A stretch of DNA of 64,000 bases from the NCBI RefSeq assembly GCF_009792295.1, contig NZ_CP039934.1:3678501-3742500 (forward strand), given 5' to 3'. Numbering within the stretch: position 1 is the stretch's first letter; each line of letters opens with the position of its first letter. The DNA comes from Myroides fluvii (GTDB taxonomy: Bacteria > Bacteroidota > Bacteroidia > Flavobacteriales > Flavobacteriaceae). Positions 1-64,000 of the stretch are shown here, in pieces. Position numbers and translations under genes: made by a program. The notes under the pieces were generated by a model. That model had not been told where the DNA came from. It did no database searches and worked only from the letters and a program-made list of their open reading frames with translations.

Positions 1-959
1 AAGAGAATAAAGAAACCCTGGCACTTGCCAAACAAATCTTAGCTATTCGAGAAGCGGAGTTTTACCAAGGTCGCTTTGAACTAAAGAATACGACTAAAGG
101 TAAAATCCCCTTTTTAGACTACTTTCAGGAGAAAACGGAGGAGAAATCCGATAGTCCCAAAAACTACGGCAATTGGACAGCTACCCTAATTCATCTAAAG
201 CGATGCATCTCCCCTAACACTATCTTTGATGATGTTGATGAAAAGTTTATAAAACGTGTGCGTACTTATTTTGATAAAGAAGCCCGTACTAAGAGTGATC
301 TTCCTTTATCACTTAACTCTAAATATTCCTACTTCAACAAGTTTAAGGCCTGTTTGCGCGCAGCCTTTGATGAGGGCTACTTAGCTCTAAATTATGCAGC
401 TAAAATCAAGTCATTTGAACAGGCTGAGAGCCAACGAGAATACCTCACGTTTAATGAAGTACAACAATTAGCCAATACGGAATGTAAATATGAAGTTTTA
501 AAACGCGCGTTCTTATTCTCTTGCCTTACTGGTTTGCGATGGTCAGATATCCACAACATGACCTGGTCTGAAGTTCGCGATGAAGATGATTCAAGTCGGG
601 TAAACTTCAGACAAGAGAAAACCGATGGCGTTGAGTATCTATACATTTCTACTCAAGCTCGAGAGCTATTAGGAGAACGCAAAGGCAATCGAGATCGAGT
701 GTTTATTGGCTTGCGGTACTCAGCTGTTTATAACAACGCTATTGTGCTGTGGTGCAATAAGGCTGGGATATCCAAGCATATTACTTTTCATAGTGCCAGA
801 CATACAAACGCGGTACTTTTACTTGAGAATGGAGCGGATATTTATACGGTTTCCAAACGCTTAGGACATCGTGAAATACGCACTACTGCAATCTATGCTA
901 AGATTGTAGATGAGAAAATGAAAGAAGCTTCTAATTTAATTCCAGAACTAAACTTTTAA
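1..959 (+). CDS. Tyrosine recombinase/integrase, 5' end outside window
   Basis: Site-specific tyrosine recombinase that would integrate or excise the element to its right. The reading frame is open from the first codon at position 3, so the protein starts before the window; no internal ATG is a better start. The N-terminal part resembles the SAM-like core-binding domain of Bacteroidota integrases. The catalytic domain shows the first Arg in GLRWSD (near 535), the HxxR box as HSAR (near 787), the second His in LGHRE (near 863) and the Tyr in TTAIYAKI (near 893). The C-terminal 60 residues are closely matched by a remnant at 18859-19134. Family assignment is firm; target site unknown. Confidence 0.93.
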   Translation, partial: ENKETLALAKQILAIREAEFYQGRFELKNTTKGKIPFLDYFQEKTEEKSDSPKNYGNWTATLIHLKRCISPNTIFDDVDEKFIKRVRTYFDKEARTKSDLPLSLNSKYSYFNKFKACLRAAFDEGYLALNYAAKIKSFEQAESQREYLTFNEVQQLANTECKYEVLKRAFLFSCLTGLRWSDIHNMTWSEVRDEDDSSRVNFRQEKTDGVEYLYISTQARELLGERKGNRDRVFIGLRYSAVYNNAIVLWCNKAGISKHITFHSARHTNAVLLLENGADIYTVSKRLGHREIRTTAIYAKIVDEKMKEASNLIPELNF

Positions 960-963
960 GATT

Positions 964-1845
964 ATGACAATATTTTTAATCACAACGGCAACTATATTAT
1001 TTACCTGTTTACTACTAAACTTCGGACAGTATTATTTCAAAAAGATCTATCCTTATTTACTAGGACAAACAGTGATTTGGGACAAACAAAACGACCGCCT
1101 AAAACTTATACTTGGGTTAACTACACTCTTTTTCGCTTATTTCTCTTTTCAAAGTATTTGGGTGGCTGGAACTGTTTTTGAAGAACTAAACCTTGTACTA
1201 TACGCTATTCTATTAGTTAGTAACATTCTATTTTACGTTATCTACATCCAAAATAAAATATTATTCAATACACCCTCTTTGACAACTGATTCGGATGAAA
1301 AGAAAAAGATAGAAGAGCAAATTAAAGAGCAAATCGCCCAGGAACAAGAAGATATTCGCTTTGAACAAAAAGTAAAAGAATACCAGAAGAAAATTAAAGC
1401 AACTATTGATTTTATCAAAGGAGAAGGCAATAAGTCAATTAATCTCTATTCTAATTTAACTTCACACAAAACACAAGAGAACAATTTTACTAGCAATTCA
1501 TTTACTTTTAAAAATATAGACGATGAAAAGTCAAAAAAAATCGCTGAAGAATATCTCCCATATTTTAATAATGACATTTCTACTCTAAGTTTGTTTGTTA
1601 GTAACCCATTAGGTGCTGACTTAGCATTAAATTGCATATATACAAGCAGAAATAGACAAGTTTCTTATATAAAAATTTTCGAACTACTAAATACAATTTG
1701 TGCGGAAGATATATTAGATCTATTTGAAGAAGAACGAAGTAAAATGTGTCATTTTATTGTACGTAAATTCAAAAGAAATGGGAAATCTATTGATCAAAAC
1801 AACTTAAAAACAGCTTTTTCGAAATGGAGAACAAAAAACGGATAA
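964..1845 (+). CDS. Hypothetical membrane protein with coiled coil
   Basis: I do not recognise this 293-residue protein. Three hydrophobic segments are visible at about residues 2-22, 47-68 and 75-95, followed by a Lys/Glu/Gln-rich helical stretch at about 110-145 likely to form a coiled coil, then a polar cytoplasmic-type tail. It begins four bases after the integrase stop, so the two are probably co-transcribed and it is likely a core gene of the element rather than cargo. No catalytic motif is seen. Confidence 0.7.
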   Translation: MTIFLITTATILFTCLLLNFGQYYFKKIYPYLLGQTVIWDKQNDRLKLILGLTTLFFAYFSFQSIWVAGTVFEELNLVLYAILLVSNILFYVIYIQNKILFNTPSLTTDSDEKKKIEEQIKEQIAQEQEDIRFEQKVKEYQKKIKATIDFIKGEGNKSINLYSNLTSHKTQENNFTSNSFTFKNIDDEKSKKIAEEYLPYFNNDISTLSLFVSNPLGADLALNCIYTSRNRQVSYIKIFELLNTICAEDILDLFEEERSKMCHFIVRKFKRNGKSIDQNNLKTAFSKWRTKNG

Positions 1846-1942
1846 AGTAATCGACTATAAAACAGTAAATTACCTTTTTCCTTATTTTATTTTTCTTTCT
1901 AATACTACACCTTTGCTTTCATAATCCTAAAAACAGAAAGCA

Positions 1943-2233
1943 ATGGAAAATCAAATTATTCTAGAAAAGTTAAATCGATTAGAGCGATTAATTGTTGATT
2001 CAACAAAAGAAATACTTAATGTGGAGGATCTAATCAACTACACAGGCTTTACACGCTCGCACATATACAAACTTGTGCATAAAAATGTCATCCCCTATTC
2101 AAAACCAAACGGTAAATTTCTATTCTTTTTGAAGTCCGAAATTGATGAATGGCTACTTCAGAATAAAAGTCAATCTGTTTCTCAAATAGAGCAACAAGCC
2201 TTGGAATACACCTTTAAAAACAGAAAAAAATAA
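1943..2233 (+). CDS. Excisionase-family helix-turn-helix protein
   Basis: Small DNA-binding protein of 96 residues. A winged-helix excisionase/MerR-like domain runs from about residue 25 to 75: a conserved L-N-V-E-D-L entry, the helix-turn-helix TGFTRSHIYKLVHKNVIPYS, and the wing ending in KSEIDEWLLQNK. Such proteins accompany tyrosine integrases in Bacteroidota mobile elements as directionality or regulatory factors. Its own promoter is likely just upstream, where CACCTTTG near 1908 approximates a TAnnTTTG -7 box. The gene ends in a hairpin at 2233-2261. Confidence 0.82.
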   Translation: MENQIILEKLNRLERLIVDSTKEILNVEDLINYTGFTRSHIYKLVHKNVIPYSKPNGKFLFFLKSEIDEWLLQNKSQSVSQIEQQALEYTFKNRKK

Positions 2234-2261
2234 AGCGTTCAAAATTGCCCTTTGAACGCTT
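2233..2261 (+). terminator. Hairpin after excisionase gene
   Basis: Perfect 11-bp inverted repeat (2233-2243 with 2251-2261) around a 7-base loop, beginning at the stop codon of the excisionase-like gene. There is no U-tract, so it is a weak terminator or attenuator. Its presence argues against a start of the next gene inside the hairpin. Confidence 0.55.
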
Positions 2262-2290
2262 CAGATTACTATTGTCTCACTCCTAAGAGT

Positions 2291-3517
2291 ATGCTGCAAA
2301 TATACGCATTATACTCTTATCAATCAACTATTTATTTAATGGAAGAAGCAAGCGTATATGACGTATCATCACGCAAGGATTCGGTGTATGATAAAATTCA
2401 CGAAGAACTCAGCAAGTACTTTACAATTAAGTTTAACGAAATATCCTTGGAGTTTGAAATTTTTAGTCGAAACTCAAGCAGCTCACTTGAATTCAACGAA
2501 TCTTCTCTATTGATCCACTTGCACAGAGAAAAGCTAAATGTCAGTCCACAGGCTCTAAAAACATATTTAAAAAGCCATTTCATCGAGCGATATAATCCGA
2601 TTATCGATTACTTTGAAGAATTACCTACTTGGGATGGCAAAGATTATATTAAACAATACGCTTCTTATGTCAATACAGATGACAATGCACTCTTTGCTCA
2701 TCACTTAACGAAATGGGCCGTTCGTGCTGTAAAAACAGTCATTCACCCGGAACAGATCAACAAGCATTGTTTAATCTTGGGAAATGGAGAACAAAATGCG
2801 GGTAAATCTACCTACTTAGAGAACCTTTGTCCTAAACCACTAAAGCGTTACTACTATGAAAATATAGGAGTTAGCAAAGATGATCGCATCAAGTTATGCA
2901 AAGCGTTTATCATCAACATTGAAGAGTTGGATATCCTGGGTAAATACGATATCAATTCCATCAAATCAATTATCTCTCAAACTACGGTCAATGAACGCCT
3001 ACCGTATGCTGAGAAGTCCTCCCTACTCTATCGCATTTGCAGTTTTGTTGGCAGTACAAATAAACTTGAATTTCTAAATGACGAAACTGGCAGCGTACGC
3101 TGGATTGTATTTGATGTGCTGGGTAGAATCAATTTTGCCTATAGTCAAGAGTGTAATATAGATCACTTTTGGGCACAAGCCTATCATATCTATAAACACC
3201 AGCCTTCATTTAAATCAGATCTCTCTGTTGAAGAAGTGATGGCTAATGAAAAGAGAAATGAACGGTTTACAATTCAAACGGTTGAGAGTGAATTTGTTCT
3301 GCGATTCTATGAATCTAGTCAAGATATAGAAGATTTTAGAACAGCCACTGAGATTATAACAGAGCTTTCAGTTATGGGACATAAACTAAACCACAAACAA
3401 ATTGGAACGGCATTAAGAAAACATGGATTTAATCGAATTAAACATGCAAAAAGACAGGTGTATGGTTATTTGGCTAAGGCCAAATTTAAAGACTCTCCTT
3501 GGGGTTTTAAAGAGTAA
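2291..3517 (+). CDS. VapE/VirE-family P-loop protein
   Basis: Virulence-associated E-like protein, a P-loop ATPase/helicase-like family typical of Bacteroidota mobile elements, where it usually sits with primase-type replication functions. Visible are the family block PTWDGKDYI followed by HHLTKWAVRAVK, a Walker A-like GNGEQNAGKST near residue 175, a Walker B-like FIINIEELD, and a C-terminal DUF3874-like winged helix (LNHKQIGTALRKHGF). ATG 2291 is preferred because the frame's earlier TTG at 2252 lies inside the terminator-like hairpin; ATG 2339 is also possible. No separate primase gene is seen. The TTACCT repeat cluster directly downstream would fit an element replication origin, an inference. 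Confidence 0.85.
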   Translation: MLQIYALYSYQSTIYLMEEASVYDVSSRKDSVYDKIHEELSKYFTIKFNEISLEFEIFSRNSSSSLEFNESSLLIHLHREKLNVSPQALKTYLKSHFIERYNPIIDYFEELPTWDGKDYIKQYASYVNTDDNALFAHHLTKWAVRAVKTVIHPEQINKHCLILGNGEQNAGKSTYLENLCPKPLKRYYYENIGVSKDDRIKLCKAFIINIEELDILGKYDINSIKSIISQTTVNERLPYAEKSSLLYRICSFVGSTNKLEFLNDETGSVRWIVFDVLGRINFAYSQECNIDHFWAQAYHIYKHQPSFKSDLSVEEVMANEKRNERFTIQTVESEFVLRFYESSQDIEDFRTATEIITELSVMGHKLNHKQIGTALRKHGFNRIKHAKRQVYGYLAKAKFKDSPWGFKE

Positions 3518-3535
3518 TTGCTCCATACTCTAATT

Positions 3536-3722
3536 TATCTTACCTACTTACCTAAAGACTTATATTGATTTGATTTACAATCATTTACTTAGGTAGGTAA
3601 GATAATTTTCTACTTACCTATTTACTGTTATTTAGGTAAGAAGGTAGCTCAAAAAACAACTTACCTTTAACTATACCTAACTAATAATCAATTAATTAAG
3701 AGCCTTAGGTAATTAGGTAAGT
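3536..3722. repeat. TTACCT/AGGTAA iteron-like cluster
   Basis: At least eight copies of the hexamer TTACCT or its complement AGGTAA within about 190 bp: 3540, 3548, 3595, 3614, 3634, 3661, 3707 and 3715, several extended to TACTTACCTA or TTAGGTAAG. The outer pair 3536-3547 and 3593-3604 forms a perfect 12-bp inverted repeat (TATCTTACCTAC). The cluster lies between the VapE-like gene and the mobilisation gene, as expected for a replication origin or a transfer/regulatory region of the element. Confidence 0.75.
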
Positions 3723-4091
3723 AAAAAACTGATTTTAGAGCAGATGATAAATTGTAGCGAAGCAAAAAAGTCAAAAGAGAGTCATCTTGAAATTTAGTAG
3801 ATAAGTTCTTTGGGAACAAAACAACAGGATAAATTAAAGGAAAACAGCACTCCTTATTCTTTCCTCTTAGCTTACCAATTTCTTGCTATTTTTTCTTTTC
3901 CTCCGAATTCCTTTTCTAGGCAGAAAACACTTCTATGAAATAGAGCAAGACGGCGTCGTACAAAAGTTCGACCCAACTTGCCCATTCGGGAGGTAATCGA
4001 TTAAAAATCAATTAATTGTAACTTAAGATCATAAATTAAGAACTTACACACAGTAGTCTAAACACAGTAACAACATAAAATACAAGCACTT
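3723..4091. other. Non-coding stretch upstream of mobilisation gene
   Basis: No convincing gene. A locally GC-richer patch at about 3940-3995 contains the near-palindrome GACGGCGTC and a short run ending CATTCGGGAGG, then the palindrome AATCGATT. Regions just upstream of Bacteroidota mobilisation genes often contain oriT, so this patch is a candidate, but no nick-site consensus can be claimed from reading alone. Confidence 0.35.
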
Positions 4092-4616
4092 ATGAGTAAC
4101 CACACCCGAAAAACAGTCAAAATATACAGTGAAACTTATAAACACTTAGAACAGCTATCCAAAGAAACGGGCAAGCCTATTTTACATATCGTGAGCACGA
4201 TTGTCAATACATTTATAGCCAATGATTTTATCCAAGATTTGGATTTAGAAGCCAAAACAAAACCCATCAATTATCGGGAGCTGCTAACGAACTCCTTACA
4301 GGAACAAAAAAAGGAAATAGCAGATTTAATGAAAGAGCGAACCAATATGATTATTGGATTTATAAAAACACTCGATAAAAAAGTAGAAGGAACCCGACGT
4401 GATATTATATTCAAAGTAGATCCAGACGATGATACCCTTTCTCACCCTCTAGAGTTTCACTATGATTTCGTCATCAGGAACTTGATTTTACTTTTACAGT
4501 CGTGCCAGTTGAATCAGGATGCTTTTGTTGAAAAACTACGTACACTTGTTAGTAGAGATGAATATGAATTCTTTATTACAAGTTATAATGCAGTGATGTC
4601 AAAGCGAATCAACTAA
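4092..4616 (+). CDS. BfmA/BtgA-like mobilisation accessory protein
   Basis: 174-residue protein with an N-terminal ribbon-helix-helix-like segment (KTVKIYSETYKHLEQLSKETGK) followed by a hydrophobic helix, a charged coiled-coil middle (QEQKKEIADLMKERTN) and a helical C-terminus. This layout matches the BfmA/BtgA family, accessory DNA-binding proteins of Bacteroides mobilisable plasmids and transposons. In those elements a relaxase gene normally follows on the same strand. Here the next gene is convergent and overlaps by 4 bp, and no relaxase is visible, so mobilisation would need a partner in trans or the module is incomplete. Family call is by resemblance. Confidence 0.65.
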   Translation: MSNHTRKTVKIYSETYKHLEQLSKETGKPILHIVSTIVNTFIANDFIQDLDLEAKTKPINYRELLTNSLQEQKKEIADLMKERTNMIIGFIKTLDKKVEGTRRDIIFKVDPDDDTLSHPLEFHYDFVIRNLILLLQSCQLNQDAFVEKLRTLVSRDEYEFFITSYNAVMSKRIN

Positions 4617-5101
4617 AGGTGATAGGATTCAGACAAACGAAAACAAAATGCAGTGTATTTTTCTTTTGATACGAATTTATCCTCTAAAGAAACAGAATCG
4701 TACACACACTTAAAAACAATCTCATACACCAAGTACAACAACGCATCTGATACTTCATTTTTATAAACAAATGCATATCCATCTTTTGCTAAATCAAAAT
4801 CAACAATTCCTATAGACTCGGGATATACGCCAAATACAGCTTTGGCCATAACAACTTGGTGCAGCTCTCTATTTAAAGTGTATTGGAGTACTTGGGTCTT
4901 TGCATTAGAATCTAAATTTTGAAGTGCTTGATGAATTTGCAAGAGCCAATAGGGAGAAACTTGATACTTCAACAGCAAGGGTATGCTTTGAATAAAATCT
5001 GCTGACAAGGCCAAATGATCATTATGATCAAAAGCAACCGTTGAGCGATTAAATAAAAGTTGATTGAGTATAGGTAATAAAGGAATGGTGTTCATAGCCA
5101 A
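4613..5101 (-). CDS. Hypothetical protein, convergent to mobilisation gene
   Basis: 162-residue soluble, mostly helical protein with no family I recognise. It overlaps the end of the mobilisation gene by four bases tail to tail. Two nearby starts are possible (5101 and 5095). It contains a central segment rich in Asp/Tyr/Phe and a Cys near the C-terminus but no catalytic signature. Likely element cargo. Confidence 0.6.
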   Translation of the reverse strand: MAMNTIPLLPILNQLLFNRSTVAFDHNDHLALSADFIQSIPLLLKYQVSPYWLLQIHQALQNLDSNAKTQVLQYTLNRELHQVVMAKAVFGVYPESIGIVDFDLAKDGYAFVYKNEVSDALLYLVYEIVFKCVYDSVSLEDKFVSKEKYTAFCFRLSESYHL

Positions 5102-5129
5102 ATAAAAAGGCGCGGAACTAAGATCAATC

Positions 5130-5243
5130 GGAAACGGAGGTACTAGGATACCTTACACCACGACGACTCAGCCCACGCCAGTAAAAGGCACGGGCGTAAG
5201 TCTGTCGCTTTTTGGTGTATTGAGAAGATTCCTAGTTTTCCGT
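5130..5243. other. Long imperfect hairpin, structured DNA/RNA element
   Basis: A 114-bp segment folds back on itself in nested order: CGGAAA 5130 with TTTCCG 5238, CTAGGA 5144 with TCCTAG 5231, TACACCA 5155 with TGGTGTA 5214, CGAC 5162 with GTCG 5205, GCCC 5172 with GGGC 5193 and GCC 5178 with GGC 5188, around a short AGTAAAA loop. It is GC-richer than its surroundings and sits between genes. Candidates include a small structured RNA, a transfer or single-strand origin, or a folded recombination site; none is established. Confidence 0.6.
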
Positions 5244-5356
5244 TACCAAAACGACAGCTCACGCTTGTTTATAATATTTTCAAATACAAATGTAGAGAAT
5301 ATCTACTTAATTCAAACAGACAATCCTTATCTTAGAAAAGAAAAAAATCAAATACT

Positions 5357-5707
5357 ATGCAAGCAAAACAATACATCAACAATTGGTTTCTGGAAAATAA
5401 TCCAAATGCGACAATACACACAAATGCGGTTTTAAGTGAAATAAAAGAACAATTATCTCATTTAGGTTCCAAAGCTCAAAGAATTATGTTATCTGAATTC
5501 CTGAGCTCTCACTATAGCAATTCGCTTTACAACCAGGTGGAAGAAATACTCTTAGACAATCATCCTTCTCTTTCTCAAGAATGGAAAAACCTCGGTATCT
5601 TTACTTCGGAAGTTACGACACTGGTTTTAAACATTGAAAAAGACAACTACGCTTTAGATATCAATCTAATAGAACATTATATTTCAACTTATTGTACAGA
5701 CAATTAA
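5357..5707 (+). CDS. Hypothetical small protein
   Basis: 116-residue acidic, helical protein of unknown function. It starts at an ATG after an A-rich leader and is followed 11 bp later by a zinc-ribbon gene, so the two probably form an operon. The N-terminal part reads as an amphipathic helix repeat (INNWFLENNPNATIHTNAVL). No signal peptide or membrane segment. Confidence 0.6.
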   Translation: MQAKQYINNWFLENNPNATIHTNAVLSEIKEQLSHLGSKAQRIMLSEFLSSHYSNSLYNQVEEILLDNHPSLSQEWKNLGIFTSEVTTLVLNIEKDNYALDINLIEHYISTYCTDN

Positions 5708-5718
5708 ACAACTAGCTT

Positions 5719-5955
5719 ATGGATGATTTTATGAAACAACTTCAAGCGGATAGAAAGCTCAGCCCTGAAGAGGAGGCTAAATTTGCAGAAATTGATCGCT
5801 TGTATCGAGATAAAGGACTGGCTAAGAATCAACGGATGTGTCCTAAATGTTTAGAGATATTAACTTCTACTCATAATCATGATTTTGTTCGATGTGGATG
5901 TGGGTATATGGGGATTGATGGTGGGGATTATATTCGGATTAGTGTATTTTATTGA
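5719..5955 (+). CDS. Small zinc-ribbon protein
   Basis: 78-residue protein whose second half carries a CPKC-x(n)-CGCG metal-binding arrangement (MCPKCLEIL and VRCGCGYMGI), typical of a small zinc ribbon. The N-terminal half is a charged helix. Function unknown; it follows the 116-residue gene closely and probably shares its transcript. Confidence 0.65.
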   Translation: MDDFMKQLQADRKLSPEEEAKFAEIDRLYRDKGLAKNQRMCPKCLEILTSTHNHDFVRCGCGYMGIDGGDYIRISVFY

Positions 5956-6001
5956 TTTTATTATCCGTTCATTATTCAGTGTTTATCCTGATGAAATTAT
6001 T

Positions 6002-6027
6002 AAAAGTTTCTTTGTTAAGAAACTTTT
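6002..6027 (+). promoter_or_regulatory. Perfect palindrome upstream of XRE regulator
   Basis: AAAAGTTTCTT and AAGAAACTTTT (11 bp each, perfect) around a 4-base loop, 30 bp before the HTH gene at 6057. It could be the operator for that XRE-type protein or a terminator for the upstream operon; a loose T-rich stretch follows it. Confidence 0.5.
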
Positions 6028-6056
6028 GTATTTTTAGGTCTTTAAATCAGCTGACT

Positions 6057-6344
6057 ATGAAAACATATCCTTTAGATCAACTCATCGATGAACAAATAGG
6101 TCCTATTGGAACACCTAAACGCGACTTGTTTGAATCTAAAATTCAATTTGAATTAATAGGTGCCAAAATTAGAATCCTCCGAAAACAAAAAGGGTTAACC
6201 CAAGCTCAACTGGGTGAATTGGTTGGGGTTCAAAAAGCTCAAATATCTAAAATAGAAAAGAGCACCGCGAATGTAAAGATTATTACTGTATTTAAAGTAT
6301 TGAATGCTTTGGGGGCTAAATTGACTTGGGAGATAACTGAATAA
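6057..6344 (+). CDS. XRE/HigA-type HTH regulator, orphan
   Basis: 95-residue helix-turn-helix protein. The HTH_XRE domain occupies the second half: IGAKIRILRKQKGLTQAQLG, then VGVQKAQISKIEKS and a final helix ending LTWEITE. The form is typical of HigA-like antitoxins and element repressors. ATG 6057 is chosen over an in-frame start 105 bases upstream because the palindrome at 6002-6027 would otherwise be coding. No toxin gene lies directly before or after it, so it is either an orphan antitoxin or a small repressor. Confidence 0.8.
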   Translation: MKTYPLDQLIDEQIGPIGTPKRDLFESKIQFELIGAKIRILRKQKGLTQAQLGELVGVQKAQISKIEKSTANVKIITVFKVLNALGAKLTWEITE

Positions 6345-6502
6345 CATCATCACCAAGAATAATACTTTTTCTAACAAAAACAACATAGTAACCCTAAAGA
6401 ATAGAATAATTTGACCTTTTTTATAAAGCAATGTCAAATTAGATACACTATAATCTAATTGAGTACATGAAACAACTGCAATAGTAACTTAAAATAAATA
6501 AC

Positions 6503-6934
6503 ATGAAATTAAAAATAGATGAAGGACTAGACCCATCCCGAGTATTCACATTAATTCCCAAATTAAAGAAATTATTCAGACCAATTAAAGTTCAAAATAA
6601 CAGTGAGTTTATAGATAAATTGTTGAAGAAACCTTTTGAAATTCTAGATATAATAAGTGAATCATATATACTTGAAGGTCATGAAGATTTTCATTTACAT
6701 TGCATTCTTTATAGTAATATTCCTATTTACTTCAGTGCTGCAATTGGAGATGGAGCAAATTGTTGGATAGGCGGTGAAAAACCGAATGGTGAAAGTTTAT
6801 ATGATGTTGATGACAGACAGGGGTTGATTGATACTTTGGAAAGTTTAAATTTACCCAAGACAATAATTTTTACTGAAGTAATACTAACACAAGATATTGA
6901 GGGCTCGGAATGTGAATTCAAGTACAAAATCTAA
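6503..6934 (+). CDS. Hypothetical protein
   Basis: 143-residue soluble alpha/beta protein of unknown function. It has no signal peptide, and a central Gly-rich turn (AAIGDGANCWIGGEKPNGES) followed by acidic helices. Size, acidity and position in an element cargo zone resemble immunity-type or anti-restriction proteins, but no family is claimed. Codon use is AT-rich like its surroundings. Confidence 0.55.
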   Translation: MKLKIDEGLDPSRVFTLIPKLKKLFRPIKVQNNSEFIDKLLKKPFEILDIISESYILEGHEDFHLHCILYSNIPIYFSAAIGDGANCWIGGEKPNGESLYDVDDRQGLIDTLESLNLPKTIIFTEVILTQDIEGSECEFKYKI

Positions 6935-7252
6935 GATTAGAACATGAAGCCTTTGATTAATTTGTAGTCTCCAATTCAAGTAAAGGATGACCCCAAAATC
7001 ATCAGATTTGTTTTTTATTAAATTTAAAATAGAACAACTAAATGAAAAACATACTAGATCAAAATATAATATGCTCTGGCTGTAAATTGATCTTATTAGT
7101 TGAATAACTTTCCTTTGTTTTCTAATGGTTCCCTATATTATTAGCTGTATATTTAGCCTTTGAATTTTATTTATTTTTTCAAAATAAAACTCACTTAATA
7201 AAGGTAGCCCATGGCAAACCCATAAATAAAGCAAATCAGATTTTTATTACAA
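6935..7252 (+). other. Leader region of the hsd operon
   Basis: About 320 bp without a gene. It is very AT-rich and should contain the hsdM promoter; near-matches to TAnnTTTG such as TAGCCTTTG near 7150 are present but have the wrong spacing, so no promoter is fixed. Confidence 0.4.
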
Positions 7253-8809
7253 ATGACAAGAGAACAAGAGCGTGACGAATTACACCGTGCCATATGGCAG
7301 ATTGCTAATGATTTAAGAGGAAGTGTTGATGGATGGGATTTTAAATCCTATGTTTTAGGGATTTTATTTTATCGTTTTATCTCAGAAAATTTAACAACAC
7401 ATATCAATAAAGCAGAATGGGAAACAGGGAATACTGATTTCGATTTCGCGAAACTTTCAGATGAAAATGCCGAATTTGGTAGAACAGATACCGTTTCTGA
7501 AAAAGGTTTTTTTATTCTCCCTTCCGAATTATTCCAAAACGTACAAAAAAATGCTGAGAACAATCCAAATTTAAATGTGGATTTACATCGCATTTTTAAA
7601 GATATCGAATCCTCAGCTAACGGCACCGAAAGTGAAGATGATTTAAAAGGACTGTTTGACGATGTGGATGTGAACAGCAACAAATTAGGAGGAACAGTTG
7701 AACAACGTAATACACGTTTAGCTAAAATACTAAACGCAATTGCTGGACTCAAACTAGGTGATTACCAAGATAATAATATTGATGCTTTCGGTGATGCTTA
7801 TGAGTACCTGATGACCATGTATGCTAGTAATGCAGGTAAATCAGGTGGTGAGTTTTTTACACCTCAGGAGGTTTCTGAGTTATTAGCTGAAATTACAGTT
7901 GTCGGTAAAACAGAAGTAAATAAAGTGTATGATCCTGCATGTGGTTCAGGTTCTTTGTTATTAAAGTTTGCCAAAGTATTGGGTAAAGACAATGTGCGCC
8001 AAGGCTTTTATGGTCAAGAAACCAATATTACAACCTATAACCTTTGTCGTATCAATATGTTTTTGCACGATATTAATTTCGAGAAATTTAATATCGCACA
8101 TGGCGATACCTTGATGGATCCAATGCATTGGGACGACGAACCGTTTGACGCCATTGTTTCTAATCCACCGTATTCTATTAAATGGGACGGTGATGCCAAT
8201 CCACTATTGATTAACGATCCTCGTTTTGCACCTGCTGGCGTTTTAGCTCCTAAATCTAAAGCTGATTTAGCGTTTACCATGCACATGCTTTCGTGGTTAG
8301 CAACTTCTGGAACGGCGGCTATTGTTGAATTTCCTGGGGTATTGTACCGTGGTGGTGCAGAACAAAAAATTCGTAAATACTTAATTGATAACAATTATGT
8401 TGATACAGTAATTCAATTACCGCCCGACTTATTCTTTGGTACAACCATAGCTACTTGTATTATCGTTTTAAAGAAAAGTAAAAAAGATAATGCAACCTTG
8501 TTTATTGATGCTTCTGCCGAATTTGTGCGTGGAGGAAATAAGAATAAATTATCGGACGACAACCGCAAAAAGATTTTAAATACATTTATTTCTCGAGAAA
8601 GTGTCGATCATTTTGCACGTTTAGTACAAAACAGTGAGATTGCAGAGAACGATTACAATATTGCTGTAAGTAGCTATGTAGAACAAGAAGATACTACAGA
8701 GAAAATAAACATTGTAGAATTAAATCAGCGCATTAAAGATATTGTAATAAAGCAACAAGAGTTACGCATGGCTATTGATGCTATTGTGAATGATTTAGAA
8801 AATAAATAA
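7253..8809 (+). CDS. hsdM: Type I restriction-modification DNA methyltransferase
   Basis: N6-adenine methyltransferase subunit of a type I R-M system, acting with HsdS to protect host DNA and with HsdR to restrict foreign DNA. The HsdM N-terminal helical domain is at about 8-150. The catalytic domain has FFTPQEV near residue 201, the AdoMet motif DPACGSGSLLL near 226 and the N6-adenine catalytic motif NPPYS near 304. Length (518) is normal. It leads the order hsdM-rhuM-hsdS-hsdR with 11 bp to the next gene, so it is the first gene of the operon. Confidence 0.97.
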   Translation: MTREQERDELHRAIWQIANDLRGSVDGWDFKSYVLGILFYRFISENLTTHINKAEWETGNTDFDFAKLSDENAEFGRTDTVSEKGFFILPSELFQNVQKNAENNPNLNVDLHRIFKDIESSANGTESEDDLKGLFDDVDVNSNKLGGTVEQRNTRLAKILNAIAGLKLGDYQDNNIDAFGDAYEYLMTMYASNAGKSGGEFFTPQEVSELLAEITVVGKTEVNKVYDPACGSGSLLLKFAKVLGKDNVRQGFYGQETNITTYNLCRINMFLHDINFEKFNIAHGDTLMDPMHWDDEPFDAIVSNPPYSIKWDGDANPLLINDPRFAPAGVLAPKSKADLAFTMHMLSWLATSGTAAIVEFPGVLYRGGAEQKIRKYLIDNNYVDTVIQLPPDLFFGTTIATCIIVLKKSKKDNATLFIDASAEFVRGGNKNKLSDDNRKKILNTFISRESVDHFARLVQNSEIAENDYNIAVSSYVEQEDTTEKINIVELNQRIKDIVIKQQELRMAIDAIVNDLENK

Positions 8810-8820
8810 AAGCTGAAGTT

Positions 8821-9843
8821 ATGAATAAAGAATTACAGTTTTTAATATACAATACACCACAGTTCAATACCAAGATTAATGTGGTGGTAAAGGACGAAAC
8901 CATTTGGCTTACACAAAAGGCGATGGCAGAGCTTTTTGATGTTAAGGTACCTGCAATCAGTAAGCATTTAAAAAACATTTTTGAAGAAGGCGAACTTGAC
9001 GAAGAACTGGTTATTTCCAAAATGGAAACAACCACTCCACATGGCGCTATTGCAGAAAAAACACAAACAAAAGAAACCAATTTCTATAATCTTGATGCGA
9101 TTATTTCTGTTGGTTATCGCGTAAATTCTTCAAAAGCAACTCAATTCCGTATTTGGGCAACCAATACTTTAAAAGAGTTTATAACCAAAGGTTTTGTCAT
9201 AGATGATGAACGTTTAAAACAAGGTAAAACGGCTTTTGGAAAAGATTATTTTCGTGAACTACTAGATAGAGTTCGCTCGATTCGTGCGAGTGAACGAAGA
9301 GTGTACCAGCAAATTACCGATATTTTTGCTGAGTGCAGTATCGATTATAATCCGCAATCAGAAATTACCAAGAACTTCTATGCTATGGTACAAAATAAAT
9401 TTCATTTTGCTATAACAGGCCATACAGCAGCCGAAATTATTTATAAAAAAGCTGATGCACAGAAGGAAAATATGGGCTTAATTACATGGAAAAATGCACC
9501 GGATGGGCGTATTTTAAAATTAGACACTTCGGTAGCTAAAAATTATCTGGAAGAAAAAGAAATTAAACAGCTTGAACGTACCGTAACCTCTTACTTTGAT
9601 TATATCGAAAATTTAATTGAGCGCGAAAACACCTTTACCATGGAAAGTTTAGCAAACAGTGTAGATAAGTTTTTAAATTTTAATGAATTTAAAGTATTGG
9701 AAGGTAAAGAAACAAAATCGCATAAACAAGCTATTGCTAAGGCAGAAAAAGAATACGACTGGTTTAACAAAACCCAAAAAATAGTCTCGGACTTTGACAA
9801 AGAAATTAAAAAACTAACCCAAAAAGGAAAAAATAATGAGTAA
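8821..9843 (+). CDS. RhuM-family protein inside hsd operon
   Basis: 340-residue RhuM (virulence RhuM) family protein, cytoplasmic, of unknown biochemical role. The N-terminal region reads as a DNA-binding-like domain (ETIWLTQKAMAELFDVKVPA, then ISKHLKNIFEEGEL); the middle contains the family block YRVNSSKATQFRIWATNTL. It overlaps hsdS by 8 bp and follows hsdM by 11 bp, so it is translated with the R-M subunits. RhuM genes are known to recur within type I R-M operons. A role in regulating or modulating the system is an inference from position. Confidence 0.9.
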   Translation: MNKELQFLIYNTPQFNTKINVVVKDETIWLTQKAMAELFDVKVPAISKHLKNIFEEGELDEELVISKMETTTPHGAIAEKTQTKETNFYNLDAIISVGYRVNSSKATQFRIWATNTLKEFITKGFVIDDERLKQGKTAFGKDYFRELLDRVRSIRASERRVYQQITDIFAECSIDYNPQSEITKNFYAMVQNKFHFAITGHTAAEIIYKKADAQKENMGLITWKNAPDGRILKLDTSVAKNYLEEKEIKQLERTVTSYFDYIENLIERENTFTMESLANSVDKFLNFNEFKVLEGKETKSHKQAIAKAEKEYDWFNKTQKIVSDFDKEIKKLTQKGKNNE

Positions 9844-11014
9844 GATAGAAAATTTGATTGCGCAGTATTGTCCTGATGGGGTGGAATATAAAAAGCTTGG
9901 TGAAATTTGTCAAAACATTTCTACAGGCAAGTTAAATGCAAATGCTATGGTCGAAAATGGTAGATATCCATTTTTCACTTGTGATTCTAAACCTTATAAA
10001 ATAGATGAATATAAATTTGATACCGAAGCTATTTTAGTTTCTGGAAATGGCAGTCAAGTGGGGCATGTCAACTATTATAAAGGAAGATTTAATGCATATC
10101 AAAGAACATACGTTTTAAGTGAATTTCTAGAAGTAAATATTTGGTATATCTATTTTTATTTTAAACAATATCTAAGAGAATATATATTTATACATTCTAA
10201 AAAAGGATCAATACCTTATATTACTCTTCCAATGTTGAAGAACTTTCGAATCCCGATTCCACCACTTCCTTTACAAAAAGAAATAGTACGCATTCTCGAC
10301 AAGTTTACTGAGCTGGAGGCTGAGCTGGAGGCTGAGCTGGAGGCGCGTACGCACCAATATGATTACTATCGTAATCAAATGCTTTCGTTTGAAGGAAAAA
10401 ATGTGGAGTGGAAAGCATTAGGGAATATTGGTGAGTTGGTAAGAGGTAACGGACTACCCAAAACGGATTTCACTGAAAGTGGCGTACCTGCTATTCATTA
10501 CGGTCAAATATATACTTATTATGGCATCTTTACTTCAAAAACAATTTCTTTTGTTTCTACAGAAACTGCAAAAAAACTACGAAAAGTTAATTGTGGAGAT
10601 GTTGTAATAACTAATACCAGTGAAAATTTAGAAGATGTAGGAAAAGCCGTTGTATATCTTGGAGATAAACAAGCTGTTACTGGCGGTCATGCTACGATTT
10701 TTAAACCTTCAAAAGATATCATAGGGAAATTCTTCGCCTATTTTACTCAAACAGCTCATTTTTCAAAACAAAAAAGAGTTTATGCAAAAGGTACAAAAGT
10801 TATTGATGTTTCAGCAAAAGATATGGCTAAAATATTAATTCCCATCCCACCAATAGAAGAACAAGAACGCATCGTATCTATTTTAGACAAATTTGATGCA
10901 TTAGTCAATGATATTTCTACAGGATTGCCAGCAGAGATACAAGCACGCAGACAACAATATGAGTATTATAGAGAAAAATTATTAACGTTTGAGCCAATAG
11001 CTGTGGCTCAGTAA
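9836..11014 (+). CDS. hsdS: Type I restriction-modification specificity subunit
   Basis: DNA-recognition subunit that determines the bipartite target of the HsdM/HsdR complex. Two target-recognition domains are visible: TRD1 from about residue 10 to 150, ending in the conserved FRIPIPPLPLQKEIVRILDK, and TRD2 from about 185 to 340, ending in IPIPPIEEQERIVSILDK. The central conserved helix carries three perfect tandem copies of a 4-residue LEAE-type unit (10309-10344), followed by HQYDYYRNQ; a matching helix closes the protein. Copy number of such a repeat sets TRD spacing in EcoR124-type enzymes. Confidence 0.95.
   Translation: MSKIENLIAQYCPDGVEYKKLGEICQNISTGKLNANAMVENGRYPFFTCDSKPYKIDEYKFDTEAILVSGNGSQVGHVNYYKGRFNAYQRTYVLSEFLEVNIWYIYFYFKQYLREYIFIHSKKGSIPYITLPMLKNFRIPIPPLPLQKEIVRILDKFTELEAELEAELEARTHQYDYYRNQMLSFEGKNVEWKALGNIGELVRGNGLPKTDFTESGVPAIHYGQIYTYYGIFTSKTISFVSTETAKKLRKVNCGDVVITNTSENLEDVGKAVVYLGDKQAVTGGHATIFKPSKDIIGKFFAYFTQTAHFSKQKRVYAKGTKVIDVSAKDMAKILIPIPPIEEQERIVSILDKFDALVNDISTGLPAEIQARRQQYEYYREKLLTFEPIAVAQ
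10309..10344 (+). repeat. 3 x 12-bp tandem repeat in hsdS spacer
   Basis: Three perfect, adjacent copies of TGAGCTGGAGGC, in frame, in the central spacer helix between the two target-recognition domains. Each unit adds four residues, about one helical turn. The composition is G-rich compared with the rest of the gene. Confidence 0.95.
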
Positions 11015-11029
11015 ATCGAATGTAAGCAT

Positions 11030-14000
11030 ATGGCAACCAATTATAACCTTATTTCGGAAAACTCAGAATCTACTGTCGTTTCAGAATACACTACCGAATA
11101 TAAAAGAGATGTAAAATATCAATCCGAAGCCGAATTAGAAAAAGCTTTTATTGAATTGCTTCAAAAGCAAGCCTATGAGTTTTTGCCTATTACAAGCAAT
11201 CAGCAATTGGTAGATAACCTGCGCGCACAGTTAGAAAAACTCAATGAGTATCAGTTTACAGAAAAAGAATGGAAACAATTTTTTGAAGGTAAACTGTCTA
11301 ACCCCAACAGCAATATCGAAGATAAAACCCGATTAATTCAAGAAGATTATATTCAGGCTTTAGAATGCGAAGATGGTTCGTTGCGCAATATTTATCTCAT
11401 TGATAAAAAGAATATTCACAACAATCTGCTTCAAGTCATCAATCAGTACGAAACAGCTGAAGGGAAACGTGCCAATCGCTATGATGTTACCGTTTTGGTC
11501 AATGGTTTGCCTATGGTGCATATCGAACTAAAAAAACGTGGTGTTTCGCTACAAGAAGCCTTTAACCAGATCAATCGTTATGAAAGGGAATCGTTTTGGG
11601 CAGATAGTGGTTTGTTTCAATTTGTACAGTTGTTTGTTATTTCAAATGGCACATTAACCAAGTATTATAGCAATACTACACGTTATACGCATTTAAAAGA
11701 AAAGGAGAGACAAGGTTCAAAGAAATCAAAAACTAGTAATAGCTACGAGTTTACTTCCTGGTGGGCAGATGGTAGTAATAACCCTATTTTAGATTTAATG
11801 GATTTTGGAAAAACCTTTTTTGCCAAACATTCTATTTTAAATATCATTACCAAATATTGTGTGTTTACTTCGGATAAGTTGTTGCTAGTCATGCGACCTT
11901 ATCAAATTGTAGCAACCGAACGCATTTTACTGAAAATCAATGTTTCTAATAACTATAAAAAATATGGAACCATTGATGCAGGCGGATACATATGGCACAC
12001 AACAGGTTCAGGAAAAACCTTAACTTCCTTCAAAACGGCACAGTTAGCAAGTAAATTGCCTTTTATTGAAAAAGTAATCTTTGTAGTTGATCGCAAAGAT
12101 TTGGATTACCAGACAATGAAAGAATATGATAAGTTTGAAAGAGGTGCGGCTAATAGTAACACCAATACAGCAGTCCTAAAGAAACAATTAGATGATCCGA
12201 ATGCAAGGATTATTATTACAACAATTCAAAAGCTGTCGATTTTAATTAAGAAACAGAAAAATCATCGTATTTATGGCAAACCTGTCGTCTTTATATTTGA
12301 TGAGTGCCACCGATCACAATTTGGTGATATGCACGAATCGATTACCAATGCATTTAAGAAATACTTTCTCTTTGGTTTTACAGGAACACCTATTTTTGCA
12401 AAAAATTCGAACAGCGGAGGAAAACCACATTTAAAAACGACCGTTCAGGCGTTTGGTTGTTATGGACACGGCAATCCAATAAATTGTCCTGAAACCAGTC
12501 ATCAATCGGCTATTCATACCTATACGATTGTTGATGCAATATCCGATAAAAATGTATTGCCTTTCCGAGTAGATTATATCCGTACAATAAAAGAAAAAGA
12601 AGACATAACAGACCAAAAAGTTAGAGATATTGATCGCGAAAAAATTCTATTATCACCTCAATACATCGCTAATAATGTAGGCTATATTCTAGAACATTTC
12701 GATCAAAAAACAATGCGCAACTCTAAGCCGTATTACATGACTACACTTGCCAACGTGCATGAAGTGTCGTCGGCAAAAGATCGCAACAAGATCGAAGAAA
12801 TCAAGGAAAAAATAAGGCTGAGCGGATTTAATTCCATCTTTGCGGTTTCTTCTATTGATGCTGCTAAGTTGTATTATGAAGAGTTTAAACGTCAGCAAAA
12901 AGAAGTCCCAGAATTACGCAAATTAAAAATCGCTACGATATTCAGCTTTGGACAAAATGATGCGGAAGAAGATGGTGTTGAAGATGAAAATTCAGAATCA
13001 ACAGAAGGGTTGAGTGCATCGCATCGTGATTTCTTAGATCATGCTATCATCGATTATAATTTGGAATTTAAAACCAATTATGATACATCATCAGATAAAT
13101 TTCAAAACTATTACAAAGATGTTTCGCTACGCATGAAGAATCGAGAAATCGATTTGCTAATTGTAGTAAATATGTTTTTAACTGGTTTTGATGCGACTAC
13201 TTTGAATACACTTTGGGTGGATAAGAACTTGCGTATGCACGGTTTATTACAAGCTTTTTCAAGAACCAATCGAATTCTAAATTCTATTAAGACTTTTGGA
13301 AATATCGTTTGTTTCCGAAACTTGGAAGAGAATACCAACGAAGCTTTAGCACTTTTTGGAAATAGAGATGCTGGTGGAATTGTATTGCTGAAAACCTTTG
13401 ATGAATATTATTACGGTTATAATGATGGCAAAAAAGATATTAAAGGTTATGAAGAATTAGCTCAAGAACTATTGGAAAGATTTCCAATAGGTGTACATAT
13501 TCTTGGAGAGGAAGCTCAAAAAGAGTTTATTCGGCTATATGGAGCTCTTTTAAAACTGAAAAACATTCTGAATTCTTTTGATGATTTTGCTGGAAAAGAA
13601 ATTCTATCAGACCGAGATTTTCAAGATTACCACAGTATGTACATCGAATTGTACAATCAATTTAGAGGTCAAAGCGGTGGCGATCGTGAAAATGTAGTAG
13701 ACGATATTGAATTCGAAATGGAGTTGATTAAACAGGTAGAAATCAATATCGACTATATCCTGATGCTTATCCGTAAATACTACGAAAGTAATATGAAGGA
13801 CAAAGAGATTATCGTCAATATTCAAAAGGCTATCGACTCTAGTATTGATTTGAGAAACAAAAAAGAGTTAATTGAAAAGTTTGTCGATTCGCTAACACCA
13901 TCATCTAATGTAGATGAAGACTGGCAGAACTATGTAAAAGAACAAAAAGAAGCTGAACTAAATAAGATCATTGCAGAAGAAGGCTTAAAAGAAGAAGAAA

Positions 14001-14179
14001 CCAAAACCTTCGTTGATAATTCTTTCAAGAATGGTGAAATACAATCTGCAGGAACTTCATTTGCAGGCATCCTCCCTCCTGTTTCTAGATTCTCCCCGAC
14101 AGGTGATTTAGCTAAGAAAAAGGAAACGGTATTGGAGAAATTGAAAGCTTATTTCGATCGTTTTTTTAATATAAGTTAA
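11030..14179 (+). CDS. hsdR: Type I restriction endonuclease, motor subunit
   Basis: ATP-dependent translocase and nuclease of the type I system. The N-terminal PD-(D/E)XK nuclease has Asp near 151 (YDVTVLVNG) and the ELK triad near 165. The SF2 motor shows Walker A TGSGKT near 326, Walker B DECH near 423, motif III FTGTPIF and motif VI QAFSRTNRI near 740. The C-terminal helical part (about 870-1049) is the HsdM/HsdS-binding region by family analogy. Length (1049) is normal and no key motif is missing, so the enzyme looks intact. The gene lies 15 bp after hsdS and ends before two hairpins. Confidence 0.96.
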   Translation: MATNYNLISENSESTVVSEYTTEYKRDVKYQSEAELEKAFIELLQKQAYEFLPITSNQQLVDNLRAQLEKLNEYQFTEKEWKQFFEGKLSNPNSNIEDKTRLIQEDYIQALECEDGSLRNIYLIDKKNIHNNLLQVINQYETAEGKRANRYDVTVLVNGLPMVHIELKKRGVSLQEAFNQINRYERESFWADSGLFQFVQLFVISNGTLTKYYSNTTRYTHLKEKERQGSKKSKTSNSYEFTSWWADGSNNPILDLMDFGKTFFAKHSILNIITKYCVFTSDKLLLVMRPYQIVATERILLKINVSNNYKKYGTIDAGGYIWHTTGSGKTLTSFKTAQLASKLPFIEKVIFVVDRKDLDYQTMKEYDKFERGAANSNTNTAVLKKQLDDPNARIIITTIQKLSILIKKQKNHRIYGKPVVFIFDECHRSQFGDMHESITNAFKKYFLFGFTGTPIFAKNSNSGGKPHLKTTVQAFGCYGHGNPINCPETSHQSAIHTYTIVDAISDKNVLPFRVDYIRTIKEKEDITDQKVRDIDREKILLSPQYIANNVGYILEHFDQKTMRNSKPYYMTTLANVHEVSSAKDRNKIEEIKEKIRLSGFNSIFAVSSIDAAKLYYEEFKRQQKEVPELRKLKIATIFSFGQNDAEEDGVEDENSESTEGLSASHRDFLDHAIIDYNLEFKTNYDTSSDKFQNYYKDVSLRMKNREIDLLIVVNMFLTGFDATTLNTLWVDKNLRMHGLLQAFSRTNRILNSIKTFGNIVCFRNLEENTNEALALFGNRDAGGIVLLKTFDEYYYGYNDGKKDIKGYEELAQELLERFPIGVHILGEEAQKEFIRLYGALLKLKNILNSFDDFAGKEILSDRDFQDYHSMYIELYNQFRGQSGGDRENVVDDIEFEMELIKQVEINIDYILMLIRKYYESNMKDKEIIVNIQKAIDSSIDLRNKKELIEKFVDSLTPSSNVDEDWQNYVKEQKEAELNKIIAEEGLKEEETKTFVDNSFKNGEIQSAGTSFAGILPPVSRFSPTGDLAKKKETVLEKLKAYFDRFFNIS

Positions 14180-14207
14180 AGGAAAATCATTAATAAAATG
14201 AGACTTT

Positions 14208-14232
14208 AAGTGATCGAAAAAATCACTTTTTA
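14208..14232 (+). terminator. Hairpin after hsdR
   Basis: AAGTGAT (14208-14214) pairs with ATCACTT (14222-14228), followed by a short T-run; 29 bp after the hsdR stop. Confidence 0.55.
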
Positions 14233-14264
14233 CCATTATTCAAATATAACTTATCATAATTTAC

Positions 14265-14290
14265 AGCCTTCGAATTGAAGGCTTTTTTCT
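14265..14290 (+). terminator. Rho-independent terminator of hsd operon
   Basis: AGCCTTC (14265-14271) pairs with GAAGGCT (14277-14283) and is followed directly by a T-rich tract (six T, C, five T). A strong intrinsic terminator for the hsd operon. Confidence 0.85.
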
Positions 14291-14392
14291 TTTTATACTC
14301 AGAATTATATACGCTTCACATTTTTCTTTTAGTTTCTTATGTTTTGTTTTGATATTTTTACGTTAAAATATATCACTTTACTTAACAAAAAC

Positions 14393-15091
14393 ATGTATAA
14401 AAATTTAGACGAATTAATTGAAAAATACAAATCAATTACCAGTAATAACTCTCATTTAACTAATAATATTCAAGAAATCATACAGAGAGGAATAACTTTT
14501 CAGTATGATGAAAACGAAACAGACGCAAATCTTCTTTTTCTTGGAATGAATCCTTCATTTGGAGGAGATGTAATTGATGGAATATTTCCTTGGACAAAAG
14601 AGTTTTCTAAAGATTTAAATTATTTCAAACCCTTTTTCAGTATTGAAGAACAGTTAAAGAATGAGTATCAAATAGACTTAAAGTGGACTCATTTTGATCT
14701 TTTTGTTTTCAGGGAAACGAAGCAAGCTCGAATCGAAAATATTTTTATGAGCAATGAAGAAGGGCGTGTTTTTCTTTTTCAACAGCTTGAGGTTCTAAAA
14801 GAAAGGCTATTACGTACAAAACCAAAAGTAATTGTGGCAAGTAATGCTTTGATAAGAACCTTTTTAGGTATGAATAGACACCATGATAAAAATGGTAATG
14901 AAGTTGGTGTTTGGTTAGGAGACTGGATCAAATTTGAGTTTGATAAAACTATCGGAACACATGTTATATCTGAGCCTATAGAATTAAAGGGAACTAAGAT
15001 TTTCTTTACAAGTATGCTTAGTGGACAGAGAGCCTTAGATTTAGGCACAAGAGAGCGTTTGGTATGGCATATTGCAGAAGTGTTGAAGTAA
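14393..15091 (+). CDS. Possible uracil-DNA-glycosylase-fold protein
   Basis: 232-residue cytoplasmic protein. After an N-terminal helix region comes a beta-strand with LLFLGMNPSFGG near residue 55, which resembles the GxNPx motif of the uracil-DNA glycosylase superfamily (as in MUG-type enzymes), then a Pro/Trp/Phe-rich region, a KPKVIVASNALIRTF strand-helix near 145, and a late FFTSMLSGQ near 208 where the superfamily has its second motif (usually His-Pro-Ser). The fold call is tentative. ATG 14393 is chosen over the in-frame ATG 14339, whose extra residues read as random hydrophobic leader. It sits alone between the type I and McrBC loci. Confidence 0.6.
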   Translation: MYKNLDELIEKYKSITSNNSHLTNNIQEIIQRGITFQYDENETDANLLFLGMNPSFGGDVIDGIFPWTKEFSKDLNYFKPFFSIEEQLKNEYQIDLKWTHFDLFVFRETKQARIENIFMSNEEGRVFLFQQLEVLKERLLRTKPKVIVASNALIRTFLGMNRHHDKNGNEVGVWLGDWIKFEFDKTIGTHVISEPIELKGTKIFFTSMLSGQRALDLGTRERLVWHIAEVLK

Positions 15092-15163
15092 ACTTTTCAA
15101 CTTTTTATAAGAATCAATTGTGTGAATCTATCAACATAAATGAAATTTTAATAAGAATCGATA

Positions 15164-17221
15164 ATGGAAGAATTAGAGAAAAAAGCATGGAAAGAAGCAT
15201 TGGAATATGCCTTTGAACAAGCTGATAAAAATCCTTGGGACAAGAGTCAAAATTATAGAGATTATGCGATAGAGCATGCAGGTAAATTATATCCGAATAA
15301 AATTATCTATAATTATGCTTTAGATTTTCTTTCAACTAATTATCAAACCATTTATGACAATGAAAACAAAAATAATCCTGGTGTTGGAAAAAAGATGAAT
15401 ACTTACTTGGAAAGCAAAGGAGCTAATGCAATAACTCTAAATCAAGCGATGGACTCTAATGTGAATTATTGGCTCTATCAACCTGGTGAAAATGCACGTC
15501 TTTGGAATGAATTTTATGAGAAATCTATTATTGGACTAGGCTGGGATGATTTAGGAGATTTATCATTATATATATCAAAAGACGATATTGTTAAAGAACT
15601 CCAAGCGATATACCAAACAGAATCTTCTAAAAAGAATGATGCAACAGCCAATTGGGATTTTTGCCAAAACATGCAAATTGGCGATATTGTACTAATAAAG
15701 AAAGGCAAGCGAAAACTTTTAGGATATGGTGAAGTTATATCTGATTATATTTTCGATGCTGAACGTGAAGAATATGCGAGTATCAGAAATGTAAAATGGA
15801 TCAAAAAAGGTGAATGGGATATAGATTTCGATTTAGTTTTAAAAACACTAACGATAATAACAGATTATGACTCTGATGTTTTAAAAGGACAAAAATACTA
15901 TCAATACCTACTATCAATCATGAATGGCAATATAAACAGAGTGAATTCTGAGCGAATAAACCTCATAAACTATAAGAAACAAATCATTCTCCAAGGTCCT
16001 CCAGGCACTGGGAAAACAAGAGAAGCCAAATTGATAGCTATAGAAATGCTGAACTTGCAAGATGTAAAAGACTTAGAAGGGAACGATCAATTTAAATTAA
16101 TACAGTTTCACCCTAGTTACACCTACGAAGATTTTGTAAGGGGAATTGTCTCCAAACCTAACGAAGATGGAGATGGAATTATTTATGAAGCTGAAAATAA
16201 ATTATTAGCTGACTTTGCTCAAAAAGCATTAGATAATTATTTTGAATCTAATAAAATAAATGTAGTTATTCATGAAGACAGTTCAATCTTTGAGGCCTTT
16301 ATTGAAAATATTAAAGATGAGCTAGCGCAAAACGAACATCATAAATATGATATAACTGAAGCTGTTTATCTTTTTTCAGCAGACGAAACACGTTTTAAAT
16401 ATAAAGGGGATAATTGGGTTGCACATAGTAAGGGATTAAATATGAAATTTTCTGAATTAAAGAAAATTATTGATTCAGGAGCAACCGAACGTCAAGATAT
16501 TAAGAAAATGACAGATGTTGAAGAATTAACTCGTCAGCATGCAACTTATTTTATTAAGATTGTTGAAAAATATTATACTTTCAAACAAACATTTAAAGAC
16601 TCCATTCCATTTCAACATCGTACTGAATTAAAGAACTATGTGTTAATTATTGATGAAATCAATCGAGCTAACCTTTCCTCTGTCTTAGGTGAATTAATTT
16701 ATGCTTTAGAATATCGTGGAGAAGCGGTTGAGAGTATGTATGCAGTTGATAATGATAACAAATTAGTATTACCTCCAAACCTTTACATTATTGGTACCAT
16801 GAATACAGCCGATCGTTCGGTTGGTCATATCGATTATGCCATTCGCAGAAGGTTTGCTTTTGTGGATGTACTGCCAAAAAACTTAACTTCGGAATTAGGA
16901 AATCGTTTTGAACTAGCGAAGTTTGCGAAAGTTGCTTCGTTATTTGTTAAGGATTATAACTCTGAAATAGATTATAATAATGATGCTACTGTAATTGAAA
17001 GATCGGAACATTTAACTCATGATTTTGATCCTAAGGATGTGTGGCTTGGTCATTCTTACTTCATGAAACAATATAATAAAGATGTTAACAGAGATGAAAT
17101 AGAAGAAAATTCGATTGATTTTAACCTAAGAATAAAATATGAAATTAAACCAATTCTAGAAGAATATATCAAAGATGGTATATTAAAAGAAACGGCAAGA
17201 GAGATCATTAATTCTTTATAA
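15164..17221 (+). CDS. mcrB: McrB-type AAA+ restriction GTPase with EVE-like domain
   Basis: Motor subunit of a modification-dependent restriction system. The N-terminal part (1-95) is helical; residues about 98-225 read as an EVE/PUA-like modified-base reader (NYWLYQPGENARLW, IGLGWDDLGDLS, MQIGDIVLIKKG). The AAA+ core carries Walker A GPPGTGKT at 278-285, Walker B VLIIDEINRAN near 494 and the McrB-typical MNTADRS near 545, followed by an Arg-rich IRRRF. Length 685 fits fused reader-McrB proteins. mcrC begins two bases after its stop, so the pair is translationally coupled. Family call is firm; the modified base recognised is unknown. Confidence 0.92.
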   Translation: MEELEKKAWKEALEYAFEQADKNPWDKSQNYRDYAIEHAGKLYPNKIIYNYALDFLSTNYQTIYDNENKNNPGVGKKMNTYLESKGANAITLNQAMDSNVNYWLYQPGENARLWNEFYEKSIIGLGWDDLGDLSLYISKDDIVKELQAIYQTESSKKNDATANWDFCQNMQIGDIVLIKKGKRKLLGYGEVISDYIFDAEREEYASIRNVKWIKKGEWDIDFDLVLKTLTIITDYDSDVLKGQKYYQYLLSIMNGNINRVNSERINLINYKKQIILQGPPGTGKTREAKLIAIEMLNLQDVKDLEGNDQFKLIQFHPSYTYEDFVRGIVSKPNEDGDGIIYEAENKLLADFAQKALDNYFESNKINVVIHEDSSIFEAFIENIKDELAQNEHHKYDITEAVYLFSADETRFKYKGDNWVAHSKGLNMKFSELKKIIDSGATERQDIKKMTDVEELTRQHATYFIKIVEKYYTFKQTFKDSIPFQHRTELKNYVLIIDEINRANLSSVLGELIYALEYRGEAVESMYAVDNDNKLVLPPNLYIIGTMNTADRSVGHIDYAIRRRFAFVDVLPKNLTSELGNRFELAKFAKVASLFVKDYNSEIDYNNDATVIERSEHLTHDFDPKDVWLGHSYFMKQYNKDVNRDEIEENSIDFNLRIKYEIKPILEEYIKDGILKETAREIINSL

Positions 17222-17223
17222 GT

Positions 17224-18594
17224 ATGCTCAAGATATCTGAACATTTCGAATATTATCACGAAAAAAAAGTACATTGGGAACGTTTTAATGCTGTTTCACA
17301 AAAGGAACAGTATTGTTCTGGTGAAATTCTAGAAGATTCTATTCACTTTCAATCCAACAAAGATTCATTATGCGCCTCTATTTCCTTTTTTAGGGACGTA
17401 GAAAGCATGAGTGTAAATTCTTGTGCCATAAAATCTACCTATTATATAGGGTTAGATCGGTTTCCTAAACTAGAGTTGAATGTTTATATAGAACCTAAAA
17501 TTAATGATGTCCTAAAAGTTGATTATATTCAAATGCTGATAGAAGCCTTAACAGATTCAGAAAACTTTGATCATTTAGAAGGGTTAACTCAAACTAAATG
17601 GGAAGAGCCGTGGATTGAAATCGAAACGACACAGCAGCTATTATTAACCCCTTTTCTCTTAGCTCAATACTTAGCTATAGTAAAAAGCATGGTGAAAAAA
17701 GGACTCAAAAAGTCCTATTATACTGTTACAGCTAATTTGACTAATCGTGTAAAAGGTAAAGTTTTGGTTGGACAGCAGATCAAACAAAATATTCTTAAAA
17801 ATAGACTTACCAAAACAGTTTGTCAATATCAAGAATTTGGTTATGATACAGAGGTAAACCAATTTCTAAAATTTGTACTTCAAAAAATATCATCCTTACT
17901 GAATGACTATCGCTCTAATAAAGAGTTTTCAAACAACTTACACGAATTGTTAGTCTTCAACCAAGGAGCTTTTCAACAAATTAGCAATCAATCATTTAGA
18001 GAATTAAAATATAAAGAAAACAATCCGTTCTATAGAAATTATAACAAGGCCATTGAATTAGGTAATCAGATATTAAAATTGATAGACAATAATATTTCAA
18101 AACCTACTCAAATAAATAAAGTAAAATATCCTCCATTTTGGATTGACATGAGTAAGCTCTTTGAGTTGTATACATTTAAGAAACTACGTGAACAATTTCC
18201 AAATGAAGGAGAAGTAAAATACCATTTTAAAGTCAATCGACAAGAACCAGATTTTATTTTAAATACGAATTGCGGTCTTAAAGCAGTTGTAGATGCAAAG
18301 TACAAACCTAGATACAAAAAAGGAAATCCATCAATGGAAGACGCAAGACAACTAGCTGGATATACCAGATTAAATACAATCTATAAAGAATTAGGAATTA
18401 ATGATGATAATATAATACCGGCGTATTTTATATACCCAAAGGATATGCTAATTGAAAAGGTTGGAGACGAATCGGCTGAAATAAATTTTGATAACAGCAT
18501 TGATAGTGATGTTTTTCCTTTCTTTCATACACCAAGGAAATCGAGTACCTATAGACAAATGTATTTGCAAGAGATAGAATTGATAAACGTTTAA
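17224..18594 (+). CDS. mcrC: McrC-family nuclease subunit
   Basis: Nuclease partner of McrB. An N-terminal beta-rich DUF2357/McrC-type domain is followed by a helical middle and a PD-(D/E)XK nuclease near the C-terminus: EPDFIL near residue 341 and DAKYKPRY near 356 give the Asp and the D/E-x-K element. Length (456) is normal. It directly follows mcrB. The two proteins together cleave DNA carrying modified cytosines in characterised relatives; here the reader domain differs from E. coli McrB, so the target may differ. Confidence 0.92.
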   Translation: MLKISEHFEYYHEKKVHWERFNAVSQKEQYCSGEILEDSIHFQSNKDSLCASISFFRDVESMSVNSCAIKSTYYIGLDRFPKLELNVYIEPKINDVLKVDYIQMLIEALTDSENFDHLEGLTQTKWEEPWIEIETTQQLLLTPFLLAQYLAIVKSMVKKGLKKSYYTVTANLTNRVKGKVLVGQQIKQNILKNRLTKTVCQYQEFGYDTEVNQFLKFVLQKISSLLNDYRSNKEFSNNLHELLVFNQGAFQQISNQSFRELKYKENNPFYRNYNKAIELGNQILKLIDNNISKPTQINKVKYPPFWIDMSKLFELYTFKKLREQFPNEGEVKYHFKVNRQEPDFILNTNCGLKAVVDAKYKPRYKKGNPSMEDARQLAGYTRLNTIYKELGINDDNIIPAYFIYPKDMLIEKVGDESAEINFDNSIDSDVFPFFHTPRKSSTYRQMYLQEIELINV

Positions 18595-18777
18595 ATTATA
18601 ATTTTAACTCACCACATCTGCATCACATAATTACTATAACTAATTATAAATCAAGCGATATAAGATATTGTATCGGGAAATAACCTGTCTTTTTAATACT
18701 TTTATTTGGTTTGAAATACTTTAAAAACCAAATAATTAAGTGTTAAATATCTTTATAAAATGTCCTTATTTTCTATA

Positions 18778-18834
18778 TTTAGTAACCCATTTGTACCCCA
18801 CTTTAAAATTATGTGGTACAAATGGGTTACTAAA
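18778..18834. repeat. Perfect 20-bp inverted repeat at right end of element
   Basis: The left arm 18778-18797 and right arm 18815-18834 (TTTAGTAACCCATTTGTACC and its exact complement) flank a 17-base spacer. It lies after mcrC and 20 bp before the 37-bp repeat and integrase remnant. It may be a transcription terminator without U-tract, but its length and position fit a recombinase or resolution site at the element boundary. Confidence 0.8.
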
Positions 18835-18853
18835 TGAGTTTCCCTAACCTCAT

Positions 18854-18890
18854 CACTAAATCAACTCGTTTTTACTAATCTTAAATACTC
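18854..18890 (+). repeat. 37-bp direct repeat, copy 1
   Basis: Matches 20011-20047 at 35 of 37 positions. It overlaps the start of the integrase remnant: in frame it reads NQLVFTNLKYS, equivalent to RVFIGLRYS of the integrase at the window start. Confidence 0.9.
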
Positions 18891-19134
18891 TGCTATTTAC
18901 AATAATGAAATTGTCCGTTGGTGTAACCGGGCAGGTATTCACAAGCATATTACCTTCCATAGTGCGAGACATACTAATGCAGTACTGCTCTTAGAGAATG
19001 GAGCGGATATTTACACGGTTTCCAAGCGTTTAGGACATCGTGAGATTAGAACGACTCAAGTCTATGCCAAGATCATTGATAGTAAAATGAAAGAGGCCTC
19101 TGAGCTTATTCCTGAGCTTAAGTTTGGGTTTTAA
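18859..19134 (+). pseudogene. C-terminal remnant of a tyrosine integrase
   Basis: Open frame without start, 92 codons, matching the last part of the integrase at the left of the window: YSAIYNNEIVRWCNRAGIHK, HSARHTNAVLLLENGADIYT, LGHREIRTTQVYAKI. It retains HxxR, the second His and the catalytic Tyr but lacks the N-terminal domain and the first Arg, so it is inactive. It is either the scar of an earlier element using a related integrase or a duplicated boundary. Confidence 0.88.
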
Positions 19135-19188
19135 ACTGAGGGGTTGATTACATCTTAGAGAATAACTCAATAAAACATTTAAAAAAAG

Positions 19189-19219
19189 TTCCCGAATTGG
19201 GAAATATATTATAACTTTG
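19189..19219 (+). promoter_or_regulatory. higBA promoter and operator
   Basis: Palindrome TTCCCgaattGGGAA (19189-19203), followed by a consensus-type -7 box TAACTTTG at 19212-19219, 31 bp before the toxin ATG. The dyad next to the promoter is the expected binding site of the HTH antitoxin for autoregulation. Confidence 0.7.
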
Positions 19220-19249
19220 TATAAATTATTTTAATTGAGAGTAATAGCG

Positions 19250-19528
19250 ATGAAAACGTTACGTGTGTTTTGGACAAAACATGCAGACAGTGAGCAACAA
19301 TTAAAGGCTTGGTATCAAGAGGCAGAAAAAGCAACTTGGAAAAATAGTAATGAAATAAAGGCCGAATATCCAAGCGCAAGTATATTAGACGATAATAGAA
19401 TATGTTTTAATATTAAAGGAAATCATTACCGATTAATTGTCAAGATAAACTTTGGGCATCAAATGATGTGGATTCGCTTTATAGGGACCCACGCAGAATA
19501 TGATAAAATTAATGCTAATACCATTTAA
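19250..19528 (+). CDS. higB: HigB-family toxin
   Basis: RelE-superfamily mRNA interferase of the HigB family, expected to cleave mRNA on the ribosome. 92 residues from ATG 19250; the GTG at 19235 is less likely because it lies closer to the -7 box. Family features visible are FWTKHADSEQQLKAWYQEAE, then TWKNSNEIKAEYPSASIL, the NIKGNHYRLIVKI core and the final RFIGTHAEYDKI. It is followed after 3 bp by the antitoxin, the usual toxin-first order of higBA. Confidence 0.9.
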   Translation: MKTLRVFWTKHADSEQQLKAWYQEAEKATWKNSNEIKAEYPSASILDDNRICFNIKGNHYRLIVKINFGHQMMWIRFIGTHAEYDKINANTI

Positions 19529-19531
19529 ATT

Positions 19532-19888
19532 ATGAAATTGAAACCTATAAAATCAGAACAAGATTACGAAGCAGCTTTAGAAAGACTAGAGTTGATTTTT
19601 GATGCACTTCCAGGAACAGAGGATAGTGATGAATTGGAGATTTTGGGAATGTTGATTGAAAAATATGAAAAAGAACATTTTCCTATGGATCTACCAGATC
19701 CTATTGAAGCAATTAAATTTAGAATGGAGCAAATGGGCTACACACAAAATGATTTAGCGGAAATGATCGGATTAAAAAGTCGAGCAAGTGAAATTTTAAA
19801 TAGAAAGCGAAAATTATCATTAGATATGATACGCACCTTAACCAAAAAATTGCATATTCCTTCAGAAGTTTTAATTCAAGCCTATTAA
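19532..19888 (+). CDS. higA: HigA-family XRE antitoxin
   Basis: 118-residue antitoxin. The N-terminal half is the HigA dimerisation/toxin-binding region with an acidic ELEILGMLIEKYEKEHFPMD stretch; the C-terminal half is an HTH_XRE domain (IKFRMEQMGYTQNDLAEMIG and SRASEILNRKRKLSLDMIR). It should neutralise HigB and repress the operon at the 19189-19203 dyad. The gene ends in a strong bidirectional hairpin. Confidence 0.92.
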   Translation: MKLKPIKSEQDYEAALERLELIFDALPGTEDSDELEILGMLIEKYEKEHFPMDLPDPIEAIKFRMEQMGYTQNDLAEMIGLKSRASEILNRKRKLSLDMIRTLTKKLHIPSEVLIQAY

Positions 19889-19892
19889 AAAT

Positions 19893-19916
19893 AAAGCCTC
19901 CCTACACGGAGGCTTT
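19893..19916. terminator. Terminator after higBA
   Basis: AAAGCCTCC (19893-19901) pairs perfectly with GGAGGCTTT (19908-19916), with flanking A and T runs. Confidence 0.85.
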
Positions 19917-20010
19917 ACTATTTATAAATCCTTTGTATAAATATCAACTAGTTAATAAAAACCCTTCCAAATTAGTTAGTTATCAAGAAAACTCATAGAG
20001 GAAAGAGAAT

Positions 20011-20047
20011 CAATAAATCAACTCGTTTTCACTAATCTTAAATACTC
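20011..20047 (+). repeat. 37-bp direct repeat, copy 2
   Basis: Second copy of the 18854-18890 repeat (35/37). After position 20047 it diverges completely, so it is only the edge of an integrase-like sequence. The two copies enclose the integrase remnant and higBA, a span of about 1.1 kb. Confidence 0.9.
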
Positions 20048-20122
20048 GTATCTGCCCGACCAACTGCATATTTCATGAGCTAATGTAAGATAGTAAGTTT
20101 GTCTCAAATACTAAAGAGATGA

Positions 20123-20248
20123 ACAAACGTTAATCCTTATCAGTGGTTAAAATACGTCCTTGAAAATATACAATCCATCAACCACAAGAATATTACAGCG
20201 CTATATCCGCATGGTTATAAGAAGTTAATTACAGACTCAGCAGAATAA
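20123..20248 (+). pseudogene. IS66-family transposase, C-terminal fragment
   Basis: In-frame 41-codon fragment ending in TAA reads NPYQWLKYVLENIQ, then ITALYPHGYKK, which is the typical end of IS66 transposases (INPYEWLKDVL and a final LLPhxY-like motif). Preceded by an in-frame stop. The remainder of the IS is absent. Confidence 0.75.
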
Positions 20249-20265
20249 TTTTTAGACTGCACAAG

Positions 20266-20577
20266 ATGTACTTGTTCGGGCGGATACTTTTAAACAGCAA
20301 TTGGTTAGTGGCATCAGAGATAGAACTAATCTACAAGTCAAAAGTTAAAGCATCTGAAAGACCAAGAATTGAATCTTCTTACTCCGCTTTTGAAATAGCT
20401 TTAAAAGCTTGGGATGAAAATAAGATTGAACTTTTAGAACAATTTAAAGTACTTATGCTTTCAAACAATAATAGAGTACTTGGCATACTTGAAATATCAT
20501 CAGGTGGTATTGCTGGAACAGTAGTAGATCTTAGATTGGTAAATAAAAACGCCTTTCGAGGCGTTTTTACTGACTAA
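20266..20577 (+). pseudogene. Truncated RadC/JAB-domain protein
   Basis: The N-terminal half of a RadC-like protein is clear: EIELIYKSKVKASERPRI, then LEQFKVLMLSNNNRVLGILE and GGIAGTVVDLRL. The frame then runs into unrelated residues and through a terminator hairpin, so the HNHPSG metal site and the catalytic Asp of RadC are missing. Such RadC genes are common cargo next to transposases in Bacteroidota islands. Confidence 0.8.
20545..20568. terminator. Terminator at truncated radC end
   Basis: AAAAACGCCT (20545-20554) and AGGCGTTTTT (20559-20568) with a TTCG tetraloop, ending in a T-run. Confidence 0.88.
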
Positions 20578-20658
20578 TAATTGTATTTTATTGATAACAA
20601 AGGCTTTAGTGAGTATTTCGGTCAGACCTTGTCACCAATACATTGTAACCTCCTATTC

Positions 20659-21450
20659 TTACCTTTTGAACTTTAGAAACTTAAGCAAGCTAAATTTTGG
20701 TTTGGGTTTAAGTAGGTCTATCATATGTTCAACGGTTTCAACCGCTACTTTGTTTGTTCTATTCGTGGGAACCGTGCCAAAATAGCTAGGTAAAGTAGCA
20801 TTGATTTTTTCAAAAACACCCTTTGTGGTTAACCGTTCAATTATTCTCCGTCCATCTGAATAATCATCATAAATATCAACGGGTAACGGTTGATATTGTG
20901 GTGTGGATTTTATGTAGGTAGAGAAGAAATAGGGATCTAAAGCTCCAAATTCCAATCCGAAGGCGATTGGAACTTCAATCTCTTGCTTGGTTTTAGTGTT
21001 GTAAAAATGACAGTGCAAGCCATGAAAAAAAAACGTCCATTCCTTATACCTTCCACTTTGCCCCTTTGCTTGCCAATAGTTAAGAAAAGCAACGTAGGGT
21101 ATCTCATTTTTTAAATCGATGTTCAACTGTTCCGCTAATCCATAAATCAAGTTTGTTGCCAGTTCTCGATAATCTAAAGCATATTGTTCTAATACAGTTT
21201 GATTCGAGTCGATCTCCTCATCCGTTATCAATTTTTGAATACCAATTTTTGGTTCATTCCTATATATCCCCACAGCATGATGTGGAAACTTTAATTTGAG
21301 GTCTTCTCCTACTCTTTGTCTTTCAGGTTCGACATTGGCAGAAAACGCTATAATGAGGTTTATATTACGCGATAAGTTTGCAATAAAGGAATCCGATGGA
21401 ATTTCATCTAAATTGTCAACGTACAGTACTTTTTCAGTTGATTCTAACAT
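20659..21450 (-). CDS. Hypothetical cytoplasmic protein
   Basis: 263-residue soluble protein that I do not recognise with certainty. Distinctive features are a short N-terminal alpha/beta region, a WTFFFHGLHCHFYN segment near residue 138 with two nearby His and a Cys, then VPIAFGLEFGALDPYFFSTY, and a basic Lys-rich C-terminal tail. The His/Cys block loosely recalls small DUF families of polymorphic-toxin immunity loci, but this is only a resemblance. It stands alone on the minus strand within the decay zone and looks intact. Confidence 0.65.
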   Translation of the reverse strand: MLESTEKVLYVDNLDEIPSDSFIANLSRNINLIIAFSANVEPERQRVGEDLKLKFPHHAVGIYRNEPKIGIQKLITDEEIDSNQTVLEQYALDYRELATNLIYGLAEQLNIDLKNEIPYVAFLNYWQAKGQSGRYKEWTFFFHGLHCHFYNTKTKQEIEVPIAFGLEFGALDPYFFSTYIKSTPQYQPLPVDIYDDYSDGRRIIERLTTKGVFEKINATLPSYFGTVPTNRTNKVAVETVEHMIDLLKPKPKFSLLKFLKFKR

Positions 21451-21564
21451 GGTATTTAAATAAACGATGAAAACTAACTTTGTTTTTTACCAATATTCAA
21501 AGTTATCCAAAAACTTCTATCTTTAATACTTTAAAAACATTTGTCAGTTCCCTCTTTTACTAGC

Positions 21565-21901
21565 ATGAAAATACAACTAATTAGCGACTTACACTTAGAA
21601 TTTGGCAGTGGTACTCCTTTGTCTTTTGACAAGACTGATCTGGTTATATTCGCTGGAGATACCCATTTGGGTAGTAAGGGAATCGAATGGATTAAAAAGT
21701 ACATACCCAATAAAAAAGTACTTTATCTATTGGGCAATCACGAGTATTACAAGGGAACATCAACCAACGTATTGGATTCACGGTCATATTCACACACCGT
21801 GTAACTATAAAATTGGCGAAACTACAATTATTTGTAACCCACATGGCTATTTAGATGAAAGAGATAATGGATTTGATAAAGAACTGATTATTGAACTATA
21901 G
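21565..21901 (+). pseudogene. Metallophosphoesterase with internal deletion
   Basis: Two parts of one calcineurin-like phosphoesterase remain in different frames. The first frame has the metal-binding ISDLHLEF, FAGDTHLG and LLGNHEYYKG. After about 21755 the second frame has YWIHGHIHTPC and IICNPHGYLDE. The middle of a normal enzyme (over 100 residues) is missing and the join is out of frame, so the gene is inactive. Confidence 0.85.
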
Positions 21902-22575
21902 AAAGAGGAGCTGTTTCCTATTCGAGCTACTTAATTTTTAATCAATTAAAAAATTACTATCTCATTCCTTTACCCTATTTTTATAGAAATCTAAATGCAC
22001 AACAAAGAAATTAGCGTAGAAAAGACAAAACAGTTCCCATTCATTTCTAAGTAGCTCCTTTCGCTTTTTAAATGAAGCTACACAATTACATAAGTTGAAT
22101 GCAGATTAAAGTTCCTCATGTTATAAAAACAGCAAAAATGTAACACGTTATTTTTTCATGTTATAAAAAACAGAAAAATATAACTTGAATGAGTTCATAT
22201 AAATTCACCAAATCACAAGTAGAATTGTTTGTATTTTTTATAAAAGAAATGGTATTTCGACCAGACCCGTACAAACGTATTTATGATACTATTTTTCCTA
22301 CTTTGAGATCAAGTAGAAAAGAATTTTATCTTGATTCTATCAGCGAAAAATGACATAAAAAAGAGAACATATTCATTAAAATTCACTACCTCCTCACATT
22401 CATCTGTTAAAACTCATCCGTTGATTTTCGTTTGAAATACTTTAAAAAAGTGTTGTACAAAAATACAAAAAACAGGATTTACCCCCTATGAATGCTAGGT
22501 TTTAAAACATTGTATGGACGGATATACCAAACAAATCCCTCTAATAAGGCGATGGACAGAGTTAAAGAAGGCTTT
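21902..22575. other. Largely non-coding stretch with small ORF
   Basis: About 670 bp without a firm gene. A 54-codon frame at 22189-22353 (+) starts MSSYKFTKSQVELF and could be a small protein or gene fragment. It is preceded by two 28-bp near-repeats at 22117 and 22157. A weak inverted pair (AGCTACTTA/TAAGTAGCT) near 21924 and 22046 is also present. Nothing else is seen. Confidence 0.4.
22117..22184. repeat. Two 28-bp dyad-containing repeats
   Basis: CATGTTATAAAAA...TAAC occurs at 22117-22144 and 22157-22184, 40 bp apart. Each has GTTATA at one end and a TATAAC-like complement at the other, giving tandem operator-like dyads just before the small frame at 22189. Confidence 0.6.
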
Positions 22576-23112
22576 TTACTTCAGTTTCATCTGCAACAAT
22601 TCCATCCATTTTGCTCGATCGTTCACCACAAAACGACAGGTTTGATCCGCTAATTTTACCTTTACCCCGTTATCGATCACCCCCATGGTTCTACACGGTT
22701 GGATGGTTTGTATATCGGCAAAGGCAATGCGTACCGTTTTTTTTGTAAAATTAAACTTGTGTGAATGAAAGAGTAAATAGTCTTGGGTTATCCCAAGTTT
22801 TCCACCAATGGCCTGTCCTTTTAAAAACAAATTGGCCACGCCATAAGCTTCCAAAACTTCACCTTCTTCTAAGGGTAAATCTAATTTAAGTAAAATTCCC
22901 TTGGTCATCTTCTTGATAAAGAAGTAAAACACCAAGGAGAAAAATACACCAAAGAGCACGCCTTTCACCAAATAGTAATACCATGCAACTAAGCTACGAT
23001 CAAATAGCCAATCCAGTAGTACCCCCAAAAGAATATAAGTTACAATAACTAAGCTTACAATCTTGATTGCGTCTTTTTTGCTTACTCCCAAAGCATCTGC
23101 TCCAATTTTCAT
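22576..23112 (-). CDS. Membrane protein with PH/GRAM-like domain
   Basis: 178 residues. Two hydrophobic helices at about 16-38 and 48-68 anchor it in the inner membrane. The soluble C-terminal half (about 80-178) has the strand pattern and final Trp-containing helix of small bacterial PH/GRAM domains (LGITQDYLLFHSHKFNF, VRIAFADIQTI, RAKWMELLQ). Function unknown. Upstream on the same strand lies an acyl-CoA dehydrogenase gene separated by a terminator, so it is transcribed independently. Confidence 0.72.
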   Translation of the reverse strand: MKIGADALGVSKKDAIKIVSLVIVTYILLGVLLDWLFDRSLVAWYYYLVKGVLFGVFFSLVFYFFIKKMTKGILLKLDLPLEEGEVLEAYGVANLFLKGQAIGGKLGITQDYLLFHSHKFNFTKKTVRIAFADIQTIQPCRTMGVIDNGVKVKLADQTCRFVVNDRAKWMELLQMKLK

Positions 23113-23280
23113 GTTTTTTCGTTTAATGAGGTTTTAAAGATACGGATAAGATACCGCTAATTTCTATCAAAAAGCAACATATATAAAGGTAAAAATAGAA
23201 GTTACCTTACGCCTTAAAAGACGATTTTATTCTTGGACGTAAAATACCTAACACTTGCAGAACAATAGAACCACAAAAAA

Positions 23281-23304
23281 AGTCAAGCAGCAAACTACTT
23301 GACT
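23281..23304. terminator. Bidirectional terminator
   Basis: AGTCAAG (23281-23287) pairs with CTTGACT (23298-23304), with an A-run before and a T-run after, ending the minus-strand acyl-CoA dehydrogenase transcript. Confidence 0.85.
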
Positions 23305-23337
23305 CTTTTTTATAATTTAGCACGTAAACGCCTTCGT

Positions 23338-24834
23338 TTAAAAACGCGTCCAATCTGAATTTACTTGATAATCCAAGATAGGATCTACGTCATTTTGGGT
23401 TTTAAATTGTCCGTAAAAAGCGGCTAAATCCACCTCAACCTGTTGACGGGTAATTTCTACCAGTTGGGGATTAAAGTCGTCCATTTGCAACACAAATTGA
23501 AAGCTAATAACACGAGAAAGCATCTTGCCAATAAGCAACATATTGCGTTGTTTTACGGTACTATCCACCGTAAAATCGAAATAGGTTTGAAATAAATCCA
23601 CACTTAGATTCGTGCGTTCATATCCTTGTAAAAAGCGATATAGATTGGTTTCCTTCGCCTTTCGCATCAGCTTTACAATTCCTTCCGCAATTTGCGTATA
23701 CAACATCTCATTGGATCCCTCAAAAATTTGGAAGGGTCTACAATCAACTAGAGATCGCCCTGCAATATGGTCCAAGCGATACCCATTCGCACCTGCTAAT
23801 TGCAAGCTAATTTGAGCCGATTCTTGCATTAAATCCGTCACAACCGCTTTGAGTATATTAGCCTCAATACTCATCGAAGCCAAGTCGTTCTCAATGCCAC
23901 TGGTTGCTACACTGAAAATACACATCCCTGAACACAGCGTATAAGCCGCTTGAATCTTGGCAATTTGATTTTTCACTGAATCAATACTCAATAGTGGAAC
24001 TCCTCCTACTTGTCTTTCTTGACAATGCGCCAATGATTCGTCTAACAGCCTTTGAATAAAGCCCAACCCCATTCCTGGGAATTGCAATCTACTGCGGTGT
24101 AGCGTATCGAGCATTAATTTAATTCCCGTGCTTTCCGTTACTAATTTTTGTTCTGAAGGAACGGCAATATCAATTTCGTTAATACCATACGGAATCGCAT
24201 ACAGCCCTAGGTTATTGTAGCGGTGAGTCATGGGAATATGTTGTTCCACTCTGTTGTTTTCAGAAACAAAAAAGTCAATATCTCGAGATAATTCGCCATT
24301 GGGTTTGCTCTCTCTTGCAGTTACTAACCAAAAGTCAGCCGCACCACTCAACCCTTGCCAGTGTTTTTGTCCTTTAATGTGAAACATTCCCTCTTTGTGC
24401 TCAAAGGCTGTTTTCATATTCAAGGCATCACTCCCATGGGCTTTTTCCGTAATCATCAAGCCGCCCATAGCTTTATTTTCCATAAACTGGTGAAATACGC
24501 GTTGCTGTACCGCTGGTTGCCCGTACTTTGCTAGAGGTTCCAAAAAAAGCGCAATGTTAATCCCAAACATCAACGACAAGGGCAACGACTCATACGAAGC
24601 AGCCGCAAGTATTTGCAAGCACTCTTTTACTTGTACTCCTCGCCCGCCGTACATGGTCGGAATAGCTACTGCTAATGGTTTTTCCTCCATGATTTCCTCC
24701 ATTAATTCAGCCGGAAAATCACGGGTTAACCCCATATCATTATAATTGTATTTTTCGCGAAACAAATACTTCAATCGCTTCTTGAATTCTGCGATATAGG
24801 TATTAAATTCGATGTGTTCTATTACTGCATGCAT
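23338..24834 (-). CDS. Acyl-CoA dehydrogenase family flavoprotein
   Basis: 498-residue FAD-dependent dehydrogenase that would introduce a double bond into an acyl thioester. The N-terminal helical domain leads to the FAD-contact block LMITEKAHGSDALNMKT near residue 128, then the beta-barrel (FHIKGQKHWQGLSGAADFW). The C-terminal helical domain ends with the family motif FQIFEGSNEMLYTQIAEGI near 368. It is longer than standard enzymes (about 380), with an extra C-terminal helical extension of about 100 residues. An AraC regulator lies upstream on the same strand and may control it. Substrate not predictable. Confidence 0.88.
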   Translation of the reverse strand: MHAVIEHIEFNTYIAEFKKRLKYLFREKYNYNDMGLTRDFPAELMEEIMEEKPLAVAIPTMYGGRGVQVKECLQILAAASYESLPLSLMFGINIALFLEPLAKYGQPAVQQRVFHQFMENKAMGGLMITEKAHGSDALNMKTAFEHKEGMFHIKGQKHWQGLSGAADFWLVTARESKPNGELSRDIDFFVSENNRVEQHIPMTHRYNNLGLYAIPYGINEIDIAVPSEQKLVTESTGIKLMLDTLHRSRLQFPGMGLGFIQRLLDESLAHCQERQVGGVPLLSIDSVKNQIAKIQAAYTLCSGMCIFSVATSGIENDLASMSIEANILKAVVTDLMQESAQISLQLAGANGYRLDHIAGRSLVDCRPFQIFEGSNEMLYTQIAEGIVKLMRKAKETNLYRFLQGYERTNLSVDLFQTYFDFTVDSTVKQRNMLLIGKMLSRVISFQFVLQMDDFNPQLVEITRQQVEVDLAAFYGQFKTQNDVDPILDYQVNSDWTRF

Positions 24835-25044
24835 AACTATCTCCTTTTTTTCAATTAAAAATCTACCGCTGATTGACCGTTTCTTCCCCTATGTGCCAAA
24901 AAATCGATTAACGATGGAGTCAGCTATAAGGACAAAAACGATCAAACACTACGTTGAACAAATTTAAGAATCTGATTGCGAAACAAATATGATAGTTCAG
25001 ATTAAAACTAGGACAAATCGTGCATCTTTACTAGACAACTGAAA

Positions 25045-25908
25045 CTATATCTTTCGGTATGCTGAAGGCGTAATGCCCACGTGTTTTTTAAAAAGTCGAG
25101 CAAAATAAGACGGATCGACAAAATCGAGTTCATAGGCAATGGTTGCAACACTCTTATTAGTTTCCAGCAGTAAAAGTTGGCTGTGAATAATGGCGATTTC
25201 CAAGATCAGTTGCTTGGATGATTTTTGATATACAGCAGAAACACAGCGATTCAAGTAATTAATTGACACTTTGAGCTGATCGGCATAAAAATCGACGGTC
25301 TTGTGCTTGCTAAAGTGCAAATGCACGAGTTGTTTGAACGCAATGGCAATCTCTTGCTTGCGTTCGATGGATGTTGTCGAGTCTGACAGCTTAATCACCT
25401 TCAATGCAATGGTTTTGAACAAGCTTTCATACAGCTCTTTATAGGGTTTATCGCTGTGAATTTCACTATACAGTAAATCAAGCAGACTACTAAGTGCCGC
25501 ACTGTTTTCCGCATTGAGGTTGAGTAAAGGAGAGATGGTGAAAATATTCAAAATCTGCGTTTCGCGAAACATGGAGGTCATGGCGTGTTCTTTAATCAGC
25601 ACACAATACCCTTCTGCCGATTTATCCACAGACTCAATGGCGGAAATATAACCATAGTTACACAGCAATACCGCAGGTGCTTCTACCGTAAAAACGGTTG
25701 AATCAATTCGTTGGGTAAAATAGCCTTTCGTCAGGTGAATCAATAAATTGTACCCAAAGAAAATAGGCGGAATTGGAATTTTGAGGTAAGGTGCGATATC
25801 CTTAAGGGAAAAAATTTTAATTGGAGTACGAATATAGATCAAATGATTCCTACCCATGTCCATGAACTTGGAAACAAACTCATCTGCATTAATTTGATTG
25901 TCTATCAT
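25045..25908 (-). CDS. AraC-family transcriptional regulator
   Basis: 287 residues. The N-terminal two thirds form a cupin-like sensing domain (FGYNLLIHLTKGYFT, VFTVEAPAVLLCNYGYI). The C-terminal AraC DNA-binding domain shows both helix-turn-helix units: FYADQLKVSINYLNRCV and SVATIAYELDFVDPSYFARL, ending KKHVGITPSAYRK. It sits 210 bp upstream of the acyl-CoA dehydrogenase gene in the same direction, a plausible target. Confidence 0.92.
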   Translation of the reverse strand: MIDNQINADEFVSKFMDMGRNHLIYIRTPIKIFSLKDIAPYLKIPIPPIFFGYNLLIHLTKGYFTQRIDSTVFTVEAPAVLLCNYGYISAIESVDKSAEGYCVLIKEHAMTSMFRETQILNIFTISPLLNLNAENSAALSSLLDLLYSEIHSDKPYKELYESLFKTIALKVIKLSDSTTSIERKQEIAIAFKQLVHLHFSKHKTVDFYADQLKVSINYLNRCVSAVYQKSSKQLILEIAIIHSQLLLLETNKSVATIAYELDFVDPSYFARLFKKHVGITPSAYRKI

Positions 25909-26056
25909 GCGTAACGGTATTTAGTCAAAGTTCAGCAATTGAATTGAATTAACCATGAAAAATAGGTGTTTTTCGACATGCCAAATAAAGCCGGATGAAT
26001 TCTAGGTTTTAAAATACCGATTGTCGTTGTTTTAATTGACTGTTGTTCTCCAGCAC

Positions 26057-26587
26057 TTATTCCTTTACAATGGCGTATACTACAAGATCCAAATAGGTAC
26101 CGTTCTTGAGTACCTGTGCTTTTAACACTTCCTCTTGTTGCATTCCTATCTTTTGCATGATGCGCCCTGAGGCTTTGTTATAGGTAAAGTGAGTGGCTAC
26201 TATTTTGTGTAATTGCAAGGTATCAAAACCAAATGCTACTAAAGCTTTAGCCGCCTCACTTCCCATTCCTTTATTCCAATAGTGTTCATCCAGCCAATAG
26301 CCCATTTCTGCTTTATTGTTGGTTTTATCTATTCCCAAGCCTATACCTCCTATAATACTAGGACTACCCTTTAGTCGAATGGCAAAGATGTATTTGTCTC
26401 CTTGTACTAATCCGTCTAACGCCAAGTTAACCCAAAACGCTCCATTCTCTTTGGTATATGGAAAAGGAATATTGGTTGTATTCTTGTTGTATACCGGGTT
26501 TTTCATAATCTCTACAAGACGTGGTATATCGTCTAGATGAGGCTGATTAAGTGTTAACCTGACTGTTTCTAAGGTGTGTGTTTTCAT
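26057..26587 (-). CDS. GNAT-family N-acetyltransferase (RimJ/RimL type)
   Basis: 176-residue acetyltransferase of the RimJ/RimL-like group, transferring acetyl from acetyl-CoA to an amine. Visible motifs are the N-terminal TVRLTLNQPHLDDIPRLVEI, GGIGLGIDKTNNKAEMGYWL, the acetyl-CoA loop YWNKGMGSEAAKALVAFGF and the late LHKIVATHFTYNKASGRIMQ, KIGM. Substrate may be a protein N-terminus or a small molecule. Single gene. Confidence 0.93.
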   Translation of the reverse strand: MKTHTLETVRLTLNQPHLDDIPRLVEIMKNPVYNKNTTNIPFPYTKENGAFWVNLALDGLVQGDKYIFAIRLKGSPSIIGGIGLGIDKTNNKAEMGYWLDEHYWNKGMGSEAAKALVAFGFDTLQLHKIVATHFTYNKASGRIMQKIGMQQEEVLKAQVLKNGTYLDLVVYAIVKE

Positions 26588-26834
26588 GATTATCCTTTTG
26601 ATAAAAGTAGGAAATACTTCCCTCTATTGAGTGAATTCAGTAAATAAAAATTAGTATAAATGGCAATAAATAACTAATTTACAGCACCTTGAACCTTCAT
26701 AAGCTTAGTTAATCCACTCGTCGCATTGAGTTGGTGTGGCGTCCAACTGAAAATAAACGGATGTACGCTGTGGGCTGATTGCTCTATTTTTGGCAGTCCT
26801 ATACAGAAAGGGCAAAAAAGAAAAATACAAAAAA

Positions 26835-26858
26835 AGAGAACGCGTATAGGCGTTCTCT
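26835..26858 (-). terminator. Terminator of His/Lys-rich protein gene
   Basis: AGAGAACGC (26835-26843) with GCGTTCTCT (26850-26858). On the minus strand the stem is followed by a long U-run. Confidence 0.85.
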
Positions 26859-26862
26859 TCTA

Positions 26863-27318
26863 TTAATCACAATGCTCGTGCTTGTGTTTATTTTTCTTTT
26901 TGTGTTTATTCTTGTACTTATTACTCTTGTGGTAATGGTGCTCCTTTTTGTGATCATAAGGGTGATAATGGGTGTATGCATACGCGTTATCATTCCATCT
27001 TTCTTGCTGTTCAATGGTCAGAATATCCCCAATTTTGATTCGCACCTCTCTGTACAGCTGATCTCGCTTTCGGTTGAGTTCATCTTCACTGTACCGACTA
27101 GAACTCGCCCAACTGCTATATTGACTTTCACAATCGCGTTGATACGCTCTAATTTGTTTCCATTGACTGTCTTTCAGTCCTAAAACGGAAGCATCATCGT
27201 AAACTAGGGAAACCAACCCTCCCAAATTAACCCCAATACTCGTACTGCTAATCTTCGTCTGTGCACTCACTAAAGAAGTCATTAATGCAAATGCTCCAAC
27301 AATCAAGTTCTTTTTCAT
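26863..27318 (-). CDS. Secreted protein with His/Lys-rich tail
   Basis: 151 residues with a clear signal peptide (MKKNLIVGAFALMTSLVSAQ) and a central helical region that resembles the Spy/CpxP-like arrangement in small periplasmic proteins (KDSQWKQIRAYQRDCESQY, IGDILTIEQQERW). The last about 40 residues are almost entirely His, Lys, Tyr and Asn and end HEHCD. This tail suggests metal or anion binding in the periplasm. Two overlapping frames in this stretch are products of the low-complexity tail. Exact role unknown. Confidence 0.82.
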   Translation of the reverse strand: MKKNLIVGAFALMTSLVSAQTKISSTSIGVNLGGLVSLVYDDASVLGLKDSQWKQIRAYQRDCESQYSSWASSSRYSEDELNRKRDQLYREVRIKIGDILTIEQQERWNDNAYAYTHYHPYDHKKEHHYHKSNKYKNKHKKKNKHKHEHCD

Positions 27319-27710
27319 ATACTACTTGTTTTATTTTCAATTTTTTATTTTGTTAGTAAGGCAAAACAATCATTGATAAAAAACAATCTTCACTAGTTAC
27401 TCCTTATTACTAAGAAGTACACATCAAATTAAAGCAGATACCACTAACTTTCAAATAATATTCACTTATTATTAACAATTTAGCAATAGCTAATTAAGCT
27501 ATTTGTCAGTGATAGAAGGTGTTAGGGGTAGTTTGTTTAAGTGTGAGGTTCTTCTCTTTTTTTTCTTTCCCTTCGCCTATAAATAAAATGGGAGAGCTTC
27601 TTTCAAAATCTTAACAGAATAAAAGCATTTACCCTCCCCCTTAATCCAAAGATGAAGTAAAACTCTTAGTTTTATGAGTAAACTCCTTTCTATATCAGCT
27701 ATATAATTCC
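27319..27710. other. Intergenic stretch
   Basis: About 390 bp, AT-rich, upstream of the His/Lys-rich protein and downstream of the DUF4112 gene. No gene, repeat or clear hairpin is seen; it should hold the promoter of the 26863-27318 gene. Confidence 0.4.
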
Positions 27711-28286
27711 TTATGAAAACAATTCCGAAAACCAGCTAATAATTGAAGCTACAATTTTGATCATTAAATAAATTAAAAAACATAGGATAGCAATACCTAT
27801 GAAAGACTTAATGGCTTTTCTATTTACTTCTTTAATAATTTCTTGATCATCCTCCACAAAACCTACGATGAGACGTAAATTTTGCAAATAGCTTCGATTA
27901 AAAACATCTATTATATCTCCAATCCAAAAGGGAATCATCCCCAAAAGAGTATCTTTTAAGATATTATATATCACAGCTAAAGTAAGTGGTATAGATCCTA
28001 TTTTAAACAAACTAACATATATAAATGGAAAAGATAAACAGGAACTTAACGCATCTCCAATACCCGGAAATAAACCTAATATTGGATCAATAAAATATTT
28101 ATCCATCACCGTTGCAATTGTTCTTAAGGAACGATAAGATTGAGACTCTTCTATTCTTAATCTTGCATCAGTTTTCATCTTCTGTCTTCTTATTTCCTGT
28201 TCAATAGATTTACTAATTGCTATATCTTCTTTATAATTTGTATTGCTTAATCCTTCTTTTGCAACACTTACTCTTCTACTTTCCAT
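27711..28286 (-). CDS. DUF4112-like membrane protein
   Basis: 191 residues. After a charged N-terminal helix (about 1-60) come the DUF4112-type blocks FIDPILGLFPGIGDALS near residue 70 and GMIPFWIGDIIDVFNRSYLQNL near 117, with hydrophobic segments between and a strong C-terminal membrane helix (about 163-183). Function of the family is not established. Its start is separated by a single base from the stop of the 718-residue coiled-coil gene upstream, so the two are co-translated and likely act together. Confidence 0.82.
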   Translation of the reverse strand: MESRRVSVAKEGLSNTNYKEDIAISKSIEQEIRRQKMKTDARLRIEESQSYRSLRTIATVMDKYFIDPILGLFPGIGDALSSCLSFPFIYVSLFKIGSIPLTLAVIYNILKDTLLGMIPFWIGDIIDVFNRSYLQNLRLIVGFVEDDQEIIKEVNRKAIKSFIGIAILCFLIYLMIKIVASIISWFSELFS

Positions 28287-28287
28287 T

Positions 28288-30444
28288 TTAAATCTCTATT
28301 ATTTTATTTCCTTTTAAAATATCCTCAATATCTTTTATTGTAAACTTTTCATCGCTCAATTCTCCCAACATCAATAAACCTTCTTTCCATTCCTTTGGAT
28401 TATCTGAAGCATTGATTTTTTGAATAACACCCCTCAACACAACTCCTTTATTATCAATACCTTTCATATCCTCTTTAAATTTATTCTGAATAAGATTCAA
28501 TTGTTCTTCGTAAGACTCTTTTTGGTTTTCCCCTATTTTCTTATTGGTTTGTAATCTAACCCATTGATTGAAGATATCAATTCCACTATTTACCAATCTA
28601 TTCTGTGCATGCATCATTGTAACTACAGTTTCCTTTTCGTATTTAACTGTTACATCTTGCTCTTGTTTATTTATAATTCTAGTCATCGTATCATCAGCAA
28701 ATTCATCTTTATTCATTGACATCATATCAAACTGAGCTTCTTCTTCGTCAATTAATAATTCTTCTTTTAAACGAGTTGTAAATTCATTTAAACGTTCTTG
28801 AATCTCCGTTGGTAAAACTTCTGATTTATATTTCTCAATTTGTGTTGGTGTTACCAGTTGATAATCTAACTTACTATCCACTATATCTTTTGCTATTCGC
28901 AATAATTTGACGTAAGATTCTAAATGTGCTAACAGTTGTAATTTTAATGCACGATCAACCTGCATATTTTTTGCTACTTCTTTTTGATTTAATTTAAGCT
29001 GTAACGTCAATTCATTGTATCTTAGAGTGTCTTTTTTCAACAGCTCCAAATTGTGGATTAGTTCATCACTATCAAGTTTTAACTTCAACTTTGATAATTC
29101 ATAACTATCAATTACAGCCGAACATGTATTTTTCCATTCATAAACAGCTCTATTATATGAGTTTTTTCCAATTCCTAAAAAAAATAGAATAGGTTTCGAA
29201 GGTTTTGAAGCAATCGCAAGTTCATATTCTGATTTACCATCTTCGATTAACGAGTTATTTCGAGTTATTTCTTCTTTGTAATTGAAACTATTCATCTGTG
29301 TATCCTTGATTCGTATACCTAGATAATTAAATTCTTCTAGCAATACATCGCGTTCTGCTTTTAGCTCTTTTAGTTCTGGGGTTGAATAAACGGAGGAAAT
29401 GATTCCTATCAATTCTTTATCCATTACTTGTTTAGCATACTGATAGAAAGTGTAAGCTTTAGGTACATATAACTCTTCTATCACGCGATAAATCGCAATC
29501 AATCTGCGCATATCACCACCTACTAAAGCTACATCATATTGAATTTTATTCTTAAAAACTTCAAATTCGTTTTTTAATATTAGCGTTTTTTCTTGCGCAT
29601 CAGTATAATGCCCTACCATATCAACTACAGATAAAAGTAACATTGCTTTATTACCTTTTGCTTTTCCTAAATGCGAAGCTACCTTTGTTAATGTATGCTT
29701 AAAACTATCTCCAATTTCTCCCATAAGCACACCACATGAGGTAGCAATCCTAGCGTACTCTGTATTAATTTCACTCAACATTTGGTGTGTATTTAAGAAT
29801 TGAATCTTTTCAAAATCAAACACGTTTGGTGCAATTTGTTTAATAGAGTCTCCGAAAATATCAATTAAATTCATCGAATAATCACGATACAGAACAGCTA
29901 CATCATCACGAAGCGAAACATATTGACTAATAACATCTTTTACAGAATTTCTAAACTGTTCATAATCGAAAATCATCCTTGAATACTGACCATACAAAAC
30001 TCTCGCCTTATCACTCACATGGCCTAATTCATTTGTGCCTTTTAACAACATCCAACTCAAACTTTCTCGATTGCCACTTAAATCTGCTGTCTGCTCTCCT
30101 AATGAATGGGTTAATTTTACATATTCATCCTTTACTTTTTTACTTACATCCATTATGACTTGAACCACTTTATCTTGATTTCCAAGTTCTATATTGTGAT
30201 ACACCTTATACTCATCTATCAAATGCTTACTCTCTTCATTATTTAAAAAAGATAAGTTGATTTTTTGATCTGCATTGTATCTTTCATAGGTTTGCCACAC
30301 AAGTTTACTTATTTCAAAAGAATCTCCATCTATACCAAATTCTTTAAGTTCAAAAGCTAAATCAGCCCTTGTAAACGTTAGATCCTTTTTTGAAAGTTCT
30401 GTTGCAATGTGATATATTTTTTTATAAATATTTTCTTTGTTCAT
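28288..30444 (-). CDS. Large coiled-coil protein of unknown function
   Basis: 718 residues with almost continuous helix-forming sequence and several coiled-coil stretches (about 95-180, 370-420, 445-560). There is a Pro/Gly break with a short hydrophobic run, KPSKPILFFLGIGKNSYN near residue 425. No signal peptide, no nucleotide-binding motif. Length and helicity recall scaffold, tethering or alpha-pore-forming proteins, but no family can be named. It forms a tight operon with the DUF4112 membrane protein. The first 40 residues contain a small helical domain reminiscent of a winged helix (DLTFTRADLAFELKEFGID). Confidence 0.7.
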   Translation of the reverse strand: MNKENIYKKIYHIATELSKKDLTFTRADLAFELKEFGIDGDSFEISKLVWQTYERYNADQKINLSFLNNEESKHLIDEYKVYHNIELGNQDKVVQVIMDVSKKVKDEYVKLTHSLGEQTADLSGNRESLSWMLLKGTNELGHVSDKARVLYGQYSRMIFDYEQFRNSVKDVISQYVSLRDDVAVLYRDYSMNLIDIFGDSIKQIAPNVFDFEKIQFLNTHQMLSEINTEYARIATSCGVLMGEIGDSFKHTLTKVASHLGKAKGNKAMLLLSVVDMVGHYTDAQEKTLILKNEFEVFKNKIQYDVALVGGDMRRLIAIYRVIEELYVPKAYTFYQYAKQVMDKELIGIISSVYSTPELKELKAERDVLLEEFNYLGIRIKDTQMNSFNYKEEITRNNSLIEDGKSEYELAIASKPSKPILFFLGIGKNSYNRAVYEWKNTCSAVIDSYELSKLKLKLDSDELIHNLELLKKDTLRYNELTLQLKLNQKEVAKNMQVDRALKLQLLAHLESYVKLLRIAKDIVDSKLDYQLVTPTQIEKYKSEVLPTEIQERLNEFTTRLKEELLIDEEEAQFDMMSMNKDEFADDTMTRIINKQEQDVTVKYEKETVVTMMHAQNRLVNSGIDIFNQWVRLQTNKKIGENQKESYEEQLNLIQNKFKEDMKGIDNKGVVLRGVIQKINASDNPKEWKEGLLMLGELSDEKFTIKDIEDILKGNKIIEI

Positions 30445-30522
30445 TTTTACTTCTATTTAGTTATTATCCGAGATGGTAAAGTCAACGTTAATTGAAGTTC
30501 CCATTTTATGCACTAAATTATT

Positions 30523-30747
30523 TTAAGGATACTTTATCTCCACCACCTCAATAAAAGCAGGACTGCATCCGCCCCCTTTTGAGAAGTCAATACCATATAC
30601 TCGCATAAAAGCTTGTTGCACTACTTTTCCATTGTCCATCCAAGGCGGAGAAAAGGAAACAAACTCCACGCGCATCCCCTTTTCCAGGTAAACTTGTTCG
30701 TTGGTAAAAGTTCGGATAACCGTTGCTACATATCTAGGCATACGCAT
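30523..30747 (-). CDS. Hypothetical small protein
   Basis: 74 residues; beta-rich (PRYVATVIRTFTNEQVYL), with a Gly-Gly-Gly-Cys turn near the end. ATG 30747 is chosen; the TTG one codon earlier and ATG 30741 are alternatives. No family recognised. Confidence 0.55.
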   Translation of the reverse strand: MRMPRYVATVIRTFTNEQVYLEKGMRVEFVSFSPPWMDNGKVVQQAFMRVYGIDFSKGGGCSPAFIEVVEIKYP

Positions 30748-30863
30748 CAAATTTGGTTCTAAAGTAGAACTGCGCTTTCATTCCTCCTATAAATAAAGAG
30801 GGAAGCCCAACTTTATTTGAGTAAACATGCTCTTTTCTTACTAAAAACATCCCTTTTTTGAGC

Positions 30864-31217
30864 TTAAACATAAACGACAATCACCTTTTTTCCCGCTCCA
30901 GTCGCCTTATCAATTGAATCTTTCGTTCCTTTAGATTGTCCATCCCAAAAAGCAAGAATACAATCTGCATGGGCTACAATCTCGGTATTTCGAATAAACC
31001 CCGCGCGTTTGCCGTATCGCTTCCAATCGGGTTTGAATACAATCAGTTCTAAATGATACGCCAGAGCAAAACGAGCACCCAATTGATCCGCCCCCTTTGC
31101 ACCCCCTGATACAATATGGGTGAGTTTTAAATTTTCCTTTTCAATAACTTCTTGAATGTGAATCGCAGCAAGTGGATAATCCTCAAAACTGCGACTTCCA
31201 ATAATGGCTAATTTCAT
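30864..31217 (-). CDS. SLOG-family (DUF2493/YspA-like) nucleotide-binding protein
   Basis: 117-residue Rossmann-like protein of the SLOG superfamily, related to DprA/LOG and YpsA. The family motifs are clear: MKLAIIGSRSFEDY at the N-terminus, IVSGGAKGADQLGARFA near residue 36, RAGFIRNTEIVAHADCILAF near 72 and WDGQSKGTKDSI near 91. Members bind nucleotides or nucleotide-derived ligands, and several SLOG clades occur in defence or stress systems. Standalone here; no partner is co-transcribed, so the function is open. Confidence 0.9.
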   Translation of the reverse strand: MKLAIIGSRSFEDYPLAAIHIQEVIEKENLKLTHIVSGGAKGADQLGARFALAYHLELIVFKPDWKRYGKRAGFIRNTEIVAHADCILAFWDGQSKGTKDSIDKATGAGKKVIVVYV

Positions 31218-31350
31218 AAAACTTCTTTTTTATTTGTTCCAAAAGTACTAGCCGACAAAGACAAACCGTGTCCGTTAAAAAATAAGAATCAACGACATAT
31301 TTTGACGGAGTACCTCCCTAGATTTGCCAAAGAACCATAAAACAAAACAC

Positions 31351-31575
31351 ATGGCCTTTTTATTTATTGAACTCGATGACAAACAATTGAAACAGGTTAA
31401 GAAAACCCTATCAGACAACGGACGATCGGATTTAGAAAACGAAACCTTCTCTGGTAGTTCCCTCCAAATCGAAATGACTCCCATGGGACATGAGTTAGTC
31501 CTCCATACTCGTCAAACCTATCACCTAGGAGACGTGTACTTGCATTTGGATCAACCCAAAAATAGGTTTCCCTAA
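31351..31575 (+). CDS. Hypothetical small protein
   Basis: 74 residues from ATG 31351 (an upstream in-frame TTG at 31324 is unlikely). Sequence is acidic with a repeated Thr/Leu/Gly/His pattern and no membrane segment. It lies 80 bp before the WYL regulator gene on the same strand and may belong to its operon. Confidence 0.55.
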   Translation: MAFLFIELDDKQLKQVKKTLSDNGRSDLENETFSGSSLQIEMTPMGHELVLHTRQTYHLGDVYLHLDQPKNRFP

Positions 31576-31654
31576 AAAAAATGATATATTCAAATAATTT
31601 AATGAAAAAGATGTGGTATTAACCCGATATTGTAATGAAAGAACACCTAAACTT

Positions 31655-32554
31655 ATGGCCAAGCGCGATTTTATAAAACGTCACTTACTCATCATCGAAC
31701 TACTGCGAAAAAGACCGAGTACCTATGAGGATATCCTCCATTACCTAAATAACAACCAAGATCAAATTGGCTATCAATTGGAAATTAGTCAACGAACCCT
31801 GCAACGAGATCTAAAAGAAATTGATTCCATTTGGGGTATTGAGATTGCTTACAATCGAAGTAAGCAGGCGTATGAAATTGAACGTGAGGAATATGCAGAG
31901 GATGAAACCATTCAACGAACGCTGGAATCTTTTGATTTAATTTCCGCTTTAAAGCAAAATAGAAAAGTGGGAAAAAGCATTTTTTTAGAAAAGAGAAAAT
32001 CCTCTGGAAGTGAGCATTTTAATGGCCTCATCCACGCCATAGACAACCACCTGATCATCGCCTTTGATCACTTGAGTTTTTCTAAAGAACCTAGTGCCAG
32101 ACGTTGCGTACCCATAGCCATTAAAGAATCTCAAAACCGATTTTACCTAATCGCTTATGACCTTGATGTCAAAGATTTTAGGAATTTTGGACTAGAACGA
32201 GTGGCCAATTTAGTGCTCACAAACGAAAGAGGAAATAGCCCCAAAATAAACATTGAAAAGTCCTATCAACACGCTTTTGGAATCGAGCGCTACGAAGCCG
32301 CTCAAAAGGTAGTCTTGCAATTTGACATTCAACAAAAGGAGTATGTAAAATCACTGCCTTTTCATCACTCCCAGCGCATTATTGCCGAAGATCAAAACCA
32401 TTTTACCTTAGAGCTTTTTCTCCATCCTACGCATGATTTTCTATTAGAGATTATGCGTCATGGCCCTATTTGTGAGGTGATTGAACCTGTTATGCTCAGA
32501 GATCTAGTAAAAGAACGCGTTAAAAAATTAGCGCAAATATATCAGATAGCGTAA
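31655..32554 (+). CDS. WYL-domain transcriptional regulator
   Basis: 299 residues. An N-terminal winged HTH is visible (YEDILHYLNNNQDQIGYQLE, ISQRTLQRDLKEIDSIWGIE), followed by a WYL ligand-binding domain (about 125-220) with SARRCVPIAIKESQNRFYLI, AYDL and FGLERVANLVL, and a WCX-like C-terminal domain. WYL regulators often control phage-defence or DNA-damage loci. ATG 31655 begins the normal HTH; the GTG at 31613 adds residues without family match. A PD-(D/E)XK nuclease gene follows 27 bp downstream. Confidence 0.92.
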   Translation: MAKRDFIKRHLLIIELLRKRPSTYEDILHYLNNNQDQIGYQLEISQRTLQRDLKEIDSIWGIEIAYNRSKQAYEIEREEYAEDETIQRTLESFDLISALKQNRKVGKSIFLEKRKSSGSEHFNGLIHAIDNHLIIAFDHLSFSKEPSARRCVPIAIKESQNRFYLIAYDLDVKDFRNFGLERVANLVLTNERGNSPKINIEKSYQHAFGIERYEAAQKVVLQFDIQQKEYVKSLPFHHSQRIIAEDQNHFTLELFLHPTHDFLLEIMRHGPICEVIEPVMLRDLVKERVKKLAQIYQIA

Positions 32555-32581
32555 CACAATTTAAAATATAAATCAAATAAT

Positions 32582-33682
32582 ATGAATGAATTACAAGATT
32601 TTTTAGACAACTGTCAATTACCCGACACCACTCATATCCAAGATACTTTCTTTTCTGCTACTAAGATGACTCGAAGGGAAGAACTGTGGACTAATTTATA
32701 TGCTTTTTTCTTCGATTGTAATGCACGACATAATCTAGGTACACTTTATATTGACACATTTCTTGAAGTAATAAACAAAAAGAGCGTATCGAAAACTAAA
32801 ATCGACTTACAAAGCTCTTACATTTTGAAACCAGAAGAACCAACACTAAAAGGTGGTAGAATCGATTTAGTAATCGAAGACAAACAAACGTCTATAATTA
32901 TTGAAAATAAAGTAGGTCATCATTTAGCTAATGATCTAAAAGACTATTATAACAGTATCACAAATCAAAATAAAGTCGGGATTGTTCTAAGTATAAAAAA
33001 ATATTCTCAAGCAGAATTAACGGAACATTTTATCAATATTACCCACGAAGAATTAATTCTAGCGATGTATGTAGCCTATGAAACAAACAAAGAACAAGGC
33101 GAACTGAAATACAACATTCTCTTTGAGGAATTCTACAAAAATGTAATAAATGAATCTAAAACAATTAACATGGAACAAGTGAATTTTTACCTAAAAAATA
33201 CGGAGAAAATCAATGATATTGTTGAAATAAAAAAACAATATGAACAACATATAGCTAAACAATTGAATGATGTAAAGGACAGTTATGAAGAAAATTTTGA
33301 GGTGATCCATTTCGATCAACGACATATCTTATATCTAAAAAATAAAAAGAACAATAACCTAATGATTACCCTGGTATATGATAATTTAGTTCAAGGAAAA
33401 CCGGAACTCCGTTTCTTTGTGGAACTACAGCATGATTTATTGCAGACTTTTAGAAGCAAATTCCAACTTGATAATTTTAACTTTGATGAAACCGAAAAGA
33501 AATGCCTTGTAAAAGAATTTACAAAGAACAAGGGGAAATGGGGACATTTTGCTTATCAACATTTTAAATTATCGGAAAAAAACATTAGCAACTTAGCTGA
33601 ATTTATTACTGAAGAACTAAATAAAAGTGCAGCTTTACACATCTATACTAAAATCGTAAATAACCCTCTTTTTCAAGATTAA
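32582..33682 (+). CDS. PD-(D/E)XK nuclease-family protein
   Basis: 366 residues. A PD-(D/E)XK nuclease core lies at about 80-130: GGRIDLVIED gives Asp95 and SIIIENKVGHH gives Glu108 and Lys110, the pattern of the PDDEXK_4-like family. The C-terminal part (about 210-366) is helical with a second alpha/beta segment. With the WYL regulator 27 bp upstream it looks like a two-gene unit. Anti-phage or DNA-maintenance roles are plausible by analogy with other WYL-nuclease pairs but not proven. Confidence 0.8.
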   Translation: MNELQDFLDNCQLPDTTHIQDTFFSATKMTRREELWTNLYAFFFDCNARHNLGTLYIDTFLEVINKKSVSKTKIDLQSSYILKPEEPTLKGGRIDLVIEDKQTSIIIENKVGHHLANDLKDYYNSITNQNKVGIVLSIKKYSQAELTEHFINITHEELILAMYVAYETNKEQGELKYNILFEEFYKNVINESKTINMEQVNFYLKNTEKINDIVEIKKQYEQHIAKQLNDVKDSYEENFEVIHFDQRHILYLKNKKNNNLMITLVYDNLVQGKPELRFFVELQHDLLQTFRSKFQLDNFNFDETEKKCLVKEFTKNKGKWGHFAYQHFKLSEKNISNLAEFITEELNKSAALHIYTKIVNNPLFQD

Positions 33683-33891
33683 AACACGATATCGATTAGG
33701 TAAAATTCGAGATAAAATAGGGGTAAACTTTGAATAGTTGTTTAACCCTTAAAAGGAATAATCTAACGACTTTCTAACTTTGAAAGAATGACGTAATACT
33801 ATATAAAATACGATGATCAACTTCTAAATTAGTTGCAATAAAACCTTATACTTTTTAGCTCATTTTTTGATCTATTACTTAGGAAAAGTAA

Positions 33892-36800
33892 TTATATTTT
33901 TTTTCTCTTTAAGATAAAAAATAAGAAAGTAACCACACATAAGATTGCAAATACATAAGATATTCCATTTTTCTTATTCGGTTCTTTTGCTAAAACTAGA
34001 GATGATTCATCACCAGACAGAATGAACCCAGCCCAATAAAAAGGATGTTTTAGTTGCTCTTCTTCTGTCATTTCTAAATACTTTAACTTAGCTATTCGCA
34101 AAGCAGTTGCTTTATCATCTTGCTCAAGTAATTGTTTGTAAAACGAAATCATAATCTGTTTTGTCGATAGATCCGGAGCATTCCACAAACTAGCAATAGT
34201 TGTTGGAATTCCAGCAGTATTAAATGCTTGTCGTATAGAAACCAAATTACCTCCATCTTTAAACCCTCCTATACCTGTATTACAAGCGCTTAAAACAGCC
34301 AAATCAGCCTGCAAATTAAGCCCATACAATTCCGAAATATACATTTTATGATCTTGTTCCGTATTAGAAAAAACGAGATTACTCAATTCAACATCTTCGT
34401 AATTTAAATCTGAGTGCATGGCCAAGTGTAAAATAGAGATCTCCTCCCGTAGAGATTTAAAGTTGGACTTAGATGCTGAAGGTCCCTTAAATATTTTATT
34501 TGGAATAAGTTTAGCTATTTCCATTATTTCTTCTTCAGCTCCTTTTAATGAATAGTTACTTCCTCGAACTGCTTGAATATTAGCTCTAACTTTTCCTTCA
34601 TATTCTGGAGCGAATAAGACAACTTGTTTAGTTGAAGTAGATGTTTTAAATTCCTTTTGTTTGTTTAAAAAAAAGAAATTGGGAGCATACGAAATCGTAT
34701 GCTCTTCAATAAGGTATTTATTGTTGTGCACTAAAACTTCAAAAGGTAAATAGTGCAAAATATCATCAGCAATAATAACGGTTAAAGGAGAATTCTCAAA
34801 ACCAGCAGGAAACAGCCTATTAAACAGATGATTACCTTGTTTTTTAATCACGTCAATAGGCGTACTTACATTAGTAAGTGAATATAAGTATGTCTCTATA
34901 TCGAGCTTCAAATCTGCATAATTTTCAATAGGCTGATAGGTCACCTTCCCTTTATCTAATTCAATCTTGACTAACTTATCTCCACTAACTTTAAATTTTA
35001 CAATTTTTTTATTGACTAATTCTTCTACCTGAATTTCGGGAATACTAAAAGCTATTCCTTGTTTATATGAAGCAAGTAAATGGCTCGTTTGATCACGGAG
35101 TTCTTTCTCTTTTTCAAAAATATTTTGGGCTATATGTTGACTCTTTGATTTTAAGTATTCTTTTTTCAAATATGTTAGATAAGCTCGTGTTTCTTGTTCT
35201 TGTTCCACTAAATCATACAACTGTTGATTACCAGTCATTCTCCTTTTTAGAAGAAACGTATTGATCAGATCTTGCGATGTTACAACCTCCATAAAGGTAA
35301 GGAGTTGGTTGTTTTTTTGATTTGAAAATGTTCCATTTGAAGCAAACGTCAATAATCCACTGACAATTTGATCAAAAGTTTGTTGAAGCTTGTCATTCAA
35401 AGGAGTAGTTCCTAGATTACTTTGAAACTCCACTAATGCAAGCCAATATAACTTTTCTTTCAAGAAAAGTAAATCCTCATTTGTCGAGGGCAGAGATTCT
35501 GCTAAACTGCAATAACGGGATGCATTTTGTATGTTATACCCTGGTTGATAGTTGATCACTTCGTCTGAAAGAAGATGAAAGGCCACTGGCGTGTTTTCAT
35601 TGATTAACTTATTTATTTCCTGCATAGCTTCTGTTGTACGCTTCAATTCAAGTAGAGCTTTTGCCTTACTGAAAGACAAATTTTGTTTGACCAAACTTGT
35701 ATTGGTTGGGTTCTTTTCTAAAACAGTTACTAATTGTAGTACTTTTGAATAAGCTTTCTTTTGTAGAAAAAAAACAGCTATTTTACCATTTAGTTCACTG
35801 TGTTGATCAACCTCTCCATATTGCTTATTAATTTTTAGCGCTTTCTTAAAGTATTCCAAGGCTTTTTCTGATTCCTTTCTAGCATAGAATTCCCCTGCTA
35901 ATTGCAAAGCATAGGTATAGGTATCATACTCATAGGAACGTAACTTTTCTGTTTGAACAAGCGATTCGATCTCTGACAATACCTTCACCAACATCGATTC
36001 GTTATTCTCAGCAGAATAAAGCCAAATCATGTTAGTATAATACGCTAATTCTTGGGAAACACCGATAGGGCTTTGTCTTAAACGTTGAATTGAGTCTTTA
36101 TTATTTCGGTACAGCTCAATGCCTTTTGTAAGATAACCCTCTGCTTTTTTATAGTTTCCAATATTAGTTTCAGCAATTCCTAAATCCATATAAATATTAA
36201 TTAGATAATAAATAGAAGATTCTGTTGTTGATTCTGATACGGTCCGAGCTAATTCTAAATATTTCAAACTTTTCGATCGCATGTACAGAAAACGATCACT
36301 ATAAAGTACAGATAAATCTCGATATGCTATGGCTAGCATGGTGTTATCTTTTCGTTTTTGAGCGAGGTCAATCAATTCATTAAAATAGGTTAGAGATTCC
36401 TGAAACGCTCCAAGATTTGTGGTTACTAGGGCCAAAGAGTGATACGATTTAAGCAAAAGTATTGAATCTACTTCCTTACTCATTTTATTATATATCACTT
36501 GTTGTTTTATGTGCTCATAGGCTTGTTGTTTACTTCTCAAAAAATTATAAGAAATCATTCCTAATCGCCTATGCATATGGGATATTTTTTCAGGGTTAAT
36601 CTCAGATTTATCACCTAAATGCCCCCTTAACTCCATGAGTACCTCCACACTTTCCAACATCTCATCATACCCTTCTTTATATGCTTTTGATGTAGCTATT
36701 AGGTATTCCGCTTGCGTAAATCTTAACTGTGCACTTAAACTTTTACGAATGTATTTATTTTCCTTCTCAGCTAGTTCAATCGCTTTTTCTCTATAATCTA

Positions 36801-36924
36801 TAGCCCTTTTAAAATGCTGATTCAAATCGAGTGAATCAGCTTTTTTTGTATGTCCTTGCCAGGATGTCTGAGCTGGAACAAAAATGGAATAAAAGATTAC
36901 ACAAAAAACAATTATTTTTTTCAT
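33892..36924 (-). CDS. TPR-CHAT protein, secreted and membrane-anchored
   Basis: 1010 residues. A signal peptide (MKKIIVFCVIFYSIFVPAQT) precedes about 500 residues of TPR-type helical repeats, a helical linker and a caspase-like CHAT domain (about 710-975). The catalytic pair is present: His in LHLAMHSD (about 837) and Cys in LSACNTGIGG (about 881), with later family blocks SLWNAPDLSTKQIM and HPFYWAGFILSGD. A single membrane helix at about 985-1004 ends in a basic KRKKI tail, so the TPR-CHAT body should face the periplasm. It is the last gene after a sigma factor and a membrane TPR protein. Protease activity and substrate are inferred. Confidence 0.9.
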   Translation of the reverse strand: MKKIIVFCVIFYSIFVPAQTSWQGHTKKADSLDLNQHFKRAIDYREKAIELAEKENKYIRKSLSAQLRFTQAEYLIATSKAYKEGYDEMLESVEVLMELRGHLGDKSEINPEKISHMHRRLGMISYNFLRSKQQAYEHIKQQVIYNKMSKEVDSILLLKSYHSLALVTTNLGAFQESLTYFNELIDLAQKRKDNTMLAIAYRDLSVLYSDRFLYMRSKSLKYLELARTVSESTTESSIYYLINIYMDLGIAETNIGNYKKAEGYLTKGIELYRNNKDSIQRLRQSPIGVSQELAYYTNMIWLYSAENNESMLVKVLSEIESLVQTEKLRSYEYDTYTYALQLAGEFYARKESEKALEYFKKALKINKQYGEVDQHSELNGKIAVFFLQKKAYSKVLQLVTVLEKNPTNTSLVKQNLSFSKAKALLELKRTTEAMQEINKLINENTPVAFHLLSDEVINYQPGYNIQNASRYCSLAESLPSTNEDLLFLKEKLYWLALVEFQSNLGTTPLNDKLQQTFDQIVSGLLTFASNGTFSNQKNNQLLTFMEVVTSQDLINTFLLKRRMTGNQQLYDLVEQEQETRAYLTYLKKEYLKSKSQHIAQNIFEKEKELRDQTSHLLASYKQGIAFSIPEIQVEELVNKKIVKFKVSGDKLVKIELDKGKVTYQPIENYADLKLDIETYLYSLTNVSTPIDVIKKQGNHLFNRLFPAGFENSPLTVIIADDILHYLPFEVLVHNNKYLIEEHTISYAPNFFFLNKQKEFKTSTSTKQVVLFAPEYEGKVRANIQAVRGSNYSLKGAEEEIMEIAKLIPNKIFKGPSASKSNFKSLREEISILHLAMHSDLNYEDVELSNLVFSNTEQDHKMYISELYGLNLQADLAVLSACNTGIGGFKDGGNLVSIRQAFNTAGIPTTIASLWNAPDLSTKQIMISFYKQLLEQDDKATALRIAKLKYLEMTEEEQLKHPFYWAGFILSGDESSLVLAKEPNKKNGISYVFAILCVVTFLFFILKRKKI

Positions 36925-37013
36925 ACTTGTTTATTTAACAATTCTAGAAGTGAAGTATAATCTACTCTAAAAAAGGTTTAATAATCGTAGGTTTTACCCT
37001 TACACTTTTTACT

Positions 37014-37730
37014 TTATTTTTTTATTTGCTTTAGTAATACTTGAGCTTCTTTCGCTTTACTTGATTGCAATTCAATAGTTTTAGTTAAATAATATTGTGC
37101 GCGCGCTATATTTTGTAACTTAAGATGAGCTAAGGCCAGATACCAATTTATTTGTCCTTCATAATTGCCCTTATTCTGCCAACTTGTTGTTTCAAGTACC
37201 TCAATGGCTTTCTCAATTTGATTATCTGCCAATAAACTCATCGCATAGTAAAAACAACTAACTTCTGTGTTATCTTCCTGACATAGAGAGTAAAACAGTT
37301 CAGTAGCTACATGATAATCTCGACTGTCATAAGCATTAAATGCTTGATCGATTTTCCTTACTGTAGTTTCTGTATAGCGTACAGTAGGAGCCACAACATT
37401 AGGATACACTTCAAAATATGTTTTATACGTTTTATCATAATTTTCTGGGGTATTAATCCAGTAAGCTATGCCTAATCCGACAACTAAAACAGCTGCAATT
37501 CGAAACCATACTCCCTTTTTATTGTGAATACTTTTCTGTTGATCCAACTGTTTCAAGCGTTCTTTTAACTTATTACGTTGATCTTTCTTGATAGCTTGAG
37601 CAAGCGACAATTGAAAAACAACCTCTTCTTTTATCTTTTGATCTTCCTCCACTTGTCTTTTTAACAAGGCCTTTTCTTCGGCAGTTACTTTGTTTTGAAC
37701 GAACTTGTCGATTAAATCTCCTATATTCAT
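37014..37730 (-). CDS. Single-pass membrane TPR protein, anti-sigma-like
   Basis: 238 residues. The cytoplasmic N-terminal part (1-72) has an anti-sigma-like start (IGDLIDKFVQNKVTAEEKAL) with charged helices. One membrane helix lies at about 75-92 (GVWFRIAAVLVVGLGIAYWI). The C-terminal part (about 120-238) forms TPR-like repeats (FNAYDSRDYHVATELFYSLC, AHLKLQNIARAQYYLTKTIE) outside the cytoplasm. The start overlaps the sigma-factor gene by four bases, so the proteins are made together. This layout fits a membrane regulator of that sigma factor, but this is inferred. Confidence 0.82.
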   Translation of the reverse strand: MNIGDLIDKFVQNKVTAEEKALLKRQVEEDQKIKEEVVFQLSLAQAIKKDQRNKLKERLKQLDQQKSIHNKKGVWFRIAAVLVVGLGIAYWINTPENYDKTYKTYFEVYPNVVAPTVRYTETTVRKIDQAFNAYDSRDYHVATELFYSLCQEDNTEVSCFYYAMSLLADNQIEKAIEVLETTSWQNKGNYEGQINWYLALAHLKLQNIARAQYYLTKTIELQSSKAKEAQVLLKQIKK

Positions 37731-38269
37731 TTTGTTTTAAATACTAATGCTTTAAGTTGCTTGATACAACGTGATTTTTGACTTTTTACTACATCGCTAG
37801 ATGCATAATTCAATTTTTGTTTGATTTGTTCCATAGATAAATTTTCATAATAAAACAACGTAAGTACTTCTTGACACCTATGCCCTAGTAATTGATAACT
37901 ACTTAGCACTTGTGCTAGCTGTTCTTCTTCTATTGCCCATTCTTCTTCTTTTTCTTGTTTTAATAAAAACTCATAATCAACAAAATCTTCCGTAACTATT
38001 TTTACGTTTAAACGATTGTATATTTTATATTTTCCAATAGCAAACAAATACGTCTTAATAGAACTACTAAAGACTTTCAGGTCTCCCGCAAGGATATTTT
38101 CATACATTGCGATAATACTGTCTTGATAGATATCAGCCGTATCTTGTTCACTTATAGCAAAACGCCCAGCGAATAGCGTAAATTCCTTTTTGTACAGCAT
38201 ATACACTTCTTCTATTGCTTTTTGTTCGCCAGCTTGTATTTGCTTGATTACTCTTTTTTCTCTACTCAT
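37727..38269 (-). CDS. Sigma-70 family (ECF-type) sigma factor
   Basis: 180 residues with the ECF layout: region 2 (EEVYMLYKKEFTLFAGRF, TADIYQDSIIAMYENI) with the helix that binds the -10 element (IKTYLFAIGKYKIYNRLN), a linker, and region 4 (HRCQEVLTLFYYENLSMEQI and SDVVKSQKSRCIKQLKAL). First gene of the sigma-TPR-CHAT operon. A -7 box and a G9 tract precede it. Likely target promoters include its own and possibly the adjacent lipoprotein set, not shown. Confidence 0.92.
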   Translation of the reverse strand: MSREKRVIKQIQAGEQKAIEEVYMLYKKEFTLFAGRFAISEQDTADIYQDSIIAMYENILAGDLKVFSSSIKTYLFAIGKYKIYNRLNVKIVTEDFVDYEFLLKQEKEEEWAIEEEQLAQVLSSYQLLGHRCQEVLTLFYYENLSMEQIKQKLNYASSDVVKSQKSRCIKQLKALVFKTK

Positions 38270-38330
38270 TACTATGCTCCTTACTCCTGTAAGTATTTAC
38301 ACGACCCAATTTATTTCTCCTTTCAGAACA

Positions 38331-38360
38331 CCCCCCCCCTCTATCCTTCAAACAAACATA
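38331..38360 (-). promoter_or_regulatory. Promoter box and G9 tract before sigma factor
   Basis: On the minus strand a perfect -7 box TATGTTTG lies at 38360-38353, followed 13 bases later by nine consecutive G (38339-38331), about 62 bases before the sigma-factor ATG. The tract falls in the predicted untranslated leader. No convincing -33 element is seen. Confidence 0.6.
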
Positions 38361-38582
38361 GACTTTTACACCAACTTAAGACGTCTTATAGTAAATAAAA
38401 TGTATTTTTTATGTTAAAATAAATAAATCTAAATAACTTCTTTTACTAAGAAAGAAGGATGTAAAAAAGGGAAGTTCCTCTGATTTCCTTGCATAAGTCT
38501 TTCTTTTTTTACTTATCCATTAGTTTGATTTGGTATTATGCCTTGCAAATGTACTCCGCCCATCTACCCCATACTGCGCAAA

Positions 38583-38616
38583 ACCTCCCTGCAGTTGAAT
38601 TAAACTACAAGGAGGT
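38583..38616 (-). terminator. Hairpin after lipoprotein operon
   Basis: ACCTCCctGCAGTT (38583-38596) with AACTaCAaGGAGGT (38603-38616): 14-bp stem with two mismatches, 50 bp past the stop of the last lipoprotein gene; only a short T-run follows on the minus strand. Confidence 0.6.
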
Positions 38617-38667
38617 AACATTTATGAGAAAAATTAAGGGTTAAATGAGAATAAGCTCCAAGACTGT

Positions 38668-39966
38668 TTACTGTTTTTCAACAACAAACAAAGCATTAGC
38701 ATAAGTACTATATTCTCCCGAAGACAAATTAAATGCTTGATTATTTTTCCAGTACTTAGCCACATAGTTTGATCCCTTTCCATCGTTTTCATATCCTATA
38801 ATATGCGTGGTATCTTGATGTAAAACAATATCATTGGCCCTAGACTCTTGTTTACCTTCTCCTAAAGGCAAGAATTCCTTTACTCCATTCTTCCAATAGG
38901 TAGCTACATAATGACGTCCATTACTTACCTGCCCAACCAAATGTGCAATTCCATTATCTATAACCACAGCATTCGCATAAGAAGATGACTCACCACCATC
39001 AAGATAGTGCAGGATGTGATCCTTCCAATAGACTGCCTTACCATCAAAATGTCCGGCCACATAAACGCTTCCAGCATCCAGGAACATGGCACGAGCATTA
39101 GCACTCTTTTTTCCATCCGATAGATGAACAGCAACGCCATTTTTCCAATACTTAGCTGTTTCAGGTCCGTTATCGTTCTTTTGAGTAGCTCCAGCTACAT
39201 AAACATCACCCTGCTCAACAGTAATCGACACGGCACCTCCGTAATTACCCGAAGTGTTTAAGCTTATCTCTGTACCGTTTTTCCAGTATTTGGTTGTAAC
39301 TTCCACACCGTCATATGACGTTCCTGCTACATATACATCCTCACCATCGACAAATATTCCACTCGCTATATTGTATTGACTTCCATCTGTTAATTCATAA
39401 CGAACGCCATTTTTCCAATACAAAGCAGTAGGATTATCATTGGGGTTATAACTATCCATTTCATAACCTGCGATATATACATTTCCTTGATTGACAAAAA
39501 TGTCCGTAGCAAAAGCGTGTCTTGTACCATCCGTGAGTACATGTAGTTTTTTATTTTTCCAGTAGACCGCTCTGTTTTTTCCATCGACATACTGATTTCC
39601 TACAATATAAAGATCGGTTAAACTAGTCGATACCTTGATCCAAAGTTCCTCACTATCCAAGTACCCTTCTTTTTTTGCGACAACCTTGTAGTTTCCTTCT
39701 TTTTCAAAAAGATATGAACTACCTGTTATGGGTTGATCATCAATGTAAATAGCAGCTTCTATTGCGGCATCTTCAAGGTAAACTTTGAAAGTTACTTCCT
39801 CATTTTCTTCTACTTCAGACAGGGAGCTGAACAAATTCAACTGCTTATCTTCTACAACTTCAACCTCTTGATGGATACCATCGTCCTTTGAACAAGACCA
39901 AAAAATAGCCATAAAGCATAGCATTAGCCCTAGGTAGATTCTAAACTGTTTCTTTTCTTTTTTCAT
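38668..39966 (-). CDS. Lipoprotein with seven YWKNG repeats
   Basis: 432 residues. A lipoprotein signal with lipobox (AIFWSCSKDD) is followed by a PKD/Ig-like segment (about 45-110) and seven repeats of about 45 residues. Each repeat has a VYVAG-type strand and a YWKN(G) turn followed by LTDG-like residues (for example AVYWKNKKLHVLTDG, ALYWKNGVRYELTDG). The repeat number suggests a seven-bladed beta-propeller on the cell surface. The stop is overlapped by no gene; its start overlaps the upstream gene by four bases. Function unknown, probably ligand or polymer binding. Confidence 0.82.
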   Translation of the reverse strand: MKKEKKQFRIYLGLMLCFMAIFWSCSKDDGIHQEVEVVEDKQLNLFSSLSEVEENEEVTFKVYLEDAAIEAAIYIDDQPITGSSYLFEKEGNYKVVAKKEGYLDSEELWIKVSTSLTDLYIVGNQYVDGKNRAVYWKNKKLHVLTDGTRHAFATDIFVNQGNVYIAGYEMDSYNPNDNPTALYWKNGVRYELTDGSQYNIASGIFVDGEDVYVAGTSYDGVEVTTKYWKNGTEISLNTSGNYGGAVSITVEQGDVYVAGATQKNDNGPETAKYWKNGVAVHLSDGKKSANARAMFLDAGSVYVAGHFDGKAVYWKDHILHYLDGGESSSYANAVVIDNGIAHLVGQVSNGRHYVATYWKNGVKEFLPLGEGKQESRANDIVLHQDTTHIIGYENDGKGSNYVAKYWKNNQAFNLSSGEYSTYANALFVVEKQ

Positions 39967-40736
39967 TTGTATTCTTCTTTTAGTGTATTCAAGTGAGAAC
40001 CTTCTTCCGTTCTTTTAAAAACATTCCGCAAATTACCTATGGATAACTGGAGTGTTGTACTCGTTAGCTGGGTTATTCTCATAGGTACTTCACCAGCTTT
40101 AGTAGTAATGAATAAAGTGTCCTTACCCACTAGTCGATAGGTACTCGCCAGTATCTCACTATCTACACAACCTTCCTCTTCCTCTTCATAGGATTGACCT
40201 AAAAAGGTATAATCAGCGAAAAAATGATAAAACGATTCCCTTTCACAAGCGGTTAAAGACACCTCCACTTCACCTCTAAACTCCTTATCTCTCATCCATT
40301 TACCACGGATAAACTCTTCGGTTGTAAGTTTACGTGTTTTAAACACACCTATTTTACTATTACTCGTATTTCCTTTAGCGTCTTTGGCAACAACATACCA
40401 ATAGTAAGTTGTATCAGGGCTGAGTATATTTTGTAAACGATAGGTGGTTGTTCTTAAGTTTTCTACAGGCCTACTTTGTGGTAAATCAATCGTATCCAAA
40501 TACAAGGTATAATATATTTCTCGGTCATCCGATAGACGAATTGCCTGCCATTCAAAGGTAAGTCCTTCAAAATCCACCTCCATTAATTGATCTGCTGGTG
40601 TTAGCAATACCGCTTGTTCTAGTTCAACATAAGCTGCATCATCATTCTTTGAACAGCTTAAAAAAAGTGCTATTCCTACCATTATTCCAACCAAGCGCCT
40701 GCCTTGTTGAAACAAGGTATTTCTCCCATTTTTCAT
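39963..40736 (-). CDS. Lipoprotein with fibronectin type III-like domain
   Basis: 257 residues from ATG 40736 (ATG 40751 and 40772 are alternatives, the latter running into the upstream gene). The lipobox is IALFLSCSKND. A fibronectin III-like region follows (TFEWQAIRLSDDREIYYTLY, then SPDTTYYWYVVAKDAKGNTS), then a C-terminal beta-rich domain with a Cys pair. It overlaps the next gene by four bases, so it belongs to the lipoprotein operon. Role unknown. Confidence 0.78.
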   Translation of the reverse strand: MKNGRNTLFQQGRRLVGIMVGIALFLSCSKNDDAAYVELEQAVLLTPADQLMEVDFEGLTFEWQAIRLSDDREIYYTLYLDTIDLPQSRPVENLRTTTYRLQNILSPDTTYYWYVVAKDAKGNTSNSKIGVFKTRKLTTEEFIRGKWMRDKEFRGEVEVSLTACERESFYHFFADYTFLGQSYEEEEEGCVDSEILASTYRLVGKDTLFITTKAGEVPMRITQLTSTTLQLSIGNLRNVFKRTEEGSHLNTLKEEYK

Positions 40737-40755
40737 TCTTATTGTACCCATGAGA

Positions 40756-41412
40756 CTATAAATTAAATTCAAATACTTCAGTGATAGTAAATTTTCCTTC
40801 GGTCATATTCAACTTAGCTCCTATTCCATCAAGCGGATATACATCAAAACTGAACGTACCTGAAAGTTTTGTATAACCTTCCACTCCTGTTGGATAGCCA
40901 AAAACGGTTTGCTCCCCAACCTCAGCACTTGTTATTTCTAAAGTTCCTACTTGTTTATCCGGATGATTGGCATCACCTGAAACATAGGTTGTCGTAGCGC
41001 GAAGGGCTCGATCCGAATTAAAAATGCCCCATGCAGTCCCTACTTCGAATTCTTTAAGGACAAGCGGATAGACCCCCTTAGGATCTTTAAACTTCTGCGC
41101 TGGAATTGCTACATATAATCCCATAGTTTCAACAAGATCCTCTTCAGTAGCGCTGTTGGTATCTATAATGCTGTGTGCACTAATGTAAAGGTAAAAATAA
41201 ATTTCTCCTTGTGTATTTTCTTGTTGCTCTGTAAGGAGGGTAGTCAAACTAGACTGCCAATCTTCTCCATTTACCTTCATAGACAATTGGGTTTTCCCTT
41301 CTCCTAGAGACGTTGAATCCGCCAAATCATTCTTTGAGCAGGAGGTAATCGTCCACCCAAATAGTAGTAAAATAATTAGACTTCCGAAGCTAGTAGTAAA
41401 AATTGTTCTCAT
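40756..41412 (-). CDS. Lipoprotein, hypothetical
   Basis: 218 residues with a signal and lipobox (WTITSCSKND). The mature part is beta-rich, opens with LSMKVNGEDWQSSL, and has the layout of small DUF6252-type surface lipoproteins; I cannot fix the family. It lies 11 bp before the beta-barrel gene on the same strand and is part of the five-gene set. Confidence 0.72.
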   Translation of the reverse strand: MRTIFTTSFGSLIILLLFGWTITSCSKNDLADSTSLGEGKTQLSMKVNGEDWQSSLTTLLTEQQENTQGEIYFYLYISAHSIIDTNSATEEDLVETMGLYVAIPAQKFKDPKGVYPLVLKEFEVGTAWGIFNSDRALRATTTYVSGDANHPDKQVGTLEITSAEVGEQTVFGYPTGVEGYTKLSGTFSFDVYPLDGIGAKLNMTEGKFTITEVFEFNL

Positions 41413-41423
41413 ACTTCATTTTT

Positions 41424-41948
41424 TTATAAAGAAAAATTATACCCTACACGCAAAGCAAGGAAATTCGTTTGATCAACAAGTTGATAGCGTAGCCCTAAAT
41501 CCCAATCTCCAAATTCATAACCACCACCTAAGCCAACTGAAAACTTTGTTGCCGAATTCGTTCCAGATGCACCGTCAAATAGACCTGCTACTCCTTTTAC
41601 ATTCACTTTTGATTGCAAAAAAGCAACCCCCACCTGAGGTTCAGCATAGAAGCCACCAAATGTATGGCGATAGCCAAATTGAAGAGGAATCATGCCTACA
41701 TGTCCACTAACAAACGTATCGCTTTTTACACCAAAATGGATATATCCCAGTGTAGCTGTTAGATCAGCATCCGCATTTAATCCATAAAAGACCTTAGCTG
41801 AGGCACCAAAACCAGTAGCGTAGACATCGCCAAAAGTTCCCATAGGCAAGGCTAACTCCGCACCGATGCCCAACTTTCGAAATCCTTCTTGCGCTTGTAC
41901 CGTATTAAAAAGCAATACAGCAATCATTAAAGTATATATATATTTCAT
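41424..41948 (-). CDS. Small outer-membrane beta-barrel protein
   Basis: 174 residues. Signal peptide MKYIYTLMIAVLLFNTVQAQ, then alternating hydrophobic strands with Gly/Tyr/Phe pattern (KLGIGAELALPMGTFGDVYA, FGYRHTFGGFYAEPQVGVAF) and a C-terminal strand ending LRVGYNFSL, the outer-membrane insertion signature. Probably an eight-stranded porin-family barrel assembled with the surface lipoproteins of the operon. Confidence 0.85.
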   Translation of the reverse strand: MKYIYTLMIAVLLFNTVQAQEGFRKLGIGAELALPMGTFGDVYATGFGASAKVFYGLNADADLTATLGYIHFGVKSDTFVSGHVGMIPLQFGYRHTFGGFYAEPQVGVAFLQSKVNVKGVAGLFDGASGTNSATKFSVGLGGGYEFGDWDLGLRYQLVDQTNFLALRVGYNFSL

Positions 41949-42003
41949 TCTATTTCGTATTTGTATGTTTCGTTTTTTTATTTTAATAAGTTAAATTCTA
42001 ATG

Positions 42004-43236
42004 CTATAGCGTTTTACAATCCTCTAATCCTGCTTGATTGACATTGTTATAGGTAATGCGTTCTCCACCTGTTAATACACTAGGTTGCTGTTGATAGAGA
42101 ACACAAGAAAATATACCTTCAAAATGCGTATCTTCAAGTGATAGTCTACTATTTTTATCAAGTGCTACTGCTCCCCTATACAAATGATATGCTTTAGGAT
42201 TTCCTCCTGCATGTAGGATTTCAACATGTTTAAGTTGGTTGTTTGGGCTAGAATTATGATAAATAATATTACCCCAACTTCCTGCTGCTGCCGTTTCTCC
42301 TCTTATTATAATTTTTTCATCCGCCGTTCCAACAGCTTTTAAGCTTCCCTTAACCACAATTCGCTTATCTGCAGCCATCTCGATAACTGTACCTTTTTCT
42401 ATTGTTAAATTACCTTCTTTACCAACCTCAAAATTAAAAAGGCCACGAACTAAATACGGAACAGATAGTTTACTCATTGTCTGTGTACCTGAAATGGCTA
42501 ATTGACTTGAAACCTCTACTTTATTCGAACTATTATCGATAAACCTATTATCTCCTTTTAACAACCCTAAATAAGCCATAGTTAATTGCAAAGGCTTCTC
42601 ATTTTCTTTAAATGTATTTGTTTCAATGATTGTTTGAGCTTCATTCGTTGTATAATAAAGACTTACCCCCCATCCTTTACAATGCTGTACTAGGTTATTG
42701 GTGAACCGTAAACTCGATTGTGCTCCTATTACTATCCCACCTACTTCATTTGTTGCTTTAGAAATAGCTTTTCCACCAGCATATTCTATAATGGTATGAG
42801 TCATCTCATTTTTAGGATCATTGGTAGCGAAGAAAATCCCTCCCCAAGACCCTCTTTTTTTATCTACACCTGTAAACGTAATTGGCTTATCTGTTGTTCC
42901 TATTGCTTGCAAAGAGCCCTCTCTGGTTATCCAAAACCCTGTATCTGTTTCAAAAGCGATTACAACACCAGGTTCAATAGAGACATTATTTTCAATATTC
43001 AAATGACAAGTCACCACATAATCAACTGGAGCATTTGGATTATCTCTTAAAACAGCATCGGGATTTTTACTAAAATAATTACAGTCCAATACAATTGGAG
43101 GCTCTACCTCTATCGGATTAGCCTCTTTAGCATCAGTCGCTTGCTCTTCCACACTACAACCTACTACTAAAAGACCTAAAGCTAAAAGCCCTATAGTATA
43201 AAAAGGGGTAGCTTTCTTTTTTACGCGTTTCATCAT
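42004..43236 (-). CDS. Lipoprotein with beta-helix-like repeats
   Basis: 410 residues, first gene of the five-gene set. A lipobox (LLVVGCSVEE) precedes a Cys-containing segment and two beta-helix-like parts with similar blocks: SIEPGVVIAFETDTGFWIT followed by GSLQAIGTTDKPITFTG, and LTIEKGTVIEMAADKRIVV followed by GSLKAVGTADEKIIIRG. Right-handed parallel beta-helix surface proteins often bind or act on polysaccharides; no catalytic residues are assigned. Confidence 0.78.
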   Translation of the reverse strand: MMKRVKKKATPFYTIGLLALGLLVVGCSVEEQATDAKEANPIEVEPPIVLDCNYFSKNPDAVLRDNPNAPVDYVVTCHLNIENNVSIEPGVVIAFETDTGFWITREGSLQAIGTTDKPITFTGVDKKRGSWGGIFFATNDPKNEMTHTIIEYAGGKAISKATNEVGGIVIGAQSSLRFTNNLVQHCKGWGVSLYYTTNEAQTIIETNTFKENEKPLQLTMAYLGLLKGDNRFIDNSSNKVEVSSQLAISGTQTMSKLSVPYLVRGLFNFEVGKEGNLTIEKGTVIEMAADKRIVVKGSLKAVGTADEKIIIRGETAAAGSWGNIIYHNSSPNNQLKHVEILHAGGNPKAYHLYRGAVALDKNSRLSLEDTHFEGIFSCVLYQQQPSVLTGGERITYNNVNQAGLEDCKTL

Positions 43237-43813
43237 GTTTATTGATCATTTTAAGTTTTACGTTTTTCTTGAGAAATATCAACACACTGAGACTATGGAT
43301 CACAACAGTTGAACTATTCTTCTCCTAGTTAATAGCAAAAATTAAAAAAGGTAAACATGATTTATTCTTTTTTTTCTATTCAAATTGAGAAACCCGCAAG
43401 AACAACCACTTTAAACAAATCACAACCTATTAACTACCAATACAATACAAAAAAACATAAGAGTCATATGAACTAACAAAAAAGAATCAAAAAAAGATAA
43501 TTAACCATCATCAGCAAAGGATGTATAACCGAACCAATTACATTGTACTAGTCCAATGACTGTTGTTTAACTTCTACTTCTAAACTGTTCGTGCTATTAA
43601 TACGCCTATATTATTTTTTAATACCTAGGAAAATGAGTAGAATAAAGCAAGCGCACCAATCTTTTGTGCTAGGGAACACAAGTAGATTTTATACCAAACG
43701 ACATCTTCTTTTCAAAAACTGAACCTTACCTTTCTTTTCTATTTTAAAAAGCTTGATATAAGCTATCATTTTAGCTATTTTTACAAAATAAATAACACCT
43801 AAAACAAAGAAAT
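43237..43813. other. Divergent intergenic region
   Basis: About 580 bp between the lipoprotein operon (minus) and the BCCT gene (plus). It is AT-rich and must hold both promoters. No gene, RNA, clear hairpin or consensus promoter is seen. Confidence 0.4.
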
Positions 43814-45829
43814 ATGTCTTTTTTCCCAAAAATAAGAACAACCTTAAGCAAAGGAGTTATTCTGCCTAGCTTATTATTCATTGTTGGAATAAGTCTGCTA
43901 GCTGCTGTATTACCGAGCCAAACCAACCAACTGCTAAATAGTATTAAAAATTTCATTTTTATCAATCTGAATGGGGTATACGTTTGGTCTGTAACAGCAT
44001 TTATACTCTTTCTCATTTACTTGATGTTTAGTAAATACGGTACGATTAAACTCGGAAGTAATAATAGCAAACCTGAATACTCTTTTTTCTCTTGGATTTC
44101 AATGCTATTTGCAGCAGGAATGGGAATCGGTCTAATGTATTTTAGTGTAGCAGAACCCATCCAACATTTTTCAAATGAGGCCTTTAGTGAGCATACGGTC
44201 GTACAACGCGCTAGAGATGCTCAAATGTATACCTTCTTTCACTGGGGAATTCACGCTTGGGCTATCTATGCCATAGTGGGATTAGCACTGTCTTATTTTG
44301 CTTACCGATATAAACTTCCACTATCCCTTAGAAGTTGCTTCTATCCCTTGTTAAAAGATAGGATAAAGGGAAAATGGGGAAATACAATTGATGTTTTTGC
44401 GCTTTGCAGTACTTTTTTTGGTATTACCACTACGTTGGGTTTTGGAGTTGTTCAAATAAACTCTGGTCTTCAGCAATTGGGAATCGTTCCAGAAAATAAT
44501 TTCATCTATCAAATACTCATTGTAGCTGTCTTGGTATCTTTGTCCATTATTTCTGCTGTAAGCGGTTTAGACAAAGGGGTAAAACTACTAAGCAGTATTA
44601 ATATTATTGCCGTTGTGATTTTATTGCTTTTCGTATTAATCTTAGGACCAACTGTCTATTTGATTGGAAGCTTTACAGAAGGAATAGGACATTATATTAC
44701 CAATTTTTTCAATCTAACATTTAACACACACGCTTTCGATGAAAAAACCCAACCCTGGTTTTATGATTGGACTATTTTATATTGGGCATGGTGGATCTCT
44801 TGGTCTCCTTATGTAGGACTCTTTATAGCCAAAATTTCAAAAGGGAGAACCATAAAAGAATATATCGCAGCTGTATTACTCTTACCCACCTTATTTAACT
44901 TTATTTGGATGTCGGTATTTGGAAATAGCGCCATTTGGTTTGATATGCACATCGCAAATGGAGCTTTAAGCGCTATTGCTAGTAATCCTGATGTTTTGAT
45001 GTTTAAATTCTTAGATTATTTACCGCTAAGCCAAATTACTAGTTTTCTAACCATTTTAATTATTATTATATTTTTTGTCACATCGGCTGATTCTGGGATG
45101 TATGTTATGAATAGTATTGCTACAAAAAATGCTAAAATATCACCCAAATGGCAAACCATTGGCTGGGGTATCTTATTAGCTACCCTATCGTTGTTGCTTT
45201 TAAATGCAGGAGGACTCGCTGCTTTACAAAGCATGACACTTATTACGGCTCTTCCATTTTCAATAATTATGCTTTTGTTTATTATCAGCTTAATTAAAGC
45301 TTTAACCATTGACCAAAAATATTATGACACTGATTTTTCTAGTACAACAATTACTTGGTCTGGAGACACGTGGAAAGAAAGACTAAAACAAATTGTTTCA
45401 TTTGATGATAAACAAACCGTACATGAATTTATTGACACCACAGTAAAAAAAGCGTTTGAAGATCTCGAAGCAGAATTTGCAAAAAATAATATCGATGCCA
45501 AAATTAACAGGTATGATCATCCTTATAAACTGGAAATAGAAATTAAACACGATCTTATCAACAACTTCATTTATGGAGTGAAAACAGAATCTAAAATTGT
45601 TGCAGACTACCTATTAGCTGAAGATAACTTACCCGATGTAGATTCCAATAAAACATTTTATCCCATGTCTTACTTTGGTGATCAACGTCAAGGGTATGAT
45701 GTTCATATTTTCACTAAAAATGAACTTATTTCAGATGTGCTAAAACACTATGAGCGCTTTATTGAAATTATCTCAGAAAACAAAAACGAAATGTTTGTAA
45801 GTAGTAATACAAATCATAAACTTCGATAA
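43814..45829 (+). CDS. BCCT-family glycine betaine/choline transporter
   Basis: 671 residues, an inner-membrane Na+- or H+-coupled carrier for betaine, carnitine or choline used in osmoprotection. About twelve membrane helices span residues 15-505, with the BCCT signatures FAAGMGIGLMYFSVAEPIQH near residue 105 and WAWWISWSPYVGLFIAKISK, GRT near 323. A hydrophilic C-terminal domain of about 160 residues (from 510) resembles the regulatory extension of BetT-type members. Substrate cannot be fixed from sequence. Single gene with its own terminator. Confidence 0.94.
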   Translation: MSFFPKIRTTLSKGVILPSLLFIVGISLLAAVLPSQTNQLLNSIKNFIFINLNGVYVWSVTAFILFLIYLMFSKYGTIKLGSNNSKPEYSFFSWISMLFAAGMGIGLMYFSVAEPIQHFSNEAFSEHTVVQRARDAQMYTFFHWGIHAWAIYAIVGLALSYFAYRYKLPLSLRSCFYPLLKDRIKGKWGNTIDVFALCSTFFGITTTLGFGVVQINSGLQQLGIVPENNFIYQILIVAVLVSLSIISAVSGLDKGVKLLSSINIIAVVILLLFVLILGPTVYLIGSFTEGIGHYITNFFNLTFNTHAFDEKTQPWFYDWTILYWAWWISWSPYVGLFIAKISKGRTIKEYIAAVLLLPTLFNFIWMSVFGNSAIWFDMHIANGALSAIASNPDVLMFKFLDYLPLSQITSFLTILIIIIFFVTSADSGMYVMNSIATKNAKISPKWQTIGWGILLATLSLLLLNAGGLAALQSMTLITALPFSIIMLLFIISLIKALTIDQKYYDTDFSSTTITWSGDTWKERLKQIVSFDDKQTVHEFIDTTVKKAFEDLEAEFAKNNIDAKINRYDHPYKLEIEIKHDLINNFIYGVKTESKIVADYLLAEDNLPDVDSNKTFYPMSYFGDQRQGYDVHIFTKNELISDVLKHYERFIEIISENKNEMFVSSNTNHKLR

Positions 45830-45836
45830 AAAAAAC

Positions 45837-45870
45837 AATCCCATGTAAAGTTAATCTTTCACATGGGATT
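45837..45870. terminator. Bidirectional terminator between convergent genes
   Basis: AATCCCATGT (45837-45846) with ACATGGGATT (45861-45870), extended inward by AAG/CTT, and T-runs on both sides. It serves both the BCCT gene and the convergent DUF389 gene. Confidence 0.9.
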
Positions 45871-45893
45871 ATTTTTTATACGGTTAACCTCTT

Positions 45894-47228
45894 CTATTTT
45901 ATTGGACGATTCACCTGGCCTATTAGGGGTTTATTGCCCTGAACAAGTAGTATACTATCCGCTTTTAAGCGTGTTTTTAACCAATCATTGAGCAGTTTAC
46001 CATCTATTGGAACTTCTTCTTCTTTTTGATTATAAAGAATCAACCAATCCAGTCTAATACTATCAGTATTGCTATATCGTTCTACTTTTCCTATTGATAC
46101 TTCTGTTAAGCTGGGAAAAAGTATAGTAATTTCATTGATTAGATTAGGCTCATTCACTTTATATTTAGCTAATTCTTTTTTTAAGTCATTAATGATGATA
46201 TCTTTCTCTGCAAACGATCGATCTTGTTTACTGAGTTCATTTAAAATTTCTGATTTAATATCCTTTTCATCTTGTTTAAATGTAAGCGCTACATTGTCTA
46301 GACCTCTTTCTTTTAATAACCTATTGTACAGTAAGACATTATCTTCCGTTAATTTTTTATCTAAAAACGCTAGCTCTACTTTTTTAGGTGTAGTGTTGTA
46401 ATTAATTCTCTTATAAATCACAGTATACCCTCGATCAATAAACTCAGAATCAATAAACGCCTCAACCGTTTTGGTAAATTTCTTTTCTTGAAACAAAGTA
46501 TAAGCCAAGTAGAAACTAGGTATAATCATCACTACAATCAACAAACTTATGCCATAGCGTATGCGTCTTTCTTTCTGAGTATCTAAAGTAGATGCTATTG
46601 GGTATTTTAAATACTTAATCACTAAAAAAGTAGCAATGCAAATAAAAAAGCAGTTAATAGTATACAAATAAAAAGCTCCGAAAAAGTAACTAATATTAAA
46701 TGTAGCTAAGCCATAGCCGGCTGTACATAACGGAGGCATTAAGGCAGTAGCGATAGCAACTCCTGGTATAGGATTTCCTTTCTCAACTCTTGTAATAGAA
46801 ATAACCCCTACAAGACCTCCAAAAAACGCAATCAAAACATCGTAAATTGTCGGAGAAGTACGAGCTAACAATTCAGACTGAACATCCTTAAAAGGACTGA
46901 TATAGAAATAAATAGCAGAGACTAACAAACTAACAATGGTAGCGATGACTAAGTTTTTTATTGCGATTTTAAGCAATAAAAAATTATACGTTCCCAAGGC
47001 AAATCCTGCCCCTACAATTGGTCCCATCAAAGGCGATATTAACATCGCTCCAATAATTACAGCTGTTGAATTTACATTTAGCCCTACTGATGCAATAATA
47101 ATGGCGCAAGCTAAAATCCATAAATTAGCTCCTTTAAAAGTAATATTAGCTCTAATATTTTCTAGAACTTTCTCCCCTTTCTCTTCTCCTTTATGAAGGT
47201 TGATGTAATCAAAAAACCTAGTTGTCAT
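45894..47228 (-). CDS. DUF389-family membrane protein
   Basis: 444 residues. Six to seven membrane helices in the first half with the DUF389 signature GLNVNSTAVIIGAMLISPLM, GPIVGAGFAL near residue 52 and PGVAIATALMPPLCTAGYGL near 154. The C-terminal half (about 245-444) is soluble with coiled coil. The family is widespread in Bacteroidota and of unknown transport function. The start overlaps the end of nhaA by 11 bp, so the two are co-transcribed, suggesting a link to Na+/pH homeostasis. Confidence 0.9.
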   Translation of the reverse strand: MTTRFFDYINLHKGEEKGEKVLENIRANITFKGANLWILACAIIIASVGLNVNSTAVIIGAMLISPLMGPIVGAGFALGTYNFLLLKIAIKNLVIATIVSLLVSAIYFYISPFKDVQSELLARTSPTIYDVLIAFFGGLVGVISITRVEKGNPIPGVAIATALMPPLCTAGYGLATFNISYFFGAFYLYTINCFFICIATFLVIKYLKYPIASTLDTQKERRIRYGISLLIVVMIIPSFYLAYTLFQEKKFTKTVEAFIDSEFIDRGYTVIYKRINYNTTPKKVELAFLDKKLTEDNVLLYNRLLKERGLDNVALTFKQDEKDIKSEILNELSKQDRSFAEKDIIINDLKKELAKYKVNEPNLINEITILFPSLTEVSIGKVERYSNTDSIRLDWLILYNQKEEEVPIDGKLLNDWLKTRLKADSILLVQGNKPLIGQVNRPIK

Positions 47229-48558
47229 CTGCTATCGTTTTACTTGCTTTGCTCAAAACGCAGTAGCCTATCACTCCCCCAATTATAGAAGCAACAAAAA
47301 TACCAATCTTGGCTTGAGTCATATATTCCTCACTTGTAAAGGCTAATGAAGTTACAAATAAAGACATGGTAAAACCAATCGCTGCAAGAAGACTTAATCC
47401 AAAAAGATTTTTAATATTCATCCCTTCAGGAAAAGGAGCTACTTTTAATTTGACTAAAACAACTGTAAACCCCACTACTCCAACTACCTTTCCAACCAAT
47501 AAGCCAAGGGCTACTCCAAGGGCTACGTTTGTACTAAACAAAAGGTCAAAATCAATAGCTAAAGACACACCAGCATTGGCTAAAGCGAAAATAGGAATGA
47601 TTAAAAAAGTAACCATAGGATGCATCATATGCTCTAATCGCTGTAAAGGTGGTGTCGCAGAAGCACTGCTCTTTTCTATTTCTTCCAAAATATGCAACTG
47701 CTCATTCGTTAAGGTCGGTTTGGTATTATCGGGATCGATTGCTTTGAATTTACCTAAAAGTCCCTCTATTTTTTCACTAAATACTTGTTCACTAATTCTA
47801 ACATTAGCCGGAATTGTAAAAGCGGCTAATACCGCTGCAATAGTAGCGTGAACACCAGATAGTAAAAACGCTGTCCATACGCCCCCTATGCCTAAAATAG
47901 CATAAAAAAGTATAGATCTAACGCCCAATTTATTACCTAAATACATGATAACCAATATAGAAGCACCTAGTACTAAATGTAAAGTTGAAATCTCAGAAGT
48001 ATAAAAGAATGCAATAACAAGTACAGCTCCTAGATCATCAACAATCGCTAAAGCCGTTAAAAATACTTTTAGTGTTAGCGGAATTCTACTTCCCAACAAA
48101 TAAAGTACCCCTAAAGCAAATGCAATATCCGTTGCCATAGGAATTCCCCAACCATTAGACATCTCTCCACTTGGGTTTAAAACAAAGTAAATAGCTGCAG
48201 GAACAACCATTCCTCCTAATGCTGCTCCAATAGGTAACATTGCCTTTCTTGGATTCGATAACTCTCCTCCTACAATTTCTCTTTTCAGCTCTAAGCCTAC
48301 CACAAAAAAGAAAATAGCCATCAATCCATCGTTAATCCAATGATGTAAACTATATTCGAAAAAACTATTTCCAGCCCATTGAAAACCAAATTTATACGCT
48401 AAAATATGATGATAATATTCTTTTAAAGAGGTATTGGCTAATATAAGCGCTATAATTACACTTAATCCTAATACCATACCACCTGACTTTTCTTGTTTAA
48501 TAAATCGTTGTACGGGTGATATCATCCTCTCAATTGGGGTCTGATCTAACTGCCTCAT
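47218..48558 (-). CDS. nhaA: Na+/H+ antiporter NhaA
   Basis: 446 residues, inner-membrane exchanger of Na+ for H+. Family motifs include FFVVGLELKREIVGGELSNP near residue 80, the adjacent Asp pair in LAIVDDLGAVLVIAFFY near 165, and GGMVVPAAIYF. About twelve helices. A soluble loop at about 250-300 is typical for the Bacteroidota form. First gene of a two-gene unit with the DUF389 protein. Confidence 0.96.
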   Translation of the reverse strand: MRQLDQTPIERMISPVQRFIKQEKSGGMVLGLSVIIALILANTSLKEYYHHILAYKFGFQWAGNSFFEYSLHHWINDGLMAIFFFVVGLELKREIVGGELSNPRKAMLPIGAALGGMVVPAAIYFVLNPSGEMSNGWGIPMATDIAFALGVLYLLGSRIPLTLKVFLTALAIVDDLGAVLVIAFFYTSEISTLHLVLGASILVIMYLGNKLGVRSILFYAILGIGGVWTAFLLSGVHATIAAVLAAFTIPANVRISEQVFSEKIEGLLGKFKAIDPDNTKPTLTNEQLHILEEIEKSSASATPPLQRLEHMMHPMVTFLIIPIFALANAGVSLAIDFDLLFSTNVALGVALGLLVGKVVGVVGFTVVLVKLKVAPFPEGMNIKNLFGLSLLAAIGFTMSLFVTSLAFTSEEYMTQAKIGIFVASIIGGVIGYCVLSKASKTIADDN

Positions 48559-49085
48559 AAAAATAATCCTTCTTTTTTAATGTTATAACTAGTTTACATT
48601 TTCAAAAATAAAAAATTAATTTTGCTAGCTACTATAGAACAGCTCTTTCTATGAATTATCAATCATATTTAACTTTTTTAATATTTTAACTGTACTTATA
48701 ACTCAATCAAAATACAGTTTAATTCTGTATTCATAAATCATGAAAAGAGAGCGTACAAGGCAATATTATCCCCTTATCTGACCTGATTGGTGTTTTTTCA
48801 CTCCCTGAATTTCCCCGTATAAGGATCAATTTCTTATTTTATCTCCTTTTTTTCGCATTTATCCTTGGGTATTTTCAACAATCTTTTTGATAGACTTATG
48901 AAAAAAAGGGACAACCCACAAAAGAGGGCACTGAAAAAGTTCCTTTTCGGTAAAATAAGGTCTCAATAAGAGGTAAACTATATAGCGAATTGCTTTTATA
49001 GTTTACCTCTTTCTATTTATCTTTATTTTTTAAACTAGTAATTGTTTTACCAACTGTTAGCTTCTCAACAGTGTAAACTTGGTAA
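48559..49085. other. Intergenic stretch
   Basis: About 530 bp between nhaA and an IS1182 remnant. No gene is seen; the nhaA promoter must be in its first part. T-rich with a few short A/T runs. Confidence 0.4.
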
Positions 49086-49094
49086 CTTTTATTC

Positions 49095-49643
49095 TTGAGT
49101 TCTTACTCAGGTTTATATGATCTTATCGTTCCAAAAGATAAGATCTTACGCAAGATTAATGTTTTAGTAGATTTCTCTTTTGCACATGATGAGCTTATTA
49201 CTAAGTATTGCTTAGACAATGGTCGTACAGCTGAGTCTCCTATAAAACTTTTTAAGTATCAACTAAAAAAAACTATGATATTTCGGATGTTGCTGTTGTA
49301 GAACGTTCTCGATTTGATATGTCATTAAAATACTTTTTAGGGATGGCTCCTGAAGAAGATGTAATCAATGCTAGTATCTTACTAAGTTTAGAAAACTAAG
49401 GTTATCGGATACTGATTTATTAAAACTACTTATAGGAGAAACAGTTCGTTTAGCTATAAGCAAAGAGATTATAAAATCCAAAGCAATTATAGTAGATGCT
49501 ACTCACAGTGTTAATAGATCTCATCCATTTTCAGCTATAGAAGCTTTAAAGATGCGTAGTAGACAATTATGTACAGTCTTATATGATATCGATGAGAAGA
49601 TCAAGGAAAGCTTACCAAATAAAAATGAGGATTTCATAATTTA
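49095..49643 (+). pseudogene. IS1182-family transposase remnant, frameshifted
   Basis: Several frames together give the N-terminal half of an IS1182/DDE transposase: SGLYDLIVPKDKILRKINVL, CLDNGRTAESPIKLFKYQ, then (shifted) YDISDVAVVERSRFDMSLKY, FLGMAPEEDVINAS, then IKSKAIIVDATHS. At least two frame changes and missing 3' end make it inactive. No terminal repeats were recognised. Confidence 0.88.
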
Positions 49644-49741
49644 ACATTACTAATGATAGTAGCCCTTTTTCTTGTCACAATAAATCTTAATTTAGCTCTA
49701 AGAGCACGCACTAAAAACTCTAATTTCAAAAACATAACTAA

Positions 49742-50539
49742 TTGAAAAAAATCATTTCCTTAAAAAATAAAATTGAAAAAACGGCGCTAATAAAAGTTTC
49801 TCCTTTTAGGCAAGAAATTCGTAAAACAATTCCTCACAAACACAATAATTACTTCGAAATTATTTATTTAAGCAAGGGAACAGGCTTCCATACAATTGAT
49901 CAAACTGTATTTTCGATAACCCCTCCTACACTATTTTTTATACGAAAGGAACAAGTACATTTTTGGGATATTACAAGTGAACCTAAAGGCTTTGTAGTTC
50001 TATTAAAAAAAGAATTCTTACAAGCCTCCTTAGATTATAAATTAAGAGATCTCATTTTCCAATTAAATCCTTTTACTTGCATAAAAATAAATGAAACTCA
50101 AAATATCGATGCATTATTTCAACTACTTGTATCAGAGAAAGATTTCACTGTAACAGAAGGTATTCTAAAAGCATTATTGGCTAAGATTATAGCAACAGCT
50201 ACTTCTTTTTCTACTTCCATCAGTCAAAGCGATACGATTACCTTGTTTCAAGATCTTTTAAAGCAAACAAATAATTTACACAACAGTGTTGCCTATTATG
50301 CTAAAAAACTTAAAATGTCACCACAAAATCTAAATGCTATCTGTCGTAAAACACTCCAACAACCCACATCTGAAATATTGGCAGAACATATTATTGGTGA
50401 AGCAAAAAGACAACTGCTATACACTGAAAATAGTATTAGTGAAATTGCTTTCAACCTAAACTTTAATGATTCTTCTTACTTCACAAAATACTTCAAGCGC
50501 TACGTGGGTATTACTCCTAAATCATTTCGAGAAATGTAA
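49742..50539 (+). CDS. AraC-family transcriptional regulator
   Basis: 265 residues with a TTG start at 49742 (no ATG fits the conserved N-terminus). A cupin-type sensor (HKHNNYFEIIYLSKGTGFHT, FSITPPTLFFIRKEQVHFWD) is followed by the two-HTH AraC domain (YYAKKLKMSPQNLNAIC, SISEIAFNLNFNDSSYFTKY, RYVGITPKSFRE). It lies 78 bp before a chromate-transporter gene on the same strand and probably controls it. Confidence 0.92.
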   Translation: MKKIISLKNKIEKTALIKVSPFRQEIRKTIPHKHNNYFEIIYLSKGTGFHTIDQTVFSITPPTLFFIRKEQVHFWDITSEPKGFVVLLKKEFLQASLDYKLRDLIFQLNPFTCIKINETQNIDALFQLLVSEKDFTVTEGILKALLAKIIATATSFSTSISQSDTITLFQDLLKQTNNLHNSVAYYAKKLKMSPQNLNAICRKTLQQPTSEILAEHIIGEAKRQLLYTENSISEIAFNLNFNDSSYFTKYFKRYVGITPKSFREM

Positions 50540-50617
50540 AGTGCCACTCTTTTTTCAAATTCACCCAATTTTAGCTTCTAATTATATCACATTTGTATCA
50601 TTAAAAAGTTTTAAGAT

Positions 50618-51748
50618 ATGAATACCAAACAAGGTGAAGTAAGTCTCAAAGAAATAGCGAAAGTTTTCACTAAACTAGGGAGTATTGGTTTTGGAGGGCC
50701 AGCAGCTCATATTGCAATGATGAGAGAAGAAATAGTTGTAAAAAGAGAATGGATGGATGACCAACACTTCTTAGATCTCCTTGGAGCTACGAATTTAATC
50801 CCTGGTCCTAACAGTACAGAAATGGCTATTCACATTGGTTATGATAAAGCGGGTTGGAAAGGACTTATAATCGCAGGACTATGCTTTATTCTTCCTGCTG
50901 TTATACTTACAGGTTTAGTGGCCTATTTTTATAAAAGTTATGGAAAACTACCCCAAGTTCAACCCTTTATCTATGGAGTCCAACCTGCAATTATCGCTAT
51001 TATTCTGGGAGCTGTTTTTCCGTTAGCAAAAAAATCTATTAAATCCTCATTCTTAGCCTGTTTAGGTCTTATAGTCTTACTTGCTTCTTTAATGGGCATT
51101 AGTGAAATCATTTTGATGTTTGGGGCTGGAATTTTAGCTTATGCCGTGTTTTATATCAATACTACACGAAATACCTTACAAAGTTTTCTTCCCTTACCTT
51201 GGTTACTTATCATTCAAAATGTTTTTTACAATACCACCAATATGCAGCTATTTTGGATTTTTCTTAAAATAGGCGCTATACTTTATGGAAGTGGTTATGT
51301 GCTATTTGCTTTTTTAGACACAGAACTAGTACAAACAGGCTTACTATCTAAAGAACAACTCATAGATGCTATTGCTGTAGGACAATTCACACCAGGCCCC
51401 GTTTTTTCTTCCGTCACTTTTATTGGTTTCCAAATTAATGACGTAACAGGAGCTATCCTATCAACCCTAGCAATTTTTTTACCGTCCTTTATTCTAGTAG
51501 CCCTACTAAATCCTCTGATGAAAAAACTACGCAACTCTAAAGGGTTATCTATTTTTTTTGATGCTGTAAACATTGCCTCAGTTGCACTAATTATAGCTGT
51601 ATGTTTAACAATGACAAAAGAAGTAATAACAGATTGGCAATCACTTGTTGTCGCTTTACTTAGTGGTATCCTCGTTTTTACATTTAAAAAAGTTAATAGT
51701 GCTTTTATTGTTTTAACAGGTGCATTGCTTGGGTATTTCCTGTTTTAA
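50618..51748 (+). CDS. chrA: Chromate-transporter (ChrA) family protein
   Basis: 376 residues. Two homologous halves each of about five to six helices, with the family signatures KLGSIGFGGPAAHIAMMREE near residue 20, GATNLIPGPNSTEMAIHIGY near 56 and AIAVGQFTPGPVFSSVTFIG near 250. This is a two-domain member of the CHR family that exports chromate in characterised cases. Whether chromate is the real substrate here is not shown. Likely regulated by the AraC protein upstream. Convergent with the lipocalin gene, 6 bp apart. Confidence 0.92.
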   Translation: MNTKQGEVSLKEIAKVFTKLGSIGFGGPAAHIAMMREEIVVKREWMDDQHFLDLLGATNLIPGPNSTEMAIHIGYDKAGWKGLIIAGLCFILPAVILTGLVAYFYKSYGKLPQVQPFIYGVQPAIIAIILGAVFPLAKKSIKSSFLACLGLIVLLASLMGISEIILMFGAGILAYAVFYINTTRNTLQSFLPLPWLLIIQNVFYNTTNMQLFWIFLKIGAILYGSGYVLFAFLDTELVQTGLLSKEQLIDAIAVGQFTPGPVFSSVTFIGFQINDVTGAILSTLAIFLPSFILVALLNPLMKKLRNSKGLSIFFDAVNIASVALIIAVCLTMTKEVITDWQSLVVALLSGILVFTFKKVNSAFIVLTGALLGYFLF

Positions 51749-51754
51749 TTATCA

Positions 51755-52333
51755 CTATTTCGCTTGCTCTTCCTGCTTGACCGATGAACTATCGTTCTGG
51801 TCATGTTCAACCCAAATGAAACGAGATACATCATACCCAATCTCTTTCGCTAGGGTCAAGTACTGTTGTTTAATATCTTCCGGTATGCTTTTTTCTCTGG
51901 ACAAGATCCATACATAATCTAAATTCTTTCCTGCTACTAAGGCATACTGATACGCTGAATCTAATGCAATTACATTATAACCGGAATAAAAAGGACCAAA
52001 AAAGCTAACTTTTAATGCTCCTACGTTTGGCTCTCCCCTAAACTTAGCTATGCCTTCAGCTTGTTTCCATTCTTTATCCTTAACGTGAAAACCTCGATTT
52101 AAAACTTTGAGATTTCCCTTTTCATCCAAGCTGTATTGAGCGGTGGTATTATTTAAATCTTTTTCAAAATAAAAATCAAACCGCGCAATTTCATACCAAG
52201 TTCCCAAATAACGATTAACATCAAAATTTTCAACTGCTTTTGCCTTTTCTGGTATTGGGTTGGTCTTACAAGACACAAACAAGAATGATAGCATCGCAAA
52301 AAAGCTTATTCGATATAACAGGTGTAAGTTCAT
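51755..52333 (-). CDS. Lipocalin (Blc-type) lipoprotein
   Basis: 192 residues. The signal peptide ends in a lipobox (LFVSCKTNP). The lipocalin signature NRYLGTWYEIARFDFYFEK near residue 41 is followed by the barrel strands and the typical late YALVAGKNLDYVWILSRE motif. Bacterial lipocalins of this type sit in the outer membrane and bind hydrophobic ligands, often under envelope stress. Its 5' end overlaps the remnant amidohydrolase frame. Confidence 0.94.
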   Translation of the reverse strand: MNLHLLYRISFFAMLSFLFVSCKTNPIPEKAKAVENFDVNRYLGTWYEIARFDFYFEKDLNNTTAQYSLDEKGNLKVLNRGFHVKDKEWKQAEGIAKFRGEPNVGALKVSFFGPFYSGYNVIALDSAYQYALVAGKNLDYVWILSREKSIPEDIKQQYLTLAKEIGYDVSRFIWVEHDQNDSSSVKQEEQAK

Positions 52334-52429
52334 AAGAAATTCGTTTTACCCAAAGGTAAAAAATATATACTAAACACAGTAAATTATATCGTTTATCGGC
52401 ATCAGTCCGGAAATAGAATAAACAGTTTG

Positions 52430-52673
52430 ACCAACTGACGCCCAACTTGGTCTCCTTACTTTTGTATTTGTTGACCTCTTCTACTGTTCCTACAGATAGA
52501 ATTTTTCCGTCTTTTACAGCAACCGCCTCTACATAGTTTGGCGTGTCTTCACTCATGGTAATAATATCACCATTGTAATAGATCAAATCTGCTGATTCAC
52601 TACCGTTAGATTTACATCCAATTAAACTAATCGTTGTACCTACTAGTACAATAGACAATACTTTTCTTATCAT
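52430..52673 (-). pseudogene. Truncated amidohydrolase-family lipoprotein
   Basis: A lipoprotein signal (TTISLIGCKSNG) is followed by the start of a YtcJ-like amidohydrolase: DLIYYNGDIITMSEDTPNYV, EAVAVKDGKILSVGTVEEVN. After about residue 80 the frame continues in unrelated sequence; the metal-binding barrel is missing. Confidence 0.85.
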
Positions 52674-52905
52674 AGGCTATAATTTAAATCGCAATGAATT
52701 AAGCAAAGTTAAAATCAAATATAAGTACCTTGAAAAATTTAGAATTCAACTTATATCACTTAGAAGTACATTATTTCAACGTATTACTATCTTAAAGTTT
52801 TCAAAAATATAGTATTTCGTTTTCCCTCTTGTTCACTTAAAGTTTAAAATCGTATCAGTTCCAATACTTTGCCTAGTAAGTCAATACAAAAAAGCGACAT
52901 TTACT

Positions 52906-53172
52906 TTGCGTTTAGGTATAACAGATCACAAAGGACATGGTGATTTCACCATTTCACTTCAGGGCGAAGACTATGAAGGAGAAGCGTTTAATGTAGCTCC
53001 CTCATTTTTAAAAACGAAACTGAGAAATACCTTAAAAAAATGGAAGGACAATCCTAAGTTAACCCATATACTTATTAACGAAGATTCGCTGAAAAACAAC
53101 ACCTTCAAAGAGCGCGATACCCGTGTTTTTATCGTTCAAAATTGGGAACTTTCCCCCTTGACGATCAAGTAA
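52906..53172 (+). CDS. Hypothetical small protein
   Basis: 88 residues with a TTG start at 52906 and no ATG nearby; the frame is open a little upstream. A TACTTTG-like -7 box lies near 52866. Beta-rich and charged (HKGHGDFTISLQGEDYEGEA). No family recognised. Confidence 0.5.
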   Translation: MRLGITDHKGHGDFTISLQGEDYEGEAFNVAPSFLKTKLRNTLKKWKDNPKLTHILINEDSLKNNTFKERDTRVFIVQNWELSPLTIK

Positions 53173-53282
53173 TAAAAAAGCATTTTCACTACAAGCTATA
53201 AACAGCTACAAACCTGACAATTTTAGATACATCCTCCAATACATATTCGTGTTGGAGGATGAAATCCAAAGGCTTAATCGAT

Positions 53283-53531
53283 CTAGATTTGTGCCTTAGC
53301 GAAGGTTCTCGCTTTACCAGCCACAATTACTCTTTCTCCTTTATTTTGACAATAAAGCTCTTCTCTCTGATATTTGACGCATAAAAAAGGGCTCTTTACC
53401 CCATTTAAACGACCAAAATAGAATAAGGAAACAGTGAGCAGAGCCAGTAACAGGATCTCATCAGGCAACCACTCTTTTAATGGAACCACACAAGCAGGGT
53501 TACCGTGAAAAATTTCATATGTCTTTTTCCG
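53283..53531 (-). pseudogene. PhzF-family epimerase remnant with internal deletion
   Basis: The reading frame gives the N-terminal PhzF motif (FHGNPACVVPLKEWLPDEIL) and then, after a short unrelated join, the very C-terminal strands (ELYCQNKGERVIVAGKA) of the same family. About 200 residues are missing, including the active centre. Confidence 0.8.
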
Positions 53532-53588
53532 TTTGGGTTGCCGATTAAATTCTCTATTTTTGAAAAGAATCCAATCAAAAATTAAATC

Positions 53589-54539
53589 ATGTCAAACCTC
53601 GCAAAAGATCTTTTATTTGGTCTCGCCGTAGCGGATGCACTGGGAGTACCGGTTGAATTTAAAAGTCCTGCAGAAATTAATCTAGCTTCTGTACAATCAA
53701 ATTACCAGGATATATTCAACCGCTTTTCTCCTTTTGGTTCTTGGAACAAACCCGTTGGCACTTTTAGCGATGATTCTTCGCTAACTTTTTGTACGGCTGA
53801 ATATCTAGCAGCTGGTGAAACAGACTTAAACGATCTGATGGATCGCTTTAAACAGTGGTTGAGAAAGGGGTATTGGACTACAGACGGACATACTTTTGAC
53901 GTGGGGAGAACGACCTTATTGGCTATTGAAAACTTTGCAAGGGATTACAATTGGAGAACGGCTGGACTCAACACGGAGCGCGACAATGGCAATGGTTCCT
54001 TAATGCGCATAGCACCTCTACTCCTCCCTCTTTTATATGATCAAACGATTACAGATCCTTATCCCTATATACGCGATTTTAGCAGTTTAACCCACGCGCA
54101 TCCCATATCCGTAGATAGTTGTTTTATCTACCTGATGTATGCAAAACAGTTGTACTATGCGAAAGATGTAGCTTTGGCTTTTGTAAAAATGAAGGAAGAA
54201 TTAGGAACTAAGTACGCCCAAAACCCTGCATTCGAACGTCTTTTTTCTGAGGATTTTTTATCCCTTTCTCCTACTGTTTTCAATAGTCAAGGTTTTGTGG
54301 TGGGAAGTTTAGAAATTGCTTTGCATACCTTGCTTACGACAACAAGTTATGAAGAGGCTATTTTAAAAGCAATTTCACTAGGTAAAGATACGGATACTAA
54401 TGCCGCTATCACCGGGGCTTTAGCGGGATTTTTATATGGGTATGACAGCATTCCTTCCCATTGGATTGAACCCCTCAAAAGAAAAGAGGATATTGCAGCA
54501 TTAGCCAATCAGTTGTATTCTACTTGTACAAGGGTATAA
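53589..54539 (+). CDS. ADP-ribosylglycohydrolase family protein
   Basis: 316 residues. DraG/ARH-type hydrolase that removes ADP-ribose from proteins or small molecules. Metal-binding motifs are complete: GTFSDDSSLTFCTAEYL near residue 57, an HTFDVGRTT block near 105, DNGNGSLMRIAPLLLP near 136 and the C-terminal GKDTDTNAAITGALAGFLYG near 265. Standalone gene; length normal. Substrate unknown. Confidence 0.94.
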   Translation: MSNLAKDLLFGLAVADALGVPVEFKSPAEINLASVQSNYQDIFNRFSPFGSWNKPVGTFSDDSSLTFCTAEYLAAGETDLNDLMDRFKQWLRKGYWTTDGHTFDVGRTTLLAIENFARDYNWRTAGLNTERDNGNGSLMRIAPLLLPLLYDQTITDPYPYIRDFSSLTHAHPISVDSCFIYLMYAKQLYYAKDVALAFVKMKEELGTKYAQNPAFERLFSEDFLSLSPTVFNSQGFVVGSLEIALHTLLTTTSYEEAILKAISLGKDTDTNAAITGALAGFLYGYDSIPSHWIEPLKRKEDIAALANQLYSTCTRV

Positions 54540-54716
54540 TTTTTAATTTTGTTGAGCAGCGATCGTTCATCAACAGTCAACCCTCTCACCACCTCATCAT
54601 CTCACCCCCTCAACAACCAATAACCAACAACAATCAACACTTATTCATTCATCCTTTTTTGTTCATCATCAAATTCCTCTTATATTTAACCTCCTATATT
54701 AATCACCTTACACCCT

Positions 54717-55418
54717 ATGAAAAAAATAAGCGCACTTGCTCTATTCCTTGCCTTATCAACGACTTACGCACAAAGCATTGATTTTAAAGACCCTAATTTT
54801 AAAAACGCGCTGCTTGAATTGGGCTTCGATACTAACCATAACGGACAAATTGAAAGAAGTGAAATTGAATCTATAGAAGAATTAAAAATCTCGAATAAAA
54901 ATATTGAATCCCTTGATGATCTAAAGCACTTTAAAAAACTGCGAATACTATATGCCAATACCAATCGCATTTCGGATATGAGTGTTTTAAATGGCAATAG
55001 TGTTATAGAGGAAATTTTCATTGGCGACAATCAACTAGGACCTCGATTAACACTTGAGCATATGCCCAATTTAAAGGGACTCTATGCCTTTAGAAATGAA
55101 TTAAAAGAACTGAGATTTACAACCCCATTTCCCTATTTAACTTCGTTGTATATTCAAGGAAATCCAATAAAAAAACTCAATATAGAACCTCTTGTGAACC
55201 TAAAAAGTCTTCAATTATTTGAATGCGATGACTTACGAACAATCACAATAAATAAAAAAACAAAAATTGAGCAATTTTTTATCTTGGATATGAAGGTAAA
55301 AAATGTTGTATCTCAAAGTGAATCCGCTAATATTATTTATTTAGAAAAAAAGGAAGATGCGTATAACGAACCAAACAATGAGAATTTCAAAATATCTCCT
55401 GTAATCAAAGTAAAATAA
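54717..55418 (+). CDS. Secreted leucine-rich-repeat protein
   Basis: 233 residues. Signal peptide (MKKISALALFLALSTTYAQS), an EF-hand-like loop (DTNHNGQIERSE near residue 38) and about five short LRR units (LKISNKNIESLDDLKHFKKL, LRILYANTNRISDMSVL, LYIQGNPIKKLNIEPLVNL). Probably periplasmic or surface exposed and involved in binding; partner unknown. Single gene with a compact upstream region. Confidence 0.85.
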   Translation: MKKISALALFLALSTTYAQSIDFKDPNFKNALLELGFDTNHNGQIERSEIESIEELKISNKNIESLDDLKHFKKLRILYANTNRISDMSVLNGNSVIEEIFIGDNQLGPRLTLEHMPNLKGLYAFRNELKELRFTTPFPYLTSLYIQGNPIKKLNIEPLVNLKSLQLFECDDLRTITINKKTKIEQFFILDMKVKNVVSQSESANIIYLEKKEDAYNEPNNENFKISPVIKVK

Positions 55419-55535
55419 AGTGGTGAAATGGCATGATGAATCAACTTCATGTCCCCTGAATCGAAGACATCCGTTTCCATTCTTAGTCACTATCGCCTAG
55501 CACTCAAATAGCATGTACAACCTAAAACTCACAAA

Positions 55536-55919
55536 GTGAAAAAACACCATCTAATACTTATTGTTTTTGCAGCACTTACATCATGTAACCAGTCTAATTG
55601 CCGGTTATTTGACTCTGATGCTAAAAAATTTGGAAACGAGTGGAAACGCACCTTTGAACAATATACCAAAGATAATTCAGATAAACTACCAGCTGAAAAA
55701 TTACTTGAAGGAATAGACAGCATTGGTAAACTTTACTTTGTAGATAAAAATGTAATTTTAATAGAACGATATCCAACATGTGCTAGCGCAGTATCAACAT
55801 TGAACTACATTAAAGACAAAATTTCAAAAGAAAAATTACAATTGCTACTTCAGACTATTCCAGAAGAATTCAAAGCAGATAGCAACTATGTATCGATTGA
55901 AACGTTTTTAAAAAACTAA
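55536..55919 (+). CDS. Hypothetical lipoprotein
   Basis: 127 residues with a GTG start, a lipobox (VFAALTSCNQS) and a small helical mature part with two further Cys (NCRLF and YPTCASAV). No family recognised. Confidence 0.65.
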   Translation: MKKHHLILIVFAALTSCNQSNCRLFDSDAKKFGNEWKRTFEQYTKDNSDKLPAEKLLEGIDSIGKLYFVDKNVILIERYPTCASAVSTLNYIKDKISKEKLQLLLQTIPEEFKADSNYVSIETFLKN

Positions 55920-56025
55920 GGCATAACCTATAAAAAGAGGAATCAAATAGAAATTAGCACAATCGCTTCAAGACGTAAAATTTCAAGAAATATGATTGAT
56001 CAATTTCTAATCCTATATCACAAAA

Positions 56026-56055
56026 GGGTTAGGTTTTACAAGAAAAACCTAACCC
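56026..56055. terminator. Hairpin between convergent genes
   Basis: GGGTTAGGTTTT (56026-56037) and AAAACCTAACCC (56044-56055), a perfect 12-bp stem between the convergent lipoprotein genes; a T-rich stretch follows shortly after. Confidence 0.8.
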
Positions 56056-56148
56056 AAGCTTTATTTTTGAACTTACACACTTTAAGAGACAGTGCCACTA
56101 ATTCTCAATACTCAGAAGAATTCACTCCTCTCTCCTCTCTCCATCAAG

Positions 56149-57759
56149 TTACAAACGTTCTAATTTTACGTAATAATAAAAAATCTGTCCTCGGTCATTA
56201 TCTTCTCCTTGAGTTTCAAAAACAGTATCATTTACATCGTTTACTTCTAGTTCGTAAGGTTCTCCGCCATCAAAAGAGAGGTATATCACTCCTTCGTTAT
56301 ATCTCATCTCGATTTGGTAGTCTGCAGAGGGGTTTTGTACCTGATCTATAACCCAGATGCCGCTTTCATCCATTTCCATATTGTATATTTTTGGAGGATT
56401 ATTATTAATGCGTATGGTTAACTTCCAATTTCCAACAAGGTCAAACGTTCCCTCTTTGTTTAGCTTTATTTCTATCGGCATATTTCCCGTAGTATTGCTA
56501 AACTCGTTTTGATACGTGTAATTTAAAGTAGTTTTCAGACTGTTTCCCGTTGCGGTATCCGGATTTTTAACAGTCATTTTCATGCGTATTGCTCCGTTTT
56601 CAAATGCTAGGTCAGACAGTTGTACATTGGCATCAGATACAGTAAACTGTAGGTTTTTGTAGTCTTCGGTGGTTAAAGCAGTGCTTTGTATTTCGGCAGA
56701 ATCAGGTATTTCGTGAACGGGTATTTTCGAAATATTAGCAAAGAATACATGGTCGTTTACAAATTGAATAAGGTTGTTTATTTTTTCGGTTGCCTTTGTC
56801 AAACGTCCGTAAGCGTCAAAAAAGATTCCCGTTCCTTCAGCGGTATTCGACTGATCAGAAGCAGTTACACTTCTGTTTCCGGTGTACAAATGTACATTTT
56901 GAGCTTTGTTATGTGTAAAGCTAATTCCCTGTGTTTCAAACGTAGTTTTGGTTATTTGATTGCCTTGAATTTGATTGACTACACGATCTACAATATTGAT
57001 TTCATTCACGAGTTCAGTGGCATATTTCCAAGCTAATACACCGGCGGTTACCCCAGCAACAGTTACTAGAGATTTCTCTATCCCAGTGCCTGGCAGCGCT
57101 AAAATGTACCCACTTCCGGCAAAAATTATTACAGAAGCCAAAAGTTTTTTTGTTTTAACCAATGTAGAAGCGACACCCAATGTAGTAAAACCCTGAGGTT
57201 GATTGACATTTAAAATCTCGTTAAACCAGCTTTCGTTTACTTGATAAAACAACGCCATTTGGTTTTTGTCGTCGTTAGAAAGGGATTTGTAATACTCCTC
57301 AAATGCCGTTAGGGTATTGGCTAAATAAGCGGAATATTCCTCATCGGTTATTGCGCTTTTGATAAGGCTAAGATCTTCAAACAAAGGTTTTAAAACCACA
57401 TCTTCACTGCCATTTAGCAAGCTTTCTTTTACCTCAAATTTGGTATTGACATCCAGATTTGGAATATGTAACGTCGTTGTTCCTAGGGCAGTTGTTCCCG
57501 GAACGTAAAACACTAAGGTATTGTCTTCTGCACGAACCAGCTTAAGCGGAACTCCACCCAAATCGGCATCGTATTCTTCCTGCAAAAGCGGTTGTGAAAA
57601 TTGCGCTTCTACAATTTGAAGCTGAAAAGCTTCTTTGGGCATTGTAATTTCCTGTTTAGGATCGGAATCAGGGTTGTCGTTGTCATTTTTGGAACATCCG
57701 CTCCAAAAAATTGCACTACCTAGGATAAAGGCAGCGTAAATAAGATGTAGTTTTTTCAT
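56149..57759 (-). CDS. Large lipoprotein of unknown function
   Basis: 536 residues with lipobox (AIFWSGCSKNDND). A short beta-sandwich-like N-terminal domain (about 40-115) precedes a helical region, a hydrophobic Gly/Ala-rich stretch (VIIFAGSGYILALPGTGIEK near residue 212) and a C-terminal lipocalin-like beta part (NWKLTIRINNNPPKIYNMEM). The C-terminal strand pattern resembles the smaller lipoproteins at 58561. Function unknown. Confidence 0.75.
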   Translation of the reverse strand: MKKLHLIYAAFILGSAIFWSGCSKNDNDNPDSDPKQEITMPKEAFQLQIVEAQFSQPLLQEEYDADLGGVPLKLVRAEDNTLVFYVPGTTALGTTTLHIPNLDVNTKFEVKESLLNGSEDVVLKPLFEDLSLIKSAITDEEYSAYLANTLTAFEEYYKSLSNDDKNQMALFYQVNESWFNEILNVNQPQGFTTLGVASTLVKTKKLLASVIIFAGSGYILALPGTGIEKSLVTVAGVTAGVLAWKYATELVNEINIVDRVVNQIQGNQITKTTFETQGISFTHNKAQNVHLYTGNRSVTASDQSNTAEGTGIFFDAYGRLTKATEKINNLIQFVNDHVFFANISKIPVHEIPDSAEIQSTALTTEDYKNLQFTVSDANVQLSDLAFENGAIRMKMTVKNPDTATGNSLKTTLNYTYQNEFSNTTGNMPIEIKLNKEGTFDLVGNWKLTIRINNNPPKIYNMEMDESGIWVIDQVQNPSADYQIEMRYNEGVIYLSFDGGEPYELEVNDVNDTVFETQGEDNDRGQIFYYYVKLERL

Positions 57760-57820
57760 AATATGGTGATTTATTTTGAGGGTTGCTCTTTGTGAGGGTT
57801 GCTCTTTGTAGAGAATCTAT

Positions 57821-57868
57821 AACTTCACGATTTCACAACTTCACGATTTCACAACTTCACGATTTCAC
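57821..57868. repeat. 3 x 16-bp tandem repeat
   Basis: Three perfect copies of AACTTCACGATTTCAC. A 14-bp direct repeat (GGGTTGCTCTTTGT) lies just before it at about 57780 and 57796. All are in the leader of the 56149-57759 gene. Confidence 0.92.
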
Positions 57869-57886
57869 CCCCGTTGAGGTTTGTGT

Positions 57887-57927
57887 AATTCTTTCCATTA
57901 AAGAACAAGTTGGCTATTCAGAAGATC
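57887..57927. repeat. 41-bp dispersed repeat, copy 1
   Basis: Matches 62348-62388 at 37 of 41 positions. In one plus frame the two copies read ILSIKEQVGYSED and ILSVKEQFGYSEN. Confidence 0.85.
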
Positions 57928-57933
57928 GCAGCC

Positions 57934-57981
57934 GTTAACAGTTAACAGTTAACAGTTAACAGTTAACAGTTAACAGTTAAC
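57934..57981. repeat. 7-bp GTTAACA tandem repeat
   Basis: Six perfect copies of GTTAACA plus a partial seventh (GTTAAC). The unit contains the palindrome GTTAAC, so the array is also a string of dyads. Confidence 0.95.
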
Positions 57982-58004
57982 CGATACCCGTTAATCTGTA
58001 CTAA

Positions 58005-58034
58005 AATAAAATACCCTTTTGAGGGTATTTTATT
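58005..58034. terminator. Terminator of beta-barrel gene
   Basis: AATAAAATACCCT (58005-58017) with AGGGTATTTTATT (58022-58034), perfect 13-bp stem; ends the minus-strand transcript of the 58046-58540 gene. Confidence 0.85.
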
Positions 58035-58045
58035 AAAGCGCCATT

Positions 58046-58540
58046 TTAAAATTTGTATTCAACTGCCATAAACACACCATTTAGCTTGATATCCCCAAAT
58101 CCCATAGAATATTTAGCACTTACTCCAATATTCTCTGTGATAGTATAGGCTGCCCCAAAGTCAAGATTTACTTTAAACTTTTCGTCTTCCCAGTCTAAAT
58201 TGTAATTTAAACTTGGTCCGGCTAACAAATTAAACTTTTCAGCTACCTTGTATTTAGCTAAAACGGGTACGCTCAGCATACTGGCATCTTTTATAGCTAC
58301 GTAAAGCACTTCGGGCTGTACAGACCATTTCTCAGAAAATCCGATTTCGGCAAAACCACCTACAAAAAAACCGGTTTCAGATTCAGAAGCTTCGACTGTT
58401 TCGCCAAAAAAGCCTCCATTCATTTTAACTTTTACAGTTGCAAAATCAATTCCGGCTTTTGCTCCCCATTTAATCTCCTGAGCTTTTGCTCCTAAAACAC
58501 AAGCAAAAAGAGCGGCACCTACTAAAACTACTTTTTTCAT
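58046..58540 (-). CDS. Small outer-membrane beta-barrel protein
   Basis: 164 residues; signal peptide MKKVVLVGAALFACVLGAKA, then beta-strands with the porin-family pattern (EIKWGAKAGIDFATVKVKMN, FNLLAGPSLNYNL) and the C-terminal strand ending VFMAVEYKF. Likely an eight-stranded barrel. It lies 20 bp downstream of a lipoprotein gene on the same strand and is probably co-transcribed with it. Confidence 0.88.
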   Translation of the reverse strand: MKKVVLVGAALFACVLGAKAQEIKWGAKAGIDFATVKVKMNGGFFGETVEASESETGFFVGGFAEIGFSEKWSVQPEVLYVAIKDASMLSVPVLAKYKVAEKFNLLAGPSLNYNLDWEDEKFKVNLDFGAAYTITENIGVSAKYSMGFGDIKLNGVFMAVEYKF

Positions 58541-58560
58541 AATTTAAAATTTACAAATTC

Positions 58561-59361
58561 TTATTTAATTCGTTTAAACATTCTTGTTCCTTGATAAAGC
58601 TGATTCCCATCTGTGCTTAATTCCAGTGTTACATTTCCTTCGTTTACCCATCTTCCATTTTCGTAATCATCATCGGTAAATCTCCACTGATACGCATCTG
58701 CACTCCATGTTTTTTCTCCTGTTTTTGTAATTCTATCATAAAAGGTATCCCCTACTAATTTTTTGGGAAAATAAACAGGCGCATGATCCAAATTATAGAT
58801 AATCGCTTTGCTTGCTTCTATCTTTAGTTGATATTTTGAATTGCTGTGTTCCCAAATTCCCTCAATGGATTTTTTAGGATTGGGGTTAGGATTAGGGTTA
58901 TCTGATTTTGACGTTCTTTCTAAAGTAATGTAGCAAGTTGAGCTGTTACCATTCACATAATTATAATGAACTTTGGTTTTAAACGTATTGGCTTCTGGAT
59001 TATCAGCATCAAAATATAAAATGGTAAACTTGGACCTCAGATCGATATCCATGGTATCCTCTCCGTTGTACTCCCATTTCCAATCCGCATTCATTTTTAG
59101 TGCTTTATTACTATGCGATACTGTCGTTTTGGTAAATGGACCATAAGCATCAGTAGAAATACCCTCTTCATTTGTGCTAAAAGTATAGACTCTCGTCTTG
59201 TTTTCGTATTCTAACGTTAATTTCCAATCTCCTTTCGGATTGAAAAACCCGATTTTATCAGGATCGTCGTCTTTATTATCATCACTGCTGCTACAAGCTG
59301 TTATTGTTAATCCCAAAAAAAGAATTAATCCCATGCTCTTTACTAGTTTACGTATTTTCAT
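58561..59361 (-). CDS. Lipoprotein with two lipocalin-like halves
   Basis: 266 residues. The signal and lipobox (LFLGLTITACSSSDD) match those of the neighbours at 59435 and 60060. The mature part has two beta-rich halves, each starting with a short W-containing strand (PKGDWKLTLEYENKTRVYTF and SIEGIWEHSNSKYQLKIEA), joined by a PNPNPNP linker. Member of a local lipoprotein family; partner is probably the barrel gene downstream. Confidence 0.78.
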   Translation of the reverse strand: MKIRKLVKSMGLILFLGLTITACSSSDDNKDDDPDKIGFFNPKGDWKLTLEYENKTRVYTFSTNEEGISTDAYGPFTKTTVSHSNKALKMNADWKWEYNGEDTMDIDLRSKFTILYFDADNPEANTFKTKVHYNYVNGNSSTCYITLERTSKSDNPNPNPNPKKSIEGIWEHSNSKYQLKIEASKAIIYNLDHAPVYFPKKLVGDTFYDRITKTGEKTWSADAYQWRFTDDDYENGRWVNEGNVTLELSTDGNQLYQGTRMFKRIK

Positions 59362-59434
59362 TTTCTTATCATTTTAATTGTACCTACACTATTCGGTTTT
59401 TGGCTTCGCCTTTTGCATTAGTTATGCTTCTATT

Positions 59435-59991
59435 TTACTTGCCTGCTTTGTATTGTTCCCATAAAACTGAAGTGAATCCGTCTTTAGAAACTATATGAGC
59501 ATATATAAATCCAGAGCTATTCAGTTCTGTGAATTTATATTCTAATTCTTCATCATGGGTAGAAAAGCTAAGTGTAACTTTGGATTTCGAACTATCTGTC
59601 CATCTCCAATCAGCATATTCTATGGGTGTATCTCCGGGTAGGTATTTAAAATATATTTTCCCATTGGGATAAAATGCCCAAAACAAATAATCGGCTTGAT
59701 GTTCCGTTTTTTCCGTTCCGTATACCGCTCCAATTTTTACCTTAGACCACCATTTTTGCGCACCTGCATTGAATGCCGTTGTAGCCATTGCTTTTGTAGT
59801 TGCATTTTCGTCATAGCCCGTTAAGGTCATAAAGCGTTGTGCTGTTGGTACAATTTCTCCTTTAGGCACGTTTTCTAAAAATTTAACGTCCTCGCTCCCC
59901 CATTGTCATCACTGCTGCTGCATGCAACGATTGTTAATCCTAAAAGAAGAATTAGCCCCACTGTTTTTGAAAATTTCAGTATTTGATTCAT
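59435..59991 (-). pseudogene. Lipoprotein paralogue broken by a frameshift
   Basis: Starts MNQILKFSKTVGLILLLGLT with a lipobox (VACSSSDDN). At a run of five G the frame shifts: the first frame ends shortly after, while the second frame continues EDVKFLENVPKGEIVPTAQR and through a full domain ending EQYKAGK. It is clearly homologous to 60060-60617 (shared VPKGEIVPTA and WRWTDSSKSK). A one-base change in the G run would restore it. Confidence 0.88.
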
Positions 59992-60059
59992 AATAAATTC
60001 CATTTTAATTTGACTTCCTCTATGTTCTTCTTTCTATTGCTTCGTTCCAATACCGAATA

Positions 60060-60617
60060 TTAATTGCTTCCTAGGCGTACCCAGGCCAATAAACTACAAT
60101 TTCCTTCCGTTAGATACGTTGCGTAAACCACAAGATTGGGATTGAGCGCAGTAAATTCATACACCATGCTGTCCTCTCCCTCGGCACTCACTATAATTTT
60201 TGATTTTGAGCTATCCGTCCATCTCCAATTGCTATCACCTTCAGGAGTTCCGTTTGCTCCATATTTGTAATAAAGTATTCCATCTGGCGAAAAGGCAAAA
60301 TAATCACCTGATTCACCCGCATCATCAACCTCATCTATTCCGTCGCAATGGTATATTATTTTTCCATCCGTGTACTTCCACCACTTTTGAGTGTTCGTAT
60401 TCAGTGTCGCTACAGCGGTTCCCCTTCCGGTGTTTTCTTCGTATCCAGTTAAGGTAACAAAGCGTTTTGCTGTTGGTACAATTTCTCCTTTAGGCACATT
60501 TTTAAAATGTTCCGCATTTTCACCACTGCCCTTGTTATCATCACTGCTACAAGCCGTAATTAGTAGTCCTAAAAAAAGAACTAACCCCATGTTTTTTAAA
60601 ATTTTAACTGTTTTCAT
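60060..60617 (-). CDS. Lipoprotein, intact paralogue
   Basis: 185 residues with lipobox (LITACSSDDNKG). The mature part has VPKGEIVPTAKRFVTLTGYE, an acidic middle and SNWRWTDSSKSKIIVSAEG. It is the intact copy of the frameshifted gene at 59435-59991. Beta-rich, surface-type, function unknown. Confidence 0.8.
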   Translation of the reverse strand: MKTVKILKNMGLVLFLGLLITACSSDDNKGSGENAEHFKNVPKGEIVPTAKRFVTLTGYEENTGRGTAVATLNTNTQKWWKYTDGKIIYHCDGIDEVDDAGESGDYFAFSPDGILYYKYGANGTPEGDSNWRWTDSSKSKIIVSAEGEDSMVYEFTALNPNLVVYATYLTEGNCSLLAWVRLGSN

Positions 60618-60834
60618 ACTACGCTAAATTTAACTTTGCCTACTCTGTCCGGTTTTCGGCTTCGCCGTTTGTTTTAGTTTTAATTGATTCCATAGATCCC
60701 ATCTACCATACCTAATTCGAAATTGGATGTGTATTACAAGCTGCAGTATCGCAAGGAGAGGGTGATGTGAGATTGGAAGAAAAAGCCTCTGTTTTACTTT
60801 AAAACCTGCTGATGTCTTCTTGTGTAATACAAGC

Positions 60835-60929
60835 CTTGTGCTATCATCACTACTGCTACAAGCCGTAATTATCCATCCTAAAAAACGGATTAATCCCTAT
60901 TTTTTTTTTAAAGGCTTAACTATTGTCAT
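60835..60929 (-). pseudogene. Signal-peptide remnant of a third paralogue
   Basis: A degenerate frame on the minus strand, interrupted by one stop after a long A-run, reads MTIVKPLKKK, then GLIRFLGWIITACSSSDDS, the same signal and lipobox as the neighbours. The rest of the gene is absent. Confidence 0.75.
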
Positions 60930-61007
60930 TCCTGATGAATAGCATATACCTGATGAGATTTTCTACTTGGTTGTTTCTCTTATGTTTAGCTGTGCTAAGA
61001 CGCCTCC

Positions 61008-61790
61008 TTAAAATCGATAGGCTACACTCAATCCAGTACGCAAACCTGCCCAAGGCATTTTTCCTTTGAGCCTAATCCCCTTGTCATTGATTTCATAATC
61101 AATCTTGTCAAAGCTGTCTTTCAAATCTTCTGCAAACCCCTGTAGCTCTGCCTGCTCTTCTGCCGATAAGTTTTTATTGGCCTTGATATCGATATTTGCC
61201 GAGCCATAATTTCCACCTATAATCTGCCAGTCCAGATAAATATTTTTGCCCAAATGCCATTGAACGCCAAAGTAAATTCCACCCGAAAAAGCCTTGATAT
61301 TACCAGTCAACGGAAGATTCGGATCCTCCCCTAACAGTATCAATTCCTCAAACTGGTACTCATACTTTATTTTAGTGGTTTCAATCTTGGCAAAAGCGGC
61401 GATATAAAATCCTTGAAAAGCTCCTTTTTTGCCCAAATACAATTTGATTTCCGGCGCAAAGGAAAAGTTTGAATACTTTAGTTTCTCAATTTCAAAAGTA
61501 GCATCACCTTCACTGTCGTCACGCTCAAACACTTTTTGCAGGGTGCTTTTAAACGGCGCTCCACTTTGCGGACGATAATTTACGGTTGCGCCAGCAACCA
61601 ATCTGCCTTTTACTTTGCGTTCATAGGTTAGAGAACCTGTTCCCCATGCCAATGGAACGGGGTTGAATTTTATCAGATTTCCCTTTACGGGATGAGCCAT
61701 GCTATCGGTTTCAGTTTTTGTTTGTGGAATATCCTGTGCATGTAAAACAGAACCACAAAACAGTGCTAATAAGACGTAATACGGTTTCAT
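61008..61790 (-). CDS. DUF3575-like outer-membrane beta-barrel protein
   Basis: 260 residues. Signal peptide MKPYYVLLALFCGSVLHAQD, then a barrel-type sequence with the DUF3575-like blocks IKFNPVPLAWGTGSLTYERK, NFSFAPEIKLYLGKKGAFQG, FGVQWHLGKNIYLDWQIIGG and a C-terminal strand ending LSVAYRF. A periplasmic helical insert lies near residues 205-235. Function unknown; likely outer membrane. Confidence 0.85.
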   Translation of the reverse strand: MKPYYVLLALFCGSVLHAQDIPQTKTETDSMAHPVKGNLIKFNPVPLAWGTGSLTYERKVKGRLVAGATVNYRPQSGAPFKSTLQKVFERDDSEGDATFEIEKLKYSNFSFAPEIKLYLGKKGAFQGFYIAAFAKIETTKIKYEYQFEELILLGEDPNLPLTGNIKAFSGGIYFGVQWHLGKNIYLDWQIIGGNYGSANIDIKANKNLSAEEQAELQGFAEDLKDSFDKIDYEINDKGIRLKGKMPWAGLRTGLSVAYRF

Positions 61791-62426
61791 GAGATAGTGA
61801 GTTTAAAGTTTAATTTTAGATTTATACGAAGTAATTTTATCATCCTTAGCCGTATAGGTAGTTGTGTTTCCCGTACAACTAATGATGGTTGATACAATAA
61901 CCGACTAGCTTGAGTCTATAATCATACCCTACGTTCCATTTTTATGTGGCACTAACAGAGTCCCCATGCGTTTGTGTTTTTAGACTTTGAGTACATAACA
62001 AGAAAACCACCCCGAAAACACCTCCTATTTTTATTGTTCCTGTGTACACTCCTTTATTTGTTAAAACTATCACAACAAAGGTATTTTTTATATTTTTGTT
62101 ATAAAATAGCTACACCTAGCCATACGGCTGATTATAATTCGCTTAGCCCCTACGAGCGCTATGGGTAATAACCTAGACCAATTGCCATTAATACAATTCA
62201 CCCAGAGAACTCACCCTCTTTCTACTACGATGAACAAAGTGCCGTTTATTTTTTTGATGGTTGATGATTGTTTGGTGTTTGGTGTAGAAATTCTCAATCG
62301 TTAGAAGTCCCCACCGATAAGTTAGATTTGCTTTCGCTTTTTTGCGCAATTCTTTCGGTTAAAGAACAATTTGGCTATTCAGAAAATCTACCAATCAATG
62401 ATAACTGTTCACCCACAACCAAACAA
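61791..62426. other. Intergenic stretch with dispersed repeat
   Basis: About 640 bp. It holds the 41-bp repeat copy at 62348-62388 and otherwise no supported gene; short frames at 61974 and 62268 look non-coding or remnants. Confidence 0.45.
62348..62388. repeat. 41-bp dispersed repeat, copy 2
   Basis: Pairs with 57887-57927 (37/41 identical). Most differences are silent or conservative in one plus frame, so both may be fragments of a lost coding sequence. Confidence 0.85.
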
Positions 62427-62457
62427 AAAAAAGGATGCTCATTTGAACATCCTTTTT
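62427..62457. terminator. Terminator of the 62471-63472 gene
   Basis: AAAAAGGATG (62427-62436) with CATCCTTTTT (62448-62457), A-run before and T-run after; serves the minus-strand gene and could act in both directions. Confidence 0.85.
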
Positions 62458-62470
62458 CTCATTTATTGTA

Positions 62471-63472
62471 TTATTTAGCACTCAATGCTTTTAAATTTTC
62501 ATTTTTAATTTTAAGCATATTTTGATAATGTACAGTCCATATTCCATCACTATAATCTCCTATTCTTCCTTTTGGATTATTGCGAATATTGTGGTAAAGT
62601 TTAAAATCTCGCTCTAAATCTAAATTAGCGCGATTAATTTGATTTAAAGTAGTTGCAATTGCTTTATTACGATCTTTAGTTGAAGCCTTAGTCGAGAAAG
62701 AATTAGACTTTACATCATAAATATCTGTTGGCAAATTTTGTTTAATTCGATCAATCAACTCTTCTTTATCTATCTGTGCATGATATCCCGACGCTTCTTT
62801 CTTCTTCGCTATATGTAATTCTTCTCTAAACTGCAAAGCTAAATCTGCAGCAGAACCAACTACTAGGACAGGTATTTTGGGTACATAAGCTAAAAAGCTC
62901 AATCCCTCCAAAACTTTTTCTCCTACATTCGTATCCGCTTTTAATTTTTCATCCTGAGCCAGTTCTTCTATTTTTTGTCTAACTCCTTCACTTAATTCGA
63001 TTCGATCTAATGCATCATATCGCTTTAACTTTGCACCTGGATTAAGTTTTTTATACTGCTGTGTCAATTCATGTAATTCGTTCAAAAACTCAAAATAATC
63101 CACATTAACAACAATTTCACTCTCAACTAAATCCTTTAAAACTTGTTGTTGTAATTTTTCTACATTAGACTTGAACTCTTCATCCGAGATTGATGTTTTT
63201 TTAACTTTGGATAAATCTACCAATAAACTATTGTACATTGTCAATTGGTTGTCAATTTGCTTCGCTAAAACAACACGCATTTTTGAATCATATTTTTTGA
63301 TTAATAAATCAAAATTATTTTCATAATTATCAAGCGAATAACTCTCGTCTACCTGAACTTCTGAAGATTGATGATTTAAAATCTCATTTATAATCCTTTC
63401 ATTTTCTGCGGAATTCTCTTTTTTACATCCTATCAAAGAAAAAAAAGCTAAGGCAATTATTATTTTTCTCAT
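62471..63472 (-). CDS. Helical lipoprotein, hypothetical
   Basis: 333 residues with a short signal and lipobox (FFSLIGCKKEN). The mature protein is highly charged and helical with coiled-coil stretches (about 80-125 and 145-190), and a short hydrophobic run (VPKIPVLVVGSAADLALQF near residue 205). It begins one base after the stop of the 63474 gene, so both are in one operon. No family recognised. Confidence 0.72.
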   Translation of the reverse strand: MRKIIIALAFFSLIGCKKENSAENERIINEILNHQSSEVQVDESYSLDNYENNFDLLIKKYDSKMRVVLAKQIDNQLTMYNSLLVDLSKVKKTSISDEEFKSNVEKLQQQVLKDLVESEIVVNVDYFEFLNELHELTQQYKKLNPGAKLKRYDALDRIELSEGVRQKIEELAQDEKLKADTNVGEKVLEGLSFLAYVPKIPVLVVGSAADLALQFREELHIAKKKEASGYHAQIDKEELIDRIKQNLPTDIYDVKSNSFSTKASTKDRNKAIATTLNQINRANLDLERDFKLYHNIRNNPKGRIGDYSDGIWTVHYQNMLKIKNENLKALSAK

Positions 63473-63473
63473 A

Positions 63474-64000
63474 TTAAAATTTTCTTTCTTTTCCTAAATC
63501 TAATACAGTAATTATCTCTGTTTCGTCTAAATTTTCACTTGTATAAACGAAATATTGTATTTTGTTTTCTACATAAAATTTAGTTTTAACTTTACCTAAA
63601 CTTTCAACATTAGCTATGAGATTATTCTCATAAAAAACCTTTTCCATTTGATCACTACTAAAAAAACCTCCTCGATTAATTCGCAGAATATCAGTAAGCT
63701 CAACATCCTGCCCCACTTGTTTAAAAACTAATATATAATATGCTTCTTTGGTAATCAATAAATATTGTAAATGGACTAAAGCCTCTCTTTTTGCAATGTT
63801 TTTGTCTTCGATAATCTTTCTTTCAAAAATCGTATATAACTCCCCTTTCTCTACATTCAATAATCGGGTTCCAATCTCCTGAAACCAAATATTGATATTC
63901 GAATAATATGGATCGAGTTTAATTAATGATTCATAATACGTTTTTAACTCCCTATTTTCGTTTACATCAATTGATTCGCTTGACGTCGCCTCCGCGTCCT
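63474..64000 (-). CDS. Hypothetical protein, 5' end outside window
   Basis: The frame stays open to the right edge, so the gene starts beyond it; a TTG at 63860 is internal, because upstream codons read coherently (ENRELKTYYESLIKLDPYYS, then NIWFQEIGTRLLNVEKGE). The TPR-like helix at the edge precedes a small alpha/beta domain. Co-transcribed with the lipoprotein gene at 62471. No family recognised. Confidence 0.7.
   Translation of the reverse strand, partial: DAEATSSESIDVNENRELKTYYESLIKLDPYYSNINIWFQEIGTRLLNVEKGELYTIFERKIIEDKNIAKREALVHLQYLLITKEAYYILVFKQVGQDVELTDILRINRGGFFSSDQMEKVFYENNLIANVESLGKVKTKFYVENKIQYFVYTSENLDETEIITVLDLGKERKF

Follow-up and report, generated by a model that had tools for sequence, protein, structure and literature searches.

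We describe a three-gene unit of Myroides fluvii that encodes an ECF-type sigma factor, a membrane protein with a TPR ectodomain (MID), and a TPR–CHAT protein, and that, on balance, probably constitutes an envelope-to-transcription switch: CHAT would cut MID at R118, freeing the sigma factor for transcription of envelope genes. The computational support for this reading comprises a conserved unit, topology signals, an intact catalytic dyad, a separase/Csx29-like fold, and a conserved arginine in the MID linker. The analyzed DNA, a stretch of 64,000 nucleotides, is referred to as the window.

Organization of the locus and domain structure of the proteins

According to ORF calling in the window, the sigma, MID, and CHAT genes are neighbors on the minus strand (Table 1), in agreement with the initial annotation, which had noted three same-strand genes, the first two overlapping by 4 bp; the overlap of the sigma and MID genes spans positions 37727-37730. 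The 89-bp gap between MID and CHAT (36925-37013) contains no terminator-like site on the minus strand, and no Rfam family reached the threshold in the region 33000-44000.

Table 1. Positions of the sigma–MID–CHAT genes, their features, and the adjacent genes in the window.
Feature	Position	Strand	Comment
ECF-type sigma factor	37727..38269	-	180 aa
MID, putative anti-sigma factor	37014..37730	-	238 aa; cytosolic helical N-terminus, one TM, periplasmic TPR (predicted)
TPR-CHAT protein	33892..36924	-	1010 aa; predicted secreted, C-terminally anchored
CHAT protease domain (predicted)	34009..34779	-	Residues 716-972, PF12770, 177 bits vs cut-off 24
Catalytic His837 codon (predicted)	34414..34416	-	His in 89/89 sigma-linked CHATs
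Catalytic Cys881 codon (predicted)	34282..34284	-	Cys in 89/89 sigma-linked CHATs
CHAT N-terminal hydrophobic segment	36868..36924	-	From residue 4; signal peptide by hydropathy alone
CHAT C-terminal membrane anchor	33910..33966	-	About residues 987-1005, hydropathy
MID transmembrane helix	37455..37511	-	About residues 74-92, hydropathy; AF2 helix 76-92
R118 of MID, candidate cleavage (P1) residue	37377..37379	-	Linker before first TPR helix; then Tyr
Five upstream genes, candidate target operon	38668..43236	-	Lipoprotein-like and outer-membrane proteins; partly conserved beside other triads

The sigma factor passes the ECF profile TIGR02937 (44.8 bits, cut-off 42.9); the match to TIGR02985 (50.1 bits) lies under the cut-off of that family, and the matches to Pfam sigma regions 2 and 4 are also below cut-off.

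MID is a putative anti-sigma factor, its N-terminus presumably inside the cell and inhibiting sigma. It has no match to an anti-sigma domain in Pfam or NCBIfam, and its matches to Pfam TPR families are all sub-threshold, the TPR ectodomain being given by the AlphaFold2 model (pLDDT 90.1), which consists of a helical N-terminus, the TM helix, a short helix (98-105), a coil (106-125), and the TPR part. Together with hydropathy, this model upholds the earlier description of MID as a protein with a single membrane helix and external TPRs. In a fold search, the ectodomain (residues 121-238) resembles peptide-binding TPR chaperones, e.g., SycD and IpgC. The MID gene directly follows the sigma gene in relatives as well, the gap being at most 20 bp in 84 out of 87 loci.

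The CHAT protein is a predicted protease, as indicated by the PF12770 domain and the His/Cys dyad; it also carries TPRs recognized by Pfam, and its best structural match is Csx29, the TPR–CHAT fold being separase/Csx29-like. No other CHAT was found in the genome. H837 and C881 are invariant in two CHAT alignments (17 and 8 rows), and loss of the pair in homologs, which had been named as a possible objection, was found in none of the 89 sigma-linked CHATs. The signal peptide, TPR array, dyad, and C-terminal anchor ascribed to this protein in the initial annotation are thus all recovered by Pfam, hydropathy, and the alignments. A C-terminal TM segment is seen in 82 out of 89 sigma-linked CHATs (at a looser cut-off), and around it Lys and Arg number 47 before and 301 after the helix, with more after it in 80 out of 82 proteins; in MID, the Lys and Arg counts are higher before the TM helix than after it in 82 out of 87 proteins (charge rule only). 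Given this charge bias, both ectodomains are predicted to be periplasmic.

Conservation of the triad and joint occurrence of MID and CHAT

CHATs are present in 108 out of 296 sampled genomes of the class. Using an iterated ECF sigma profile, which converged at 103 hits, we found a sigma gene at most 5 kb away from CHAT in 66 out of 80 nearest relatives (set B, the best 80 of at least 541 confirmed CHAT relatives, biased to the window type), 14 out of 20 same-genus stretches (set C), and 14 out of 60 class-wide CHATs (set A, 60 of the 108 CHAT-bearing genomes, one best-scoring CHAT each). Five of the six set C stretches without sigma have MID just beyond the fetched stretch; no sigma was found within 5 kb of 46 out of 60 class-wide CHATs, some of these stretches stopping earlier at a contig edge. 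Within set A, sigma lies within 5 kb of nine out of 13 CHATs with the C-terminal TM segment vs. five out of 47 without it (p 7e-5). The sigma–MID–CHAT association thus recurs far beyond chance; the triad is also present in one assembly titled KSB1 (L106).

The initial annotation had made conservation of the three-gene order a test of the proposal. The genes do stay together in relatives, but both the order and the orientation differ between loci. The 89 sigma-linked CHATs, a number that includes the window, fall into 60 convergent, 18 divergent, and 11 co-directional cases; one of the co-directional CHATs (L131) is excluded from the MID counts, as the ORF after its sigma gene has no TM segment. 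The CHAT and MID ends overlap in 44 out of 60 convergent loci; the divergent CHATs form a separate operon, sometimes a distant one; and the nearest triad, that of Myroides indicus (L041), is co-directional like the window. That the gene set is constant while the order changes suggests that the association reflects function and not mere shared ancestry of a stretch.

The divergent loci bear on the main rival explanation, according to which CHAT is an output of the system, so that another protease cuts or releases MID and sigma drives CHAT as an envelope effector (e.g., in proteolysis or cell death). A target gene would be placed as CHAT is in these 18 loci, many CHATs elsewhere have no sigma nearby, and the main same-genus CHAT sits among genes for lipoprotein-like, PKD-DUF7849, and retropepsin-like aspartyl protease proteins, which is a typical target-operon layout. 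We nevertheless consider this explanation unlikely: with the majority of loci convergent and 11 co-directional, CHAT is not, as a rule, transcribed from the divergent promoter, and the nearly perfect co-occurrence of MID and CHAT in one genus fits a direct link better. Indeed, among 61 same-genus genomes, 24 have both MID and CHAT, 35 have neither, and one each has only CHAT or only MID (Fisher 1e-14, at a MID cut-off of E <= 1e-15 chosen after seeing a gap from 7e-16 to 9e-9).

In the genome with MID only (G049, locus L181), one ORF joins a fragment of sigma to a fragment of MID, no CHAT is present, and the remnant adjoins a gene reading like the aspartyl protease of related loci; the sigma–MID switch has decayed here along with the loss of the CHAT protease. 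The genome with CHAT only (L182) retains a 539-aa CHAT piece in a stretch without sigma or MID. Of the 296 class genomes, 50 have a full MID in the matches listed, and CHAT was found in 46 of these vs. 62 out of 246 others. Since most MIDs that went into the profile were CHAT-linked, this and the other co-occurrence figures are biased, as is the choice of CHAT-less relatives used below. The joint loss, including the sigma–MID decay where CHAT is gone, as well as the conserved Arg/Lys of the linker, makes it highly improbable that the substrate of CHAT is CHAT itself or some other envelope component, its proximity to MID arising only because both answer the same stress, even if CHAT proteases may have varied substrates, bacterial gasdermin being cited as one in the available part of PMC9729208.

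Candidate cleavage site in the MID linker

The column of R118 in the MID alignment, from which the following counts were taken, contains Arg in 81 and Lys in five out of 88 MIDs (86/88), and the next residue after these 86 is Gly in 50 and Ser in 23 cases. As for the two exceptions, L161 has Arg beside the column, and L178 belongs to the Met-type described below. The R118 region is predicted to be a coil (106-125), the mean pLDDT of the block 111-120 being 77.

We formalized the motif as Arg/Lys followed by Gly, Ser, Asn, Thr, Asp, or Ala, 6-16 positions N-terminal to the residue that aligns with A130, the first TPR alanine; L145, L158, and L252 could not be placed under this rule. The motif is present in 83 out of 86 placed triad MIDs, mostly at distance 11 or 12, and in 11 out of 12 further MIDs from CHAT genomes that lie close to the MID profile (L193-L204). 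The window MID itself departs from it, having Tyr after R118 instead of the usual Gly/Ser. Applied at five other positions along the triad MIDs, the same pattern is matched by 27-43 of 86 proteins. The best MID-like matches from 80 CHAT-less genomes include 29 that could be placed; ten of these carry the motif, and within the 17 placed proteins whose genes adjoin a sigma gene the number is five. The linker motif is thus specific to CHAT-partnered MIDs and is at the chance level otherwise, which again fits a direct CHAT–MID link better than CHAT as a sigma target.

Many of the CHAT-less sigma-linked relatives are distant controls, as they are longer (350-570 aa) and have a long linker; two of these long-linker proteins, L246 and L249, have V-R-N or V-R-T near the site. 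L185, a closer control, keeps the R-G linker, and no CHAT was found in its genome (G291). Conversely, the Met-type MIDs and L204 have no Arg/Lys although CHAT is present.

The linker Arg could also be a docking or hinge residue, CHAT controlling MID by binding without cutting. The two partners are both TPR proteins, the MID ectodomain is chaperone-like in the manner described above, and the Y-P-N stretch preceding the linker Arg is likewise conserved, all of which would suit such a role; at the same time, the invariance of the dyad in 89 sigma-linked CHATs sits poorly with a purely scaffolding role, and we regard binding without cutting as quite improbable.

Met-type MIDs and CHAT position 918

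The motif DPGL-x-V-x-M-(S/G) occupies the linker site in 11 out of 20 further MIDs of one genus-level group and in L219 from another family. In total, with L178 included, there are 13 Met-type MID–CHAT pairs, and in all 13 position 918 of CHAT is Glu, whereas in 97 out of 98 other pairs it is Asp; the remaining non-Met pair with E918 (L023) has Lys in MID. One more Met-type MID, L223, has no CHAT in its stretch. As 12 out of 13 pairs come from the one genus-level group (g14; L178, L205-L215), with L219 being the thirteenth, the Met-type and D918E represent few events, and many other CHAT positions change alongside D918E. The link between D918E and the Met-type is therefore suggestive of an enzyme–substrate co-change, rather than proof of it.

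The Arg-reading residue of separase, D2151, corresponds to K670 of Csx29, as stated in the accessible portion of PMC9729208. The profile alignment places Csx29 K670 at K922 of the window CHAT, not at 918, and we have dropped D918 as a candidate separase-type Arg-reading Asp.

Neighboring genes and candidate targets

The five genes at 38668-43236, among which Pfam recognizes a beta-helix and an OMP barrel, are candidate targets of the sigma factor. Homologs of the beta-helix protein gene (42004-43236) are found beside six other triads, and those of 38668-39966 at three triad loci; 40756-41412 and 41424-41948 have a homolog at one triad each (Myroides indicus, 53% and 67% identity), and none is listed beside triads for 39963-40772. 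Four out of the five genes are matched in M. indicus, one of them across 26% of its length, and the matching gene run there is divergent from the sigma gene.

More generally, the upstream neighbor of sigma is divergent in 67 out of 85 triads, and 55 out of these 67 neighbors look secreted by a crude hydropathy rule vs. 574 out of 1159 background ORFs. One recurrent neighbor cluster, represented by an OmpA-family protein, is present in 22 loci. No shared promoter dyad stood out in 78 intergenic stretches upstream of sigma genes; the most frequent upstream dyads are AT-rich and occur in up to 21 stretches vs. 13-17 in five shuffles.

Proposed mechanism

Beyond the conserved unit itself, we infer sigma inhibition, cleavage and its site, sensing, the later proteolysis, and the target genes as follows. 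The cytosolic helical N-terminus of MID would retain the ECF-type sigma factor at the inner membrane, with the TPR domain in the periplasm. CHAT would be exported, tethered via its C-terminal helix, and able to sense a signal through the long TPR array; once activated, it would cut MID at Arg118, between the membrane helix and the TPR domain (site-1 cleavage). By analogy to RseA (available part of PMC10028731), an RseP-type site-2 protease and then ClpXP might finish MID, so that sigma is freed. The freed sigma factor would then activate genes for surface and outer-membrane proteins, which often lie next to the sigma gene in divergent orientation.

Comparison with known systems

DegS is a PDZ serine protease, whereas the candidate in the window is a protease of the caspase fold whose gene adjoins that of the putative substrate. 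The logic proposed for the triad is otherwise that of DegS–RseA–RpoE, where a periplasmic cut of the single-pass anti-sigma factor RseA frees an ECF sigma factor, as described in the accessible text of PMC10028731.

A solved precedent for a CHAT protease acting on a sigma inhibitor comes from the type III-E CRISPR system, in which the TPR–CHAT protein Csx29 cuts the sigma inhibitor Csx30; there, the RNA-guided Cas7-11 holds Csx29, whose activation is triggered by target RNA (PMC10028731, in the part available). The Craspase/CASP system (Csx29–Csx30–CASP-sigma, RpoE) shares the TPR–CHAT fold with the window CHAT; unlike Craspase, the window CHAT has a signal peptide and a membrane anchor, and its partner is a transmembrane TPR protein. 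In the eight proteins scanned (three triad genes and five neighbors), no CRISPR family scored over the cut-off, MID having a sub-threshold 15-bit match to the Cas6 N-terminal family. The suggestion of the initial annotation that CHAT processes its TPR partner thus gains a candidate site, R118, and the Csx29/Csx30 precedent (same source, available part); an alternative is that CHAT is itself a target or an effector of sigma.

Eukaryotic separase differs in that it cuts cohesin inside the eukaryotic cell, and the window CHAT lacks its S1 Asp at the corresponding alignment position. In DdvA, an anti-sigma domain, a TM segment, TPR, and CHAT are combined in one polypeptide, whereas in the window system MID and CHAT are two separate chains, and the fetched loci contain 194 CHAT ORFs, none with the MID N-terminus. 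DdvA is a transmembrane anti-sigma factor of Myxococcus xanthus (PDB 8rot, 8rw5; PMC4374960, in the portion accessible), and hence the link between CHAT and anti-sigma factors is already known in myxobacteria. In the literature searched, with subscription papers thinly covered, only PMC10028731, itself available in part, combines “CHAT domain” and “anti-sigma,” and no title or opening of an abstract was found to describe this module. What is new here is the two-protein, envelope-facing form, apparently CRISPR-independent and widespread in Bacteroidota.

It is possible, and we put this forward tentatively, that widespread Bacteroidota sigma switches employ a dedicated periplasmic separase-like CHAT as the site-1 protease, co-evolved with the cut site in MID, which would be Arg/Lys-(mostly Gly/Ser) or, matching D918E, Met-(Ser/Gly); Csx29–Csx30–sigma and DdvA would then be the cytosolic and fused forms, respectively, of one protease/anti-sigma partnership. 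To our knowledge, few bacterial CHAT proteases have a known substrate, and the triad offers a predicted one, along with the residue at which it would be cut and a read-out in transcription. It also suggests that the protease/anti-sigma logic of the Craspase type may exist as an ordinary envelope signaling device, and it puts CHAT forward as the protease that may activate a group of Bacteroidota ECF sigma factors.

Variant CHAT Loci and Related Proteins

Loci fetched from other genomes (L-numbers in the table) differ in the make-up of the TPR-CHAT caspase-like protein (CHAT) and its neighbours. In L040 and L183, CHAT has three N-terminal hydrophobic helices, lacks the C-terminal anchor, and lies immediately 3' of a gene for MID, the putative anti-sigma factor, of about 380 aa. 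In the main same-genus form (L024), CHAT is preceded by two genes, one lipoprotein-like and the other encoding a PKD-DUF7849 protein, and followed by a small retropepsin-like aspartyl protease (PF13650); L025-L038 hold genes that look similar to these neighbours. L043 and L066 carry more than one CHAT or CHAT-like gene.

Coordinates of the features, within the respective locus or the window
Source	Positions	Strand	Feature
L040	6252-9275		CHAT variant
L183	5615-8626		CHAT variant
L024	1517-8450		CHAT locus with protease
L043	14382-20891		Second CHAT-MID-sigma set adjoining the first
L066	8075-16955		Three consecutive CHAT-like genes
L106	6185-10954		Co-directional sigma-MID-CHAT triad
Window	31613-33682	+	WYL-domain regulator, then PD-(D/E)XK nuclease protein

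The nuclease protein of the window has a match, at E 3e-31, to PDC-S26, a candidate defence family.

The triad L106 comes from an assembly titled candidate division KSB1, and the linker of its MID, between the TM segment and the first TPR helix, reads S-R-G. Genomes without a CHAT found encode longer TM proteins of 350-570 aa (L192, L227, L233, L234, L236, and similar), most adjoining a sigma gene. They match MID at their TPR end, but their linker is long and unrelated. These proteins are possibly a sister anti-sigma class with a different activator.
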